Shown piece after piece: positions 1 to 43,337 of a stretch of DNA of 43,337 bases. The stretch spans positions 1 to 43,337 of the forward strand of contig JAHFNO010000011.1 in the NCBI GenBank assembly GCA_023267275.1, read 5' to 3'. How positions within the stretch are numbered: position 1 is the stretch's first letter; each line of letters opens with the position of its first letter. The translations under genes were made by a program, and so were the position numbers. The notes below the pieces were generated by a model. The model did not search any database, was not told the origin of the DNA, and saw nothing but the letters and a program-made list of their open reading frames with translations. The stretch is from Candidatus Nomurabacteria bacterium (lineage in GTDB: Bacteria > Patescibacteriota > Minisyncoccia > Phycocordibacterales > UBA9973).

Positions 1-865
1 AGATACCCCAGTAGTCCACGCCCTAAACGATGTTCTCTCGCTTTTCGGAGTATCGACCCTCTGAGAGGCTTAGCTAACGCGATAAGAGAACCGCCTGGGA
101 AGTACGATCGCAAGATTAAAACTCAAAGGAATAGACGGGGACTCGCACAAGCAGTGGATTATGTGGTTTAATTCGATGGTAACCGAAAAACCTCACCAAG
201 GTTAGAAATCCAAGTGAAGAATGCAGAAATGCAAACGTCCGCAAGGACTCTTGGACAGGTGATGCATGGCCGTCGTCAGCTCGTGGCTTGAGCTGTTCCC
301 TTAAGTGGGGAAACGAGCGCAACCCTCGTCGTGTGTTACAAGTGTCACGCGAGACCGCCCAGTACTTTGCACATAAATGCAAAGACTAGACGGGAGAGTT
401 ATGTTTATGACGACACCAAGTTGAACAAATAACAAAAAGTAGAAAGAAATATCAAAAGAGAATAACTCTTCAAATCAGTATTTGATTCATTTGTGAATAA
501 AGTACTGGGAGGAAGGAGAGGATGACGCCAGGTCAGCATGTCCCTTTGATACCTTGGGCTACACACATAATACAATCGTCACTACAGTAGGCTGCAATAC
601 CGTAAGGTGGAGCCAATCCTAAAAAGTGGCGTCAGTTCGGATAGAGGTCTGCAACTCGACCTCTTGAAGCTGGAATTGCTAGTAATCGCAGGTCAGCAAA
701 CTGCGGTGAATACGTTCTCGAGTCTTGTACTCACCGCCCGTCAACTCAAGGGAGCCGGTAGTACCCGAAATCTCCACATTTGTGGGGCCTACGGTAAGAT
801 CGGTGACAGGGAGTAAGTCGTAACAAGGCACGGGTAGCGGAAGCTGCTCGTGGATTACTTCAAAT
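1..865 (+). rRNA. rrs: 16S ribosomal RNA, 3' portion (truncated by window edge)
   Basis: The window opens inside 16S rRNA at the conserved segment around E. coli 785 and continues through the region near 910-930 (AAACTCAAAGGAATAGACGG, the Parcubacteria-type variant), the 1400 region and helix 45. Helix 45 is intact: an 8-bp stem closes a GGAA tetraloop at about 832-851. Downstream of it the usual GGATCACCTCC is replaced by GGATTACTTC at 852-861, so the anti-Shine-Dalgarno core is altered. The piece is about 100 nt longer than expected because of an insertion at 367-500. No 23S, 5S or tRNA gene follows before the next protein gene. The 3' end is placed by homology only. Confidence 0.97.
367..500 (+). 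other. 134-nt insertion in 16S helix 40 loop
   Basis: Helix 40 is preserved and extended (CCCAGTACT at 358-366 pairs with AGTACTGGG at 501-509), and its normally tiny loop is replaced by about 134 nt of AT-rich sequence. The insert has internal hairpins (TTTGCA/TGCAAA near 366-384; AGAGTTAT/ATAACTCT near 393-471; AATCA/TGATT near 474-488) and no ORF. CPR 16S genes often carry insertions, some of them self-splicing introns. This one lacks visible group I core motifs and is short, so it is probably an expansion segment or an excised spacer rather than an autocatalytic intron. Confidence 0.75.
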
Positions 866-1160
866 TGAATTCTGTTTATCTTTTTCGCCTCGGCATGAAG
901 ATAAATTATGTCCTAAACCAAATACTTCGTATTTGGTCGGACGAGGAGTCGGTTTTTTGTGCCTCAATTGAGCACAAAAAGGTTTTCTCAATACCTACAA
1001 TGAGAGGACACTGGCTAAAACATTTGTTTACAAATGTTCGCCCGTCCGTCGTAAGACGGATGAGGGAAAGACCTAGAAAAATGGGCATGAACGGAACAAA
1101 ATAAAGTGTTGTACTCAAACAAAAAACCATATCAAACGATATGGTTTTTTGTTTTGGTCT
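866..1160 (+). other. 16S trailer with hairpins and terminator
   Basis: No protein gene is convincing here. Two composite hairpins follow the 16S. One, at 913-951, is CTAAA, then CCAAATA/TATTTGG, then a linker ending in a T-run. The other, at 1015-1062, is CTAAA, then ACATTTG/CAAATGT, linker TCGCCCG, then TCCGTC/GACGGA. The second resembles the hairpin-pair module found in rnpB and the tRNA intron, read on that strand. The segment ends with the terminator listed separately. It is probably the processed 3' trailer of the rRNA transcript. Confidence 0.5.
1119..1153 (+). terminator. Rho-independent terminator after 16S
   Basis: AAAAAACCATATC and GATATGGTTTTTT form a perfect hairpin followed by T-rich sequence. 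It ends the 16S transcript without any 23S in the unit. Confidence 0.8.
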
Positions 1161-1168
1161 AAGTGCGC

Positions 1169-1247
1169 TATACCCGCACACTTACTTTTTGGATGCACCT
1201 GTGGTGCGGAGCTTTTGCTCTTTCCAAAAAGTAAGTGTGCGGGTATA
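1169..1247. repeat. 25-bp perfect inverted repeat, 29-nt spacer
   Basis: Left arm 1169-1193 and right arm 1223-1247 are exact reverse complements. The spacer contains a smaller hairpin (GCACC/GGTGC). It lies between the 16S terminator and the next gene, and the right arm contains a TATACT box that may serve as its -10. It could be a palindromic repeat element, a MITE-like remnant or a regulatory cruciform. No second copy was noticed in the window. Confidence 0.75.
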
Positions 1248-1283
1248 CTACGAGAGCATTATCAGTAATACATATATACATTT

Positions 1284-1934
1284 ATGAAAAACTATATTAA
1301 ACAATCCGTTATTATTCTTGCGACATTTGGTCTTTTTGTTACGCCAGTATTTGCGGAAACACAATCATTGTCGGTAAGTGTTCCTTTTCATTTTTCAAAA
1401 AATCTTGCACTCGGTTCAACTGGTGAAGATGTATTACAACTCCAGAAGATATTGAATGCGAACGCTGTTACACAAGTGGCAGCTACACCTCGTGCTGGTT
1501 CAAAAGATCATGAGACTTCTGCCTTTGGTCCAGCAACACAGGCCGCTGTAAAAGCATTTCAGAAAGCAAAAGGTCTTCCCGCAACAGGTTTTGTTGGTGC
1601 AATGACAATCAAAGCACTCAATGAAGCACTTGCAGCTGCACATCCAATGCTTCCAACAATTATTGGTGTGTCAGCTGATACAAGTGTTCCAAACTCAGTA
1701 ACGCTCACTGCAAAGTATGATGGTGGTGGAGAAAAGCCAACCGTTTGGTTTGCGTACGGAGTCAGTCCTTCATCCATGACACTTCTCTCAAAAGAAATAG
1801 TTTCAGACACTGTTGCTGGCTCAACACAAGTTACTATTTCAAATCTCACTGCAGGCGCTGGCTGTTATGCTGTAGCATATGCAAAAAATAGTGTCGGTAC
1901 TACTAAGAGTGACTGGGTACACTGCGATCGATAG
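1284..1934 (+). CDS. Secreted peptidoglycan-binding domain protein with C-terminal Fn3-like domain
   Basis: The 216-residue protein starts with a signal peptide (about 1-25, ending VFAE). A PG_binding_1-type repeat follows at about 40-115 (LGSTGEDVLQLQKIL, AFGPATQAAVKAFQKAKGL, GFVGAMTIKALN), a fold that usually docks enzymes or structural proteins on peptidoglycan. Residues 125-216 resemble an Fn3/Ig-like domain. There is no catalytic domain. A paralogous architecture is at 16459-17118. The leader (from a TATACT box near 1243) has no Shine-Dalgarno sequence. It is inferred to be a cell-wall-associated structural or adhesion protein. Confidence 0.85.
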   Translation: MKNYIKQSVIILATFGLFVTPVFAETQSLSVSVPFHFSKNLALGSTGEDVLQLQKILNANAVTQVAATPRAGSKDHETSAFGPATQAAVKAFQKAKGLPATGFVGAMTIKALNEALAAAHPMLPTIIGVSADTSVPNSVTLTAKYDGGGEKPTVWFAYGVSPSSMTLLSKEIVSDTVAGSTQVTISNLTAGAGCYAVAYAKNSVGTTKSDWVHCDR

Positions 1935-2018
1935 AGTCAAAAGTTCATAAAGTTCATAAAGTTTATAAAGTTTATAAAGTCAAAAATCCTCGCATACGTT
2001 TTGTATGCGAGGATTTTT
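1935..2018 (+). terminator. Short tandem repeat tract plus terminator
   Basis: After the stop codon, a roughly 10-bp unit (AAAGTTCATA, AAAGTTTATA) is repeated about four times at 1938-1979. A strong terminator hairpin follows at 1982-2018 (AAAAATCCTCGCATAC with its complement, T-run). Confidence 0.8.
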
Positions 2019-2032
2019 AATACAAAATACTG

Positions 2033-2038
2033 TATACT
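2033..2038 (+). promoter_or_regulatory. -10 box of a leaderless gene
   Basis: An extended TG-TATACT box ends 9 nt before the ATG at 2048, so transcription should begin at or next to the start codon. It is one of several such cases here. Confidence 0.6.
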
Positions 2039-2047
2039 AATTCTCGT

Positions 2048-2545
2048 ATGAAAAAAATACCAAAATGGGTTGAAACAACTCTCTCTTTTGTTTTAATCGG
2101 AATGTTTCTCGTTGCATATCTCGTAGTGCATGTTCCACAAAAAAAACTTCCGCCACGTATTGTTTCACAAACAACAATAGCGACACCTGTATTTGTTCAT
2201 TCACTTACAATAGGGAAGACAAAATTGCAGGTGGCCTATGCGACGACTCCAACTGAACAAGAGCAAGGCCTCTCGGATACACCGAGCCTCGCGGAAAATC
2301 AAGGTATGCTCTTTATTTTTTCAACCCCAACCACGCCGTCGTTTTGGATGAAAGACATGCAGTATCCGCTCGACATTGTGTGGATTGATGCAAACAAAAA
2401 AGTAGTTGATATCACACGCGATTTGAGTCCGGCAACATTTCCCAAAACAGTAACGCCAAAATCGCCCACACAATATGTGCTTGAGGTGAATGCCGGATTT
2501 GCTGAAAAAAATAGTATTGCCGTCGGTGCCACCGTTTCGTTTTAA
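2048..2545 (+). CDS. DUF192 family protein, membrane anchored
   Basis: The 165-residue protein has an N-terminal membrane or signal segment (about 12-30), then a DUF192 domain. Typical features are EQEQGLSDTPSLAENQGMLF, the central SFWMKDMQYPLDIVWID, and a C-terminal YVLEVNAGFAEKN. DUF192 proteins are small, widely distributed and often exported, and their biochemical role is unknown. The gene is monocistronic between two terminators and apparently leaderless. Confidence 0.88.
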   Translation: MKKIPKWVETTLSFVLIGMFLVAYLVVHVPQKKLPPRIVSQTTIATPVFVHSLTIGKTKLQVAYATTPTEQEQGLSDTPSLAENQGMLFIFSTPTTPSFWMKDMQYPLDIVWIDANKKVVDITRDLSPATFPKTVTPKSPTQYVLEVNAGFAEKNSIAVGATVSF

Positions 2546-2554
2546 GAAAATAAG

Positions 2555-2587
2555 AAAACCAGCAAGGTCGGACCTTGCTGGTTTTTT
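2555..2587 (+). terminator. Terminator after the DUF192 gene
   Basis: AAAACCAGCAAGGTC and GACCTTGCTGGTTTT form a perfect hairpin followed by T residues. Confidence 0.85.
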
Positions 2588-2597
2588 GATTGAAAAA

Positions 2598-2915
2598 TTA
2601 AAGTACAATTTCTTTAAAATAGCTTGTTTTTTTAATTTCTTTACAAAAAGAAACACTAACATTTTTGTCCTTGGCATCTTGCTTTAGTTTTTCTGAAAAA
2701 CCGAAAAATAAGATGTCACCAAACAGGTTTTCAGGTACGGTTACACGATACATTCCGCGTATTCCGTTGTATGCAGTATCTTCGTAGAGTATGATTCCTG
2801 TAAATTCTATGCCGGAAAAAAGACTACTCAGAATCTGTTTTTCTTTCTCGCGTATTTTTTCCTTCGTGTGTATATCTTTTTCCATAGGAGTAGATTTAAA
2901 TGCGTTTTTAAGCAT
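2598..2915 (-). CDS. Hypothetical protein, 105 aa
   Basis: The ORF can extend back to 3038, but that extension would run through the palindromic terminator of the upstream gene (2943-2980) and overlap that gene's 3' end, so the ATG at 2915 is preferred; an ATG at 2885 is also possible. The protein is basic and charged at its N-terminus (KEKIREKEKQ) with a compact C-terminal region (IEFTGIILYEDTAYNGIRGMYRV). No family is recognised. Confidence 0.55.
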   Translation of the reverse strand: MLKNAFKSTPMEKDIHTKEKIREKEKQILSSLFSGIEFTGIILYEDTAYNGIRGMYRVTVPENLFGDILFFGFSEKLKQDAKDKNVSVSFCKEIKKTSYFKEIVL

Positions 2916-2941
2916 ACTAACACTCGAGTCTGGTCTAGGCA

Positions 2942-2982
2942 AACAATACCCGCCTCGGCTTAAGCCGAGGTGGGTATTGTTA
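2942..2982 (-). terminator. Palindromic terminator of the 3013-4311 gene
   Basis: A near-perfect inverted repeat (arms of about 18 nt around TTAA, containing CCTCGGC/GCCGAGG) lies 30 nt beyond the stop codon on the minus strand. A short TTGTTTG tract follows. Confidence 0.65.
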
Positions 2983-3012
2983 ATTGATTTTATGCTTTCT
3001 TGTTCTCGTGTT

Positions 3013-4311
3013 TTAATGATGCGCCGCTCCATGACCATGAGCGTCTTTGTTTTTTGATCGAGCGATACGGCGAGCGAGGAGAATGATGATGAGGATAATG
3101 ATGATAGTCATAAACCAGCCGAAGATTGTGGTAGGAAAGAATCCTGAACCAAGCGTAAATCCAGCAAGAATATTTTTTCGTGTTGCGTGATTGATTACGT
3201 AGGAGACAGCACTGTCGTGTGCTCCACTCGGCAATACATATTCGAGTGTGCCGTTGGTGACAAGTGTGTCACTGAGTGATGTATTTGGTCCAATGACTGT
3301 TTGAATAAACACAGAACCAGTTTGACCTGGAGCGAGTGTATTGAGGTCGATAGTTACGGTCGTAGGATTGAGAATTGTTCCTTGTGTTGTTTGTTTTATT
3401 TCAAATCCTTGTGGAAATACAACTGAAAGTTTAACTCCAGAAAGTTTTTTGTCGAGGCCGTTTGTATATGTCACTGTATATTCTGCAGTGTCACCAATAG
3501 AAACCATATCTGCTGGATTAGTAATAGAAAGACTTACTACTGACGCACTTGATGCTCCTCCGTTTGAAGAACTCGATGATGTATTTTTTGTTGTCGTAGA
3601 AGAATTGCTGGTAGAAGTGTTTCCGGTAGTTGTTGTTCCAGTATTGTTTGCATACGTTACTCCATTGTCAGCACTTGGTGTGTTGAAGATAGAAATATTT
3701 CCTTTGTAGATTGATTGTCCTACACGTACGATTGCTTGATAGTAGTAGGTAGTGTTTGGATCTACTTGGATTGTGTCATTGAACGGAAAATTTCCGGTAG
3801 GGGAAAGATATTTGTAGTCAGTCAATTTTTCAAGTTGTGAAGTTTTGCCATATGCGAAATACGCAACAAATGAATCAGTAGTATTGAGTACAAGTCCATT
3901 GAGGCGTGCAGTTGAAGAACCAATATTTGTTGCAGGATTGGTTATAACATTCGAACCATTGATGATGGTGATGTAGATTGTTGCTGGAGTACTTGATGAA
4001 CCACTACCATATCCAATGAGTGTGAATGGCATTGAGGCAGTGATTGGTCCCGCAGTGGTAAAATCGTTTGGTACGCGAAAAAGGTTTGGATTTGATGTTC
4101 CACCAGAAAGTGTTACATAGCTACAACCGATGGTAGACCAAGTAAAAACCGGATTGTCGCCACTTGCTATTGTGTTGTTTGGAGCAGACGAAGAAAAATT
4201 TGTAATGATACAGTTGCTTGTTTGCGCATGTGCAACTGAAAATACACCAAAACCAATAGGCGAGAGTGCGAATAAAAGACCCAAAACAGATAAAAGAGCT
4301 TTATTTTTCAT
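3013..4311 (-). CDS. Secreted surface protein with DUF11-like domain and C-terminal membrane anchor
   Basis: The 432-residue protein has a signal peptide (1-29, cleavage after AHA), an Ig-like region (about 35-120), an Fn3-like region (125-210), a Ser/Thr/Asn-rich linker (215-250) and a DUF11-like domain (255-370; ITNPADMVSIGDTAEYTVTYTN, FPQGFEI). One transmembrane helix (about 392-416) and a basic, His-rich tail follow. It should sit in the cytoplasmic membrane facing outward. The -10 (GATATAAT) is only a few bases upstream of the ATG, with TTTACA 17 nt before it, so the mRNA is probably leaderless. It is inferred to be an S-layer-like or adhesion component. Confidence 0.8.
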   Translation of the reverse strand: MKNKALLSVLGLLFALSPIGFGVFSVAHAQTSNCIITNFSSSAPNNTIASGDNPVFTWSTIGCSYVTLSGGTSNPNLFRVPNDFTTAGPITASMPFTLIGYGSGSSSTPATIYITIINGSNVITNPATNIGSSTARLNGLVLNTTDSFVAYFAYGKTSQLEKLTDYKYLSPTGNFPFNDTIQVDPNTTYYYQAIVRVGQSIYKGNISIFNTPSADNGVTYANNTGTTTTGNTSTSNSSTTTKNTSSSSSNGGASSASVVSLSITNPADMVSIGDTAEYTVTYTNGLDKKLSGVKLSVVFPQGFEIKQTTQGTILNPTTVTIDLNTLAPGQTGSVFIQTVIGPNTSLSDTLVTNGTLEYVLPSGAHDSAVSYVINHATRKNILAGFTLGSGFFPTTIFGWFMTIIIILIIILLARRIARSKNKDAHGHGAAHH

Positions 4312-4407
4312 ATTTATATTATATCATACTTTAATAATAATGTAAAGGGTAATCCCGTCGAGAGGTAAAACCAATATATATCTGTATATATTGTATCAAA
4401 TCAAAAA

Positions 4408-4436
4408 GAAAAAGGCGCTCTTTTGAGCGCCTTTTT
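4408..4436. terminator. Hairpin terminator
   Basis: AAAAAGGCGCTC and GAGCGCCTTTTT make a symmetric hairpin with A and T runs. On the minus strand it lies just downstream of the RNase P RNA gene and probably terminates it. Confidence 0.75.
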
Positions 4437-4537
4437 CATAATGTCGAATCTTGTATCGATAAGCCGAATTCTGTACTCTTGCGAGTGACAATCATTTATC
4501 TGGGATTGCTGTTACCAACAACCTCTAGCGATTCTCC

Positions 4538-4593
4538 CTAAAACATCTTGTAAACAAGATGTTCGGGCGACCAATTGTAAACAATTGGTTTAG
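4538..4593. repeat. Hairpin-pair module, copy 1 (in rnpB)
   Basis: Plus-strand reading: outer CTAAA/TTTAG pair; hairpin 1 ACATCTTG-TAAA-CAAGATGT; linker TCGGGCGA; hairpin 2 CCAATTG-TAAA-CAATTGG. It forms a three-way-junction-like fold inserted in RNase P RNA. Confidence 0.85.
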
Positions 4594-4681
4594 CCCAAGC
4601 TTTCGCCTAAGGCACGATCTTGCATTCACGTAAGGATTTAGCCGTTTCATTCTTTGCTTCAATATATACAAAGATTTATCC

Positions 4682-4737
4682 CTAAAACATTTTGTGAACA
4701 AAATGTTCGGGCGACCAATTGTAAACAATTGGTTTAG
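4682..4737. repeat. Hairpin-pair module, copy 2 (in rnpB)
   Basis: The layout matches copy 1. Hairpin 1 is ACATTTTG/CAAAATGT, with two compensatory base-pair changes from copy 1, while the linker TCGGGCGA and hairpin 2 are identical to copy 1. Confidence 0.85.
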
Positions 4738-4908
4738 CCAGGGATACCATATCCTTTCGGAGTTTGGCGTCACTGCTCGCACCTCTATTGTTACCAACGA
4801 CGGGCGTTACCCGCTACGCGCTCCTTTCTTACGAAAGGGAATGTTCGGACTTTCCTCTGTGGTATATGCAAGCAAATATCACAGCGATTGTCTGATACAA
4901 GGACTTTC

Positions 4909-4958
4909 ATAGTACCATTCATTTAAACACTTGACAAGCATATTCTATTTGCTATGAT
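4909..4958. promoter_or_regulatory. Overlapping divergent promoters (rnpB and a small RNA)
   Basis: Minus strand: -35 TTGTCA (4937-4932), 17-nt spacer, -10 TACTAT (4914-4909), giving a start at the first base of rnpB P1. Plus strand: -35 TTGACA (4931-4936), 16-nt spacer, -10 TATGAT (4953-4958). The two -35 hexamers overlap, so the promoters should compete. Confidence 0.75.
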
Positions 4959-4964
4959 GGGTGT

Positions 4965-5041
4965 GTGAGTAATAAGCTCTAATAAATTATTACAACAAAT
5001 GCTTCGCAAAACCCACCGCAAGGTGGGTTTTGTGTTTTTTT
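4965..5041 (+). ncRNA. Candidate small RNA divergent from rnpB
   Basis: The strong plus-strand promoter at 4931-4958 is followed only by a hairpin (GTAATAA 4969-4975 with TTATTAC 4987-4993) and a terminator (CAAAACCCACC 5007-5017 with GGTGGGTTTTG 5022-5032, then a T-run). There is no ORF between them. The predicted transcript is about 75 nt. Its function is unknown, and a leader for downstream readthrough is the alternative. Confidence 0.45.
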
Positions 5042-5145
5042 GGAGTAATTTTTTCTCCTCCTGTACCCAGGAGGAGAGGGTCGTACTCGAGACGAGGTGG
5101 TTCCTATTGTTTTTATGTTCATTGTTTTCATGTTATATTGTATAT

Positions 5146-5285
5146 GTCGTTCACACACTTTGTGGTGGACGGCTCCACTCACATAAAGCATTTGTGTTGG
5201 AGTTTTGGACCCGCTCACCACAAATTGTGGGAGCACGACAAAAACAAAATCACCTCACTCAAAAAGTGAGGTGATTTTGTTTTTG
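5146..5285 (+). ncRNA. Candidate rod-shaped structured RNA with own terminator
   Basis: Sequence 5146-5239 folds as one long rod: GTCGT/ACGAC at the base, an interrupted lower helix, GTGGTG/CACCAC in the middle, and CTCCA/TGGAG with CACA/TGTG at the tip. A perfect terminator follows (5241-5285), and a TATATT box at 5134-5139 lies at the right distance upstream. The fold recalls 6S-type RNAs in outline only. No SRP or tmRNA signature is present, and identity is unknown. The flanking 5042-5145 contains a hairpin (CTCCTCCT/AGGAGGAG) and no gene. Confidence 0.4.
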
Positions 5286-5420
5286 TTATTTGTTTATGTA
5301 CTCGCAAATATTTTATTTATAGAAATATGTATTGCGACGCACAATTATTTTTATCATTCAGTAAATAAAAAAATAATTTTATACTTAAAAACTTTTTCAA
5401 AAAATATTTTTTATACATGG

Positions 5421-5519
5421 ATCCTGAAATAAATTCAGGATAATTTTTATTTTTTCATTTAGTAAAATAAAAAAATAAAAATAAATTCCAAATTCATGGA
5501 CCCCGAATCGAGTTCGGGG
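5421..5519. repeat. Short palindromic repeats in an AT-rich gap
   Basis: The segment 5290-5620 is very AT-rich and contains no gene I can support. It holds two palindromes of one style, each preceded by CATGGA-like sequence: ATCCTGAA/TTCAGGAT at 5421-5441 and CCCCGAA/TTCGGGG at 5501-5519. A third, ATCCTGAA/TTCAGGAT, is at 5875-5895. Similar dispersed palindromes occur in many bacterial genomes. Confidence 0.6.
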
Positions 5520-5623
5520 CTCGTCACAAAAATTTTTTCAAAAATTTTCTTGTCGAGGTTTTCCACAGTTTTGATAAAAATGTATTGCTTGTGTGTTCAC
5601 TATGAGTGATAATTATTGCAGTA

Positions 5624-5700
5624 GCGTTTTAATTTATTTGCGAATTATTTTTTTGAAATTTTTTTCACAAAAATAATTCGCGCGGTCGGAATTGAAACGC
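5624..5700 (+). promoter_or_regulatory. Large leader hairpin before the microprotein gene
   Basis: The outer stem is GCGTTTTAATT (5624-5634) with AATTGAAACGC (5690-5700). The inner stem is a perfect 13 bp, GCGAATTATTTTT (5640-5652) with AAAAATAATTCGC (5669-5681). It ends 28 nt before the start codon and could be a 5' UTR structure or an operator cruciform. Confidence 0.6.
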
Positions 5701-5728
5701 CTCTTATAAATAATCAAAATAAAATTTT

Positions 5729-5800
5729 ATGGCAGCAAAGAAAAAGGCTAAGAAAGCAGCACCAAAAAAGAAGACAGCAGCAAAAAAGAAGCGTGCTTAA
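5729..5800 (+). CDS. Lysine-rich microprotein, 23 aa (histone H1-like tail)
   Basis: The ATG-initiated ORF of 23 codons encodes only Ala, Lys, Pro, Thr, Arg and the initiator Met, with 13 Lys, ending KKKRA. It is isolated, has a structured leader (5624-5700) and a strong terminator 28 nt after the stop, so it is a transcription unit of its own. The composition matches the Ala/Lys-rich tails of bacterial histone-H1-like proteins, which bind DNA or RNA nonspecifically. A 41-residue protein with a similar end (AKKKRA) is at 22740-22865. Function by composition only. Confidence 0.65.
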   Translation: MAAKKKAKKAAPKKKTAAKKKRA

Positions 5801-5827
5801 TATTTGATCGTTTCCACTTACGAGAGA

Positions 5828-5851
5828 AGCCCCACACTGTGGGGCTTTTTT
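5828..5851 (+). terminator. Terminator of the microprotein gene
   Basis: AAGCCCCACA and TGTGGGGCTT form a perfect hairpin followed by TTTT. Confidence 0.85.
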
Positions 5852-5954
5852 CGTGATTGTGTTTATGTTGTGTCATCCTGAATTTATTTCAGGATCTGGT
5901 TTTTGCATTTAAAAATAAGCCTAAACTTCAATTTTTATGGAGGTTGTTCAAAAT

Positions 5955-5982
5955 AAAAACTCCCACGCGAGTGAGAGTTTTT
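5955..5982 (-). terminator. Terminator of the 5994-6551 gene
   Basis: AAAAACTC-CAC and GTG-GAGTTTTT pair around GCGA, with an A/T run on either side. It lies 12 nt past the stop codon on the minus strand. Confidence 0.7.
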
Positions 5983-5993
5983 CTGTGTTTTTA

Positions 5994-6551
5994 TTATTTT
6001 AACGACATCATTTCAGGGATTCGTGCTTCTTCGCTTTCAATAAACTGCAAAATGTTATGTTCGGTTAGCTTGATTACACAACCTTTCCACATTAAATTGC
6101 TGACATTGCTAAAAAGAGGAAAGTCATAGAATCCTATAACCCAACTATCTCCAGTGAAGTCCTCCTCAGTCGCAAACTTTTTTTCCATGAGAATGTTTTT
6201 GTTGCGATACTTTGTTCTGCCAAATTTTTCCGAGTAAATCCAGCGCTCGACAAAAATATTGAATATAAGTCCGGGGAAAGGATTTTCTCCTACATTCATA
6301 TTTGGGTATATATCGAAATATGGCCAGTCTGCTGGAACAAATGGAACGGAAAAAGAATAATCATTCAAGGTCGCATTTTTCCAGTCGAATGTACTTAAGG
6401 TTATCGCTTTTATCATGTCCTCAAATTTTTCTCTAGTCATTCCGTCGGCTTTTTCAACGAATGTATAGTTTTTACTTTCGAGTATAAATACCAAATCCAT
6501 TAAAATGGTAATTGCCTCCTTTGGATTTTCTGTACGCTTTATAAATTGCAT
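5994..6551 (-). CDS. Hypothetical protein, 185 aa
   Basis: The soluble, acidic, aromatic-rich protein has no signal peptide or membrane segment. Notable stretches are FVPADWPYFDIYPNMNVGENPFPGLIFNIFVERW and a hydrophobic core near residue 140-150 (GDSWVIGFYDFPLF). No family is recognised. It is a single-gene unit with its own terminator, convergent with nothing and divergent from secA. Confidence 0.7.
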   Translation of the reverse strand: MQFIKRTENPKEAITILMDLVFILESKNYTFVEKADGMTREKFEDMIKAITLSTFDWKNATLNDYSFSVPFVPADWPYFDIYPNMNVGENPFPGLIFNIFVERWIYSEKFGRTKYRNKNILMEKKFATEEDFTGDSWVIGFYDFPLFSNVSNLMWKGCVIKLTEHNILQFIESEEARIPEMMSLK

Positions 6552-6609
6552 AGACCATGTTTTTTATAATTTTAGCAATAATTATTCATTTTGTCAATTT
6601 AGGGTTTTA

Positions 6610-6665
6610 CTAACGCCTAAAGCCTAGTGCCTAAAGCCTGTCGGCGTGTTATAATCAACGCCGTT
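6610..6665 (+). promoter_or_regulatory. secA promoter (leaderless) with degenerate heptamer repeat
   Basis: TATAAT at 6650-6655 ends 10 nt before the ATG at 6666, leaving essentially no leader. Immediately upstream is a degenerate repeat (CCTAAAG, CCTAGTG, CCTAAAG), also seen at 11818-11850 and, more weakly, near 14555. Confidence 0.7.
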
Positions 6666-9158
6666 ATGGCTATATTTAAAGGACTTTTTGGAACGAGCAC
6701 GACTGCCTTTCTGAAGGAGGCTCGTCCTATAGTGGCTAAAATCAATTCTCTCGAAGAGGAGCTTAAAACCCTTGCCGATGAAGCATTTCCACAGCGAACG
6801 CTCCAGTTGAAAGAGCGTCTCGCCCAAGGCGAGACGCTCGACCAGATTTTGCCTGAGGCATTTGCGCTTGTGCGTGAAGCTTCACGTCGAACACTTGGTC
6901 AGCGTCATTATGATGTACAGCTTTTGGGAGGTATTGCGCTCCATCGTGGAAATATTGCTGAAATGCGCACAGGAGAAGGAAAAACATTGGTGGCAACATT
7001 GCCGACCTATTTGAATGCACTCACCGGAGCTGGTGTACACGTGGTAACAGTCAACGACTACCTCGCAAGACGTGATGGAGTGTGGATGGGGCAGGTGTAC
7101 CAATTTCTCGGACTCACACTCGGCGTTATCAATTCACAAAACACCTCATTCTTGTACGACCCAAGTCATACAGAAAAAGAAGCAGAACGCGATGCTGTTG
7201 CTGTATATAAAGTAGTGTATGATTTTTTGCGACCAGCTACTCGTCGTGAAGCATATGCTGCCGATATTACGTACGGAACAAACAACGAATACGGATTTGA
7301 TTATCTTCGCGACAATCTCGTAAATCGTGCAGAAGATATTGTGCAACGTCCGCACAATTATGCAGTGGTGGACGAAATCGACTCGATTCTTATTGACGAG
7401 GCACGTACTCCGCTCATTATTTCATCTGAAGCAGAAGAATCAGAAGATTTTTATCGCACCTTTGCTACGATTGCGACACAAATGAATCCGGAAGAAGATT
7501 TTACGGTAGATGAAAAGCGAAAAACGATTTCGCTCACTGATGCTGGAATTTCAAAAGCAGAAAAAACTCTCAATATAGACAATATATATACCGAGAAGGG
7601 AATCAAATATGTACATCATCTTGAAACCGCGGTTCGCGCGAAGGCTCTTTTCTTGCGCGATCGCGACTACGTGATCAAGGATGGGGAAATCATCATTGTT
7701 GATGCATTTACTGGACGTATGCAACCAGGACGTCGTTGGAACGAAGGGTTGCACCAGGCAATCGAAGCAAAAGAAGGAGTAAAAATTCAAAAAGAAACAC
7801 GCACTGCTGCATCTATTACATTCCAAAACTATTTCCGTTTCTACAAAAAACTTTCTGGAATGACGGGAACAGCGCGCACATCGGAAGAGGAATTTCGCAA
7901 AGTGTACGGACTTGATGTAATAGAAATTCCAACTCATCGCGAAATCAAACGTATCGATCACAACGATCTTATTTTTCAAACTGAAAAAGGAAAGTGGCAG
8001 GCAGTGGCGCGTACTGTGCGCGAGCGACATGAAAAAGGTCAGCCTGTACTTATCGGTACTATTTCAATCGAACGCAACGAATTGCTTTCGGCATATTTGC
8101 GCGAAGCGGGAGTGCCTCACACAGTACTCAATGCAAAAAATCACGAAAAGGAAGGTGAGCTTATTGCTCAAGCCGGAAAACGCGGTGCGGTGACTGTGGC
8201 CACAAACATGGCAGGTCGCGGTATCGACATTATTTTGGGCGGAGTGCCATCTTCTGATGATACAAGAGATGAGATTCGAGAATTGGGTGGTCTGTATGTG
8301 CTTGGAACAGAACGTCATGAAGCTCGCCGTATCGACAATCAGCTTCGTGGACGCGCAGGCCGTCAGGGCGACCCAGGAGAGACACAATTTTTCGTATCGC
8401 TTGAAGATGATCTCATGCGTGTCTTCGGTAGTGATCGCATCAAAGCTATGATGGGACGCTTTGGTATTCCAGAAGATGAGCCGATCGAAAATAGTCTTAT
8501 CAATAAATCGCTTGAAGGTGCACAGCGAAAAATTGAAGGATTCCATTTTGATGCACGTAAATACACGCTTGAATACGACAACGTGCTTTCCCACCAGCGT
8601 AATATTATTTATTCGCGCCGACGCACCATGCTCCTTGCGAAAAAAGAGGATGTAGAAAGTTATCTCTACAGTTTCCTTGGCGATGATGCATCACTACAGG
8701 CGCTTGTAAAAGAAAAGACTGCGATGATTGGCGATGAAGCATTTCTTGAAACGTTCCGTCGTATCGTATTGCATGTCACCGACTTGCTTTGGGTAGAACA
8801 TTTGGAAACGATGGAATATTTGCGTTCATCAGTAAATTTGCGCGCATACGGTGGCCGCGAACCACTCGTGGAATATCAGGGTGAAGGTTTGCGTCGATTC
8901 CGCGACATGGAATTTGCATTCCGTGCACAAGTGATTGAATTGCTCGGTACGATAAACCAACAAATCACGAGAGCACCAGAACAAGAAAACAATCAACCAG
9001 TCGCGTACAAGGCAACTCATGAAGAAGTACTTGGTACTGCGATAGCAAAAGAAACAAAGGTGATCGCACGTGAAGAAAATACCGTTCCAAAAGTCGGTAG
9101 AAATGATCCATGTCCATGCGGTAGTGGCAAAAAATACAAGCAGTGTCACGGGCAATAA
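6666..9158 (+). CDS. secA: Preprotein translocase ATPase SecA
   Basis: The 830-residue motor of the Sec pathway couples ATP hydrolysis to export through SecYEG. Walker A (MRTGEGKTL) is at about 100-108. The DEAD-type Walker B ([19 protein letters not shown]), the preprotein crosslinking region, the second motor domain with [13 protein letters not shown] and [12 protein letters not shown], and a C-terminal zinc-binding tail ([17 protein letters not shown]) are all present. The longer upstream ATG (6627) is rejected because it precedes the TATAAT box; the protein homology starts MAIFKGLFG. It probably exports the many signal-peptide proteins encoded nearby. Confidence 0.98.
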
Positions 9159-9176
9159 GGCTTAAATTCAAAAAAT

Positions 9177-10052
9177 ATGGAAACAGATCCAACAAAAAGA
9201 ATATTGAGAGAATCAGGTACTGAATCCGAAAGCGATGGCAGTGGCTCTGTTTCTGAAAATTCGGCAGAATCAAACAAATTAACATTCGAGCAATTTAAGC
9301 TTGAATCAAAAAAACTTCGTGATTTTGCGGAATCTATCGTTGATAAGATGCCTGGAAAAAAGTTTGATTTTAAAAATGCTGAATCATGGAAAGTGTTGGC
9401 GGAAATACTCGCCGAGTTTGAAAAGCAGTATAATCTTGAAGGAAAAAATGCTCAGAAGGAATTTAAGGATTTGCCTGGTGAAGAATCTTTTACAAAACCA
9501 TTCGAAGTAATGAGAGTTTGGATGCGAGAACATATGCTTGGGGGGTCGCTTGTTCATGAAAAAGAAGCAGACATGCAGGTGGCAGTGCTCAATCATGGAC
9601 TATTCAACTCACTCGTAAAGGAAGGTGTACTCAAAGAGGAAGACAAAGAATCTTTTTTGGCTATGATGCCTGAATATTGGCATCGTGAACACGTTTGGAC
9701 TATCAATACTGAAAACGTCTCAGATGAAGTGGTTCAGAAAACGTATGCAGAGAAAATTGCTTTATATGACAATATTGCGGAAAAGGCGGGTGGTTCAGAA
9801 TTAATTGATGTTGTCATGAAAAAACAAGCGCGCTGGCTGAATAATCTTTATTATCAAACTGTCGAAGATAAGGATAATGATTATTCAGATTGGTCTGAAG
9901 GTGAGGAAAGAGAAATGCCGAGCGAAGAACTTATCGAAGTATTTAAAGGTAAGGGTGTAAGAGGAGGTGGATTACAGTATGCTCATTATGCTTTGTATTA
10001 TTTTAATGATCTGAAAAAAGAATCGGTTAAGCCTGTCCTCGTTTCCCTTTAG
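9177..10052 (+). CDS. Hypothetical acidic protein, 291 aa, flanked by a duplicated secA end
   Basis: The soluble, highly charged protein has a Ser/Glu-rich N-terminus and alternating helical segments; no family is recognised. It starts 18 nt after secA and is likely cotranscribed. The 22 nt covering the last SecA codons (9137-9158) recur with three mismatches after this gene (10063-10084), so it seems to have been inserted with a target duplication at the secA 3' end. Confidence 0.75.
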   Translation: METDPTKRILRESGTESESDGSGSVSENSAESNKLTFEQFKLESKKLRDFAESIVDKMPGKKFDFKNAESWKVLAEILAEFEKQYNLEGKNAQKEFKDLPGEESFTKPFEVMRVWMREHMLGGSLVHEKEADMQVAVLNHGLFNSLVKEGVLKEEDKESFLAMMPEYWHREHVWTINTENVSDEVVQKTYAEKIALYDNIAEKAGGSELIDVVMKKQARWLNNLYYQTVEDKDNDYSDWSEGEEREMPSEELIEVFKGKGVRGGGLQYAHYALYYFNDLKKESVKPVLVSL

Positions 10053-10062
10053 TATCACAGTT

Positions 10063-10084
10063 CAAGCAGTGTCACAGGCAGTAG
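10063..10084 (+). repeat. Duplicate of the secA 3' end
   Basis: CAAGCAGTGTCAC-GGCA matches 9137-9158 at 19 of 22 positions and would read KQCHRQ-stop. Together the copies bracket the 9177-10052 gene. Confidence 0.75.
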
Positions 10085-10090
10085 ATTCCA

Positions 10091-10618
10091 ATGAAAAAAC
10101 TTCTCTTATCTGAAATAAATAAAGTTCAATGGCTTCCAAAAAATACGTTAGTTGAGATATATCTTTCAGAAGAAATGCCACCCGTTGAATTGTGTACTTC
10201 TGCGTACGCACTTGTTTTTAAGAATGGCGAACTTTTACAAACAGATTTGCGAGAAGGTGAACGTCCAATACGCATGCTTGATATTCCGGGTGGTCATATT
10301 GATGAAGGCGAAAATCCCGAAAAATCAGTAATACGCGAGGTGTTCGAAGAAACAGGCGTGCATATACAGCAACCGAAACTTGTCGCGTATAGAAAAATTA
10401 CAATACACAGTCCAAAGCCAGAAGAGTATCGATATCCGCACCCTGTCAGTTATATGCTGTATTATCTCGCAAAAGTTTCAGAAGAAACTCCTTTTGATGG
10501 TAATGATGATACACATGGTCGCGTATGGCTTAAACCAGGGGAATATGAAAAATCTCATTGGTATTTGAGTAATAAAATTTTGGTTGATGAAATCGTAAGG
10601 CAGATTGGAAAAAAATAA
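10091..10618 (+). CDS. NUDIX hydrolase
   Basis: The 175-residue protein carries a complete Nudix box at about 77-99: GHIDEGENPEKSVIREVFEE followed by TGV, matching G-x5-E-x7-REVxEExGV. This motif binds divalent metal and cleaves nucleoside diphosphate linked to another moiety. The substrate cannot be told. It follows the duplicated secA end closely, so it probably once lay directly downstream of secA. Confidence 0.9.
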   Translation: MKKLLLSEINKVQWLPKNTLVEIYLSEEMPPVELCTSAYALVFKNGELLQTDLREGERPIRMLDIPGGHIDEGENPEKSVIREVFEETGVHIQQPKLVAYRKITIHSPKPEEYRYPHPVSYMLYYLAKVSEETPFDGNDDTHGRVWLKPGEYEKSHWYLSNKILVDEIVRQIGKK

Positions 10619-10678
10619 TCTATATAGAGAACTTATACATGTGTTTTTTATTATAATAAATCGATAAGCTTAAATTTC

Positions 10679-11224
10679 ATGAAAAAATATCTCAATAACC
10701 CAAATATATTTATTGTTCTCTGTGTTGTTGGCGGAATTATTTTTTGGATATATATTGGGTTTTGGATCTCGTCATTAAAAGATGAACCAAGTTCATTGGA
10801 GGAATGTTTTATGTCCGGATTAAAACAGTCTTCGGTCAAAGGTGATTTAAAAAAATTTCAAAGTGCGCTTAAAGAAATAACTGGTAGTCAAATACTTTTT
10901 CAACCAACAGCTTCTCGTCTTTGTCAGCCATGGGCTGGGGCAGGTAAATTCCCTGATTATTATGCCTTTAAAATACCTACTGATCAGATTAGTAATTTAG
11001 TTAATGAACTTGATCAAGTTTTTTCTGTTAATAACAATTTTTATTATCAAAGTTGTAAGCTCATTGTTTCAAAAGATACTAAAGGCTATAATCTCTCACT
11101 ACCAAGTGGAGCCAGAGAAAGTGGTTGTTATAACAGCAAGGATGGTTTGGCTGATTTTAAATATCTCAATATTGTGATTAATAAGGATAACGGATTTGTT
11201 GGTTTTGAATTTAATTATGATTAA
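10679..11224 (+). CDS. Hypothetical membrane-anchored protein, 181 aa
   Basis: One N-terminal transmembrane helix (about 9-30) is followed by an extracytoplasmic domain with four Cys (LEECFMSGL, RLCQPW, QSCKLI, SGCYN) that could form disulphides. A TATAAT box at 10652-10657 gives a short leader without a Shine-Dalgarno sequence. No family is recognised. Confidence 0.75.
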   Translation: MKKYLNNPNIFIVLCVVGGIIFWIYIGFWISSLKDEPSSLEECFMSGLKQSSVKGDLKKFQSALKEITGSQILFQPTASRLCQPWAGAGKFPDYYAFKIPTDQISNLVNELDQVFSVNNNFYYQSCKLIVSKDTKGYNLSLPSGARESGCYNSKDGLADFKYLNIVINKDNGFVGFEFNYD

Positions 11225-11232
11225 GATAGAAG

Positions 11233-11266
11233 AAACCCGCCCGCAGTGAAAACTGCGGGCGGGTTT
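11233..11266 (+). terminator. GC-rich terminator
   Basis: AAACCCGCCCGCAGT and ACTGCGGGCGGGTTT form a perfect 15-bp hairpin, 8 nt after the stop. Confidence 0.85.
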
Positions 11267-11307
11267 GTGCATGCGAAGGGTATTTCTGTTATACTGCGCG
11301 AACAGCT

Positions 11308-11787
11308 ATGCCGTATCTCATGCAAATTCTCATTGTGCTCATTATTTTTGCCATCGCCATCTTGGTGGTTATAGAAAATACGGAGGAACTACGCAAAATC
11401 GTCGATCTCTTGCCGGATTTTAGTACATTTCGACGAGTGAGCCACAGTGGAGGAGTAGTGCAATCCACCTATGTAAAAGTTATTGTTTTTGTGCCCGATG
11501 CACACGCCGAACAAGTACGTGTTGCTATAGCCGGAGCGGGGGGAGGACATCTCGGTCACTACAAATTTTGTAGTTTCTCAACGCAGGGCATTGCTCGATA
11601 TCGGCCAGAAGAAGGCGCACACCCGTCGATTGGAACAGTTGGAAAGCTCGAATTAGTCGAGGAAGAACGTATTGAAGTCACTATTTTACGTGCGGATTTG
11701 CAAAAAGTAGTGAATGCAATTCAGTCGGTCCACCCAAACGAGGAGGCTGAAATCAATATTTACGCCCTGGAAACAACTAATGGATAA
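11308..11787 (+). CDS. Membrane-anchored PII-like protein (NIF3/YqfO insert-domain type)
   Basis: Residues 1-22 form a transmembrane helix. From about 50 on, the sequence matches the stand-alone PII/CutA-like domain found inside NIF3-family proteins such as YqfO (COG3323): YVKVIVFVPDAHAEQVR, AGGGHLGHYKFCSFSTQG, then HPSIGTVGKLELVEEERIE and SVHPNEEAEINIYALE. These domains trimerise and are thought to sense small ligands or metal. The fusion to an N-terminal anchor is unusual. TATACT at 11290-11295 leaves almost no leader. Confidence 0.8.
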   Translation: MPYLMQILIVLIIFAIAILVVIENTEELRKIVDLLPDFSTFRRVSHSGGVVQSTYVKVIVFVPDAHAEQVRVAIAGAGGGHLGHYKFCSFSTQGIARYRPEEGAHPSIGTVGKLELVEEERIEVTILRADLQKVVNAIQSVHPNEEAEINIYALETTNG

Positions 11788-11976
11788 TTAAAAATTAGGA
11801 ATTAGGAATGAAATTTCCTAAAGCCTAGTGCTTAGTGCCTAAAACCTAGCTTCGCTATCCACAGCCATTAAATTAGGCAATATTCCTTGCCAAGTCGTCA
11901 AATAGTATTGTCACTTTTACCCTTATTTTATAAGGGTTTTTTCGTTTTGACACCCCCAAAATCTGTTGTATAACTA
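11788..11976. other. Intergenic with degenerate repeats and a hairpin
   Basis: It contains the CCTAAAG/CCTAGTG-type repeat (11818-11850) and a terminator-like hairpin at 11919-11942 (ACCCTTA/TAAGGGT then T6). No gene is seen. Confidence 0.6.
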
Positions 11977-12253
11977 TTGACTTTTCTGATGGTCTGTGAT
12001 ACTATATTGGGGAACCTAAGTATGGTAAAGAGCAAAGCTCGATGCTATACGATAAAGTTCTTTTTTCGTTTCTGGCAAGAAATTGAAAATATCTTCTGTT
12101 TAAAACTTTCATAGACGGATATAGTTCGAGGCGCGAGCGAGGCTTGTGACTAAAGTGTAGTAAACCTACTCTGCAGGAACAAACGAGCGAAGCAACAAAG
12201 AAATATGCCGTATGGGAAAGTTTTATATGTTGGCGGAGCTTAACCGCCGTACT
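11977..12253 (+). promoter_or_regulatory. Strong promoter and about 240-nt 5' leader
   Basis: TTGACT (11977-11982), 17-nt spacer, TACTAT (12000-12005). The predicted transcript has about 240 nt before the ATG at 12254, exceptional in a window where most leaders are near zero. The leader contains GGCGG/CCGCC near 12232-12248, just before the start. It matches no riboswitch I recognise. Confidence 0.6.
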
Positions 12254-12871
12254 ATGCAAAAAAAATTCAGTACAATCCTACAGTCATTTGCCGTCTTTCC
12301 TATTCTGACAGCAAACCTTGTACTTGCTCCATTCGCTGGAGTAGGCACCGGGCTCCCCACTGTAGCAGCTATAACTCCAGACCAAAATGGGAACCTTACT
12401 AGTGAGGTCGCTGATAACAAACAGCACGATCTCGAAGTAAAGGCAGCAAAAGTGGACGCGTACTTTGCAAAATACAATCTTCCATACGCAGGTTACGGCT
12501 TGAAGCTCGTAACTGCGGCAGATGAAAATAATCTTCCACTGTACACGGTCGCCGCTCTTGCATTCGTTGAATCAACAGCTGGTAAGCATGCTTGTCCAAA
12601 CGACAAAGAAAATGGGTTTGGCTGGATGTCTTGTCGTGGAAGCAACTTTAAATCGGTAGACGAAGCAATCAATACGGTTGCAGAAGCTATTGGAGGTAAT
12701 AATGACAATACTCGTCACTATTACGATGGAAAGACAGACGAAGAAAAATGGAAAACCTACAATGGTCGCGCAAATCCAAAATATGTTGCAAACATGAAAT
12801 GGGTTATGGATCAGTTTGATAAACAGGAAATTCCTACTTCTCTCGCTGGTGCAGACAAAGCGAACGCTTAA
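12254..12871 (+). CDS. Secreted lysozyme-like (glucosaminidase/transglycosylase-type) protein
   Basis: The 205-residue protein has a signal peptide (1-33) and a linker, then a globular region of the lysozyme superfamily from about 80: NLPLYTVAALAFVESTAGKHAC with a candidate catalytic Glu, followed by NGFGWMSCRGSNFKS and VAEAIGG. Such domains cleave or bind peptidoglycan glycan strands. The in-frame ATG at 12212 is not preferred because the signal peptide begins at MQKKFST. The long leader suggests post-transcriptional control. Confidence 0.7.
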   Translation: MQKKFSTILQSFAVFPILTANLVLAPFAGVGTGLPTVAAITPDQNGNLTSEVADNKQHDLEVKAAKVDAYFAKYNLPYAGYGLKLVTAADENNLPLYTVAALAFVESTAGKHACPNDKENGFGWMSCRGSNFKSVDEAINTVAEAIGGNNDNTRHYYDGKTDEEKWKTYNGRANPKYVANMKWVMDQFDKQEIPTSLAGADKANA

Positions 12872-12917
12872 GAATCACCAGAACATAAAAACAAGAGAAC
12901 ATTAGAACAAAAACACA

Positions 12918-12951
12918 AAAGCCCCGCCCGACGAAAGTCGGGCGGGGCTTT
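12918..12951 (+). terminator. GC-rich terminator
   Basis: AAAGCCCCGCCCGAC and GTCGGGCGGGGCTTT flank GAAA in a perfect hairpin. Confidence 0.85.
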
Positions 12952-12996
12952 GACTTTGTTTGCTATCTATTCTAGTATGAGGAAAAACTGCAGATC

Positions 12997-13725
12997 ATGA
13001 AAAACTCATTGAAAATAGTGCTCGTAGCCATATTTACCCTGGCAAGTATGTGGGTAAACGCAAAAGTTGATTCCTCAACCCAAAAAACATTCCGATTGCA
13101 TGATGGAATGATTGAGAGAATAAAAGTTCACAATGTACAGATTTCGACATCTGATACTATTGTGCTGGAAAGTGCAATGTACTATCCGAAAGAAATTGAT
13201 TCCGCGACTGCACTTGCAATAATGCAGGAAGGAACAGGTTCTGTAGAAAAGAACTACAGTCCGATTTGGGACAAAAATCCTTTTTGGTTTTTATTTCACA
13301 ATCCTCAAATCAAATATGATTCATATTCATATAAAAATGAATATTGGCAACCAGTAGTTCCGGAAACTAAATATATGTCTCCACATTTATGGGAAATGTT
13401 CGGTTTTTGGTTTATGTTCGTTATCCTTATGATTATTAATCCGGTTATTGTTCGTTGTATTGTTTATTTGTTGAGGGATAAATATCTTTCACTTTCCATT
13501 TTTGTTTTTTCTGTAGTTTCGAGTATTGTTTGGTCTTACGCACTTGTTCCTAATCGTTCTGATTGGAATGATGTGTATTCACTTCATCTTAAGGATTTTG
13601 ATGTATATAAACATTATTATATATTACCTGTTATTCTTATTGTTCTTACATACATTGGAATATTTGCTTGGAAATTCATGATTAAATATTTCTGGACTAA
13701 CCAGGATGTTGAGCCTGATACCTAA
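12997..13725 (+). CDS. Hypothetical membrane protein, 242 aa
   Basis: A signal-like N-terminus (1-23) and an extracytoplasmic domain (25-125) are followed by three transmembrane helices (about 132-155, 162-180, 205-228) and a short cytoplasmic tail. No family is recognised. It is a single-gene unit facing rsmE, with a shared terminator at 13767. Confidence 0.75.
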   Translation: MKNSLKIVLVAIFTLASMWVNAKVDSSTQKTFRLHDGMIERIKVHNVQISTSDTIVLESAMYYPKEIDSATALAIMQEGTGSVEKNYSPIWDKNPFWFLFHNPQIKYDSYSYKNEYWQPVVPETKYMSPHLWEMFGFWFMFVILMIINPVIVRCIVYLLRDKYLSLSIFVFSVVSSIVWSYALVPNRSDWNDVYSLHLKDFDVYKHYYILPVILIVLTYIGIFAWKFMIKYFWTNQDVEPDT

Positions 13726-13766
13726 CAGATTTATCCTTTGGTTGAATAAAATATAAAATAATATTG

Positions 13767-13795
13767 AACGGTTAGCTTTCGCTAGCCGTTTTTTT
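13767..13795. terminator. Bidirectional terminator
   Basis: AACGGTTAGC and GCTAGCCGTT pair, followed by a T-run. It lies between two convergent genes. Confidence 0.8.
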
Positions 13796-14480
13796 ATTGC
13801 ACCGCGAGATACGAAGCTACGATGGCTGCGGTTTCGCCACGGAAGGTGAGTGAGCCGAGTGAGGCTATAGTACAACCTTTGTCTTTGGCGAGAGCTACTT
13901 CCTTTTCAGAAAATCCGCCTTCGGGACCGATGAAGAAGTTACAAGTCGAAAGTTGAAAGTCGAAAGTCTTAGAGCCCGAAAGATCAAACAATGCCGATTC
14001 ATTTCCATTTACAGATGCAATTGCTTCGGTGAATGTCATTGGGTCGGAAAGTGTTGGAAGCACTGTTCGTCCTGATTGTTCAGATGCTTCACGAACAATC
14101 TTTTCCAAGCGTTCGCGGTTGAACCCAGTTTTTACCGTGCGTTCAGTGAGGAGGGGAACAATTGCATAGATGCCAATCTCGGTCGCTTTTTGGACGACGA
14201 GCTCAAAATTTTCTCGTTTAAGCACGGCGCAGTAAAGTGTCGATTTTTTTTGTGGATCGGTGTCTGGAGTATTGATGTCTTTTACCGAAAGAATGATTTC
14301 GTTCTTTGTCATATCTTCGATGATAGCTTCAGCTTCTTTACCTTTACCGTCGCAGAGAATAAGCGTGTCACCAGTTTTTAAACGAAGCACGTTGCGCCAC
14401 TGATTGATAAACTCACTGTCAGAGACAATAAGTTCCGTGCTATTTAAATTGAAATCACCAATAAATCTATGAAGTCGCAT
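13794..14480 (-). CDS. rsmE: 16S rRNA (uracil-1498-N3)-methyltransferase RsmE
   Basis: The 228-residue SPOUT-family enzyme methylates U1498 of 16S rRNA. It has an N-terminal PUA-like region (MRLHRFI, VLRLKTGDTLILCDG) and the SAM-binding knot with IGPEGGFSEKEV followed by LGSLTFRGETAAIVA. The start at 14480 (MRLHRF) is chosen over 14504 because a TATATT box ends 7 nt before it, giving a leaderless mRNA. Confidence 0.93.
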   Translation of the reverse strand: MRLHRFIGDFNLNSTELIVSDSEFINQWRNVLRLKTGDTLILCDGKGKEAEAIIEDMTKNEIILSVKDINTPDTDPQKKSTLYCAVLKRENFELVVQKATEIGIYAIVPLLTERTVKTGFNRERLEKIVREASEQSGRTVLPTLSDPMTFTEAIASVNGNESALFDLSGSKTFDFQLSTCNFFIGPEGGFSEKEVALAKDKGCTIASLGSLTFRGETAAIVASYLAVQ

Positions 14481-14587
14481 AGGGACAATATAACATAAAA
14501 ACACTAGAGCATGAGAACAGTAAACACAAGAACAAAATATGATATTTTTCTTTCCTAAAACCTAAAACCAAACACCTAACACCTTAA

Positions 14588-15205
14588 TCATTCCACAAGT
14601 CTCCCTGCTTCAATTTCGATTGGATCGGCAGGTCGGAGACCACGCTCCATCTTTTTTGTAAGTATTTCAAGATGTGGTGATTCATCAAGCGCCACAGCTA
14701 TTTCAAATATGTCATGTTCTGTGGTAATCCAACGTGTACCAAAGCGTTTTTGAACATCGAACGGTTTGGAAAAACTGCGTAAGGTTTTTCGTCCATCGCT
14801 ATTGGTAAAGTATTCATGGAAGTAGGAAAGAGCGAGCTCGCGAAGTGTTTTGTACACTGGTTCACGATAGCGAAGCACGGCGTGGCTCGTTTTTGAGATG
14901 GCGCCGAAATACCCATCACTCTCAAAGAGTGCTACAACATGATCTACATCATTGTTGTTTCGTTTGCCAACTTTTAAATCAAGCAATAATGGCTTTCCTC
15001 CGTGATAGTTAAAGAGTGCGGCTGCGAGGAGTGCTCCTTCCATGCAGTTTGCCGTCATTGTTTGGAGGACAATTCTGGGTGAACGTACAATATGCTCATT
15101 GTGTGTTTCCGGTTTTTTCCCGAGCGTATTGATAAAATCTTGGATTTTTTTCGGGGTATTGAGTGAACGGAATAGTTTTTGTTCGGCAGGGGTGAGTGCT
15201 TCCAT
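14588..15205 (-). CDS. Hypothetical protein, possible transglutaminase-like fold
   Basis: The 205-residue cytoplasmic protein includes ANCMEGALLAAAL and, about 35 residues later, DVDHVVALF. That Cys...His spacing recalls transglutaminase-like cysteine proteins, but the evidence is weak and there is no clear Asp. The start at 15205 (MEALTPAEQ) follows a TATAAT box on the minus strand by 6-7 nt; the longer 15241 start lies upstream of this box. It is divergent from the 15242 gene with overlapping promoters. Confidence 0.65.
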   Translation of the reverse strand: MEALTPAEQKLFRSLNTPKKIQDFINTLGKKPETHNEHIVRSPRIVLQTMTANCMEGALLAAALFNYHGGKPLLLDLKVGKRNNNDVDHVVALFESDGYFGAISKTSHAVLRYREPVYKTLRELALSYFHEYFTNSDGRKTLRSFSKPFDVQKRFGTRWITTEHDIFEIAVALDESPHLEILTKKMERGLRPADPIEIEAGRLVE

Positions 15206-15241
15206 ATCGTCAATTATACTTGTCGTGGTATTATTTACCAC
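15206..15241. promoter_or_regulatory. Compact divergent promoter region
   Basis: Only 36 nt separate two divergent start codons. TATAAT on the minus strand (near 15212-15217) and TATTAT on the plus strand (near 15229-15234) each sit directly before their ATG, so both mRNAs should be leaderless. Confidence 0.55.
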
Positions 15242-15634
15242 ATGAAGGAAAAATTAAAAAAAGTGTATACAAAAATTTCTCCTAGGACTTTGTTGATAGC
15301 CATATTGCTTGTTGTTTGTGTGCTTGAAATTCAATCTATTGGAAATACACTCAATGATTTACGAGGAGAAAAGGAAAAATATGCTCCAGCTGAATCTTGG
15401 CGTCTTGCATTTGGTCTTGATAGATTACGACCTGAAGAAATCGAGCCTTGGATGACATTTGCCTATATCAATACAGTATTTAAACTTCCCAAAAATTATA
15501 TACAAGATGCATTGCATATTGCCGATATGCAGTATCCAAATATTTCCATCAGCCGATATGTTCGCCGAAACCATTTGAATGGAACGACTTTTATAATAGA
15601 GCTACGGCAGACAGTGGAATCATATATGAAGTAG
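15242..15634 (+). CDS. Hypothetical membrane-anchored protein, 130 aa
   Basis: A basic N-terminus and one transmembrane helix (about 17-33, LLIAILLVVCVLEI) precede a soluble domain with LEPWMTF-like aromatic motifs. No family is recognised. It ends 3 nt before the DedA gene, suggesting cotranscription. Confidence 0.7.
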   Translation: MKEKLKKVYTKISPRTLLIAILLVVCVLEIQSIGNTLNDLRGEKEKYAPAESWRLAFGLDRLRPEEIEPWMTFAYINTVFKLPKNYIQDALHIADMQYPNISISRYVRRNHLNGTTFIIELRQTVESYMK

Positions 15635-15637
15635 AAA

Positions 15638-16252
15638 ATGAGCGCACTTATTCAAGCACTACTTCCGTATTTGTTGCTCTACACATACTGGGCAATATTT
15701 TTTATCACACTCATCGCAGCACTTATTTTGCCGATTCCGCCCGGCACATTGCTTATGGCGTCATCTGCATTTGCGAGTCAGGGATACATGTCGTTTCCAC
15801 TCGTTGTACTTGCTGGTATTTTAGGAAATATTGCAGGAGATAACATTGGCTATTTTTTAGCACGACAGTATGGGAAGAAAGTATTACGTCATGTTGGTTT
15901 CTCTCGCATTATTGATTCGGAGAAATACAAAAATATTGAAAAGCGTGTCCGAAAAAATCCCGGCGCACTTATTTTTTTCAGCCGGTTTGAAGTACTTTCC
16001 AATCTTGCGGTAAATATCATTTCCGGTCTTGGAAAAGTGCCCTATCGAAAATATCTTCTGTATGAAGGACTCGGAGAAATATTCCAAGTAACACTCTACT
16101 GTTCAATCGGCTACGTTGTGGGGGATAATTGGGAAGAAATCAGCACTATTATTAGTCGATTTCTCTTACTTATCATTATCATTGGGGCAATAATCGTGAT
16201 GATTTATTGGAAACGTATTTGGCATTGGCTTACTCGAGAATCTACTGAATAA
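15638..16252 (+). CDS. DedA family membrane protein (VTT domain)
   Basis: The 204-residue protein has helices at about 12-35, 48-70, 140-160 and 172-195. It shows DedA hallmarks: LPIPPGTLLMASSAFASQGYM, GNIAGDNIGYFLARQYGKKV, then FFSRF-type sequence and SGLGKVPYRKYLLYEGLGE. DedA/VTT proteins act in membrane lipid (undecaprenyl-phosphate or phospholipid) translocation. Confidence 0.88.
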   Translation: MSALIQALLPYLLLYTYWAIFFITLIAALILPIPPGTLLMASSAFASQGYMSFPLVVLAGILGNIAGDNIGYFLARQYGKKVLRHVGFSRIIDSEKYKNIEKRVRKNPGALIFFSRFEVLSNLAVNIISGLGKVPYRKYLLYEGLGEIFQVTLYCSIGYVVGDNWEEISTIISRFLLLIIIIGAIIVMIYWKRIWHWLTRESTE

Positions 16253-16458
16253 ATATGACGACTTAAAAGTTGACACAGGAGTATTGTTTTAACCCATACG
16301 CACTATGCACCGAATTGAATCACCTCTCTTTTTATATAAAAAGAGAGGTGATTTGCTTTACCGGTGTGATGATGGACATAGGTCGACGAAACAAATATAC
16401 AGTCCGAAAACAAGTATAGATAACAAACGGTGCGTTTTATTATTAAAGAAAAATTATT
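16253..16458 (+). other. Intergenic with a perfect hairpin
   Basis: AATCACCTCTCTTTTT (16318-16333) and AAAAAGAGAGGTGATT (16338-16353) form a 16-bp perfect hairpin. It probably terminates the upstream operon or sits in the leader of the next gene (TTGACA at 16270). No gene is seen. Confidence 0.6.
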
Positions 16459-17118
16459 ATGAAAAATACAATTACAAAAATGAATGTTGGAAGCCGTGTT
16501 TTTATTGGTGCGAGTATTACACTCGTATCGATTCTCGCTATGAGCGCAACAGCGCTTGCTGCGGATGTGCTTACTCGTCAGCTTGATCAGGGGATGACAG
16601 GATCTGATGTTTCGTCATTGCAGACTTTCCTTGCGAAAGATGCAACTATTTATCCTCAAGGTCTTGTAACCGGATACTTCGGTACGCTTACAACATCTGC
16701 AGTTTCAAATTTCCAGTCTCGCAACGGTATTGCTACTGTTGGTCGCGTTGGTCCAATCACACTCTCATTGCTCAATCAGCAAATGGCAGGTGGTGTGAGC
16801 AACAATGGGATTGCTCCAAGCATCGTGAGTGTTACTGTAAATACAAATCGTAGCGGAGCAACAATTGGTTGGAATACAAATGAAGCTACAAAAGGAGTTG
16901 TGTACTATAGTGCAAGTCCAATCACAACATACGAACATGAAAATTCAGTTGATGTGAGTGGATATACTGCAATGATGGATACAAATCTTCGTACTTCACA
17001 AAGTGTTACATTGAATGGTCTTAATTCAGGAACAGTATACTATTACTTGATCTATACAACTGATCAAGATGGTAATGTAACTGTTTCTGTTCCTGCAACA
17101 TTTCAAACAGCGAACTAA
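16459..17118 (+). CDS. Secreted peptidoglycan-binding domain protein with Fn3-like domain
   Basis: The 219-residue protein has a signal peptide (1-34, ALAAD), a PG_binding_1 domain (about 38-110; MTGSDVSSLQTFL, GYFGTLTTSAVSNFQSRNGI) and a C-terminal Fn3-like domain (120-219; VTVNTNRSGATIGWNTNEA, YYYLIYTTDQDGN). It has the same architecture as the gene at 1284. It should bind the wall outside the membrane and has no enzymatic domain. Confidence 0.85.
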   Translation: MKNTITKMNVGSRVFIGASITLVSILAMSATALAADVLTRQLDQGMTGSDVSSLQTFLAKDATIYPQGLVTGYFGTLTTSAVSNFQSRNGIATVGRVGPITLSLLNQQMAGGVSNNGIAPSIVSVTVNTNRSGATIGWNTNEATKGVVYYSASPITTYEHENSVDVSGYTAMMDTNLRTSQSVTLNGLNSGTVYYYLIYTTDQDGNVTVSVPATFQTAN

Positions 17119-17298
17119 CTTAGAGTCTATTCGTAATCTAACCGCAATATATAGCATTAGATTGTGAAAAGATTCTTAAAAAAGAGTTGGCGAGCAAAAT
17201 CGTCCCGCCAACACGGGGCGATTTTGTTTTCATGACATGTCTAGACAAACAATTTAAAATTGTTGTTTAATGAATAACTGTGCTATTCTAGACCATAG
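17119..17298 (+). terminator. Terminator and following promoter
   Basis: CAAAATCG-CCCG and CGGG-CGATTTTG form a hairpin at about 17195-17230. A TATTCT box at 17284-17289 lies 9 nt before the ATG of the kinase gene, again nearly leaderless. Confidence 0.65.
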
Positions 17299-18867
17299 AT
17301 GTTAAAAAAAGTCAAAATGAAGAAAAACATAGAACAAGTCAGAAAAGAACTAGAAAAAAAACTTGCTTCTATTGCAAAAGAGAAGGAGGCTGTTCGACGA
17401 AAATTGGTCATCACTGCGCGAGAACTTGCTGGTACTGCTAAGGAAAAAGAGGCTGTTCGACGTAAGCTTGTCGTAACCGCCAAAAAATTGGCATCAACGG
17501 CGAAGGGCAAGGAGGACGTTCGTCGCAAGCTCGTCATCACTGCCAAAAAACTTGCCACAACTGCTAAAGAGCTTGCCATCACTGCCAAAGAAAAAGAAGC
17601 TGTTCGACGAAAGCTTGTCGTAACCGCCAAAAAATTGGCAGTCTATACTACCGGTCTTGAAATTAAAGATATCAAACGAACAGCCGAATTGGTTGAACGG
17701 GTGAAGGAACTTGAATTATTGAATACCACACTCGACACTTCTCGGGCAAAAGAGCGAGCCATTTTGCTCTCAATTGGAGATGGATTGTTTGCCACTGATG
17801 AAAAGGGAAACATTATTTTTATAAACAACAAAGCGGAAAAATTACTCGGGAGAAAAAGTGATGAAGTGGTAGGGAAAGTATTTTCCGATTCCATTTTGAT
17901 GGAAGATGAAAAAGAAATACCTGTTTCATTTGAAGATCGTCCGGTGACGATGGCATTGCGTACGGGGAGTATTCGAGTAAATACTATTTCGTATTACTAT
18001 GTGCGAAAAAATAAAACAAAATTTCCTGTGGCGCTCACGGTAACTCCTGTAATTTTGGATGGAAAGATTATCGGCGCGATTGAGGTGTTTCGAGATGTAA
18101 CACAAGAGAAGGCTATCGATAAGGCAAAAAGTGAATTTATTTCCGTTGCGTCACATCAACTAAAAACACCAGCTACGGCAATCAAACTACTCTCAGAAAG
18201 ACTCTTGAGTGGAAAGATGGGAAAGTCTACGGAGAAGCAAAAAGAATATTTTACCGACATTCATTCTTCCAATGAACGAATGATCGATCTGGTGAATGCG
18301 TTGCTCAAAGTGTCACGTATTGAACTTGGAGCCTACACGATCAAAGTCCAATACAAGGATGCGTGTGCGATTGTGGAAAGTGTAATGAGTGAATTGAAAT
18401 ACATCATCAATAAAAAACGATTGAAGCACATCGTCACATTCTCTAAAAAGCCAGTCATGCTCATGCTCGACGAACATATGTTTCGCATTGCCATTGGCAA
18501 TCTGGTGACAAATGCAGTGCAATATACGAAAGAGCTCGGTGATATACGAGTCGACTGCAGGGTGGTAAACAAAGGACAAACGATAGGAAAAAAACTTATG
18601 GAAGATGCGTATTTTGTGGTTTCGGTTTCGGACAACGGATACGGTATTCCGCTTGTTGCGCAAAATAAAGTATTTACAAAATTTTTCCGTGCTGACAATG
18701 CGCGAGAAAAACATACAGATGGAACAGGATTGGGACTTTATATTGTGAAGTCGACACTCAATCAATCGGGAGGACTCATTTGGTTTACTTCACGAGAAAA
18801 TAAAGGATCCGTGTTTTATATGGCGATTCCCATGTCGGGAATGCGCGCCACACCGCTAAAAAAATAA
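17299..18867 (+). CDS. Soluble PAS-domain sensor histidine kinase with repeat coiled-coil N-terminus
   Basis: The 522-residue protein has no transmembrane helix. Residues 20-118 are a Lys/Arg-rich coiled coil built of repeated KEKEAVRRKL-VTAKKLA units (four copies near 28, 48, 69, 97). A PAS domain follows (about 152-268), then HisKA with phospho-acceptor H286 in SVASHQLKTPATAIK, and an ATPase domain with N box (GNLVTNAVQYT), G1 (DNGYGI) and G2 (GTGLGLYIVK). It autophosphorylates and probably passes phosphate to the receiver encoded next. The input is cytoplasmic and unknown. Confidence 0.93.
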   Translation: MLKKVKMKKNIEQVRKELEKKLASIAKEKEAVRRKLVITARELAGTAKEKEAVRRKLVVTAKKLASTAKGKEDVRRKLVITAKKLATTAKELAITAKEKEAVRRKLVVTAKKLAVYTTGLEIKDIKRTAELVERVKELELLNTTLDTSRAKERAILLSIGDGLFATDEKGNIIFINNKAEKLLGRKSDEVVGKVFSDSILMEDEKEIPVSFEDRPVTMALRTGSIRVNTISYYYVRKNKTKFPVALTVTPVILDGKIIGAIEVFRDVTQEKAIDKAKSEFISVASHQLKTPATAIKLLSERLLSGKMGKSTEKQKEYFTDIHSSNERMIDLVNALLKVSRIELGAYTIKVQYKDACAIVESVMSELKYIINKKRLKHIVTFSKKPVMLMLDEHMFRIAIGNLVTNAVQYTKELGDIRVDCRVVNKGQTIGKKLMEDAYFVVSVSDNGYGIPLVAQNKVFTKFFRADNAREKHTDGTGLGLYIVKSTLNQSGGLIWFTSRENKGSVFYMAIPMSGMRATPLKK

Positions 18868-18899
18868 GTATTATTTTTAATTACGATAAAGTATGTTGA

Positions 18900-19307
18900 A
18901 TGAAAAAAAATAAAAAGACGACGGTACTGATTGTAGAGGATGAACTCATCATCAACAAAACGTATGCGGAAGAACTGCGCTATGACGGATTTGTTGTGCT
19001 CACGGCGACAAACGGGAAAGATGGATTGAAGATTGCACTTGCGAAAAAACCCGATCTTATTTTGCTTGATATTTTGATGCCGGTGATGGATGGTATGACT
19101 ATGATGGATAAGTTGCGAAATAAAAATACCTACGGAAAACATGTGCCGATTGTGTTGCTGTCGAATCTTTCTTCGAGTGAAGAAAAGATTATGCAAACCA
19201 TTACAAATACGAACAATGAACCTACTTCATTTTTTGTAAAATCCGATTGGGATTTGGATGATGTTGTTAAAAAAATTAAATCAATTCTTTCAAAAGTTGA
19301 ATTGTAA
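18900..19307 (+). CDS. Response regulator, receiver domain only
   Basis: The 135-residue CheY-like protein has the acidic pocket E13/D14 (VLIVEDE), phospho-acceptor D57 (LILLDILMP), Ser in VLLSNLS, and Lys in FFVKSDW. It has no output domain. It lies 32 nt after the kinase and 8 nt before a TrmB-like regulator, so the output may be through protein contact, possibly with that regulator. Confidence 0.92.
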   Translation: MKKNKKTTVLIVEDELIINKTYAEELRYDGFVVLTATNGKDGLKIALAKKPDLILLDILMPVMDGMTMMDKLRNKNTYGKHVPIVLLSNLSSSEEKIMQTITNTNNEPTSFFVKSDWDLDDVVKKIKSILSKVEL

Positions 19308-19315
19308 TACCGTAT

Positions 19316-20047
19316 ATGAAAATCCAAAAAGTAATCGAACAGCTCGGATATAAACGCAAGGAGGCAGAATTCTACCTTGCGTCTCTTCAGCTTGGTGAGG
19401 CAAAGATTTCTGACCTTGCGGTGAAATTGAAAATTCCACGCACGAGTGCTTTGATGATTGCGGAAAAATTACAAAAGGATGGACTTCTCAGCTATTATGT
19501 AAAACGACTGAATAAGTATTGGGTAGCGGAGAATCCTGACACGCTCATGTTGAAACTCAATGAGCTGGAAAAGACATTGAAGTCTGCGTTGCCAGAGTTG
19601 AAAGCGCTTGAGAAAAAAACGGCGGTGGGAAAGCCGACGGTAAAAGTCTATGTTGGAGCTCAGGAAATCCGCCTTATTTTTGCTGATATTATTTTGTCGA
19701 AACACAATGTGAGTGCTATTGTGGCTTGGGACGAATTGGTAAAAATTTTGGGTGCGAAATTTGTAAATGATTTTACTACAAACCGAGTGGATCATTTTTT
19801 GAAAATTCGCTTGCTGACACCACTCAACGACACTACACAAAAAATAAAACTGGCAGATGGAAAGGAACTTCGTGATACTCGATTTTTATCAAAAACAGCA
19901 GATGCGCTCAATACAGCAACATATATATATGGCAATAAAGTGGCTATTATCTCACTCAATGAGACGCTTTCTACTGGTTTCCTAATAGAAGATATCGACG
20001 TACACAATACGATGGCTGTTTTGTTTGAAGAATTGTGGAAGATGTAA
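19316..20047 (+). CDS. TrmB-like HTH transcriptional regulator
   Basis: The 243-residue protein begins with a winged helix (about 1-70; LGYKRKEAEFYLASLQLGEAKISDLAVKLKIPRTSALMIAEKLQKDGLL) typical of the TrmB/sugar-specific family. A short coiled coil (80-105) and a ligand- or effector-binding domain follow. Its place in a kinase-receiver operon suggests it is the transcriptional output, though this is inference. Target sites are unknown. Confidence 0.85.
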   Translation: MKIQKVIEQLGYKRKEAEFYLASLQLGEAKISDLAVKLKIPRTSALMIAEKLQKDGLLSYYVKRLNKYWVAENPDTLMLKLNELEKTLKSALPELKALEKKTAVGKPTVKVYVGAQEIRLIFADIILSKHNVSAIVAWDELVKILGAKFVNDFTTNRVDHFLKIRLLTPLNDTTQKIKLADGKELRDTRFLSKTADALNTATYIYGNKVAIISLNETLSTGFLIEDIDVHNTMAVLFEELWKM

Positions 20048-20338
20048 TTCTCATACTTGATCGTTCGTTGTAAATAACAACAAATATGTTGTTATTTTTT
20101 TATGCCAATTTTGTGACATGTTTGTTTGCTTTGAATATGAGCCATACAGAGGAGCATATCCCACCACTATAGTAATGGCAGAGAACACTCTATTTTTTTG
20201 AATCAAATTATCGGTAAAAGACCGGAGCTTTTCAGGGAGGTGCTCTACACTTATATGTAAAGGACATCGAATATAACTATGTACACGATGTCCAACCCTT
20301 CGGGGTGAGACTATTACCAGTTTATCTTTTTAGACATT
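20048..20338 (+). other. Terminator and leader of the lmo0937-like gene
   Basis: A terminator (AAATAACAACA 20072-20082 with TGTTGTTATTT 20087-20097, T-run) ends the signalling operon. A hairpin (GGACATCG 20262-20269 with CGATGTCC 20286-20293) lies upstream of the small gene at 20339. Nothing else is seen. Confidence 0.65.
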
Positions 20339-20476
20339 ATGCTCGAATTAATCGCCGTAATACTTATCGTGCTTTGGATTGTTGGTTTTATTGGATTTCA
20401 TGTGCTCGGTGGTTTTATTCATATTTTGCTTATCGTAGCAGTCATGATGATCCTCATCCGTTATATTAAAAGTTAA
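20339..20476 (+). CDS. Small membrane protein, lmo0937 family, 45 aa
   Basis: The ORF starts MLELIAVILIVLWIVG and has two hydrophobic helices separated by FHVLGGFIHILL. This is the pattern of the lmo0937/DUF5670 family of tiny membrane proteins (function unknown, often stress associated). It is followed 19 nt later by the ice-binding-like gene. Confidence 0.75.
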   Translation: MLELIAVILIVLWIVGFIGFHVLGGFIHILLIVAVMMILIRYIKS

Positions 20477-20495
20477 CCAGCCGAAAATAAACCGT

Positions 20496-22106
20496 ATGAA
20501 AATAAATAAAAAAAATGTCGTCGTCGTTTCGTTTCTTGTTTTGCTTTTTGGAATAACAGGAACTGTGTGGGCGATCGGTAGTCCGACCACGGTCAATCTT
20601 GCTACTGCAGGCAACTATGTCATTCTTGCCAAGTCAGGAATTACCACAACTGGTGCAACAGCTATTACCGGCGACATTGCCGTGAGTCCAGCAGCCGCGA
20701 CAACAATGACTGGATTTGGTTTGGTTATGGATTCGTCTAATACGTTTTCTACATCGTCAAAAGTAAACGGCAAAGTATATGCTTCAAACTACACAACACC
20801 TACACCAAGTGATTTGACCACGGCGGTTACGGCGATGGAATCTGCGTATACCGATGCGATCGGCAGAGCTGGTCCTACGGCAACAGAAGTTGATTCTGGA
20901 ATTTTGAATTCGGGAACGACACCGTTTGTCGCTGGAATATATAAGTGGAGTACTGATGTTACAGTAACAAATAGTATTACACTCTCTGGAAGCTCTACTG
21001 ATGTTTGGATTTTTCAAATCTCAGGCGATCTCACACTTGCTTCAGCCGGTGATATCGCTTCGGGAACAAAAATACTTCTTTCTGGCGGAGCGAAAGCTTC
21101 AAATGTTTTTTGGGCAGTCCACGGTGCAGTCAATGGTGTGACACTCGGAACATTTTCTACATTTAATGGAAATATTTTAAGTCTTACACAAATCGCCATG
21201 CAAAATGGTGCCGTGCTCAACGGTCGCGCGCTTTCACAAACACAGGTTACGCTTATCGGCAACACGATCTCAGCTACAGCACCTGCTTCTTTCCATGTAA
21301 TCAAGCATGTGGTAAATGACAATGGCGGTACAGCTCTCGCATCTGCTTTCAATGTACATGTAAAATTTACTGGGTTCGGAGATGTTTCTGGTAGTCCAGC
21401 GCTCGGTGTTGAATCACCAGGAACTGCGTACACGCTTTCTGCAGGAAATTACACCGTGAGTGAAGATGTGAATCCACTCTACACAAGTACTTTCAGTGGA
21501 GACTGTGATGCGAGTGGAAATATCACTCTCGCCATTGGCGGAAGTGGTGTGTGTACAATCACAAATGACGACAGTGCTCCGTCGCTTCATTTGCGAAATG
21601 TTGTAGTAAATAACAACAACGGAACAGCTTCAGATACGAGTTGGACACTTACTGCCACAGGCGCAAGTGGTTCACCAACAAATCTCTCAGGAACAACTCC
21701 TGTAGATAGTGGCGCCACATTCAAAGCTGATACATATACTTTGAATGCAAGCGGACCATCTGGATATGATACAAGTGCATGGGTGTGTGTGGGTGGAGTA
21801 CAAAGTGGCGCTACTATTACACTCAGCGGTGTCACGAGTGTGACCTGTACTATCACCAACGATGATATTGCACCTACTCGAAATGGAGGAAGCGGTGGTG
21901 GCTCATATACATATACTCCACCAGTTGTTACTGTTACAAATACTGCAACTGGAACCGCGACAGCATTCACGATAACAACACCTGTCGCAACTCAATTTAC
22001 TCAAACAATACCCGTGCCATATTTTCCAAACACAGGATTTCCTCCAGAAGAAAATACATTCTCTCATTTCTTTTTGAATATTTTCTATTTTTTGAAAAAC
22101 ATATAA
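20496..22106 (+). CDS. Secreted ice-binding-like (DUF3494) protein with FPNTG sorting motif
   Basis: The 536-residue protein has a signal peptide (1-27) and a DUF3494 beta-helix domain (about 30-265): VNLATAGNYVILAKSGITTT, TAITGDIAVSP, VFWAVHGAVNGV, ILSLTQIAMQNGAVLNGRAL. Two SpaA/prealbumin-like repeats follow (268-360, 365-455), each ending in CTITND. A Thr-rich stretch leads to FPNTG at 510-514, a short hydrophobic segment and a terminal Lys, as in sortase substrates. DUF3494 proteins bind ice or act as adhesins. The downstream sortase probably anchors it. Confidence 0.85.
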   Translation: MKINKKNVVVVSFLVLLFGITGTVWAIGSPTTVNLATAGNYVILAKSGITTTGATAITGDIAVSPAAATTMTGFGLVMDSSNTFSTSSKVNGKVYASNYTTPTPSDLTTAVTAMESAYTDAIGRAGPTATEVDSGILNSGTTPFVAGIYKWSTDVTVTNSITLSGSSTDVWIFQISGDLTLASAGDIASGTKILLSGGAKASNVFWAVHGAVNGVTLGTFSTFNGNILSLTQIAMQNGAVLNGRALSQTQVTLIGNTISATAPASFHVIKHVVNDNGGTALASAFNVHVKFTGFGDVSGSPALGVESPGTAYTLSAGNYTVSEDVNPLYTSTFSGDCDASGNITLAIGGSGVCTITNDDSAPSLHLRNVVVNNNNGTASDTSWTLTATGASGSPTNLSGTTPVDSGATFKADTYTLNASGPSGYDTSAWVCVGGVQSGATITLSGVTSVTCTITNDDIAPTRNGGSGGGSYTYTPPVVTVTNTATGTATAFTITTPVATQFTQTIPVPYFPNTGFPPEENTFSHFFLNIFYFLKNI

Positions 22107-22113
22107 GTATCAA

Positions 22114-22683
22114 TTGAAAAAATATTCTCAGAATAGATGGATTGTTCTCTCTGCTTTCTCATTTGTTTTTCTGCTCACTTTTTCTCTCTTTATAAGAAAG
22201 AGTGAAGCAGTACAAATGCCTTCAGCGCAAGCTGTGCAAAAAAATTACCCCATCACACTTGTCGTTCCTGCGTTGCACATTACCACTGCCATTGAGAGTC
22301 TTGGTGTTACTACAACGGGGGAGATGGATGTACCAAAAGGTCCAAAGACAGTATCTTGGTATGATCTTGGTCCTCGACCAGGGGATAGTGGGAGCGCGGT
22401 AATCGCCGGTCACTATGGATGGAAGAATGGTATTCCTGCAGTTTTTGACAAACTGCGCCTCTTGAAAAAGGGCGATGTTGTGTACGTAAAAAATGCGCGT
22501 GGAATGACGACAAAATTTGTTGTGCGCAAAGTTGCAGTATTTTCAGAAAAAGATAGTGCTACGTCAGTATTTCTCTCAACTGATAAAAAAGCACATCTCA
22601 ATCTGATAACGTGTGGGGGAATATGGAACAAGAATACAAAATCATATTCGAGCCGCACCGTTGTCTTTACTGATGCAGTGTAA
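22114..22683 (+). CDS. Sortase (class D/E/F-like transpeptidase)
   Basis: The 189-residue protein has an N-terminal membrane anchor (about 9-27) and the sortase fold with catalytic His100 (VIAGHYGW), Cys167 (LNLITCGG) and Arg181 (YSSRTVVF). It starts with TTG, 7 nt after the stop of the FPNTG protein, so the pair is cotranscribed. It should cleave the FPNTG motif outside the membrane and join the product to a cell-envelope amine. The subclass is uncertain. Confidence 0.88.
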   Translation: MKKYSQNRWIVLSAFSFVFLLTFSLFIRKSEAVQMPSAQAVQKNYPITLVVPALHITTAIESLGVTTTGEMDVPKGPKTVSWYDLGPRPGDSGSAVIAGHYGWKNGIPAVFDKLRLLKKGDVVYVKNARGMTTKFVVRKVAVFSEKDSATSVFLSTDKKAHLNLITCGGIWNKNTKSYSSRTVVFTDAV

Positions 22684-22690
22684 TTCATAA

Positions 22691-22738
22691 AATACTCAAA
22701 AGAAAAACGCCACATGTGGCGTTTTTCTTTTGAGTATT
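22691..22738. terminator. 48-nt perfect palindrome, bidirectional terminator
   Basis: The two 24-nt arms (22691-22714 and 22715-22738) are exact reverse complements with no loop sequence, centred on CCACA/TGTGG. They separate the sortase gene and the convergent small gene. Confidence 0.8.
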
Positions 22739-22739
22739 T

Positions 22740-22865
22740 TTATGCGCGCTTCTTTTTTGCTCCCTTTGCTTTCAACATCACTTTTTTTGCTGCAAGACGT
22801 TTTGCTGTCTTGTGTGGGTGACGAGTAAACTTTTTTGGACTCACACTTGTCTTTCTTTTTGCCAT
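22740..22865 (-). CDS. Small basic Lys/Arg-rich protein, 41 aa
   Basis: Minus-strand ORF of 41 codons starting MAKRKTSVSPKKFTRHPHKT and ending KKKRA; about 40 per cent of residues are Lys or Arg. The C-terminal AKKKRA resembles that of the 23-aa microprotein at 5729. It is flanked by its own terminator. A nucleic-acid-binding or histone-like role is likely by composition. It does not match ribosomal protein L34. Confidence 0.6.
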   Translation of the reverse strand: MAKRKTSVSPKKFTRHPHKTAKRLAAKKVMLKAKGAKKKRA

Positions 22866-22941
22866 GGTAATTTCAATAGATTAATTGATATGTATTTATT
22901 ATACACAGATTTTTATTAAAAAGCTTGTACTTTTTAGAACT

Positions 22942-22970
22942 TTGACAGGAAAAGGACAATGGCGTAGTGT
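22942..22970 (+). promoter_or_regulatory. Promoter of the 22988 gene
   Basis: TTGACA (22942-22947), 17-nt spacer, TAGTGT (22965-22970). The predicted start near 22977 favours the ATG at 22988 over the GTG at 22967. Confidence 0.6.
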
Positions 22971-22987
22971 TGAGAAAAACAAAGCAT

Positions 22988-23317
22988 ATGAGAAATTCAT
23001 TGTTAGGCCTCTTAGTAGGCATGCTCGCTACAGGGCTTTTTGTATATTTTTACGAGATTCCTAAGAGCAATAAATTGGCTGATGAAAAATACACAGCTGG
23101 TTGTAGGGTAAGTGACTCTACTGGAATGAAAAAGGGATACAGTCTGGGGTATGCCCAAGCAAAGCTTGAGCAAAAACAGGCAGAAGACAAACTTGCCGCT
23201 GAAAAAAAGGCAAAAGAAGATGCAAGGCACCATGCCTGGTTGCGCGCACAAAAAACACCAAAGCCAATCCAGAATTGGCATGTCTATGAAGGCAAAATCG
23301 CCGACCCGATTGAATGA
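22988..23317 (+). CDS. Hypothetical membrane-anchored protein with charged helix, 109 aa
   Basis: One transmembrane helix (about 5-21) is followed by a Lys/Glu/Ala-rich coiled-coil stretch (AKLEQKQAEDKLAAEKKAK). No family is recognised. A terminator follows at 23338-23364. Confidence 0.65.
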   Translation: MRNSLLGLLVGMLATGLFVYFYEIPKSNKLADEKYTAGCRVSDSTGMKKGYSLGYAQAKLEQKQAEDKLAAEKKAKEDARHHAWLRAQKTPKPIQNWHVYEGKIADPIE

Positions 23318-23337
23318 CTATAATAAAGCCATAAGTA

Positions 23338-23364
23338 AAAAAGCTTCGATTTTCGAAGCTTTTC
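23338..23364 (+). terminator. Terminator
   Basis: AAAAAGCTTCGA and TCGAAGCTTTT form a hairpin with T-run. Confidence 0.75.
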
Positions 23365-23468
23365 TTTATATATGTTGTTCTGTTTCAAATAGTTGTTTAT
23401 TGTTGAACGCTTTGCATTTTGGGTCAAATTTTGATAGTATTTTGTGGTTCGAGAGTTAACAAAAAAAT

Positions 23469-23620
23469 ATTCCCCTGTAGTTAGCGGTGGAGTGAGGAAT
23501 GGGCTGGGACCCGTTCCGCAAGCCCTTGAGTATTCCGTAATCGGAAAGCGAAAGGTGTACAGCTCCTGTAAGGAGATCGACTGGACAGTCGATTGATCCG
23601 CTTCAACTTCAGAGGGAAAA
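23469..23620 (+). ncRNA. Structured RNA beginning with a degenerate tRNA-Asn 5' copy
   Basis: The first 25 nt (TATTCCCCTGTAG, then AGCGGTGGAG) nearly repeat the start of the real tRNA at 23623. The ends can pair as an acceptor-like helix (TTCCCCTG with CAGAGGGAA, one bulge). Between them are hairpins GGAATGGG/CCCGTTCC, TTCCG/CGGAA, CTCC/GGAG and ATCGACTG/CAGTCGAT, the last matching the tRNA's anticodon arm. It may be a decayed tRNA-intron copy or a tRNA-like RNA. Confidence 0.4.
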
Positions 23621-23659
23621 AATATTCCCCTGTAGCTCAGCGGTAGAGCAATCGACTGT

Positions 23660-23983
23660 CAGTAAGGCAGCTTCCTAGAGAAATCTAGGTCGAAAACGAG
23701 GTGAACTCGGTGAAGCCCCCCCTAAAACTTTTGTTTACAAAAGTTCGGGCGACCAATTGTTATAATTGGTTTAGTCTATGATTTTATGGGTAATACCGAG
23801 CCAAGCTCTGATGCAAATCAGAGAAGGTGTAGAGACTATCCCCGCCCGAACGTACCTTTCTGGTACGGGCAGGCCTTTATGGGAGTACTCCGACATTCTG
23901 TCGGCGGAAGCGCCTCGCTCCTCAATCATGTAAATGATAGGAGATGATATAGTCCACCCCTTTAAGTAATTTTAGGACAAGTG
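23660..23983 (+). other. Group I self-splicing intron (324 nt) in tRNA-Asn
   Basis: Exon 1 ends in U and the intron ends in G, as required for group I splicing. GCAG near 23667 can pair with exon CTGT (terminal U.G wobble) as P1. The P7 strands are visible as GACTA (in GTGTAGAGACTATCC, near 23830) and TAGTC (in GATATAGTCC, near 23950). There is no endonuclease ORF. A 53-nt hairpin-pair module (23722-23774) sits in a peripheral position. Confidence 0.88.
23722..23774 (+). repeat. Hairpin-pair module, copy 3 (in the group I intron)
   Basis: Outer CTAAA/TTTAG; hairpin 1 ACTTTTG-TTTA-CAAAAGT; linker TCGGGCGA; hairpin 2 CCAATT-GTTAT-AATTGG. The linker matches the rnpB copies exactly, while both arms of hairpin 1 differ in a compensatory way. 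Confidence 0.85.
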
Positions 23984-25522
23984 TAATCGATTGGTCGCAG
24001 GTTCGATCCCTGCCGGGGGAGCCAGATAGGACTCAGCGAGTTCTAAAACCAAATTAAAGGGAGAAGAGACCGTAAAATATAGCTTTTCTCCATCAACGGT
24101 CGGGTTCTGAAGTAAATAATTCAGAAACGCTCTTTTTCCTGCTACGTCAGAACTGTTCTCGAAAATGGTTTTTGCACGACGTGCTACAGAAAGCACTGTG
24201 GCAACGGTCGTTTGGTAATCGTAGTCAGCTTTGCGGTGTTCAGAAAGTTCAACTTCCAAGAGCTGAAGCTTGTCGGAGAACTCTTGATGTTTTCTGTCAT
24301 AAACGTCCTTAGTAATACTCTGGCTGAGATATGCTTCGAGTAATCGGTCATCTTTTATTTTGATTTGCTCATATTCATCGCGCACGCGGACAATCTGCGC
24401 CTTGTGATAAACAACCTCGGCCTCGGTATTTTTGCGAAGCTCATCAACAAGCCCAATCTGTGCTTCCTCTGTGATGCTCTCAAAACGCTCCAAAAGCTCG
24501 TACACGGGCTTCAGGAAGTGCTTCTCATTCACATACTCTCTACGACAAATCTTTTTGCCATTAGTGCAAGAACCGATATTATATTCTTTTCCACTCGGCT
24601 TGATTGTATGCTCGAATGTAATCGCGCAATCACATCTATGGCATTTCAATAGCCCACCAAAAATAAACTCTCGTGAAAGAGCTTTGTGTAGGTGCTGATT
24701 GCGCTTCTGCCGCACGTCTTGGCATCGCTCAAAAATATCGCGTGATATAAGGCGAGGATATTTGTGTTCCCAAGAGCCATACTTTTTCGATGTCGCAATA
24801 CCGCAGTAAAAACTATCCTTCAGCATGTTCTCAATACAGCTTTTTGATAGTGTAAAACCATTCAAGCTACGCAAGCCCTCGTTGGTCATCTGTATTCGTA
24901 TCGTCTCTAGGGAATAATTACCGGTAACATACAACTCAAACATCTTGCGGACAAGGTGCTCGCGGTCGGGGTCGAGAATAATATCCTTTCGCAGTCGCTT
25001 TTCGGCATCGAGTGAGACATTGAGATAGCCCAAGCGCACCTGTCCTGTCCACTCGCCATTTCTGCGCTTCTGTTCAAACGCACGGCGCACGTTATCGCCG
25101 ATAGCATCGGAGTAGTATTTTGCCAAACCCAAACTCATACTGAATTGGAACTTTTCAACAGCAGACATTTGGCTGTTGACTACTTGGCCTTCGGATACGA
25201 AATGAAGCTCTATTTTTCCATCAAGAGCCATTTCGTAAAGTAAAGCAACACGCTTGTCGAATACGCTTCGTGAGAGGCGGTCTACTTTGTCGAAGCACAC
25301 AGCAATTTTCTCTTTGCTTGCTTCCTCTTGGATGCGCTCGACAATCACATCAAACTCGTCGCGCTTGGTCTTGTATGCACTTTCCTCAAAGCTATACGCT
25401 TCGATAAGTACAAACCCTTTCTTTTCGCGGTATTTTTTTTGTCGCTCTGCTTGCGCAGGCAAAGAATTGCCTGCATCTTTTTGTTCTAGTGTTGATACTC
25501 GTCCGATTTCAATGCTTCTCAT
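23972..25522 (-). CDS. Large serine recombinase (integrase)
   Basis: The 516-residue protein has an N-terminal resolvase domain with catalytic Ser10 (GRVSTLEQ) and FDKVDRLSRS. A recombinase domain follows (about 140-280), then a zinc ribbon (CHRCD, then CTNGKKICRREYV), a coiled coil (365-430) and a short C-terminal region. The last 17 residues (LAPPAGIEPATNRLHLS) are read from the antisense of tRNA-Asn exon 2 and the intron end, so the gene crosses the attachment junction. It should catalyse element integration and excision. Its start overlaps the upstream membrane-protein gene by 4 nt. Confidence 0.95.
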   Translation of the reverse strand: MRSIEIGRVSTLEQKDAGNSLPAQAERQKKYREKKGFVLIEAYSFEESAYKTKRDEFDVIVERIQEEASKEKIAVCFDKVDRLSRSVFDKRVALLYEMALDGKIELHFVSEGQVVNSQMSAVEKFQFSMSLGLAKYYSDAIGDNVRRAFEQKRRNGEWTGQVRLGYLNVSLDAEKRLRKDIILDPDREHLVRKMFELYVTGNYSLETIRIQMTNEGLRSLNGFTLSKSCIENMLKDSFYCGIATSKKYGSWEHKYPRLISRDIFERCQDVRQKRNQHLHKALSREFIFGGLLKCHRCDCAITFEHTIKPSGKEYNIGSCTNGKKICRREYVNEKHFLKPVYELLERFESITEEAQIGLVDELRKNTEAEVVYHKAQIVRVRDEYEQIKIKDDRLLEAYLSQSITKDVYDRKHQEFSDKLQLLEVELSEHRKADYDYQTTVATVLSVARRAKTIFENSSDVAGKRAFLNYLLQNPTVDGEKLYFTVSSPFNLVLELAESYLAPPAGIEPATNRLHLS

Positions 25523-26190
25523 TTTGTTGGTTTGATTTTTCCGAGAACGATGTAGTAGAAAGCTCTGCGCATCACTTCAAAAATAATCAAAATTACTAAG
25601 TTGCCCCATACGAAAAGTTTGATGGCCTCAAAGTATGAGAATACCGGCTTAATATCGAACTGATGGCTGTGGTATGTTTCTAACCTATCAATAGCGTCGC
25701 TGACCGCTTCATTCACGGTTGCGTGGTTAGCTTCAGCAATATGGACTTCACTATTATATTTTTGCACCGCGCTGTTCGTATCGCTGATGGTCGGGTCGTC
25801 TTTTTGGACATCAGAAATTATTTGATACAAGGCAAGGTTTACTTGGCTTTGGTCGTTTACGCCTGAGCATTTAGACAAAATCGTTTTTACATCATATTCA
25901 TTTGTCGGGTCGCTGTAAAAATCCTTATAATTTGTAAAATCAGTATTCGCTAACAAGAACAAATCGAGGTCTTTCAAACTGAAGCTTTTGTATCCTTCGG
26001 GAATAGTATTGTGGTAGTGCTGAATGTTGCATTGAACAATACTCTTCTCTTGATTTAGCTGTCTTGCGCCGCTTGAAAAACTGACTAAGTTGAAAACCAG
26101 TAGCACTGCCACAAAAACTAAAAGGAACAGCACTTTTAGGAGTCGATACCAAACTTTTGTATTCAAGTGGGTTATGGTTTTTGTTTCCAT
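25519..26190 (-). CDS. Hypothetical membrane protein of the mobile element, 223 aa
   Basis: Two transmembrane helices (about 15-36 and 183-208) flank an extracytoplasmic helical domain (40-180). No family is recognised. The 4-nt ATGA overlap with the recombinase and the 2-nt gap to the HTH gene place it in the integration operon. A link to integration is inferred from position only. Confidence 0.8.
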   Translation of the reverse strand: METKTITHLNTKVWYRLLKVLFLLVFVAVLLVFNLVSFSSGARQLNQEKSIVQCNIQHYHNTIPEGYKSFSLKDLDLFLLANTDFTNYKDFYSDPTNEYDVKTILSKCSGVNDQSQVNLALYQIISDVQKDDPTISDTNSAVQKYNSEVHIAEANHATVNEAVSDAIDRLETYHSHQFDIKPVFSYFEAIKLFVWGNLVILIIFEVMRRAFYYIVLGKIKPTK

Positions 26191-26192
26191 AT

Positions 26193-26369
26193 TTATTTTG
26201 TTTTAACGCTATTGAGAAATCGGTCAAACTCCTTTTTGTCTATGCGGTAGTCACGACCGATTTTGAGCGCATGCAAGCGACCGGCTTTGATGTAACGGTA
26301 AATTGTCATGATGTTTATCTCTAGCATGTCGGCCAGTTCTTCAGCTTTATAGAATGGTTTATTTTTCAT
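26193..26369 (-). CDS. Excisionase-like helix-turn-helix protein, 58 aa
   Basis: This is a MerR/excisionase-type DNA-binding domain (YKAEELADMLEINIMTIYRYIKAG followed by RLHALKIGRDYRIDKKEFDRFL). Such proteins direct excision or regulate plasmid genes. An in-frame ATG at 26381 would add four residues and lengthen the overlap with the upstream gene; the choice is uncertain. Confidence 0.85.
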   Translation of the reverse strand: MKNKPFYKAEELADMLEINIMTIYRYIKAGRLHALKIGRDYRIDKKEFDRFLNSVKTK

Positions 26370-26916
26370 TTTCCTCATCATCGGTTAGCTCCATTAGTAT
26401 ACTTGACACTGATTTACAAGGCAACAACGCAGAGGACGATAGCAATACCTCTTGGCATGTATCGAGAAGCTCCTTGCTTATGATGCGGTCGTAGCAATGC
26501 TCATAGGAACCGTGGGCTTCCGAAGCAATAATACCGCAGTAAAACGGATTTGTGAGTACGCGCATAATTTGGCTTCTCGACAGCAACGCGCCATTCGGGT
26601 TGTCGGCTCTCATTTCTGGCATTTCTTTTTTGATAGCCGCAATCGGGTCAATACTAAAAAGGCACAGTTCAAACATTCTTTTAACCAAGTGGCTTTGCTC
26701 GGTATCAAGAATGATTTTTTTGCCCTTATAATCTGCCTCGTTCATGCGAGTATTGATATACCCGAAAGGCGCACGGCCTATAAGCTCGCCCCTCTTACGC
26801 TTCAACTCGAACGCGCGGCGCACGTTTTCGCTTATGGCATTTGAATAATACTTTGTTACCAATTTTTTCAAGTCATCTTGGAACGTTTCCGATGCACGAT
26901 TTTTATTTGTTTCCAT
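26359..26916 (-). CDS. Serine-recombinase relative lacking the catalytic domain
   Basis: The 185-residue protein aligns only with the central recombinase domain of the integrase at 23972-25522. Shared blocks are YYSNAISENVRRAFELKR, IILDTEQSHLVKRMFEL, NPFYCGIIASEAHGSYEH and ISKELLDTCQEV. It has no resolvase catalytic domain, zinc ribbon or coiled coil. The ORF is intact and overlaps both neighbours in the operon (14 nt with rep upstream), so it looks functional. It could be a DNA-binding partner, directionality factor or competitor of the integrase. Confidence 0.85.
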   Translation of the reverse strand: METNKNRASETFQDDLKKLVTKYYSNAISENVRRAFELKRKRGELIGRAPFGYINTRMNEADYKGKKIILDTEQSHLVKRMFELCLFSIDPIAAIKKEMPEMRADNPNGALLSRSQIMRVLTNPFYCGIIASEAHGSYEHCYDRIISKELLDTCQEVLLSSSALLPCKSVSSILMELTDDEENEK

Positions 26917-28033
26917 AATTTTGTATTTTGTAAGGTTTATAATTTACTAAAGCACTGTCGATTTGCGTGACCCAATCCCGAAGTTTGTTTTTCGTGATAA
27001 GCTCGCCTGCTGTCTGCATGTCTTTTGCAATCCTGTACCATGTCCGGTCGTGCGCCTTTTTCGTAACGATTGAGCGTAGCTCCCTCATTCCGTTTTCGTC
27101 CTTGCCGACAATGAAAAGTCCGAGGTAGTAAATCGCTCGTGTCGGTTTCAATTTCGGATTGGCAAGGTATAGCGTTCGCAAAATGTCCTTCTGAGTTAAG
27201 GAGATTGAAAAAAGTCCAAGATTGCGTTCCTTTATGAGTTTTTTCCAATAATCCAAAACCACTTTTTGAGCTATTTCTACTCTGAAAATATCTCGGAAGG
27301 TGGGATTTTTTGCATAGCCCAATTTTTCAAGCACACTGTTCATTTTTTGCTTTTGGCTCAGTCGAACCTCAAAGCGTATAATTTCGAGCATTTCTGATTT
27401 TTTCAATTCTCCAAACAAACTGCGCTGATACGGCGGTTGGTCTTTGTCTATCGCTCGTTTCTTGTCCTTGCCCAAGTCGGACACTTTGTCATAAATGACG
27501 AGTTGATGTGCAGTCGTATGAGCATACAAGCTCTGTCCGTCATTGATGTACCGCGAACGCGCAAAGTCGAACGTCTTGCGAAGATTGACCTTGTTCATTT
27601 CACTTATGAGGTGGCTCGCTGTATAGCCGTCTTCCAGTTTGATGTTCTTACCGAAATGCACTGCGCTCACTGATGCGTTTTGAAGTATGGGTTTGTTTAC
27701 AACTATGCCCATCGTTTTCAATCTGTCCTGTAGGGTATCAATGACCTCCGAAAAATCTTTCTCTTCAAGCTCGTCGAGGTTGTTTAGAAAAAGCAATTTC
27801 GGCACGGAGAACTCGATGCGAACGTTGGCGTCCTTATAAAAGCCCTTGCGCTTATATCCGGTCAATCGAGGGAAATACAGTCCGCTGTCCAAATCCCTTT
27901 TTGAAGGATTTTTTACAAACTTGTCGTACTGTTCCGTCTTTGAATACAGGTTCCAAGACGGCACGCCCTGATTTGCCAAATCGAGTATCAGCATTTTATC
28001 TTTCGGTATAAGCAGGCAAATCGTATCAATCAT
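26903..28033 (-). CDS. Rolling-circle-type replication initiator (phage/plasmid Rep-like)
   Basis: The 376-residue protein matches the general pattern of phage/plasmid replication initiators: RIEFSVPKLLF, then HTTAHQLVIYDK (the IYDK motif) and later MLEIIRFEVRLSQKQK, typical of Rep_trans/filamentous-phage gpII-type proteins. Such enzymes nick the origin through a Tyr. Candidates are the Tyr residues near 180-200, but the active one cannot be fixed here. It heads a five-gene overlapping operon ending in the integrase. A structured region upstream may be its origin. Confidence 0.75.
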   Translation of the reverse strand: MIDTICLLIPKDKMLILDLANQGVPSWNLYSKTEQYDKFVKNPSKRDLDSGLYFPRLTGYKRKGFYKDANVRIEFSVPKLLFLNNLDELEEKDFSEVIDTLQDRLKTMGIVVNKPILQNASVSAVHFGKNIKLEDGYTASHLISEMNKVNLRKTFDFARSRYINDGQSLYAHTTAHQLVIYDKVSDLGKDKKRAIDKDQPPYQRSLFGELKKSEMLEIIRFEVRLSQKQKMNSVLEKLGYAKNPTFRDIFRVEIAQKVVLDYWKKLIKERNLGLFSISLTQKDILRTLYLANPKLKPTRAIYYLGLFIVGKDENGMRELRSIVTKKAHDRTWYRIAKDMQTAGELITKNKLRDWVTQIDSALVNYKPYKIQNYGNK

Positions 28034-28325
28034 CCGTCTTCTTTTTTAATGCGTTGATAACGTGCAGGGTCTTGTACCTTGTCCTCTTTCATAAGCCATG
28101 CGAATACGCCGACGAACCGCTCCCTTTCAACAAGGGAGCGGTCTTTTATTTCAAACGGCTTTTTCTGTTGTTCAGAATGTTCCTGCACATTTTGAGGTTA
28201 CAGAACACTCTGCGCCACACAGGTCAATAAAAACGAGAGGGGCATTTTGGTCAAATGACAAAAAATAACCTTATTTTATAAGGTGAAAAATGTCCCTCTG
28301 TAACCTTGGTTGTTGAATTAAAACT
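28034..28325. other. Intergenic region upstream of rep, candidate replication origin
   Basis: A nested cruciform lies at 28237-28298: outer GAGGGGCATTTT (28237-28248) with AAAATGTCCCTC (28287-28298), inner ACCTTATTTTATAAGGT (28268-28284). A second hairpin, CCGCTCCCTT/AAGGGAGCGG, is at about 28118-28142. GGTTACAGA-type sequence occurs in inverted orientation near 28195 and 28300. There is no gene. The nick site cannot be assigned. Confidence 0.5.
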
Positions 28326-29852
28326 TTACCCCTCTTTTGCGTGTATGCGCATCCGTAATTTCGATTTGTCCGGCGACCAATCAAAAGTGATGTATCCCTG
28401 CAAAGCCCTTATTTTCTGTAGCTCTTTTATCGCATGCGTGATTATTTTCCTCTTTTCATTTTGTGGGTCACTTTTTAGTCCGCTGTTCACGTTGTCTCTT
28501 CGGAGGGAGATGGCTGTGTATAACTTATCTATTCCTTGAAATGTCGGATTAAACGAAACATCAGTTGCTTTATTTTCAGGACTAAAAAGACATCGAGCAA
28601 GGCGATACTGCCGCGTATCAATCTGGCCAATTCGTATCCTCTCGCCTCGCGCGAAAAGCTGAAGGAAGCCGTGTTTCTTTTTTCGGTATTCAAAAGTTCC
28701 AAGCGTGATTTTCATGTTTGAAGGAACCGCATCGGCATGTGCGGTATTTTGCTCGGTTACGACTGAAGCCACATCGACCGTGTCGATTTTCTTTTCATTC
28801 AATTTGACCCTAAAAACAAAACCACGGTCGTACATATCAAACATCTCTGTCGCTCCATAGAAAAAACGTTCAATTTCCAAATAGCCCTCTTTTTCAAGCG
28901 CGAGTATGGCATGCACAAAAAGAAAAAGGTCGGCGGTCTTGCTGTCTTCGTTGTCGATGGCGAGCTTTACCACTTCACCTTTCAGGTCGCCGATATACTT
29001 CGGCTCAAAGTACGGATTGCTGATTTCCAGTTCCTCTCGTTGATATTCATCACGCTTTTGCGTAATGCACTCAACCAACAAATCCCTCTGTTTTTTGTGC
29101 CCGAAAAATTGTCGAGGAAGCGGTGTCGGCATGGTCTGGCCTTCAGATAAAAAATTACCTGTCAGTCCGACCTTGCTCATACCGTCGAGCTTGTCGCTCG
29201 CAAACAAGCCGAGATAGTCGGCGAGGTATGTGTCGAGCTTGCCTGTATTTTTCAGCACCAAGCTAAAATCCGCGTGCTCAAAAATCAGCTTGGCCAGTTC
29301 GGTTTGGCAGTCATCGGTAAACGGTATTTTTCTTGCCTTGTTGTGCTTATAGTAAATATCTAAAAACTTTTGTGAGTCAGCAGTATTCCATTTCCCATCG
29401 TCGCCCTCGACAACAAGCTTGTTTACGAGCGCGATAAAATCCGGCTCTGCTTCCTTGTTTAAAATCGCATCTTGATACGCTTTTACTGGATGGTGTTTGT
29501 GTCCGTTCCATTCGCACAAAAATCCGGCTTCTTCCAAGCTGTAGTACGTTCTGGCTTCAACGGAAAATCCTTTCGGGTCGAACAGTTTGCCGAGGTCGAG
29601 CAAGTACAAGAGAACGACCGGCGATTGTGCCTTTCGGCGTATGGCGTTAAGAGTTCGGTTTCGGAACTTTTCCAGTTCCGCTTTTACGGTGTCCGCATTT
29701 TCAGGAATGTGAAAAGTGTATTTGTTTTTCGGCTCGAACGCATCGCACGATTGGGTCGAAACGCGTCCATATTTTCGGAGTTGATACAAAATATATAGCT
29801 CTTTTTCGTCGAGATATTTTTTGCTTTCGTTTTTTATATCCAATCCTTCCAT
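28326..29852 (-). CDS. Hypothetical protein of the mobile element, 508 aa
   Basis: A large, mostly helical cytoplasmic protein; no family is recognised. The N-terminal third (ELYILYQLRKYGRVSTQSCDAF, LEKFRNRTLNAIRRKAQ) could hold a winged-helix DNA-binding unit; the C-terminus (about 400-508) is richer in beta segments. It lies upstream of the putative origin and rep on the same strand, so a role in replication or its control is possible. Confidence 0.75.
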   Translation of the reverse strand: MEGLDIKNESKKYLDEKELYILYQLRKYGRVSTQSCDAFEPKNKYTFHIPENADTVKAELEKFRNRTLNAIRRKAQSPVVLLYLLDLGKLFDPKGFSVEARTYYSLEEAGFLCEWNGHKHHPVKAYQDAILNKEAEPDFIALVNKLVVEGDDGKWNTADSQKFLDIYYKHNKARKIPFTDDCQTELAKLIFEHADFSLVLKNTGKLDTYLADYLGLFASDKLDGMSKVGLTGNFLSEGQTMPTPLPRQFFGHKKQRDLLVECITQKRDEYQREELEISNPYFEPKYIGDLKGEVVKLAIDNEDSKTADLFLFVHAILALEKEGYLEIERFFYGATEMFDMYDRGFVFRVKLNEKKIDTVDVASVVTEQNTAHADAVPSNMKITLGTFEYRKKKHGFLQLFARGERIRIGQIDTRQYRLARCLFSPENKATDVSFNPTFQGIDKLYTAISLRRDNVNSGLKSDPQNEKRKIITHAIKELQKIRALQGYITFDWSPDKSKLRMRIHAKEG

Positions 29853-29905
29853 GAACCGAGTTTACTCTAGTTTACATATTACTTCAATCTTTGCTATGCT
29901 GTAAG

Positions 29906-30123
29906 CACAACCGAATATGTGCGCAGTAACCTAACCCGTCGAGCAATCGGCGGTATGGCGAAAGTGAGTCGTATAAGGCACAAAGAACCCAACATGTTGG
30001 GGTTGCCTTATACGCCGCATCTGGAAACGGGTGCGCAGGGTTTAATAGCCCTGACCTACGTGTTGGGTTTTTTGCGTCCCAAAACAGGATTTACAAATAG
30101 CATCGCAAAACAAAAAGTAGAGT
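29906..30123 (+). ncRNA. Pseudoknotted leader RNA, copy 1
   Basis: After a TATGCT -10 (29894-29899), the leader holds P1 CCGTCGA-GCAA-TCGGCGG (29936-29953), P2 GTATAAGGCA (29971-29980) with TGCCTTATAC (30004-30013), P3 GCATCT/GGGTGC (30017-30034) and P4 CAGGG/CCCTG (30036-30053). In the P2 loop, AACCCAACATG (29986-29996) pairs with CGTGTTGGGTT (30059-30069), forming a pseudoknot followed by a T-run. It ends with GGATTTAC-AATAGCA before the ATG at 30124. The homologous copy 2 is on the minus strand at 39561-39770. Confidence 0.75.
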
Positions 30124-30516
30124 ATGGGAAAAGTAATCTTGGGAATTGTAGGAGTAATAGCCGTAATTGCCTTCATTGGAAATCTTGGTGGGTCATCGAG
30201 TCCGTCGAGTACAAGCACACCGGCTCCATCGACCAGTGTTGCCATTGGAGAAAATGGATACCTCCGAAACTCGGCAAATCCAATCATGGTTCCAATCAGC
30301 AAGTCGATTTTTGACGAGACGATGAAGCTCTCTGTCGCTGGCGATACCGCAGGCCTCGCTCGCATGGTAGTGGCAGGAGAAATCTTGATGGTCGATAACG
30401 GCACGCAAGTGAAAGTCATCGACAAAAACTTCGCTTCAACCGAGGTTCGGATTATGAGTGGCAAAAACTATGGAGAGTCCGGATGGGTTCCTATGGAGTT
30501 TGTTTCCAAAAATTAG
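30124..30516 (+). CDS. Secreted or membrane-anchored small protein with SH3-like domain
   Basis: The 130-residue protein has one N-terminal membrane helix (about 3-21) and a Ser/Pro/Thr linker (22-40). A small beta domain (60-130) includes GTQVKVIDKNFASTEVRIM and YGESGWVPMEF, resembling bacterial SH3 domains. It is preceded by the pseudoknot leader. Function unknown. Confidence 0.75.
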   Translation: MGKVILGIVGVIAVIAFIGNLGGSSSPSSTSTPAPSTSVAIGENGYLRNSANPIMVPISKSIFDETMKLSVAGDTAGLARMVVAGEILMVDNGTQVKVIDKNFASTEVRIMSGKNYGESGWVPMEFVSKN

Positions 30517-30569
30517 CATTCGTATTCAAAAAATATGCGATACGGATTTATCCCTAATTTTTTAATACC

Positions 30570-31244
30570 ATGAGCAAGAACATTGCAGTCGGAATACTCG
30601 CAGTAGCCGTCGTTGGCATATTTTCGCTCTCTGCATTCGCGCGACGTTCGCCGACGCTAGCCATATCCGCGCCAATCGACGGAATGTCCGTACAAGCCCC
30701 GAACATCGCCGTGTCGGGCGACGTGTCGCCACACAGCGCGTCCGTGACGGTAAATGGATTGGCGGTTTCCGTAAAAGGCGGTCATTTTAGCCAAAACCTG
30801 CCACTTTCGGCCGAGAAAAACCCTATCAGCGTCATCGCTACGAACGGCAAGAAAAGCGTGCGAGAGACGCTCACGGTGACGCGGATTTTTACGGAACAGG
30901 AAAAGGCAGATATGGCGGCGGCGAAAGCCAAGGCCGTAGCCGATGAGGTAGCGTATCAAAAAAGCCCTGCCGGAAAGCTCTGCAAAATGCTCGAAGCAGA
31001 GGGCAAGTTGAACGCTCGCGCCGATACACATGCCACGCGCGATGACTGCGAACGCGCCGCACGGGGCGATGTATGGATTGGCATGAATATATTTATGCTC
31101 TTCGCCGAGCGCGGTAGTAATCCAGACGCAGACAACAAATCGAACTACGGAGGCGGAAACCAGTACCAGTATTGTTGGTATGACATGTCGCCGGAATGTG
31201 TTTACTTGCAACCGAATAGTGATTTGATTAGCAGTTACAATTAA
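30570..31244 (+). CDS. Secreted protein with Ig-like domain, 224 aa
   Basis: A signal peptide (1-24) is followed by an Ig-like/bacterial cadherin-type domain (about 28-105: PIDGMSVQAPNIAVSGDVSP, VTVNGLAVSVKGGHF, NPISVIATNGKKSV), an Ala/Lys-rich helix (110-130) and a Cys-containing C-terminal region. Its GC content is clearly higher than the host genes, suggesting recent acquisition. Confidence 0.75.
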   Translation: MSKNIAVGILAVAVVGIFSLSAFARRSPTLAISAPIDGMSVQAPNIAVSGDVSPHSASVTVNGLAVSVKGGHFSQNLPLSAEKNPISVIATNGKKSVRETLTVTRIFTEQEKADMAAAKAKAVADEVAYQKSPAGKLCKMLEAEGKLNARADTHATRDDCERAARGDVWIGMNIFMLFAERGSNPDADNKSNYGGGNQYQYCWYDMSPECVYLQPNSDLISSYN

Positions 31245-31256
31245 CAAATAAAATAT

Positions 31257-31625
31257 ATGTTTGAAACAAAAACCATCGTGTGCACGAGATGTGAGCAGAC
31301 CGGAACGGCCAAGACAAGAACAAAAGGCAATTTTCTGATTGAGCTTATCCTCTGGCTCTGCTTCTTTGTTCCGGGCATCATTTATTCCATCTGGCGCATA
31401 TCGAGCCGCGAGAAAGTATGCCGAAACTGTGGCAGTACGGAAATCGTACCGGCCGACAGTCCGGCAGGCAAGAAAATCCTCGCGCGAGCGCACATTGGCG
31501 CAACCGCTCCGATTGAACCGGCAAAGAACGCGGCAACGCAGGTTGCGGAGCTATTCAAGCTCAAAGAACAGGGTGCTATTACGGAGGATGAGTTCAAGGC
31601 GCATAAGGCGAAATTGTTGAGCTAA
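31257..31625 (+). CDS. Zinc-ribbon membrane protein with C-terminal SHOCT domain
   Basis: The 122-residue protein has paired cysteines CTRC near the start and CRNC at about 59-62, flanking a membrane segment (IELILWLCFFVPGIIYSIW). The C-terminal SHOCT motif is AELFKLKEQGAITEDEFKAH. SHOCT modules are short helical hairpins often on phage or membrane proteins. The same SHOCT sequence occurs in the superinfection-immunity-like protein at 38613. Confidence 0.8.
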   Translation: MFETKTIVCTRCEQTGTAKTRTKGNFLIELILWLCFFVPGIIYSIWRISSREKVCRNCGSTEIVPADSPAGKKILARAHIGATAPIEPAKNAATQVAELFKLKEQGAITEDEFKAHKAKLLS

Positions 31626-32082
31626 AAAGTTTTCGATTTTTCGCCCTCCACACTGTTTTTCACACTGTTTTTCGAGTTTTTATCGAGTATTTTTGAGTAA
31701 TGATATTTCCGGCCGCTTCGGTGATATTTTCGGTGTTTTCATTGTTTTTGTCATTGTTTTTTGAGAAAGTGCAGGCAGTGGCCGGAACGTTCGACCCTTC
31801 GTTTCTTTTAAGTATTTTGCCTAGTCCACATTTTACTTTTTTGGGTGTTTTTGACATCGGTTCCCTGTTTTTACCCTGTTCTTTTGATTTTTGACGCCAT
31901 CGACCGGCTCGGTGCTTTTGCTAATTTTTTAATACCCCCCCACTGTTTTTTCCACTGTTTCCCTGCTTTTTACCTGCATTTTTATCAAGACCGCGAGTTT
32001 GGTCAATGTTCGACACGATAAGTTTTTCAACTGTTTACTTTACTATGCAGTACAAAAATTAGGTGATATAATCCGCACATAT
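31626..32082. repeat. Pyrimidine-skewed tract with CTGTTTTT repeats
   Basis: Between 31640 and 31990 the plus strand is dominated by T and C. Near-repeats of CACTGTTTTT, CCCTGTTTTT and CACTGTTTCC occur about eight times. No credible ORF lies here. The strand bias and iterated unit suggest iterons, a replication-related region or decayed sequence. A TATAAT box (32067-32072) for the next gene closes the segment. Confidence 0.5.
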
Positions 32083-32253
32083 ATGACTCCTGAAGAACAA
32101 GCTAAAAAAATCGAGGAAATCTACAACGAGGCCATCAAAAAAATGGAAGAGCTTGGTAAGGAAAGACGGGAAATAGTACGCGGATATATCAAGGAGCTTG
32201 AAGCTCAAAAAGCAGACGCAATTCGAGCGTCTCTTTTAGCAGACAACAAATAA
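32083..32253 (+). CDS. Small charged helical protein, 56 aa
   Basis: The ATG lies 11 nt after TATAAT, so it is nearly leaderless. The sequence MTPEEQAKKIEEIYNEAIKK is followed by a long Lys/Glu-rich helix. It lies 5 nt before the 459-aa coiled-coil gene and is probably cotranscribed. No family is recognised. Confidence 0.7.
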   Translation: MTPEEQAKKIEEIYNEAIKKMEELGKERREIVRGYIKELEAQKADAIRASLLADNK

Positions 32254-32258
32254 TATAT

Positions 32259-33638
32259 ATGGCAATGGAAAATGATGTACTCAAAAAAATTAGTGCGCTA
32301 GAAGAAAACAAGGATATTGCAGGGCTTGAGGACATCAAAATGACCGCTGAGGCGGGTTTCGAGGGTGACATCGCTGGCGCGGCCGAGCAAGCCATTGCCC
32401 GACTTACTGGCAAAGCGACCGAGGTAGCAAGCACTTCACCTGTTCAAGAAAGGCAGGTTGAAGACCTCGGTGGCTCAAAAGACGAAATCGAGAAGCGAAC
32501 CGAGAATGTTGATACTCAAATCGAGCATGTCGAAACTGATACAATCAAAAAAATTGAGAAAGTAAAAAATCAATCCATAGAGGGCGAAAAAAAGACCGGC
32601 TTTGAGGCGTATTTTGATATATGGTCAGCTCACAGCGAAGGTAAAAATGTACCGGAATACACACAACAGGAAAAAAATACTATTGCTACGGATACTGTAA
32701 AAGAATTGCTCGCATACAAGGATAACGATTTGGCTAATACATCCACATACCTTCGGAGATTTAAGGAGCTTGGCATGGAACCAGACCCTAGTTTGGTCAA
32801 AGAGATTATTTACAAAAATGCCAATAAAGAACTTGAAAGAACGGACACGTATGGCTCTGGTTCGCCCGCTGAACGCGACACACGAATGTCTCAGCAAATG
32901 GCTGAATACTTGGGTACTGACCCTAGCATAAACTGGCGCGAAGAATTAAAAAAAGAGAAAGTAGAAAAAGAAGCGGGAAAAAATGAGAGCGCTAATTTGA
33001 CACCTGAACAGATTGAATATAACAATTTGAAATCGGCCTATGAAGAAAAGAGAAATGCCTATCTTGTAGAAATCCAAAAACCGATTGACGAGACAAGAGC
33101 CGCGATTGAAAAAATCAAAGAAGAAAAAGGATATACAAAAGACCTTAAAAAGTTTGGTATGGATTTAAATACAAACGAGGCAAAAATCAACGTAGCTCTG
33201 TTTCGAGACAAGCCATCAGGACTTCGTAATCTGCAAAAACTCAAGGATGCTATACCGTCCGACTATAATGAGGTTTTTCGTCAATCCCTTGATGAGGGTA
33301 TCAGCCGTTTTGGTAATTTGCCCGATAAAGACATCCAATATATGAATGATATATACCAACCGTTTCGGCTTGGCAAAAACCTACCGTTTGCGAGCGGAAA
33401 ATGGGGAGAAGTTACTGGCGACAGCCAAGTTCAAACTGCTGAAAATAATTACAAGAACACCGCAAATGGCTTGGATGCGCTAAGACAAAAAATTGAGACC
33501 GACCCAGAGCTTGTAGGAAAGAACGCAACCCTCGAAACCCTATTGAAGGGAGCCGAGGTGCCTTACCGTGAACTCTCTGAAATGGAGAAAAAAATGAAAG
33601 AGGCCGAGCGTGCTTTAGCAAGCAAGACACAATCCTAA
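32259..33638 (+). CDS. Hypothetical coiled-coil protein, 459 aa
   Basis: A highly charged, largely helical soluble protein with no signal peptide or membrane helix. Coiled-coil stretches lie near 235-310 and 395-455; residues 75-105 are a Val/Glu/Lys-rich linker. No family is recognised. It may be a structural or scaffold protein of the element. Confidence 0.7.
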   Translation: MAMENDVLKKISALEENKDIAGLEDIKMTAEAGFEGDIAGAAEQAIARLTGKATEVASTSPVQERQVEDLGGSKDEIEKRTENVDTQIEHVETDTIKKIEKVKNQSIEGEKKTGFEAYFDIWSAHSEGKNVPEYTQQEKNTIATDTVKELLAYKDNDLANTSTYLRRFKELGMEPDPSLVKEIIYKNANKELERTDTYGSGSPAERDTRMSQQMAEYLGTDPSINWREELKKEKVEKEAGKNESANLTPEQIEYNNLKSAYEEKRNAYLVEIQKPIDETRAAIEKIKEEKGYTKDLKKFGMDLNTNEAKINVALFRDKPSGLRNLQKLKDAIPSDYNEVFRQSLDEGISRFGNLPDKDIQYMNDIYQPFRLGKNLPFASGKWGEVTGDSQVQTAENNYKNTANGLDALRQKIETDPELVGKNATLETLLKGAEVPYRELSEMEKKMKEAERALASKTQS

Positions 33639-33711
33639 CTCTAATTAAACCCTTTCACCTACTTGGGCGAGCGAGGAACACTATAAAAAGTTCAAGGAAA
33701 GTTCTGAATAA

Positions 33712-33746
33712 AAAAACAGCTCACGTTTATACGCGAGCTGTTTTGC
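33712..33746 (+). terminator. Terminator
   Basis: AACAGCTC-CG and CG-GAGCTGTT pair around TTTATA, followed by T-rich sequence. Confidence 0.75.
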
Positions 33747-33764
33747 CTTTCAATGAGGCAATCT

Positions 33765-34064
33765 TTAAATCCAAAAGCATAGCAGTGGGCGCTGATTGTG
33801 TGTATGCCAGCGCTTACTTACTTGTTGGGGTTTTCCTTTTTCTCCACCACTTCCACCAAAATCATTGACGTACCTGCTCCATGTAAAAACTGGAACGGTT
33901 GTCAGATTTGCAATTGCATATCCGGGTGTATCCTTTTGATGAGGAAATAGGGGTATGCACGGATAGAAGTTCGTTTTCATGGTGAATAAAACGAAGAGCA
34001 TTGTGTGGATTAACCGGTATGTAATTACCGGAACCATTAGGACGAAAAGCAGTAATTTTTTCAT
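33765..34064 (-). CDS. Putative small secreted protein, 99 aa
   Basis: A signal-like hydrophobic N-terminus (MKKLLLFVLMVPVITY) is followed by an aromatic and Gly/Ser/Lys-containing region. A TATACT box lies about 47 nt upstream on the minus strand. The overlapping longer-start ORF in another frame (34113-33862) is less plausible. No family is recognised; the call rests on the signal-like start. Confidence 0.4.
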   Translation of the reverse strand: MKKLLLFVLMVPVITYRLIHTMLFVLFTMKTNFYPCIPLFPHQKDTPGYAIANLTTVPVFTWSRYVNDFGGSGGEKGKPQQVSKRWHTHNQRPLLCFWI

Positions 34065-34268
34065 TGTTTTTTATATTTATGTGAAAGAAGAAACTACTGA
34101 TAGTATACACCATAATAACCTAATCTGTCAATGGTAGATTAAACCTTGATTTTTAAGGTTATTTTGCTCTATCGGCAGGAATTGCCAAGGATGGAAACAA
34201 ACCTAGAATACCGCTAAATTGCAGGTCACTCTTGATACTTGCCCAATTTTGCGTACGGAACTTCTCGA
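34065..34268. other. Gap at the 3' side of the second serine recombinase
   Basis: No gene is evident. By analogy with the first element this could hold the attachment site of the second recombinase. An A/T-rich inverted repeat (AACCTTGATTTTTAAGGTT) is at about 34143-34161. No tRNA was found. Confidence 0.4.
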
Positions 34269-35978
34269 TTATAACGTTCTGAACTCGTCCGTCCGAGGGA
34301 GCAGAGTAGAAAAAACAGGCGAAATTTCGCTTGTTTTTTTGTTTAAGCTTTTGTTTACAAAGCAATTTTTAGGTTCGAACTTATCATCTTTCGACTTTGC
34401 CTTTTTTATACCTTCGATCAGCTTGTTTATAGCTTTCGTGTTGCAAATACTGAGTTCTTTCTCATCCCACACTAGGTTCGAACCAAGCTTGGCCAAGATA
34501 GTCCTTTTGGCCTGAACCGTACCTTTTTTCAAAGTTTCCGTAAGACAGAGAGTAAGATCGACGATCTCGTTCATTCTTGCATACCAATCGACATCGTCCT
34601 TCTCGCCCTCATTCACATGGTATTTTTTTTCTAACGCCTTCAGATCGAGTGCGTATTCTTCAGGGCTGACTTGCTCGTCGCGCAACATTTCGCGCAAGCG
34701 AGTTTTCTTATGATCAAACTCCGCGTTGTTTGACTCAATCATTTTCTTTTTAAAAATCTTGTCGTTGATCTCCTTCTCCTTTAGCTCCTCGATGTATTGC
34801 TTCGACCAGTTGGCTAGATCGACAGAAAAATTCAAATTTTCTTGAACAAAGTGAATGACCTTTTCCAATACCTTGTTTTCGGGAATTGACACATAGTCCA
34901 ATTTCGACTTTTTCTTTTTTACGTTGTAATAGTGAACATACCCTAAATATTTAGGGTGCTGTAGTTGCGTAATCTCTCTACCGCACTGAGGACAGTGCGT
35001 TTTACTTCTATACGCAAACTTATGCTTGCAGTCACAGATAAGCTGATATTTCACGTCCTGCCCGATGAAATTACCCTCAGGAGAAGCTATAAAGCCGGAA
35101 AATATTGTTTTATGTTCCTGAGTTTTCGGTATATTGTTTCTGGCAATAATCATTTTAATTTTATTGTGTTGATCCTCTGTAATCAGCCGAGGCAGTTTTG
35201 GATCAAGTTCAAATCTCTCGCCCTTACTATCAAAGAAAAATCCTGCGTAAACTGGGTCTGGGAGCAATTCATAAATACGGGAGTGAGCAATGAAATGCCC
35301 ACCAATTTTCTTTCGTTTTATCGTGTTTAATTTCAATTCATTAATAGCGTATTCATATATTTTCCCGGCCGAGTATGTACCTGTTAAAAACATATCAAGT
35401 AGAATTTTTATTTTAGGCAATCTCTCTTCGTCTACCATCCACCTGCGGTTTCCCTTTTCCTCAGTTCTATCATTCAAAAAACCCAGAGAAGAAATTCCGT
35501 GCGGCACACCAAGTCGAGCTTTCTTATCGTGGCCGCGCTTAACGTTTACTGAAAGTTCTTTAACAAATTGTTTTCCCTGGCTAAATTCGACAGACATGAC
35601 GATCACGTTGTCCCAAGGATAGAACACTTTATCGTGCGTTATTATTGCCTTCAGGACACCTGAGGAAAGGAGATCAATGATTTGCCCACCCTCCGTCATA
35701 TTTCGAGCGAGACGGTCGAGTTTCCAACAGACAATGCTATCAATCTCACCCTTGAGGATCATCGACATCATGCGCGAGAACTCGGGACGCTCGTTTTCGG
35801 TTTTTGCAGATTTTGCTTCTTTGAATACTTCCGTAAAAACAGGAAGCTTGTGGTACTCGGCCATTTTTGCCGCCGCGTCGATTTGTGAGTCGATCGAGAG
35901 CATCTGCTTGTCCTCCGCTTCGCTTGATTTACGATAGTAGCCGCCGGGGCGTAATTTTGTGAAATCTAATGGGTTCAT
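34269..35978 (-). CDS. Second large serine recombinase
   Basis: The 569-residue protein has a resolvase domain with catalytic Ser18 (YYRKSSEAEDKQ) and WKLDRLARNMTEGG. A recombinase domain follows (about 150-290; GVPHGISSLGFLND, HSRIYELLPDPVYAGFFFDSKGE), then a zinc ribbon (CDCKHKF, CPQCGREI) and a coiled coil (420-470). It is only distantly related to the integrase at 23972, so it belongs to a different element or a composite island. Confidence 0.93.
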   Translation of the reverse strand: MNPLDFTKLRPGGYYRKSSEAEDKQMLSIDSQIDAAAKMAEYHKLPVFTEVFKEAKSAKTENERPEFSRMMSMILKGEIDSIVCWKLDRLARNMTEGGQIIDLLSSGVLKAIITHDKVFYPWDNVIVMSVEFSQGKQFVKELSVNVKRGHDKKARLGVPHGISSLGFLNDRTEEKGNRRWMVDEERLPKIKILLDMFLTGTYSAGKIYEYAINELKLNTIKRKKIGGHFIAHSRIYELLPDPVYAGFFFDSKGERFELDPKLPRLITEDQHNKIKMIIARNNIPKTQEHKTIFSGFIASPEGNFIGQDVKYQLICDCKHKFAYRSKTHCPQCGREITQLQHPKYLGYVHYYNVKKKKSKLDYVSIPENKVLEKVIHFVQENLNFSVDLANWSKQYIEELKEKEINDKIFKKKMIESNNAEFDHKKTRLREMLRDEQVSPEEYALDLKALEKKYHVNEGEKDDVDWYARMNEIVDLTLCLTETLKKGTVQAKRTILAKLGSNLVWDEKELSICNTKAINKLIEGIKKAKSKDDKFEPKNCFVNKSLNKKTSEISPVFSTLLPRTDEFRTL

Positions 35979-36410
35979 ATTATTGAAAAATTATTTTTTG
36001 ATAAAAACACTGACACAGTAGCAAAAATGCTGCGACTAACGAACTTTTGTTGTTATACCAATCAAAAATACGGGTTCATCAGTTTTGGGAGAGCAGGAAA
36101 CCCACAGCCCCCCAAACCCCCCAAAATACAGGGATATTTTCGGCTTCGATGCAGAAATCTTTTTCCGTTTTTTCTCGGGATTTCTTAGGTCTCACTCTAG
36201 AAACTCATAGCAATTTTATTAGCCGTAGTTTCCGTAATTTGTTATCCGCCAAGACCACTCTGCATAGCAACGGACAACACAATGGGTTCAGCTCCGTCTT
36301 CGCGAGGTTTCCCCACCCAATGATTTAATAGCTATACGAGAGCGGCTCATTGGTTCGCCAACCGTTATCTCTCGCGGGTAGGATCATTACTGATCCTGAA
36401 TTGCCAACAT
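35979..36410. other. Intergenic region with hairpins and a C/G-homopolymer tract
   Basis: It contains the recombinase leader (AGCAAAAATGCT hairpin near 36020) and a C-run pair (AGCCCCCCAAACCCCCCAAA near 36108-36128). A GC-rich hairpin region follows at about 36335-36380 (CGAGAG with CTCTCG). No gene can be supported. Confidence 0.5.
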
Positions 36411-36584
36411 CTATGCGGGCAATTCAGGATTTGCAATTTCCATTTTTAAATATTCGGCATGAATTGTGAGTAGAAGATTGCCGATCTCTTCAACTTCGCT
36501 GTCGAGTAAGTTGCGTTCAAAATCTTCTCCGTACTTGCGGAGAACATTTCTCAAATCTTCAATTGCGTTCTTGCTCAACTGCAT
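36411..36584 (-). CDS. Small helical protein, 57 aa, start inside a palindrome
   Basis: Minus-strand ORF starting MQLSKNAIEDLRNVLRKYGE, then a second amphipathic helix rich in Glu and Leu (EVEEIGNLLLTIHAEYLKM). Small two-helix proteins of this type are common in mobile elements. The start codon lies in a perfect inverted repeat (ACTGCATA/TATGCAGT, 36578-36599). The gene end overlaps a 13-bp hairpin (ATCCTGAATTGCC/GGCAATTCAGGAT, 36393-36430), probably the terminator. Confidence 0.65.
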   Translation of the reverse strand: MQLSKNAIEDLRNVLRKYGEDFERNLLDSEVEEIGNLLLTIHAEYLKMEIANPELPA

Positions 36585-36599
36585 ATTTTTTTATGCAGT
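36578..36599. promoter_or_regulatory. Palindrome over a start codon
   Basis: ACTGCATA, six Ts, TATGCAGT is a perfect 8-bp inverted repeat covering the ATG of the 57-aa gene. It could be an operator or a translation-blocking hairpin. Confidence 0.55.
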
Positions 36600-37133
36600 A
36601 CCTTGCACAACTTGCAAAAAAACCCGCTATTTTGTTAGCAGGTATCTCACGCCTTTCGGCGACCCGCCAACAAAGCAGAGGGCTTTGAATGGTCAAGTTC
36701 GCGCGTTGAGACTACGCTGAACAAAAAAATAGACCGTAACCAAATTATGGTTGCGGTCTATTTTTCACTTAATATTGGAAAGTAGCACCGCCACGATAAC
36801 GTGATGGGTCTGCTTTCAAACATTGAGTTGTTAGAAGGCCAAGAGTTCTGAAAAGGTACCTCAGTAAACATTGAATTGTTATATGCGAGGACTCAGCAAA
36901 AAATGCTGACATGAGTTCTGGTTGGGTATTCGTGCACGCTTACAAAGTACTACTACAACGTAGTATATTCCTTTCAACAAAAATTGCCACAGTCCAGAAT
37001 AAGTCCGGGTGTGGATAAACTTTTATAAAAATGTTGGAATAGGCACTATATTCATCCTGCACTTTACTGTGGTTTTTCGACATTTCGCACAAGGAATATT
37101 CAATTTGAGCCTTATTTTTCAATGCAAATATCC
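36600..37133. other. Intergenic region with terminator and short repeats
   Basis: It holds a strong terminator-like hairpin (AAAATAGACCGTAACC at 36726-36741, complement to 36764) and two degenerate copies of AAACATTGA-TTGTTA (36819 and 36866). GACTCAGCA/TGCTGACAT pairing is possible near 36890-36912. No gene is convincing. Confidence 0.5.
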
Positions 37134-37162
37134 TTGACATTTTAACAAAAATGGTATATAAT
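37134..37162 (+). promoter_or_regulatory. Consensus promoter, cassette copy A
   Basis: TTGACA (37134-37139), 17-nt spacer, TATAAT (37157-37162): a perfect sigma-70-type promoter, among the strongest in the window. Confidence 0.85.
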
Positions 37163-37170
37163 GTAAGAAA

Positions 37171-37225
37171 GATTAGGAAATAACGGAGTGATCGAAAATT
37201 TCGATCTTTGCGCTATTTCTTAATC
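37171..37225 (+). promoter_or_regulatory. 5'-terminal mRNA hairpin, cassette copy A
   Basis: Lower stem GATTAGGAAATA (37171-37182) with TATTTCTTAATC (37214-37225); apical stem GATCGAAA/TTTCGATC (37190-37206). It starts at the predicted 5' end of the transcript. Copy B at 38198-38259 has a related lower stem and a different apical stem. Confidence 0.8.
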
Positions 37226-37249
37226 TTAAACACTTTTAAATAGATAATT

Positions 37250-38050
37250 ATGAGCAAGTTAAATCCCGGGAACATCAGTTCCTCTACCGACGAAGGTCGT
37301 CGTTATTTTGTGAACGCAGATGGTACATCCACTGTTATCTGGCACCCAAATTCCCCATATCCTAGAAATATCTACGCTATGTTGGAAAGTGGTGGGTATA
37401 TGGGAATGTCATTTGGCTTCACTGGCGGAACAAGTGGACACACCCTTAAAGGAGACGTGTTCACGCTGTACGTACCGTGTGAGATGGTTTTCAGGGAGGC
37501 ATTGGTTCCACCGCGTGCGTTGTATGAGTCATCAACTTTTCTTTTCAACGAGGATTGTATTGATGATTTGAATGGAGTCCGCTATGACGACTATGTTAAG
37601 TTCCGTAAGGACACCTACAAACTTTTCCCCGGCAAAGGGCTGATGAAAAGAGGTGAGAAACTAACGTATGCTGAAATAGAGACACCTCAACGCTACAACG
37701 AGGGTGACATAGTATTAATTGTAGCTGCTCCTGATGAGGAAGGAGTCAAAATGGCGCAATCTATTATGTTACGGAAAGGAGAGACAGAAGTTGTTTTGCC
37801 AAGCACGAATATGCTCGACAACGACTGGGTGCCTACCGCTCCACTGGAAGAGATGCTTACATGGTTTCCCGAGAAAGAAGAATTTACGTTACAAATGCAG
37901 GGCGATGACTACGGGCTTGAGCAGAAAGAGTTAAACCCTCTTCCTGCCTATCTCGAAGGAAAGTGCATTAAAGCATTTGAGTACGTGAAAAAACCGTTTT
38001 CGGACTATGAGATTGTAGGTAAGAAGGCTCTGCCTTCACCCGTTTCTTAG
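37250..38050 (+). CDS. Hypothetical accessory protein, 266 aa
   Basis: A soluble cytoplasmic protein with no signal peptide or membrane helix, with Gly- and aromatic-rich stretches (SGGYMGMSFGFTGGTSGHTLKG) and a long acidic middle. No family is recognised. It is expressed from a consensus promoter with a 5' hairpin and its own terminator (38118-38147), an arrangement repeated for the 89-aa gene that follows. Strong expression is inferred from the promoter. Confidence 0.8.
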   Translation: MSKLNPGNISSSTDEGRRYFVNADGTSTVIWHPNSPYPRNIYAMLESGGYMGMSFGFTGGTSGHTLKGDVFTLYVPCEMVFREALVPPRALYESSTFLFNEDCIDDLNGVRYDDYVKFRKDTYKLFPGKGLMKRGEKLTYAEIETPQRYNEGDIVLIVAAPDEEGVKMAQSIMLRKGETEVVLPSTNMLDNDWVPTAPLEEMLTWFPEKEEFTLQMQGDDYGLEQKELNPLPAYLEGKCIKAFEYVKKPFSDYEIVGKKALPSPVS

Positions 38051-38116
38051 GGAGAATAAGAAAAAAAGGTAGTAGCACAAATCCCTTTCGTAAACTTGTG
38101 CAAAAAATATTTAAAG

Positions 38117-38150
38117 GCCAGTTTCATTCATTTGGAACTGGTTCTTTTTT
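38117..38150 (+). terminator. Terminator, cassette copy A
   Basis: CCAGTTTC, ATTCATTT, GGAACTGG then TTCTTTTTT. The loop and tail resemble those of the copy B terminator at 38577-38610. Confidence 0.8.
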
Positions 38151-38157
38151 ATGATTA

Positions 38158-38186
38158 TTGACATAATCATTTTTATACTATATAAT
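38158..38186 (+). promoter_or_regulatory. Consensus promoter, cassette copy B
   Basis: TTGACA (38158-38163), 17-nt spacer, TATAAT (38181-38186). Confidence 0.85.
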
Positions 38187-38197
38187 GTGGACGAGCA

Positions 38198-38259
38198 AGT
38201 TAAGAAATAGCAGAGCATTTGAAAAGACAAAAATTCAAATTTTTTGCTATTTCTTAACT
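38198..38259 (+). promoter_or_regulatory. 5'-terminal mRNA hairpin, cassette copy B
   Basis: AGTTAAGAAATAGC (38198-38211) pairs perfectly with GCTATTTCTTAACT (38246-38259); apical ATTTGAA/TTCAAAT (38217-38240). The lower stem is homologous to copy A, the apical stem differs in sequence but not in position. Confidence 0.8.
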
Positions 38260-38284
38260 AAAACAACTTTAAAATTTCACCTTT

Positions 38285-38554
38285 ATGGACACGAACGATA
38301 AGAATGTATCGGCATTAATTAATGGGGCACTTACTTCTAACGGGAATAACAGCTACTGCTTCAAAAGCTCTGCAGTTAACCCCGGCCTCGGCATGGTACT
38401 TTGTTCACTTTCTGAATTTACTGCTGACAGAAAAATTGAAGTTACCAGCGAAAGATCGAAAGGAGAACTGAGAGGAGCACCTGTTATTCTGGCAACGTTC
38501 ACTGTTGCGGAAGACAAGCTCGCTGCTTTCGAAGAAAAATACAAGGAGAAATAA
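38285..38554 (+). CDS. Hypothetical small accessory protein, 89 aa
   Basis: A soluble protein with an N-terminal Asn/Ser-rich part and a C-terminal charged alpha-helix (EDKLAAFEEKYKEK). No family is recognised, and no clear similarity to the 266-aa neighbour is visible by eye despite the shared regulatory cassette. Confidence 0.75.
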   Translation: MDTNDKNVSALINGALTSNGNNSYCFKSSAVNPGLGMVLCSLSEFTADRKIEVTSERSKGELRGAPVILATFTVAEDKLAAFEEKYKEK

Positions 38555-38576
38555 TCCCCTTGCAGCGAATATTAAG

Positions 38577-38612
38577 ACCGGTTTCATTTATTTGAAACCG
38601 GTTCTTTTTTAT
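38577..38612 (+). terminator. Terminator, cassette copy B
   Basis: ACCGGTTTC, ATTTATTT, GAAACCGGT followed by TCTTTTTT. Confidence 0.85.
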
Positions 38613-38912
38613 TTACCCCAAAATCTTCGCCTTGTGCGCCTTGAACTCGTCCTCGGTAATAGCTCCATCCTGCTTCAGCTTGAATAACTCTGCAAGCTCA
38701 CTCGCAGTGTTCTTGCTTGGTTCGGTCGTTTTGATTACTACCGCCGGTGCTGCATCTTTCGAGAGTGCCCACGACAAAGCGACGATCCAGCCGATGCACG
38801 TCCATCCTAGGAAAAAATTAACTACGAGAATTGAACTCGCGTTTTTCTTTTTGCGCGAGTACGCCGAGATCGAGGGAATAAAATATAAAATTATGAGTAA
38901 AAATATCAACAT
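38613..38912 (-). CDS. Superinfection-immunity-like membrane protein with SHOCT domain
   Basis: The 99-residue protein has two membrane helices with the signature of the T4 Imm-type superinfection immunity family (LYFIPSISAYSRKK, then NFFLGWTCIGWIVALSWAL). A C-terminal SHOCT motif follows (AELFKLKQDGAITEDEFKAH). Family members block DNA entry by related phages. The start at 38912 (MLIFLLII) is preferred to the longer 38984. The SHOCT sequence is nearly identical to that at 31257-31625. Confidence 0.85.
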   Translation of the reverse strand: MLIFLLIILYFIPSISAYSRKKKNASSILVVNFFLGWTCIGWIVALSWALSKDAAPAVVIKTTEPSKNTASELAELFKLKQDGAITEDEFKAHKAKILG

Positions 38913-39074
38913 GGGGGTATTTTTTGTAAAAATTGGTAATAGTGGGCGGTCACGCGGGGCGACGCTTGCCCACGTTCGCCACACGTTGCGCCACGTGCCG
39001 ACATTCTCGGCAGATCGGTATCATTTACCGATCAGGGCAATTTATACCCCACGTGCGCGAACATGGTGCGAGGG
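38913..39074. other. Short intergenic gap with hairpin
   Basis: A hairpin GATCGGTA/TACCGATC is at about 39014-39034, likely the terminator of the pilin-like gene read from the right. Nothing else is seen. Confidence 0.45.
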
Positions 39075-39560
39075 CTAGAGGCAGGAAGTCGCCGAACCGA
39101 GAGGATAGCTCTCAACTTTCGCTACGCCGGTCGAGTCGCTACAAGCGTACTCGCTGTTATCGCTGAGTGGCGCAGATGCCGCCCATGCCGATCCGTCTTT
39201 TGCCTCGTTGCAGACGTGCCTGTCCCTTCCGGCGATTTCTGCGCCACTGAGCAAGTGCAAGAAATCCGCATCGGAACACACGCCCTTGTAGGTCGCATCG
39301 TTACCGGTCGAAGAGTAATACAATTCGGCTTGTGCGCGAGCTGAAGACATTACGCCTTGGATTTTTGCATCCATCGCAGTGCTACGCGCGCTGTCCAAGC
39401 TGTCGGAAACGGCACTGCCGAGCGTGTCGGTAATGACGTGCTGTATCTGGTACGACTTGTATTCCATACCGATCAAAAATCCGATGAGTAAAAGCACAAT
39501 CGAAAAAACAATTTTCCCTGTCTGCGTTGCAAAGAACTTGTCGCTGTCGCTTTGGTTCAT
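39075..39560 (-). CDS. Membrane-anchored pilin-like protein, 161 aa
   Basis: One membrane helix (about 16-34) is followed by a region matching the globular part of CPR type IV pilins: DAKIQGVMSSARAQAELYY, then Cys-containing GVCSDADFLHLL, AWAASAPLSDNSEYAC and a final Cys. The canonical prepilin leader and N-terminal pilin helix (FTLIELLV-type) are absent, replaced by an ordinary anchor, so assembly into a pilus is uncertain. It is preceded by pseudoknot leader copy 2. Confidence 0.7.
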   Translation of the reverse strand: MNQSDSDKFFATQTGKIVFSIVLLLIGFLIGMEYKSYQIQHVITDTLGSAVSDSLDSARSTAMDAKIQGVMSSARAQAELYYSSTGNDATYKGVCSDADFLHLLSGAEIAGRDRHVCNEAKDGSAWAASAPLSDNSEYACSDSTGVAKVESYPLGSATSCL

Positions 39561-39770
39561 ACGTTTTACTTTTTTGTTGCTATTAGTAAATCCGAGGAAC
39601 GGGCAACAAAGAACCCGTCACAGAGAGCGAGGGGTTTTAATCCCTCCATACACCTTTCGATGTACGGCCAACAACGACAGCCCCCGTATGACGGGTTCTT
39701 TATCGTTGTTGGTCTTTTTTCACCATACCGTCGATTGCTCGACGGGTTAGGCTACTCGTATTCAGTTGTG
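39561..39770 (-). ncRNA. Pseudoknotted leader RNA, copy 2
   Basis: Plus-strand positions: P1 CCGTCGA/TCGACGG (39728-39745, loop GCAA when read on the minus strand); P2 arms 39668-39677 and 39703-39712 (CCAACAACGA/TCGTTGTTGG). The pseudoknot arms, 39608-39621 and 39688-39701, share a perfect complementarity of at least 13 bp including GAACCCGTCA. Two further hairpins at about 39625-39665 correspond to P3 and P4. Both P2 and the pseudoknot differ in sequence from copy 1 but keep pairing. A TATACT -10 is at 39781-39776. Confidence 0.75.
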
Positions 39771-39837
39771 ATTAAAGTATAGCATTTTGGATTCATCATT
39801 AAAACACATCTTTACTTAAGTGCTTATTTAAGAGAGA

Positions 39838-40359
39838 ATGGCTTTATATAAGGCATCTATGGATTTTATAATTTCATTTTTTTGTAATAGCGATATACCT
39901 GTACTAGCCCACAATTCGGGACTAGCTTGCCTGACGATTTTGATTCCAGTTGCGATCGCCATTTTTACGAGTGAAAAAGATTTTCGTGAACTCGACAATC
40001 ATGTAATCCTCGATCATGTGATTCGAGCGAAAGACCTTTTGCTTTATTCAGCCATGATATTCTTGCCATTCTTTTTTTGGCAAGACTCTTCTCTGCTGTG
40101 GCGAATCGCCGAACTACTCCTTTGGGCAAGAGGCATGTATCTCTTGTGCAAGAGCTTGTCTCTTTCGTATTGGTGGTTGAAAGGTAACAAGTTCGCATTG
40201 CGTTTCGACTACTTAAAAAGTCTCACCAACAAAAAAGACATGGAGGAATCATGGCGCTCGGTATGGGAAAGCGACAAGGTTAATTCGGCAAACGAAAAAG
40301 ACTTCTTCGATATTTTTTCAAAGACTATAAATCAACTAATCACTCCTGACCATGAATGA
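39838..40359 (+). CDS. Hypothetical membrane protein, first gene of a four-gene operon
   Basis: The 173-residue protein has three or so hydrophobic helices (about 30-45, 70-85, 93-115) and a cytoplasmic C-terminal part. No family is recognised. Its stop overlaps the next start by 8 nt, indicating translational coupling. No Shine-Dalgarno sequence is seen. Confidence 0.75.
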   Translation: MALYKASMDFIISFFCNSDIPVLAHNSGLACLTILIPVAIAIFTSEKDFRELDNHVILDHVIRAKDLLLYSAMIFLPFFFWQDSSLLWRIAELLLWARGMYLLCKSLSLSYWWLKGNKFALRFDYLKSLTNKKDMEESWRSVWESDKVNSANEKDFFDIFSKTINQLITPDHE

Positions 40360-41368
40360 GGAACTAAAAATAGCTTCAAAACTGCTCAGTGATTTCAGGA
40401 ACTACGCCAGCAAGCGCTCCAGTTTTTTTATGTCTCACAATGCTCTTCCTCCAGTATTGGAATGGCATATACAGATATGGCGCAAAGAGGTCGGACTTCT
40501 TGGTCAAGGAGGCAACACTCTCGATCTTTGGTCTCTCTACAGTCAACTCGACAGAGAACTTGATTCTATTCTCGCTGACATTACTAACAGAGTTCTAACT
40601 GAGGCTACCATGGACTCGTTCATCTTTTTTGATGAGTTCAAGAAGCACATTGCGAAGTACAAGGACGAGAAGATCAAAGTCAAAGAGAACGACCATACCT
40701 ATGCTCAGCATTTTCTAGGAAACTTTTTTAGAATCTTCTTTGAAAAAATTGAAGCTTCACCAGACAGACGAAACATCTGGGAACATTATTTCCCAGACAG
40801 CTTGAAAGTCCATTCAGCTACCGTGGTAACAGATACGCTACAACATGCGGTTCTTAACCAGTATTTGCCATGGGCAGGCGGTAGAATCGGTCGCACAAAC
40901 GCAAAGAAAGAATATGACAGCTCTCTCGATGAGGTAACTGAAAATCTCTTCCCTGAGGTTGATCCTATTTTATGGGCAGAAATACTTACTTTTGTTTTTT
41001 CTCCCTACAACCCGAAAGATCGTTTGAAATATGTAATAGAACAGAGACCTCTTATTTTCGGGTCTTCAAGAATGACCATGTATAGTGGATACGTTGACGA
41101 CAAAGAGGATTCTCAAAAGAAAGCAACGGAGTTTTTTCAGTCTGTAAGAGAATCAGAAAAAGACGAGACCCTAAAAATGTTAGATTCTTTCATTAAGATA
41201 ATCCCACTTTTCCACCAGACATTTTCAAAGGAAAATCTGCTTGATCTGATTCGACAAAGCGAAGCGTTGACATATCCCGAAGATTCAGAAAATGAAGAAA
41301 GGAAGAAAACGCTTACTGAGGTCTTCAAAGAATTACTCGCCAAGCTCGAAAAGAGCGTTAAGCAATAA
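40352..41368 (+). CDS. Hypothetical soluble protein, second gene of the operon
   Basis: The 338-residue helical, charged cytoplasmic protein has no family match I recognise. It has no obvious nucleotide-binding loop or nuclease motif. The overlap with the membrane-protein gene before it and the 5-nt gap after it suggest it works with the neighbouring membrane proteins. Confidence 0.75.
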   Translation: MNEELKIASKLLSDFRNYASKRSSFFMSHNALPPVLEWHIQIWRKEVGLLGQGGNTLDLWSLYSQLDRELDSILADITNRVLTEATMDSFIFFDEFKKHIAKYKDEKIKVKENDHTYAQHFLGNFFRIFFEKIEASPDRRNIWEHYFPDSLKVHSATVVTDTLQHAVLNQYLPWAGGRIGRTNAKKEYDSSLDEVTENLFPEVDPILWAEILTFVFSPYNPKDRLKYVIEQRPLIFGSSRMTMYSGYVDDKEDSQKKATEFFQSVRESEKDETLKMLDSFIKIIPLFHQTFSKENLLDLIRQSEALTYPEDSENEERKKTLTEVFKELLAKLEKSVKQ

Positions 41369-41373
41369 ATCAT

Positions 41374-41943
41374 ATGCACCATCATCACATCTACGATTTT
41401 TTTAATAACGCTTCGGTCGCTGGAATCATCACTGTAGCCCTCGGAGGTCTAGCTGGTCTTTTCATCTACCGAAACCAGAAAGACATCGACCGACAGTATT
41501 CTGCTCAGGAGAAAGTCGGCGAAGCTCTCATGCTTCTGGTAGAGCATTGCAAGGTGGTAAATCAGTCCTTGCACCGCCTGACGAAAACCTTTGCTATGGT
41601 TGTAAAATCGAACGATAAGGAGCGCATGGATCGCTTCATGGACGAATCTTTACCTTACGAAACAAAGATATTTGTAGAGGCTCTCATGTATAAAATACCC
41701 GACGATATGAGCAAAATCGAAAGCATGATCGCTCTGTATTTCAATGATAATGAGTGCCTCAAAAATGCCCACAAAGAAATCTTCATCAAGCTCAAAGCTT
41801 GGCACGATTTCATCGGCGAAAACGGATTTGCTTCTGGTGCTTTTCCAATCACAAAACAAGTCCCCGATGTTCCTGAACTGTCTCTCGACGGTCTTACCGA
41901 CTCAGTCAAAGAGTTTATTAGCATAATGAAGAGTCACTCCTAA
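41374..41943 (+). CDS. Hypothetical membrane-anchored helical protein, third gene of the operon
   Basis: The 189-residue protein starts with four His, has one membrane helix (about 14-31, SVAGIITVALGGLAGLFIY) and a long cytoplasmic helical domain. No family is recognised. Its stop codon (TAATGA) overlaps the start of the fourth gene. Confidence 0.75.
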   Translation: MHHHHIYDFFNNASVAGIITVALGGLAGLFIYRNQKDIDRQYSAQEKVGEALMLLVEHCKVVNQSLHRLTKTFAMVVKSNDKERMDRFMDESLPYETKIFVEALMYKIPDDMSKIESMIALYFNDNECLKNAHKEIFIKLKAWHDFIGENGFASGAFPITKQVPDVPELSLDGLTDSVKEFISIMKSHS

Positions 41944-42602
41944 TGAATGACCGAATGTTTAATGAGAAAATGGTGAGCTGTAGAGCACTTCTACTTCTCC
42001 AGAATACAGCGATTACAAACATCCTTGAAAAGCGTCTTGTCTTTGAACGACTAGACGCGATCATAAAAGCAAATGAGCAATTAAAAGTCTACAATATATT
42101 CTGGGACTGGTATTTTTATAACTACATCGACTCACAAGTGATGGAACTTATGAGGATTTTGGATCAGGACGAATCTTCGAAAAACTTTACTCGCTTGCTC
42201 GACTCATTACTCAGCGGAGCGACTGTTGACGCGGGATTTTTCACAAGAATCCACGAAGCACTAAAAAGCGCTTCGGGCATGGCGAGTCCGATGTTTGATT
42301 CACTTGTACCATTACTTACCACTGCTGAAATAGAAGCAGACAAAACGCTTCTTGAAAGCGAGACGAATGTTGTTCTAGTCAGAAATTATAGAGACTGGAA
42401 AGTTGCCCACAACGATCCACAGAAATGGGAGAGGCTTGGACTCAACCTTGCAAAACTAAATGAGTGCATTGATCTTGTTCACGAGAAAGTCCGTCGCTAC
42501 GAGCTTTTCCTAAATGGTAGTGGTTATCCTGATACTGGTCTGACCCCAACCATCACCTATGACTGGGAAGCTATTTTCAGAGTACCTTGGATAAATAGTT
42601 GA
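41943..42602 (+). CDS. HEPN/AbiU2-like protein, fourth gene of the operon
   Basis: The 219-residue all-helical protein has a pattern reminiscent of the HEPN_AbiU2 family: FWDWYFYNYIDSQVMELMRI followed by a run with LLDSLL, and a later VRNYRDWKVAHNDP. The R-D-x4-H motif in RDWKVAH fits the HEPN nuclease motif Rx4-6H. HEPN proteins include RNases and abortive-infection toxins. The family match is by eye. Genetic coupling to two membrane proteins would fit a defence or toxin-type system, which is inference. Confidence 0.55.
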   Translation: MNDRMFNEKMVSCRALLLLQNTAITNILEKRLVFERLDAIIKANEQLKVYNIFWDWYFYNYIDSQVMELMRILDQDESSKNFTRLLDSLLSGATVDAGFFTRIHEALKSASGMASPMFDSLVPLLTTAEIEADKTLLESETNVVLVRNYRDWKVAHNDPQKWERLGLNLAKLNECIDLVHEKVRRYELFLNGSGYPDTGLTPTITYDWEAIFRVPWINS

Positions 42603-42611
42603 TTTACATAA

Positions 42612-42646
42612 AAAATTAGACACAGTTTTTAGCTGTGTCTAATGAT
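42612..42646 (+). terminator. Terminator of the four-gene operon
   Basis: ATTAGACACAG and CTGTGTCTAAT form a perfect 11-bp hairpin with loop TTTTTAG. Confidence 0.7.
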
Positions 42647-42670
42647 TCGCACGATATTCTCTTATGTTCT

Positions 42671-43303
42671 TTACTGTGCAGGTGCTCCTTTAATTTGTCT
42701 TACAAAATCAACAATGTCTTTCATTGCGCCAAACTCAGGATTTACGAATCCCGTAATCATGGTTTGCAAGTGACAAATAACAACAATAACACCAATTACG
42801 CCCATAGCCCAGAAAATGAAACAAAGGAATCCCCAAGCATTTACTGGCACAGTCGCTTTTGAATCTTCAACGTCCGTTACTTCTGAAACATCAATTTTTT
42901 TCCACTTCGCCGCCATGGTTGTTTTCCATGCAAGCCTTAATGAAATAATGCTAAAAATCAGAACGACAAGCCACATTATAGATTTTACTATCTGTTGCTG
43001 TACCAGAACTTTGTACACATGCTCGGCACCAACTTTCAGGGCTTGTGCCATGCCCTCTATCCCAGAACGAATGTCTTTATAGACAGAGCCAAAGCTGATC
43101 TGGGAAGAATCAGCGAGATTCTTGAATGCACTGTCAACACCGTGAAGTGCATTTTTTGCGTCACCCGCGACACCTTTTGTGATGTCAGTGACATTCTTTT
43201 TCATGTTGGTGTAAACATTACTGGTATCTTTCTGTGCCAGTGACAGTTGCGTGGACGCGAAAAATGCAAGCGTCAGTAAAAGGAGAATCTTTTTCATTTT
43301 CAA
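42671..43303 (-). CDS. Hypothetical membrane protein, 210 aa
   Basis: A signal peptide (1-23, LSLAQ) and an extracytoplasmic helical domain (25-100) are followed by two transmembrane helices (about 105-125 and 150-175) and a short C-terminal segment (FVNPEFGAMKDIVDFVRQI). No family is recognised. Its upstream region runs to the window edge, so its promoter cannot be judged. Confidence 0.75.
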   Translation of the reverse strand: MKMKKILLLLTLAFFASTQLSLAQKDTSNVYTNMKKNVTDITKGVAGDAKNALHGVDSAFKNLADSSQISFGSVYKDIRSGIEGMAQALKVGAEHVYKVLVQQQIVKSIMWLVVLIFSIISLRLAWKTTMAAKWKKIDVSEVTDVEDSKATVPVNAWGFLCFIFWAMGVIGVIVVICHLQTMITGFVNPEFGAMKDIVDFVRQIKGAPAQ

Positions 43304-43337
43304 ATACGTTTTTGTTTCTCACAGATATGCTGTGGCC

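Follow-up and report, generated by a model that had tools for sequence, protein, structure and literature searches.

The stretch of DNA analysed here (the window, 43,337 nucleotides of contig JAHFNO010000011.1, assembly GCA_023267275.1, from a Candidatus Nomurabacteria bacterium) carries the gene of a bacterial class A RNase P RNA and a tRNA gene interrupted by a group I intron. Three copies of a short double-hairpin element lie in these RNAs, two in rnpB and one in the intron, as detailed below; the elements and their flanks carry no strand assignment.

4444-4903, minus strand: RNase P RNA, bacterial class A (Rfam RF00010, 109 bits), host of copies 1 and 2
4536-4537, no strand: CC, 5' flank of copy 1, the target dinucleotide, complementary to the central GG
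4538-4593, no strand: element copy 1 in rnpB, absent from the rnpB of relatives; CTAAA 4538-4542, hairpin 1 4543-4562, TCG-GG-CGA 4563-4570, hairpin 2 4571-4588, TTTAG 4589-4593
4594-4595, no strand: CC, 3' flank of copy 1, the duplicated target dinucleotide
4682-4737, no strand: element copy 2 in rnpB, absent from the rnpB of relatives; hairpin 1 4687-4706, centre 4707-4714, hairpin 2 4715-4732; flanks CC 4680-4681 and CC 4738-4739
23626-24024, plus strand: intron-interrupted tRNA gene, read as Thr(TGT) by ARAGORN with introns allowed
23650-23976, plus strand: group I intron, host of copy 3 (Rfam RF00028, E=1.8e-11, 49.2 bits against a gathering score of 50)
23722-23774, no strand: element copy 3 in the group I intron; hairpin 1 23727-23744, centre 23745-23752, hairpin 2 23753-23769; flanks CC 23720-23721 and TC 23775-23776

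A preliminary description of this DNA had recognised the three copies by their CTAAA/TTTAG ends, their two hairpins and the linker TCGGGCGA, and had assigned all of them to catalytic RNAs. Our analysis agrees with both statements: copies 1 and 2 are inside the RF00010 gene, and copy 3 is a peripheral insertion of the RF00028 alignment, between model positions 80 and 81, in an intron that ARAGORN places in the tRNA anticodon loop. The compensatory changes reported in hairpin 1 are likewise seen, this hairpin being variable and hairpin 2 almost invariant among the three copies. Absent from that description is the presence on both sides of the element of a CC dinucleotide (TC once) complementary to the central GG, a rule kept by the three copies of the window except at the 3' flank of copy 3 (TC for CC). 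At the RNA level, the rnpB copies have the antisense orientation relative to the intron copy; a consensus identical to its reverse complement makes the element similar on both strands. Rfam gives no match on the element itself in the window, the matches being those of the host RNAs only. The alternative of a standard rnpB stem of the lineage, also raised in the preliminary description, is excluded by the comparison with relatives, since congeners and other members of the family lack this stem at the places of copies 1 and 2 in their rnpB.

The surroundings of the intron-bearing tRNA contain, just upstream, a tRNA-like or partial intron-like fragment (23470-23625) and, directly downstream, a large serine recombinase gene (about 23972-25609, minus strand; PF00239 at 25049-25504, minus), which together suggest an integrated element using this tRNA. 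A second serine recombinase gene is found at 34269-35978 (minus strand). The window also holds two LOOT RNAs (Rfam RF03000, 69 and 84 bits) less than 10 kb apart, at 29928-30053 (plus) and 39629-39753 (minus); the LOOT family is not known to have a function. At the start of the window, the partial 16S rRNA gene contains an element-free insertion of about 140 nt (362-505), between model positions around 1156 and 1160.

The element is a member of a dispersed mobile family in the ultra-small Paceibacteria, with the consensus NN|CTAAA-hp1-TCG-N'N'-CGA-hp2-TTTAG|NN and a length of about 45-75 bp. The strict pattern CTAAA-N(10-40)-TCGSSCGA-N(10-40)-TTTAG gives 16 copies in the genome of the window (1.02 Mb, 33 contigs) and its reversed form, used as the control, gives 0; eight of 41 near relatives carry the strict pattern, and a slightly looser one is matched in 61 of the 297 genomes of the order, some of the single matches being due to chance. 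Detection by regular expression and stem scan led to a collection of 187 distinct elements, and no genome has more than about 20 copies. Scanning 84,980 species genomes with a pattern that includes the flanks gave at least 116 loci; among the matches listed, the named hosts of elements with intact stems are all Patescibacteria except one Elusimicrobia MAG, which shares its sample with Wolfebacteria and is probably mis-binned. The hosts among the matches listed comprise Nomura-, Taylor-, Kaiser-, Vogel-, Wolfe-, Lloyd-, Zambryski-, Yonath-, Campbell-, Harrison- and Liptonbacteria, other Parcubacteria and one Gracilibacterium; a pattern match in Marinagarivorans is devoid of stems. Matches in viral contigs served as the null for the hairpins, and two stems of at least 4 bp are present in 0 of 121 of them versus 115 of 132 matches in the fetched genome contigs. 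A viral reservoir was rejected, with no stem-bearing element among the 120 viral loci examined. Full-text searches of the open-licence papers in PMC returned no description of such a family.

The anatomy of the element is dominated by the relation between its centre and its flanks. Of 84 elements that were not selected by flank, 75 have a 5' flank that is the reverse complement of N'N' and 75 a 3' flank with this property, which makes 150 matches for 168 flanks, against a mean of 47.7 and a maximum of 75 in 10,000 shuffles. The rule is valid for the centres GG, CC, GC, GA and TG, and its exceptions are mostly one-base differences. The arms are hypervariable (331 of 348 are distinct), and yet 96% of them form a stem of at least 5 pairs, versus 3.7% of shuffled arms; this maintenance of pairing among almost entirely distinct arms bears out the selection for a fold invoked in the preliminary description. 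Watson-Crick pairs make up 2610 of the 2723 stem pairs (96%), with 52 G.T and 34 A.C. Since the scoring counts G.T as a pair and A.C not, and thereby favours G.T, which is at most modestly above A.C, there is no sign of the G.U excess expected under selection on one RNA strand, and this balance suggests that the arms pair as DNA and not as RNA. Little variation is seen in the conserved blocks among loci that had been fetched by exact matches, CTAGA being a recurrent variant of the outer block on one side. The whole consensus is self-complementary, CTAAA with TTTAG, TCG with CGA and each hairpin with itself. The fold computed for a circle with DNA parameters is a dumbbell, in which the predicted core pairs have a mean probability of 0.97, against 0.0007 when NN is swapped.

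The mobility of the element is shown by clean empty sites in congeners, with a 2-bp target duplication; together with the dispersion of the copies, they substantiate the small mobile element that the preliminary description had envisaged. The orthologous sites of five congeners are empty and the joins are clean. In the case of MetRS, all five congeners have TTGGCC where G000 has TTGGC[58 bp]GCC, and the same situation of an empty site and a 2-bp duplication is found for AspRS, Obg, topoisomerase I and tRNA-Lys. In the case of MnmA, the congener site (G002-G005) is empty but its 3' side has been altered since; at this site two genomes carry an element identical at 54 of 55 positions (98%) between flanks that are only about 54% identical, which looks like repeated invasion rather than descent. 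The MetRS C-terminal domain contains tandem elements in the arrangement GG-el-GG-el-GG, and a near-identical 49-nt subfamily, encoding AKSSEAGSPDASxEAFR-like peptides, is present in topoisomerase I (TopA), FtsK, trigger factor, MurD and IleRS. Outside the target dinucleotide we observe a weak T-rich preference 2-4 bases from NN. Pairing of the arms with the target flanks shows a marginal excess only, the shared words measuring 5.84 versus 5.64 letters.

The preliminary description had supposed that the element is tolerated only in structured RNA, and this restriction does not hold, for 60 of the 187 elements lie in long open reading frames, nearly all of them in frame. The length plus 2 is divisible by 3 in 56 of these 60 copies versus 50 of the 127 found elsewhere, so that the copies in open reading frames are translated in frame, via two of the three frames. 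Proteins that bind tRNA (MetRS, AspRS, IleRS, LeuRS, ArgRS, PheS, GatB, MnmA, MiaA, TsaD and Fmt) account for 20 of 50 host reading frames against 6 of 40 length-weighted control reading frames (p=0.011), an excess whose p-value becomes 0.08 once repeated sites are collapsed; tRNA-related proteins as a preferred host class are thus suggestive only. Copies occupying the same site in IleRS and in LeuRS differ by compensatory pairs, and functional selection on some fixed copies is possible for this reason. Three 48-nt elements with a GA centre (L097 1501-1665 and L136 1054-1101, G269), two of them in the N-terminal tail of ribosomal protein L23, have a length that is a multiple of 3 without the 2-bp duplication, unlike the other coding copies.

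Structured RNA is still a hot spot. Forty of the 187 elements (0.4 expected) are no more than 3 nt away from the end of a tRNA or tmRNA, and several more are in rnpB; 34 of the 40 are flush with the 5' end (offset of 0 to 2 nt or 1-nt overlap), five are at the 3' end and one is inside tmRNA, and none of the 187 is located 4-19 nt away from these ends. The mature tRNA is unharmed because NN corresponds to its positions +1 and +2, which are duplicated. A two-base guide alone is insufficient for such exact insertion at tRNA 5' ends. A general targeting of stem feet finds no support, the other non-coding sites being less paired than controls. As to rnpB, several further copies occur in other genomes, and three of them (L113 1075-1132, L139 1044-1101 and L121 980-1035) share one insertion site, with CA flanks and a TG centre; two of the three have the same stems with different loops and the third has different stems. 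One tmRNA gene (L192) harbours one element inside and another flush with its 5' end (5052-5106 and 5387-5442), both of the CTAGA variant, and at L009 (1501-1561) an element sits in the loop of an apparent intrinsic terminator (gcctc...gaggc, then a T-run).

The model we propose, to which we give a slightly better than even chance, is that of a non-autonomous single-stranded DNA element whose centre is a two-base guide and which is mobilised in trans by a Y1 (HUH) transposase. The moving form would be a single strand, probably circular, folded as a dumbbell in which TTTAG-NN-CTAAA pairs with TCG-N'N'-CGA via the 4-bp core GNNC/GN'N'C, leaving TAA/C and G/TTA as small internal loops beside two stems arbitrary in sequence. 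The N'N' guide would have two pairing partners, the NN at the end of the element itself and the NN of the target, and this double function would explain that the left flank, the right flank and the centre agree; we infer the guide role from the flank-centre correlation in the sequences. Through the self-complementary consensus, either strand of an integrated copy could refold. The copies would survive where they are harmless, namely in intergenic DNA, peripheral RNA loops, pre-tRNA leaders and protein surface loops, and the recognition of a folded acceptor stem is one possibility for the targeting of tRNA 5' ends.

The cutting enzyme would most likely be a Y1 transposase of the RAYT/IS200 type. 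Among the 28 genomes with at least two elements, 26 have Y1 genes, versus 156 of the 269 others (p=1.5e-4, ignoring phylogeny), and no such association is seen for the rve control (8 of 28 element-rich versus 66 of 269 other genomes). The Y1 proteins of most element-rich genomes are RAYT-like, scoring about 40 bits against the NCBIfam cut-off of 80 for REP-associated tyrosine transposase. The predictable change of the cut dinucleotide, including to CC, GA and GT, upon alteration of the tetranucleotide guide of the Marinomonas TnpA-REP (PMC8266576) offers a precedent. No element or half-element is found within about 3 kb of 20 RAYT-like genes, so that any action of Y1 would have to be in trans; there are no elements around the other Y1 loci examined either, and the ends of the element are lacking at the IS200-type locus of the window's genome. 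An autonomous Y1 partner linked to the family (a REPtron or an IS with the same ends) was accordingly discarded, none having been found. Y1 genes are lacking in two genomes that are 99-100% complete and show 2-3 pattern matches (G143 and G166), as well as in G005 (85% complete), where six matches occur. Furthermore, known HUH elements make no strict target duplication, and the right-hand NN would here have to be the element's own.

The flanks would also fit a conservative recombinase with a 2-bp crossover, either a serine recombinase of the IS607 type or an enzyme of the IS110 type, through which the circle ends TTTAG-NN-CTAAA recombine with the target NN: the 2-bp core would match in circle and target and stand on both sides after integration, and the T-rich preference outside NN partly echoes the TTT..AAA of the circle junction. 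This mode of movement is nevertheless unlikely in our opinion. A double-stranded DNA circle of about 58 bp would be strongly strained, and a conservative recombinase does not itself require N'N' at the centre. PF00239 is absent from six element-bearing genomes (G040, G066, G070, G106, G164 and G269), which rejects a serine recombinase as the necessary enzyme, and serine recombinases show no association with the element (21/27 versus 19/27 genomes). We judge equally improbable that the element works for the host as an RNA structure, such as a signal governing the processing or stability of tRNAs, tmRNA, RNase P RNA and tRNA-related mRNAs, and that it is selected for its fold, often lost, and of ancient mobility. 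Distant genomes do carry the element at shared sites, with arms that differ by compensatory changes (IleRS, LeuRS, the MetRS C-terminal domain and rnpB); this, the exact placement at tRNA 5' ends and the excess of tRNA-binding host proteins would be expected of such a signal. It is difficult to reconcile with elements that occur in both orientations, within coding genes, inside a terminator loop and in intergenic DNA, with the absence of a shared position relative to transcripts, with same-genus orthologues devoid of the element and with stems lacking the G.U bias of RNA selection. The 98% identical element between 54% identical flanks also makes vertical descent hard to sustain.

The copies flush with tRNA and tmRNA 5' ends, which are RNase P sites, and those in RNase P RNA itself evoke a mobility in RNA form, a circular RNA dumbbell that would insert at the ends of RNAs, for instance where RNase P cleaves pre-tRNAs, and then be copied back to DNA; we regard this as very unlikely, for it leaves the 2-bp duplication and the copies in protein genes unexplained, and the symmetry of both strands and the low G.U content point to DNA. 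As for a chance similarity of unrelated hairpins with common short motifs, the motifs are indeed short and single strict matches in some genomes are chance by the control; it is refuted, to the point of being negligible, by the 0 of 121 viral matches with two stems, the 0 control matches against 16, the flank-centre rule and the target duplications.

Among known systems, the element is a short palindromic non-autonomous element, REP/REPIN-like in its possible working and RPE-like in the sites where it is tolerated, and a member of neither group. With the REP, BIME and REPIN sequences served by TnpA-REP (RAYT, Y1/HUH) it shares short palindromes arranged as inverted pairs, a tag conserved at the foot of the hairpin and, with two exceptions among the 28 element-rich genomes, Y1 genes in the same genome; in the REP systems, dinucleotide cleavage sites beside the hairpin are set by a guide in the tag (PMC8266576; PMC6006769). 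The REP tag is GTAG or CGTC, whereas the blocks of the element are CTAA(A) and TCG, with GTAG absent. REPs flank their cognate tnpA-REP gene in the REPtron, and the elements have no linked transposase gene; REP copies are similar to each other and extragenic, in contrast to the distinct arms and the coding copies described above; and the 2-bp target duplication complementary to the centre and a copy number that does not exceed about 20 per genome are also unlike REP. Since the defining REP features were tested and not found, we do not assign the element to the REPs. Transposons of the IS200/IS605 type choose their cleavage sites by pairing with an internal guide; the complementarity of the element's centre to 150 of 168 flanks may or may not reflect a guide of this kind. 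These transposons have their own tnpA or known IS ends, whereas the element is gene-free and 45-75 bp long.

The Rickettsia palindromic elements (RPE) have in common with the element the in-frame insertion in protein genes, and both they and the Wolbachia palindromic elements are palindromic repeats that keep the frame of protein genes (PMC3767692). By their description, RPEs are set apart as sequence families of 100-150 bp, whereas only the ends and the centre are conserved here; the variable stems, the flank-centre rule and the Patescibacteria hosts are further differences. The GC clusters of yeast mitochondria are mobile hairpins of small size that stand between direct repeats of AG or ACT (PMC4478555). 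These and the double-hairpin elements of fungal mitochondria resemble the element in their short flanking repeat and in stems that are kept while loops change, but they are organellar, have a fixed target repeat and conserved copy sequences, and no centre-flank complementarity is reported for them. The attC site of integrons is recombined as a folded single strand whose stem sequence is free to vary. It needs the GTTRRRY/RYYYAAC boxes and IntI; an attC identity was rejected, the conserved blocks of the element fitting neither core box and no cassette being present. The insertions in CPR rRNA genes (introns, homing endonucleases, IVS) include many short ones of unknown type at the tops or bases of stem-loops (PMC11270868); they occur in the same host group, and the survey, restricted to rRNA genes, makes no mention of palindromic or hairpin elements (PMC11270868).

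More tentatively, and with somewhat less than an even chance of being right, we propose that these single-stranded dumbbells of 45-75 nt constitute a previously undescribed class of mobile DNA, whose identity would reside only in a 4-bp core and two internal loops, with free stems and two central bases that program the target dinucleotide, one branch being aimed at tRNA 5' ends, where RNase P cleaves, and a second adapted to translation in protein loops. If so, a mobile element could exist near the minimum conceivable size and be recognised mainly by shape, with a two-base targeting code legible in its own sequence, and both the recognition of structure only and the choice of the target by the guide would be testable with short oligonucleotides. 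The element is a new source of in-frame protein insertions and of RNA-gene expansions in Patescibacteria. At three loci (L086 near 580, L245 near 2850 and L077 near 1768), half-elements of the form NN-CTAAA-hairpin-TCG-N'N' are followed by other structured sequence ending in CTAG-CC, and possibly represent a second, more complex type of element.

Follow-up and report, generated by a model that had tools for sequence, protein, structure and literature searches.

In Bacillus subtilis, a hairpin located at or near the 5′ end of a transcript stabilises the mRNA (reviewed in PMC3997798). RNase J acts from the 5′ end (PMC3997798), and in Escherichia coli RppH is impeded by a 5′ hairpin (reviewed in PMC3997798). 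The leaders of E. coli ompA and papA and of B. subtilis aprE, in which a hairpin near the 5′ end is followed by a single-stranded region before the start codon (PMC3997798), resemble the two leaders described here, and by analogy any stabilisation of our two units would be expected to operate via the 5′-end pathway. The resemblance does not extend to sequence, which is unrelated, and the present case differs in that related hairpins and terminators accompany two genes that have nothing in common. Unlike the hosts of those leaders, this host apparently does without Shine-Dalgarno pairing. The 3′ end of its 16S rRNA (window positions 851-866) reads GGATTACTTCAAATTG instead of the usual GGATCACCTCC, and thus the anti-Shine-Dalgarno sequence is missing. 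There is also no enrichment of Shine-Dalgarno-like words before genes.

The genome is 1.02 Mb long in 33 contigs, with a GC content of 0.406, and uses the standard code (stop codons TAA 479, TAG 170 and TGA 71). Its small size, the group I introns of its 16S and tRNA regions and its LOOT RNAs would suit a member of the Patescibacteria/CPR. The window, meaning the whole stretch of 43,337 nucleotides that was analysed, is contig 3. It contains two adjacent units in the same orientation, unit 1 at 37134-38152 and unit 2 at 38158-38612, and in each the order is promoter, leader hairpin, open A/U-rich stretch, ORF and intrinsic terminator. Their features are as follows.

37134..37162, plus strand: unit 1 promoter, TTGACA-17-TATAAT, 12/12 consensus positions
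37169..37227, plus strand: unit 1 leader hairpin, MFE -26.3 kcal/mol, z -5.78, beginning at about the predicted transcription start
37228..37249, plus strand: unit 1 A/U-rich stretch before the ATG, with a CTTTTAAA box, unpaired in the fold
37250..38050, plus strand: unit 1 ORF, a 266 aa orphan protein without a match in family searches
38109..38152, plus strand: unit 1 intrinsic terminator block, an 11-pair stem followed by CTTTTTTAT
38158..38186, plus strand: unit 2 promoter, TTGACA-17-TATAAT, 12/12 consensus positions
38198..38259, plus strand: unit 2 leader hairpin, MFE -26.9 kcal/mol, z -6.35, with 26-nt arms that are 88% complementary
38260..38284, plus strand: unit 2 A/U-rich stretch before the ATG, with a CTTTAAAA box, unpaired in the fold
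38285..38554, plus strand: unit 2 ORF, an 89 aa orphan protein without a significant family match
38569..38612, plus strand: unit 2 intrinsic terminator block, an 11-pair stem followed by CTTTTTTAT

Both promoters are therefore as an earlier, sequence-only reading of this DNA had described them, each with the exact hexamers and the 17-nt spacing. The terminator block of unit 2 adjoins a convergent minus-strand gene (38613-38984), whose product matches superinfection-immunity and SHOCT families. As judged from its sequence, the whole arrangement is ordinary in its probable mechanism, and it is the pairing of two units that is unusual.

The hairpins are 59-62 nt long, and no dinucleotide shuffle equals the stability of either fold. 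The window contains exactly two occurrences of a combined pattern of TATAAT plus the stem arms, against 0 expected. The distance from the -10 hexamer to the hairpin is 7 nt in unit 1 and 12 nt in unit 2, which places a stable hairpin near the 5′ end, as in stabilising leaders, where that end is the predicted transcription start. Between hairpin and ATG, 22 nt (unit 1) and 25 nt (unit 2) are unpaired in the MFE fold, leaving the initiation region open. The 5′-terminal hairpins of the sequence-only reading are thus strong ones, but its stem GTTAAGAAATA is not that of unit 1, which is ATTAGGAAATA, and the terminal position fits unit 1, which begins at about the expected start, better than unit 2, whose transcript probably carries about 5 unpaired nt before the hairpin.

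When the two hairpins are aligned, each of the 21 named pairs is a standard one in either unit. Fourteen are invariant, one shows a single-sided change from A-U to G-U, and six are changed on both sides, which bears out the co-varying stems that had been proposed, the apex included. The two-sided changes sit at the base, middle and apex of the hairpin, and none remains if the structure is shifted along the alignment by 1 to 3 columns. The six doubly changed pairs show that pairing has been kept between the units, although covariation between only two sequences speaks to this and not to the number of changes. A covariance model built from these two sequences scores 95 in the sense direction and 48.5 on the reverse strand. 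No Rfam family is found at either unit at its gathering threshold, and the best weak matches fall far below. The window does contain two LOOT RNAs (RF03000), one at 29928-30053 on the plus strand upstream of a same-strand ORF (30124-30516) and one at 39629-39753 on the minus strand upstream of a same-strand ORF (39075-39560). Like LOOT RNA, the hairpins of the two units are structured RNA elements upstream of genes; however, they differ from it in sequence and structure, and neither unit has a LOOT match.

The non-coding flanks of the two units are 72-85% identical. The terminator blocks, which had been called look-alikes, are 84% identical and specifically so. The unit 1 terminator scores 58 against that of unit 2, and no T-run outside the locus exceeds 32 (9535 T-runs, genome-wide); neither terminator has a better match in the genome than the other. 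For the unit 1 leader, the score is 42 with that of unit 2 and at most 21 with 47 other promoter-linked leaders. Random hairpins of the same make-up reach the similarity of the two hairpins in 6 of 5000 cases, and hairpin similarity by itself is therefore good, not overwhelming, evidence of common origin. On this sequence comparison, both flanks are related between the units, the terminators most clearly, and it is the terminators that weigh more than the hairpins for a common origin. The remaining shared parts are not specific to the pair. There are 15 exact-consensus promoters in the genome, so the promoter is not diagnostic. The sequences before the ATG are similar, as had been observed, but their A/U box is a genome-wide motif: words of the AACTTTA/CTTTAAA type are enriched upstream of genes throughout the genome, with AACTTTA found there 21 times versus once in a reverse-complement control, and CTTAAAA found just upstream of genes 16 times versus 0.

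The two proteins appear as unrelated as the sequence-only reading held them to be. BLASTP finds nothing between them (E 54), and there is no DNA similarity between the two ORFs. Searches with the 266 aa protein give no match in Pfam, PHROGs, PADLOC, NCBIfam or PDB, and no homologue among 147 genomes of the family, 397 of the order, viral contigs, phages and plasmids. For the 89 aa protein, the Pfam, PHROGs, PADLOC and NCBIfam searches give nothing significant, and viral contigs yield no homologue. Its possible relatives in family genomes (E ~0.01) proved, in those inspected, to be antisense or out-of-frame reads of another gene. Single-sequence structure models of the two proteins (pLDDT 30.7 and 49.7) are too low in confidence for fold comparison or search.

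We favour, with a probability of roughly 0.55, the interpretation that each unit carries a 5′ stem-loop leader that slows 5′-end-dependent decay, set in flanks of common origin around different ORFs. Near-ideal sigma-70 promoters would give short single-gene mRNAs, each beginning with the long A/U-rich hairpin or a few nucleotides before it, continuing through an open A/U-rich initiation region to the ATG, and ending at a strong intrinsic terminator. The hairpin would hide the 5′ end from RNase J and a 5′ pyrophosphohydrolase, yielding a long-lived mRNA, while the start codon downstream would stay accessible. Leader and terminator of both units would derive from a common source, and the differing ORFs would result either from replacement of one ORF following duplication or from copying of the flanks to another gene. 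We infer the transcription start, the mRNA stabilisation and the route of ORF replacement from sequence, and high, stable mRNA levels from both units are plausible. A stabilising leader is the most economical function because an RNase J-family nuclease, which acts from the 5′ end, is among the encoded proteins (TIGR00649, 491.8 bits versus a curated cut-off of 400), and because 5′ hairpins are known to stabilise. PNPase is also encoded. A motif search found no RNase E/G or RNase Y motif among the predicted proteins, which is a weak negative. Two RNase III-like proteins, recognised by motif only, could cut long stems, and this counts against the stabiliser model.

Simple tandem duplication with divergence, which the sequence-only reading had set against its own proposal, would involve one gene duplicated with both its UTRs, the coding regions then diverging beyond recognition under constrained flanks. 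In its favour, the two units lie side by side on one strand and resemble each other in both flanks, and rapidly evolving orphan proteins can lose similarity. However, neither BLASTP nor the comparison of ORF DNA reveals homologous proteins, of 266 and 89 aa, between flanks that remain so similar. Given that the two proteins cannot be aligned and that no homologue of either is detectable, this scenario is disfavoured, and we consider it doubtful. Divergence of an ORF to nothing beside such flanks would be unusual, and hence we prefer ORF replacement or flank copying. A different kind of explanation concerns function. Perhaps the hairpins are regulatory leaders, the stem being bound by a protein, RNase III or a small molecule that governs how both genes are translated or processed, so that they form a small regulon. 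The sequence of the middle stem, TTARGAAATA/TATTTCTTAA, is constant while base and apex co-vary, and the RNase III-like proteins noted above are encoded in the genome. Nevertheless, we judge this unlikely, given that no Rfam family fits, that no alternative terminator or anti-initiator pairing is visible and the region before the ATG is unpaired in the MFE fold, and that the stems of other hairpin leaders in the genome are mostly different.

The palindromes might instead act as DNA, either as recombination sites of a cassette array or as a miniature inverted-repeat element upstream of each gene. Long imperfect palindromes do lie beside orphan genes here, a serine recombinase gene is located upstream (34269-35978), and dispersed palindromic repeats occur in other leaders of the genome. 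The locus also recalls integron gene cassettes in that small orphan ORFs are accompanied by common palindromic non-coding sequence. The attC arrangement of such cassettes is RYYYAAC...GTTRRRY. The palindromes of the two units end in AAGATT...AATCTT (unit 1) and GTTAAG...CTTAAC (unit 2), without inverted core sites, and they lie not downstream of an ORF but upstream, inside the leader, with a separate promoter for each gene. In addition, no integrase was identified among the neighbouring proteins tested. The palindrome falls exactly between promoter and ATG in both units, it has no dispersed copies in the genome, and both its G-U pairs and the lower score of the reverse strand point to RNA. Thus, a role at the DNA level seems highly improbable.

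The sequence-only reading went further and proposed an expression cassette into which genes were exchanged. Its premises stand, in that the flanks are specifically alike and the proteins unrelated. A search for the hairpin in relatives, as it called for, returned no copy in 147 family genomes, with or without another ORF, and this genome has at most a possible distant third one; for this reason gene exchange itself is only something we infer. Covariance model matches outside the genome, among the same 147 family genomes, were terminator-like or chance hairpins in those read. No exact-pattern third copy is present in viral contigs, and a single exact-pattern match among genome contigs, on a Bacteroidetes contig, is a palindrome in apparent coding sequence beside an N-run.

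The sole candidate for a third copy is a leader hairpin at G000:C22:66119-66194, in front of a gene at C22:66240. This leader is the best leader match of unit 2, with a similarity that exceeds 5000 of 5000 hairpin-shaped nulls; against unit 1, 2697 of 5000 nulls score as high. Its terminator match is weak (ranks 5 and 26 of 9535 T-runs). By sequence, then, the gene is a possible distant third member. Its protein has homologues in other genera, and where their leaders are readable they lack the A/U hairpin. The best-aligning leader (L188, 49% protein identity) has retained another segment instead and has no A/U hairpin, and the hairpin may therefore have been added to C22:66240 in this genome. 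The GTAAAATAGC...GATAGCGAGGC segment of the C22:66240 and L188 leaders matches no Rfam family. A GTCCCCGTAAAATAGC...GATAGCGAGGC leader segment, found at L060:6092-6240 and in L188, is conserved between two genera, in each ahead of the gene for a homologous 223 aa protein, and likewise has no Rfam match.

A survey of genes with near-consensus promoters, from which dispersed-repeat leaders had been removed by eye, identified at least seven further promoter-linked genes with strong leader hairpins (z of approximately -4 or lower). Thus, the generic layout of promoter plus hairpin is wider than the two units, and a promoter from a sister species (G003, L088) is also followed by a strong leader hairpin. 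One of the seven encodes an asparaginase and another a protein that unites sigma-70 region 4 and an RNA polymerase alpha C-terminal domain; the other five have no confident family assignment. In six of the seven, TTGAAAA lies between promoter and hairpin, and within 50 nt of promoters this word is found 10 times versus 1.6 expected. The sister genome G004 has homologues of 555 of all 1124 genes (49%) but of none of the nine hairpin-led genes, a set chosen after the by-eye removal (p=0.004). Accessory genes are, however, common in any case among those with such promoters (25 of 83 have a G004 homologue), and because the difference from these promoter-matched genes has p=0.11, the idea that hairpin leaders mark accessory genes is suggestive only. 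A proposed excess of hairpin leaders here over relatives was not sustained (5 of 15 versus 3 of 29 exact-consensus promoters, p=0.10).

A broader and quite unlikely extension is that, in this lineage, matched hairpins and terminators form portable 'UTR cassettes' that are put on newly acquired or newly born accessory genes to provide a standard, stable mRNA, with units 1 and 2, and possibly C22:66240, belonging to one family. If leader hairpins were standard for accessory orphan genes in minimal, host-dependent bacteria, about whose mRNA stability and start-site choice very little is known, they would mark such genes in sequence and offer a direct, testable entry to their expression.

Several other features were encountered. 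The sigma-70 region 4/RNA polymerase alpha C-terminal domain matches lie in a 454 aa protein (L056:4130-5494, minus strand), for which 59 relatives yield no more than partial matches; its gene is preceded by a promoter of exact consensus and a strong leader hairpin. In the window, positions 23630-23660 resemble a tRNA 5′ half (GTAGCTCAGCGGTAGAGCA) that is not called by ARAGORN and lies within a long inverted repeat, and the gene at 41943-42602 (plus strand) has a HEPN AbiU2 match. There are also two group I introns, one close to tRNA genes (L011:6857-7101) and the other inside a 16S rRNA gene (L039:12177-12552).
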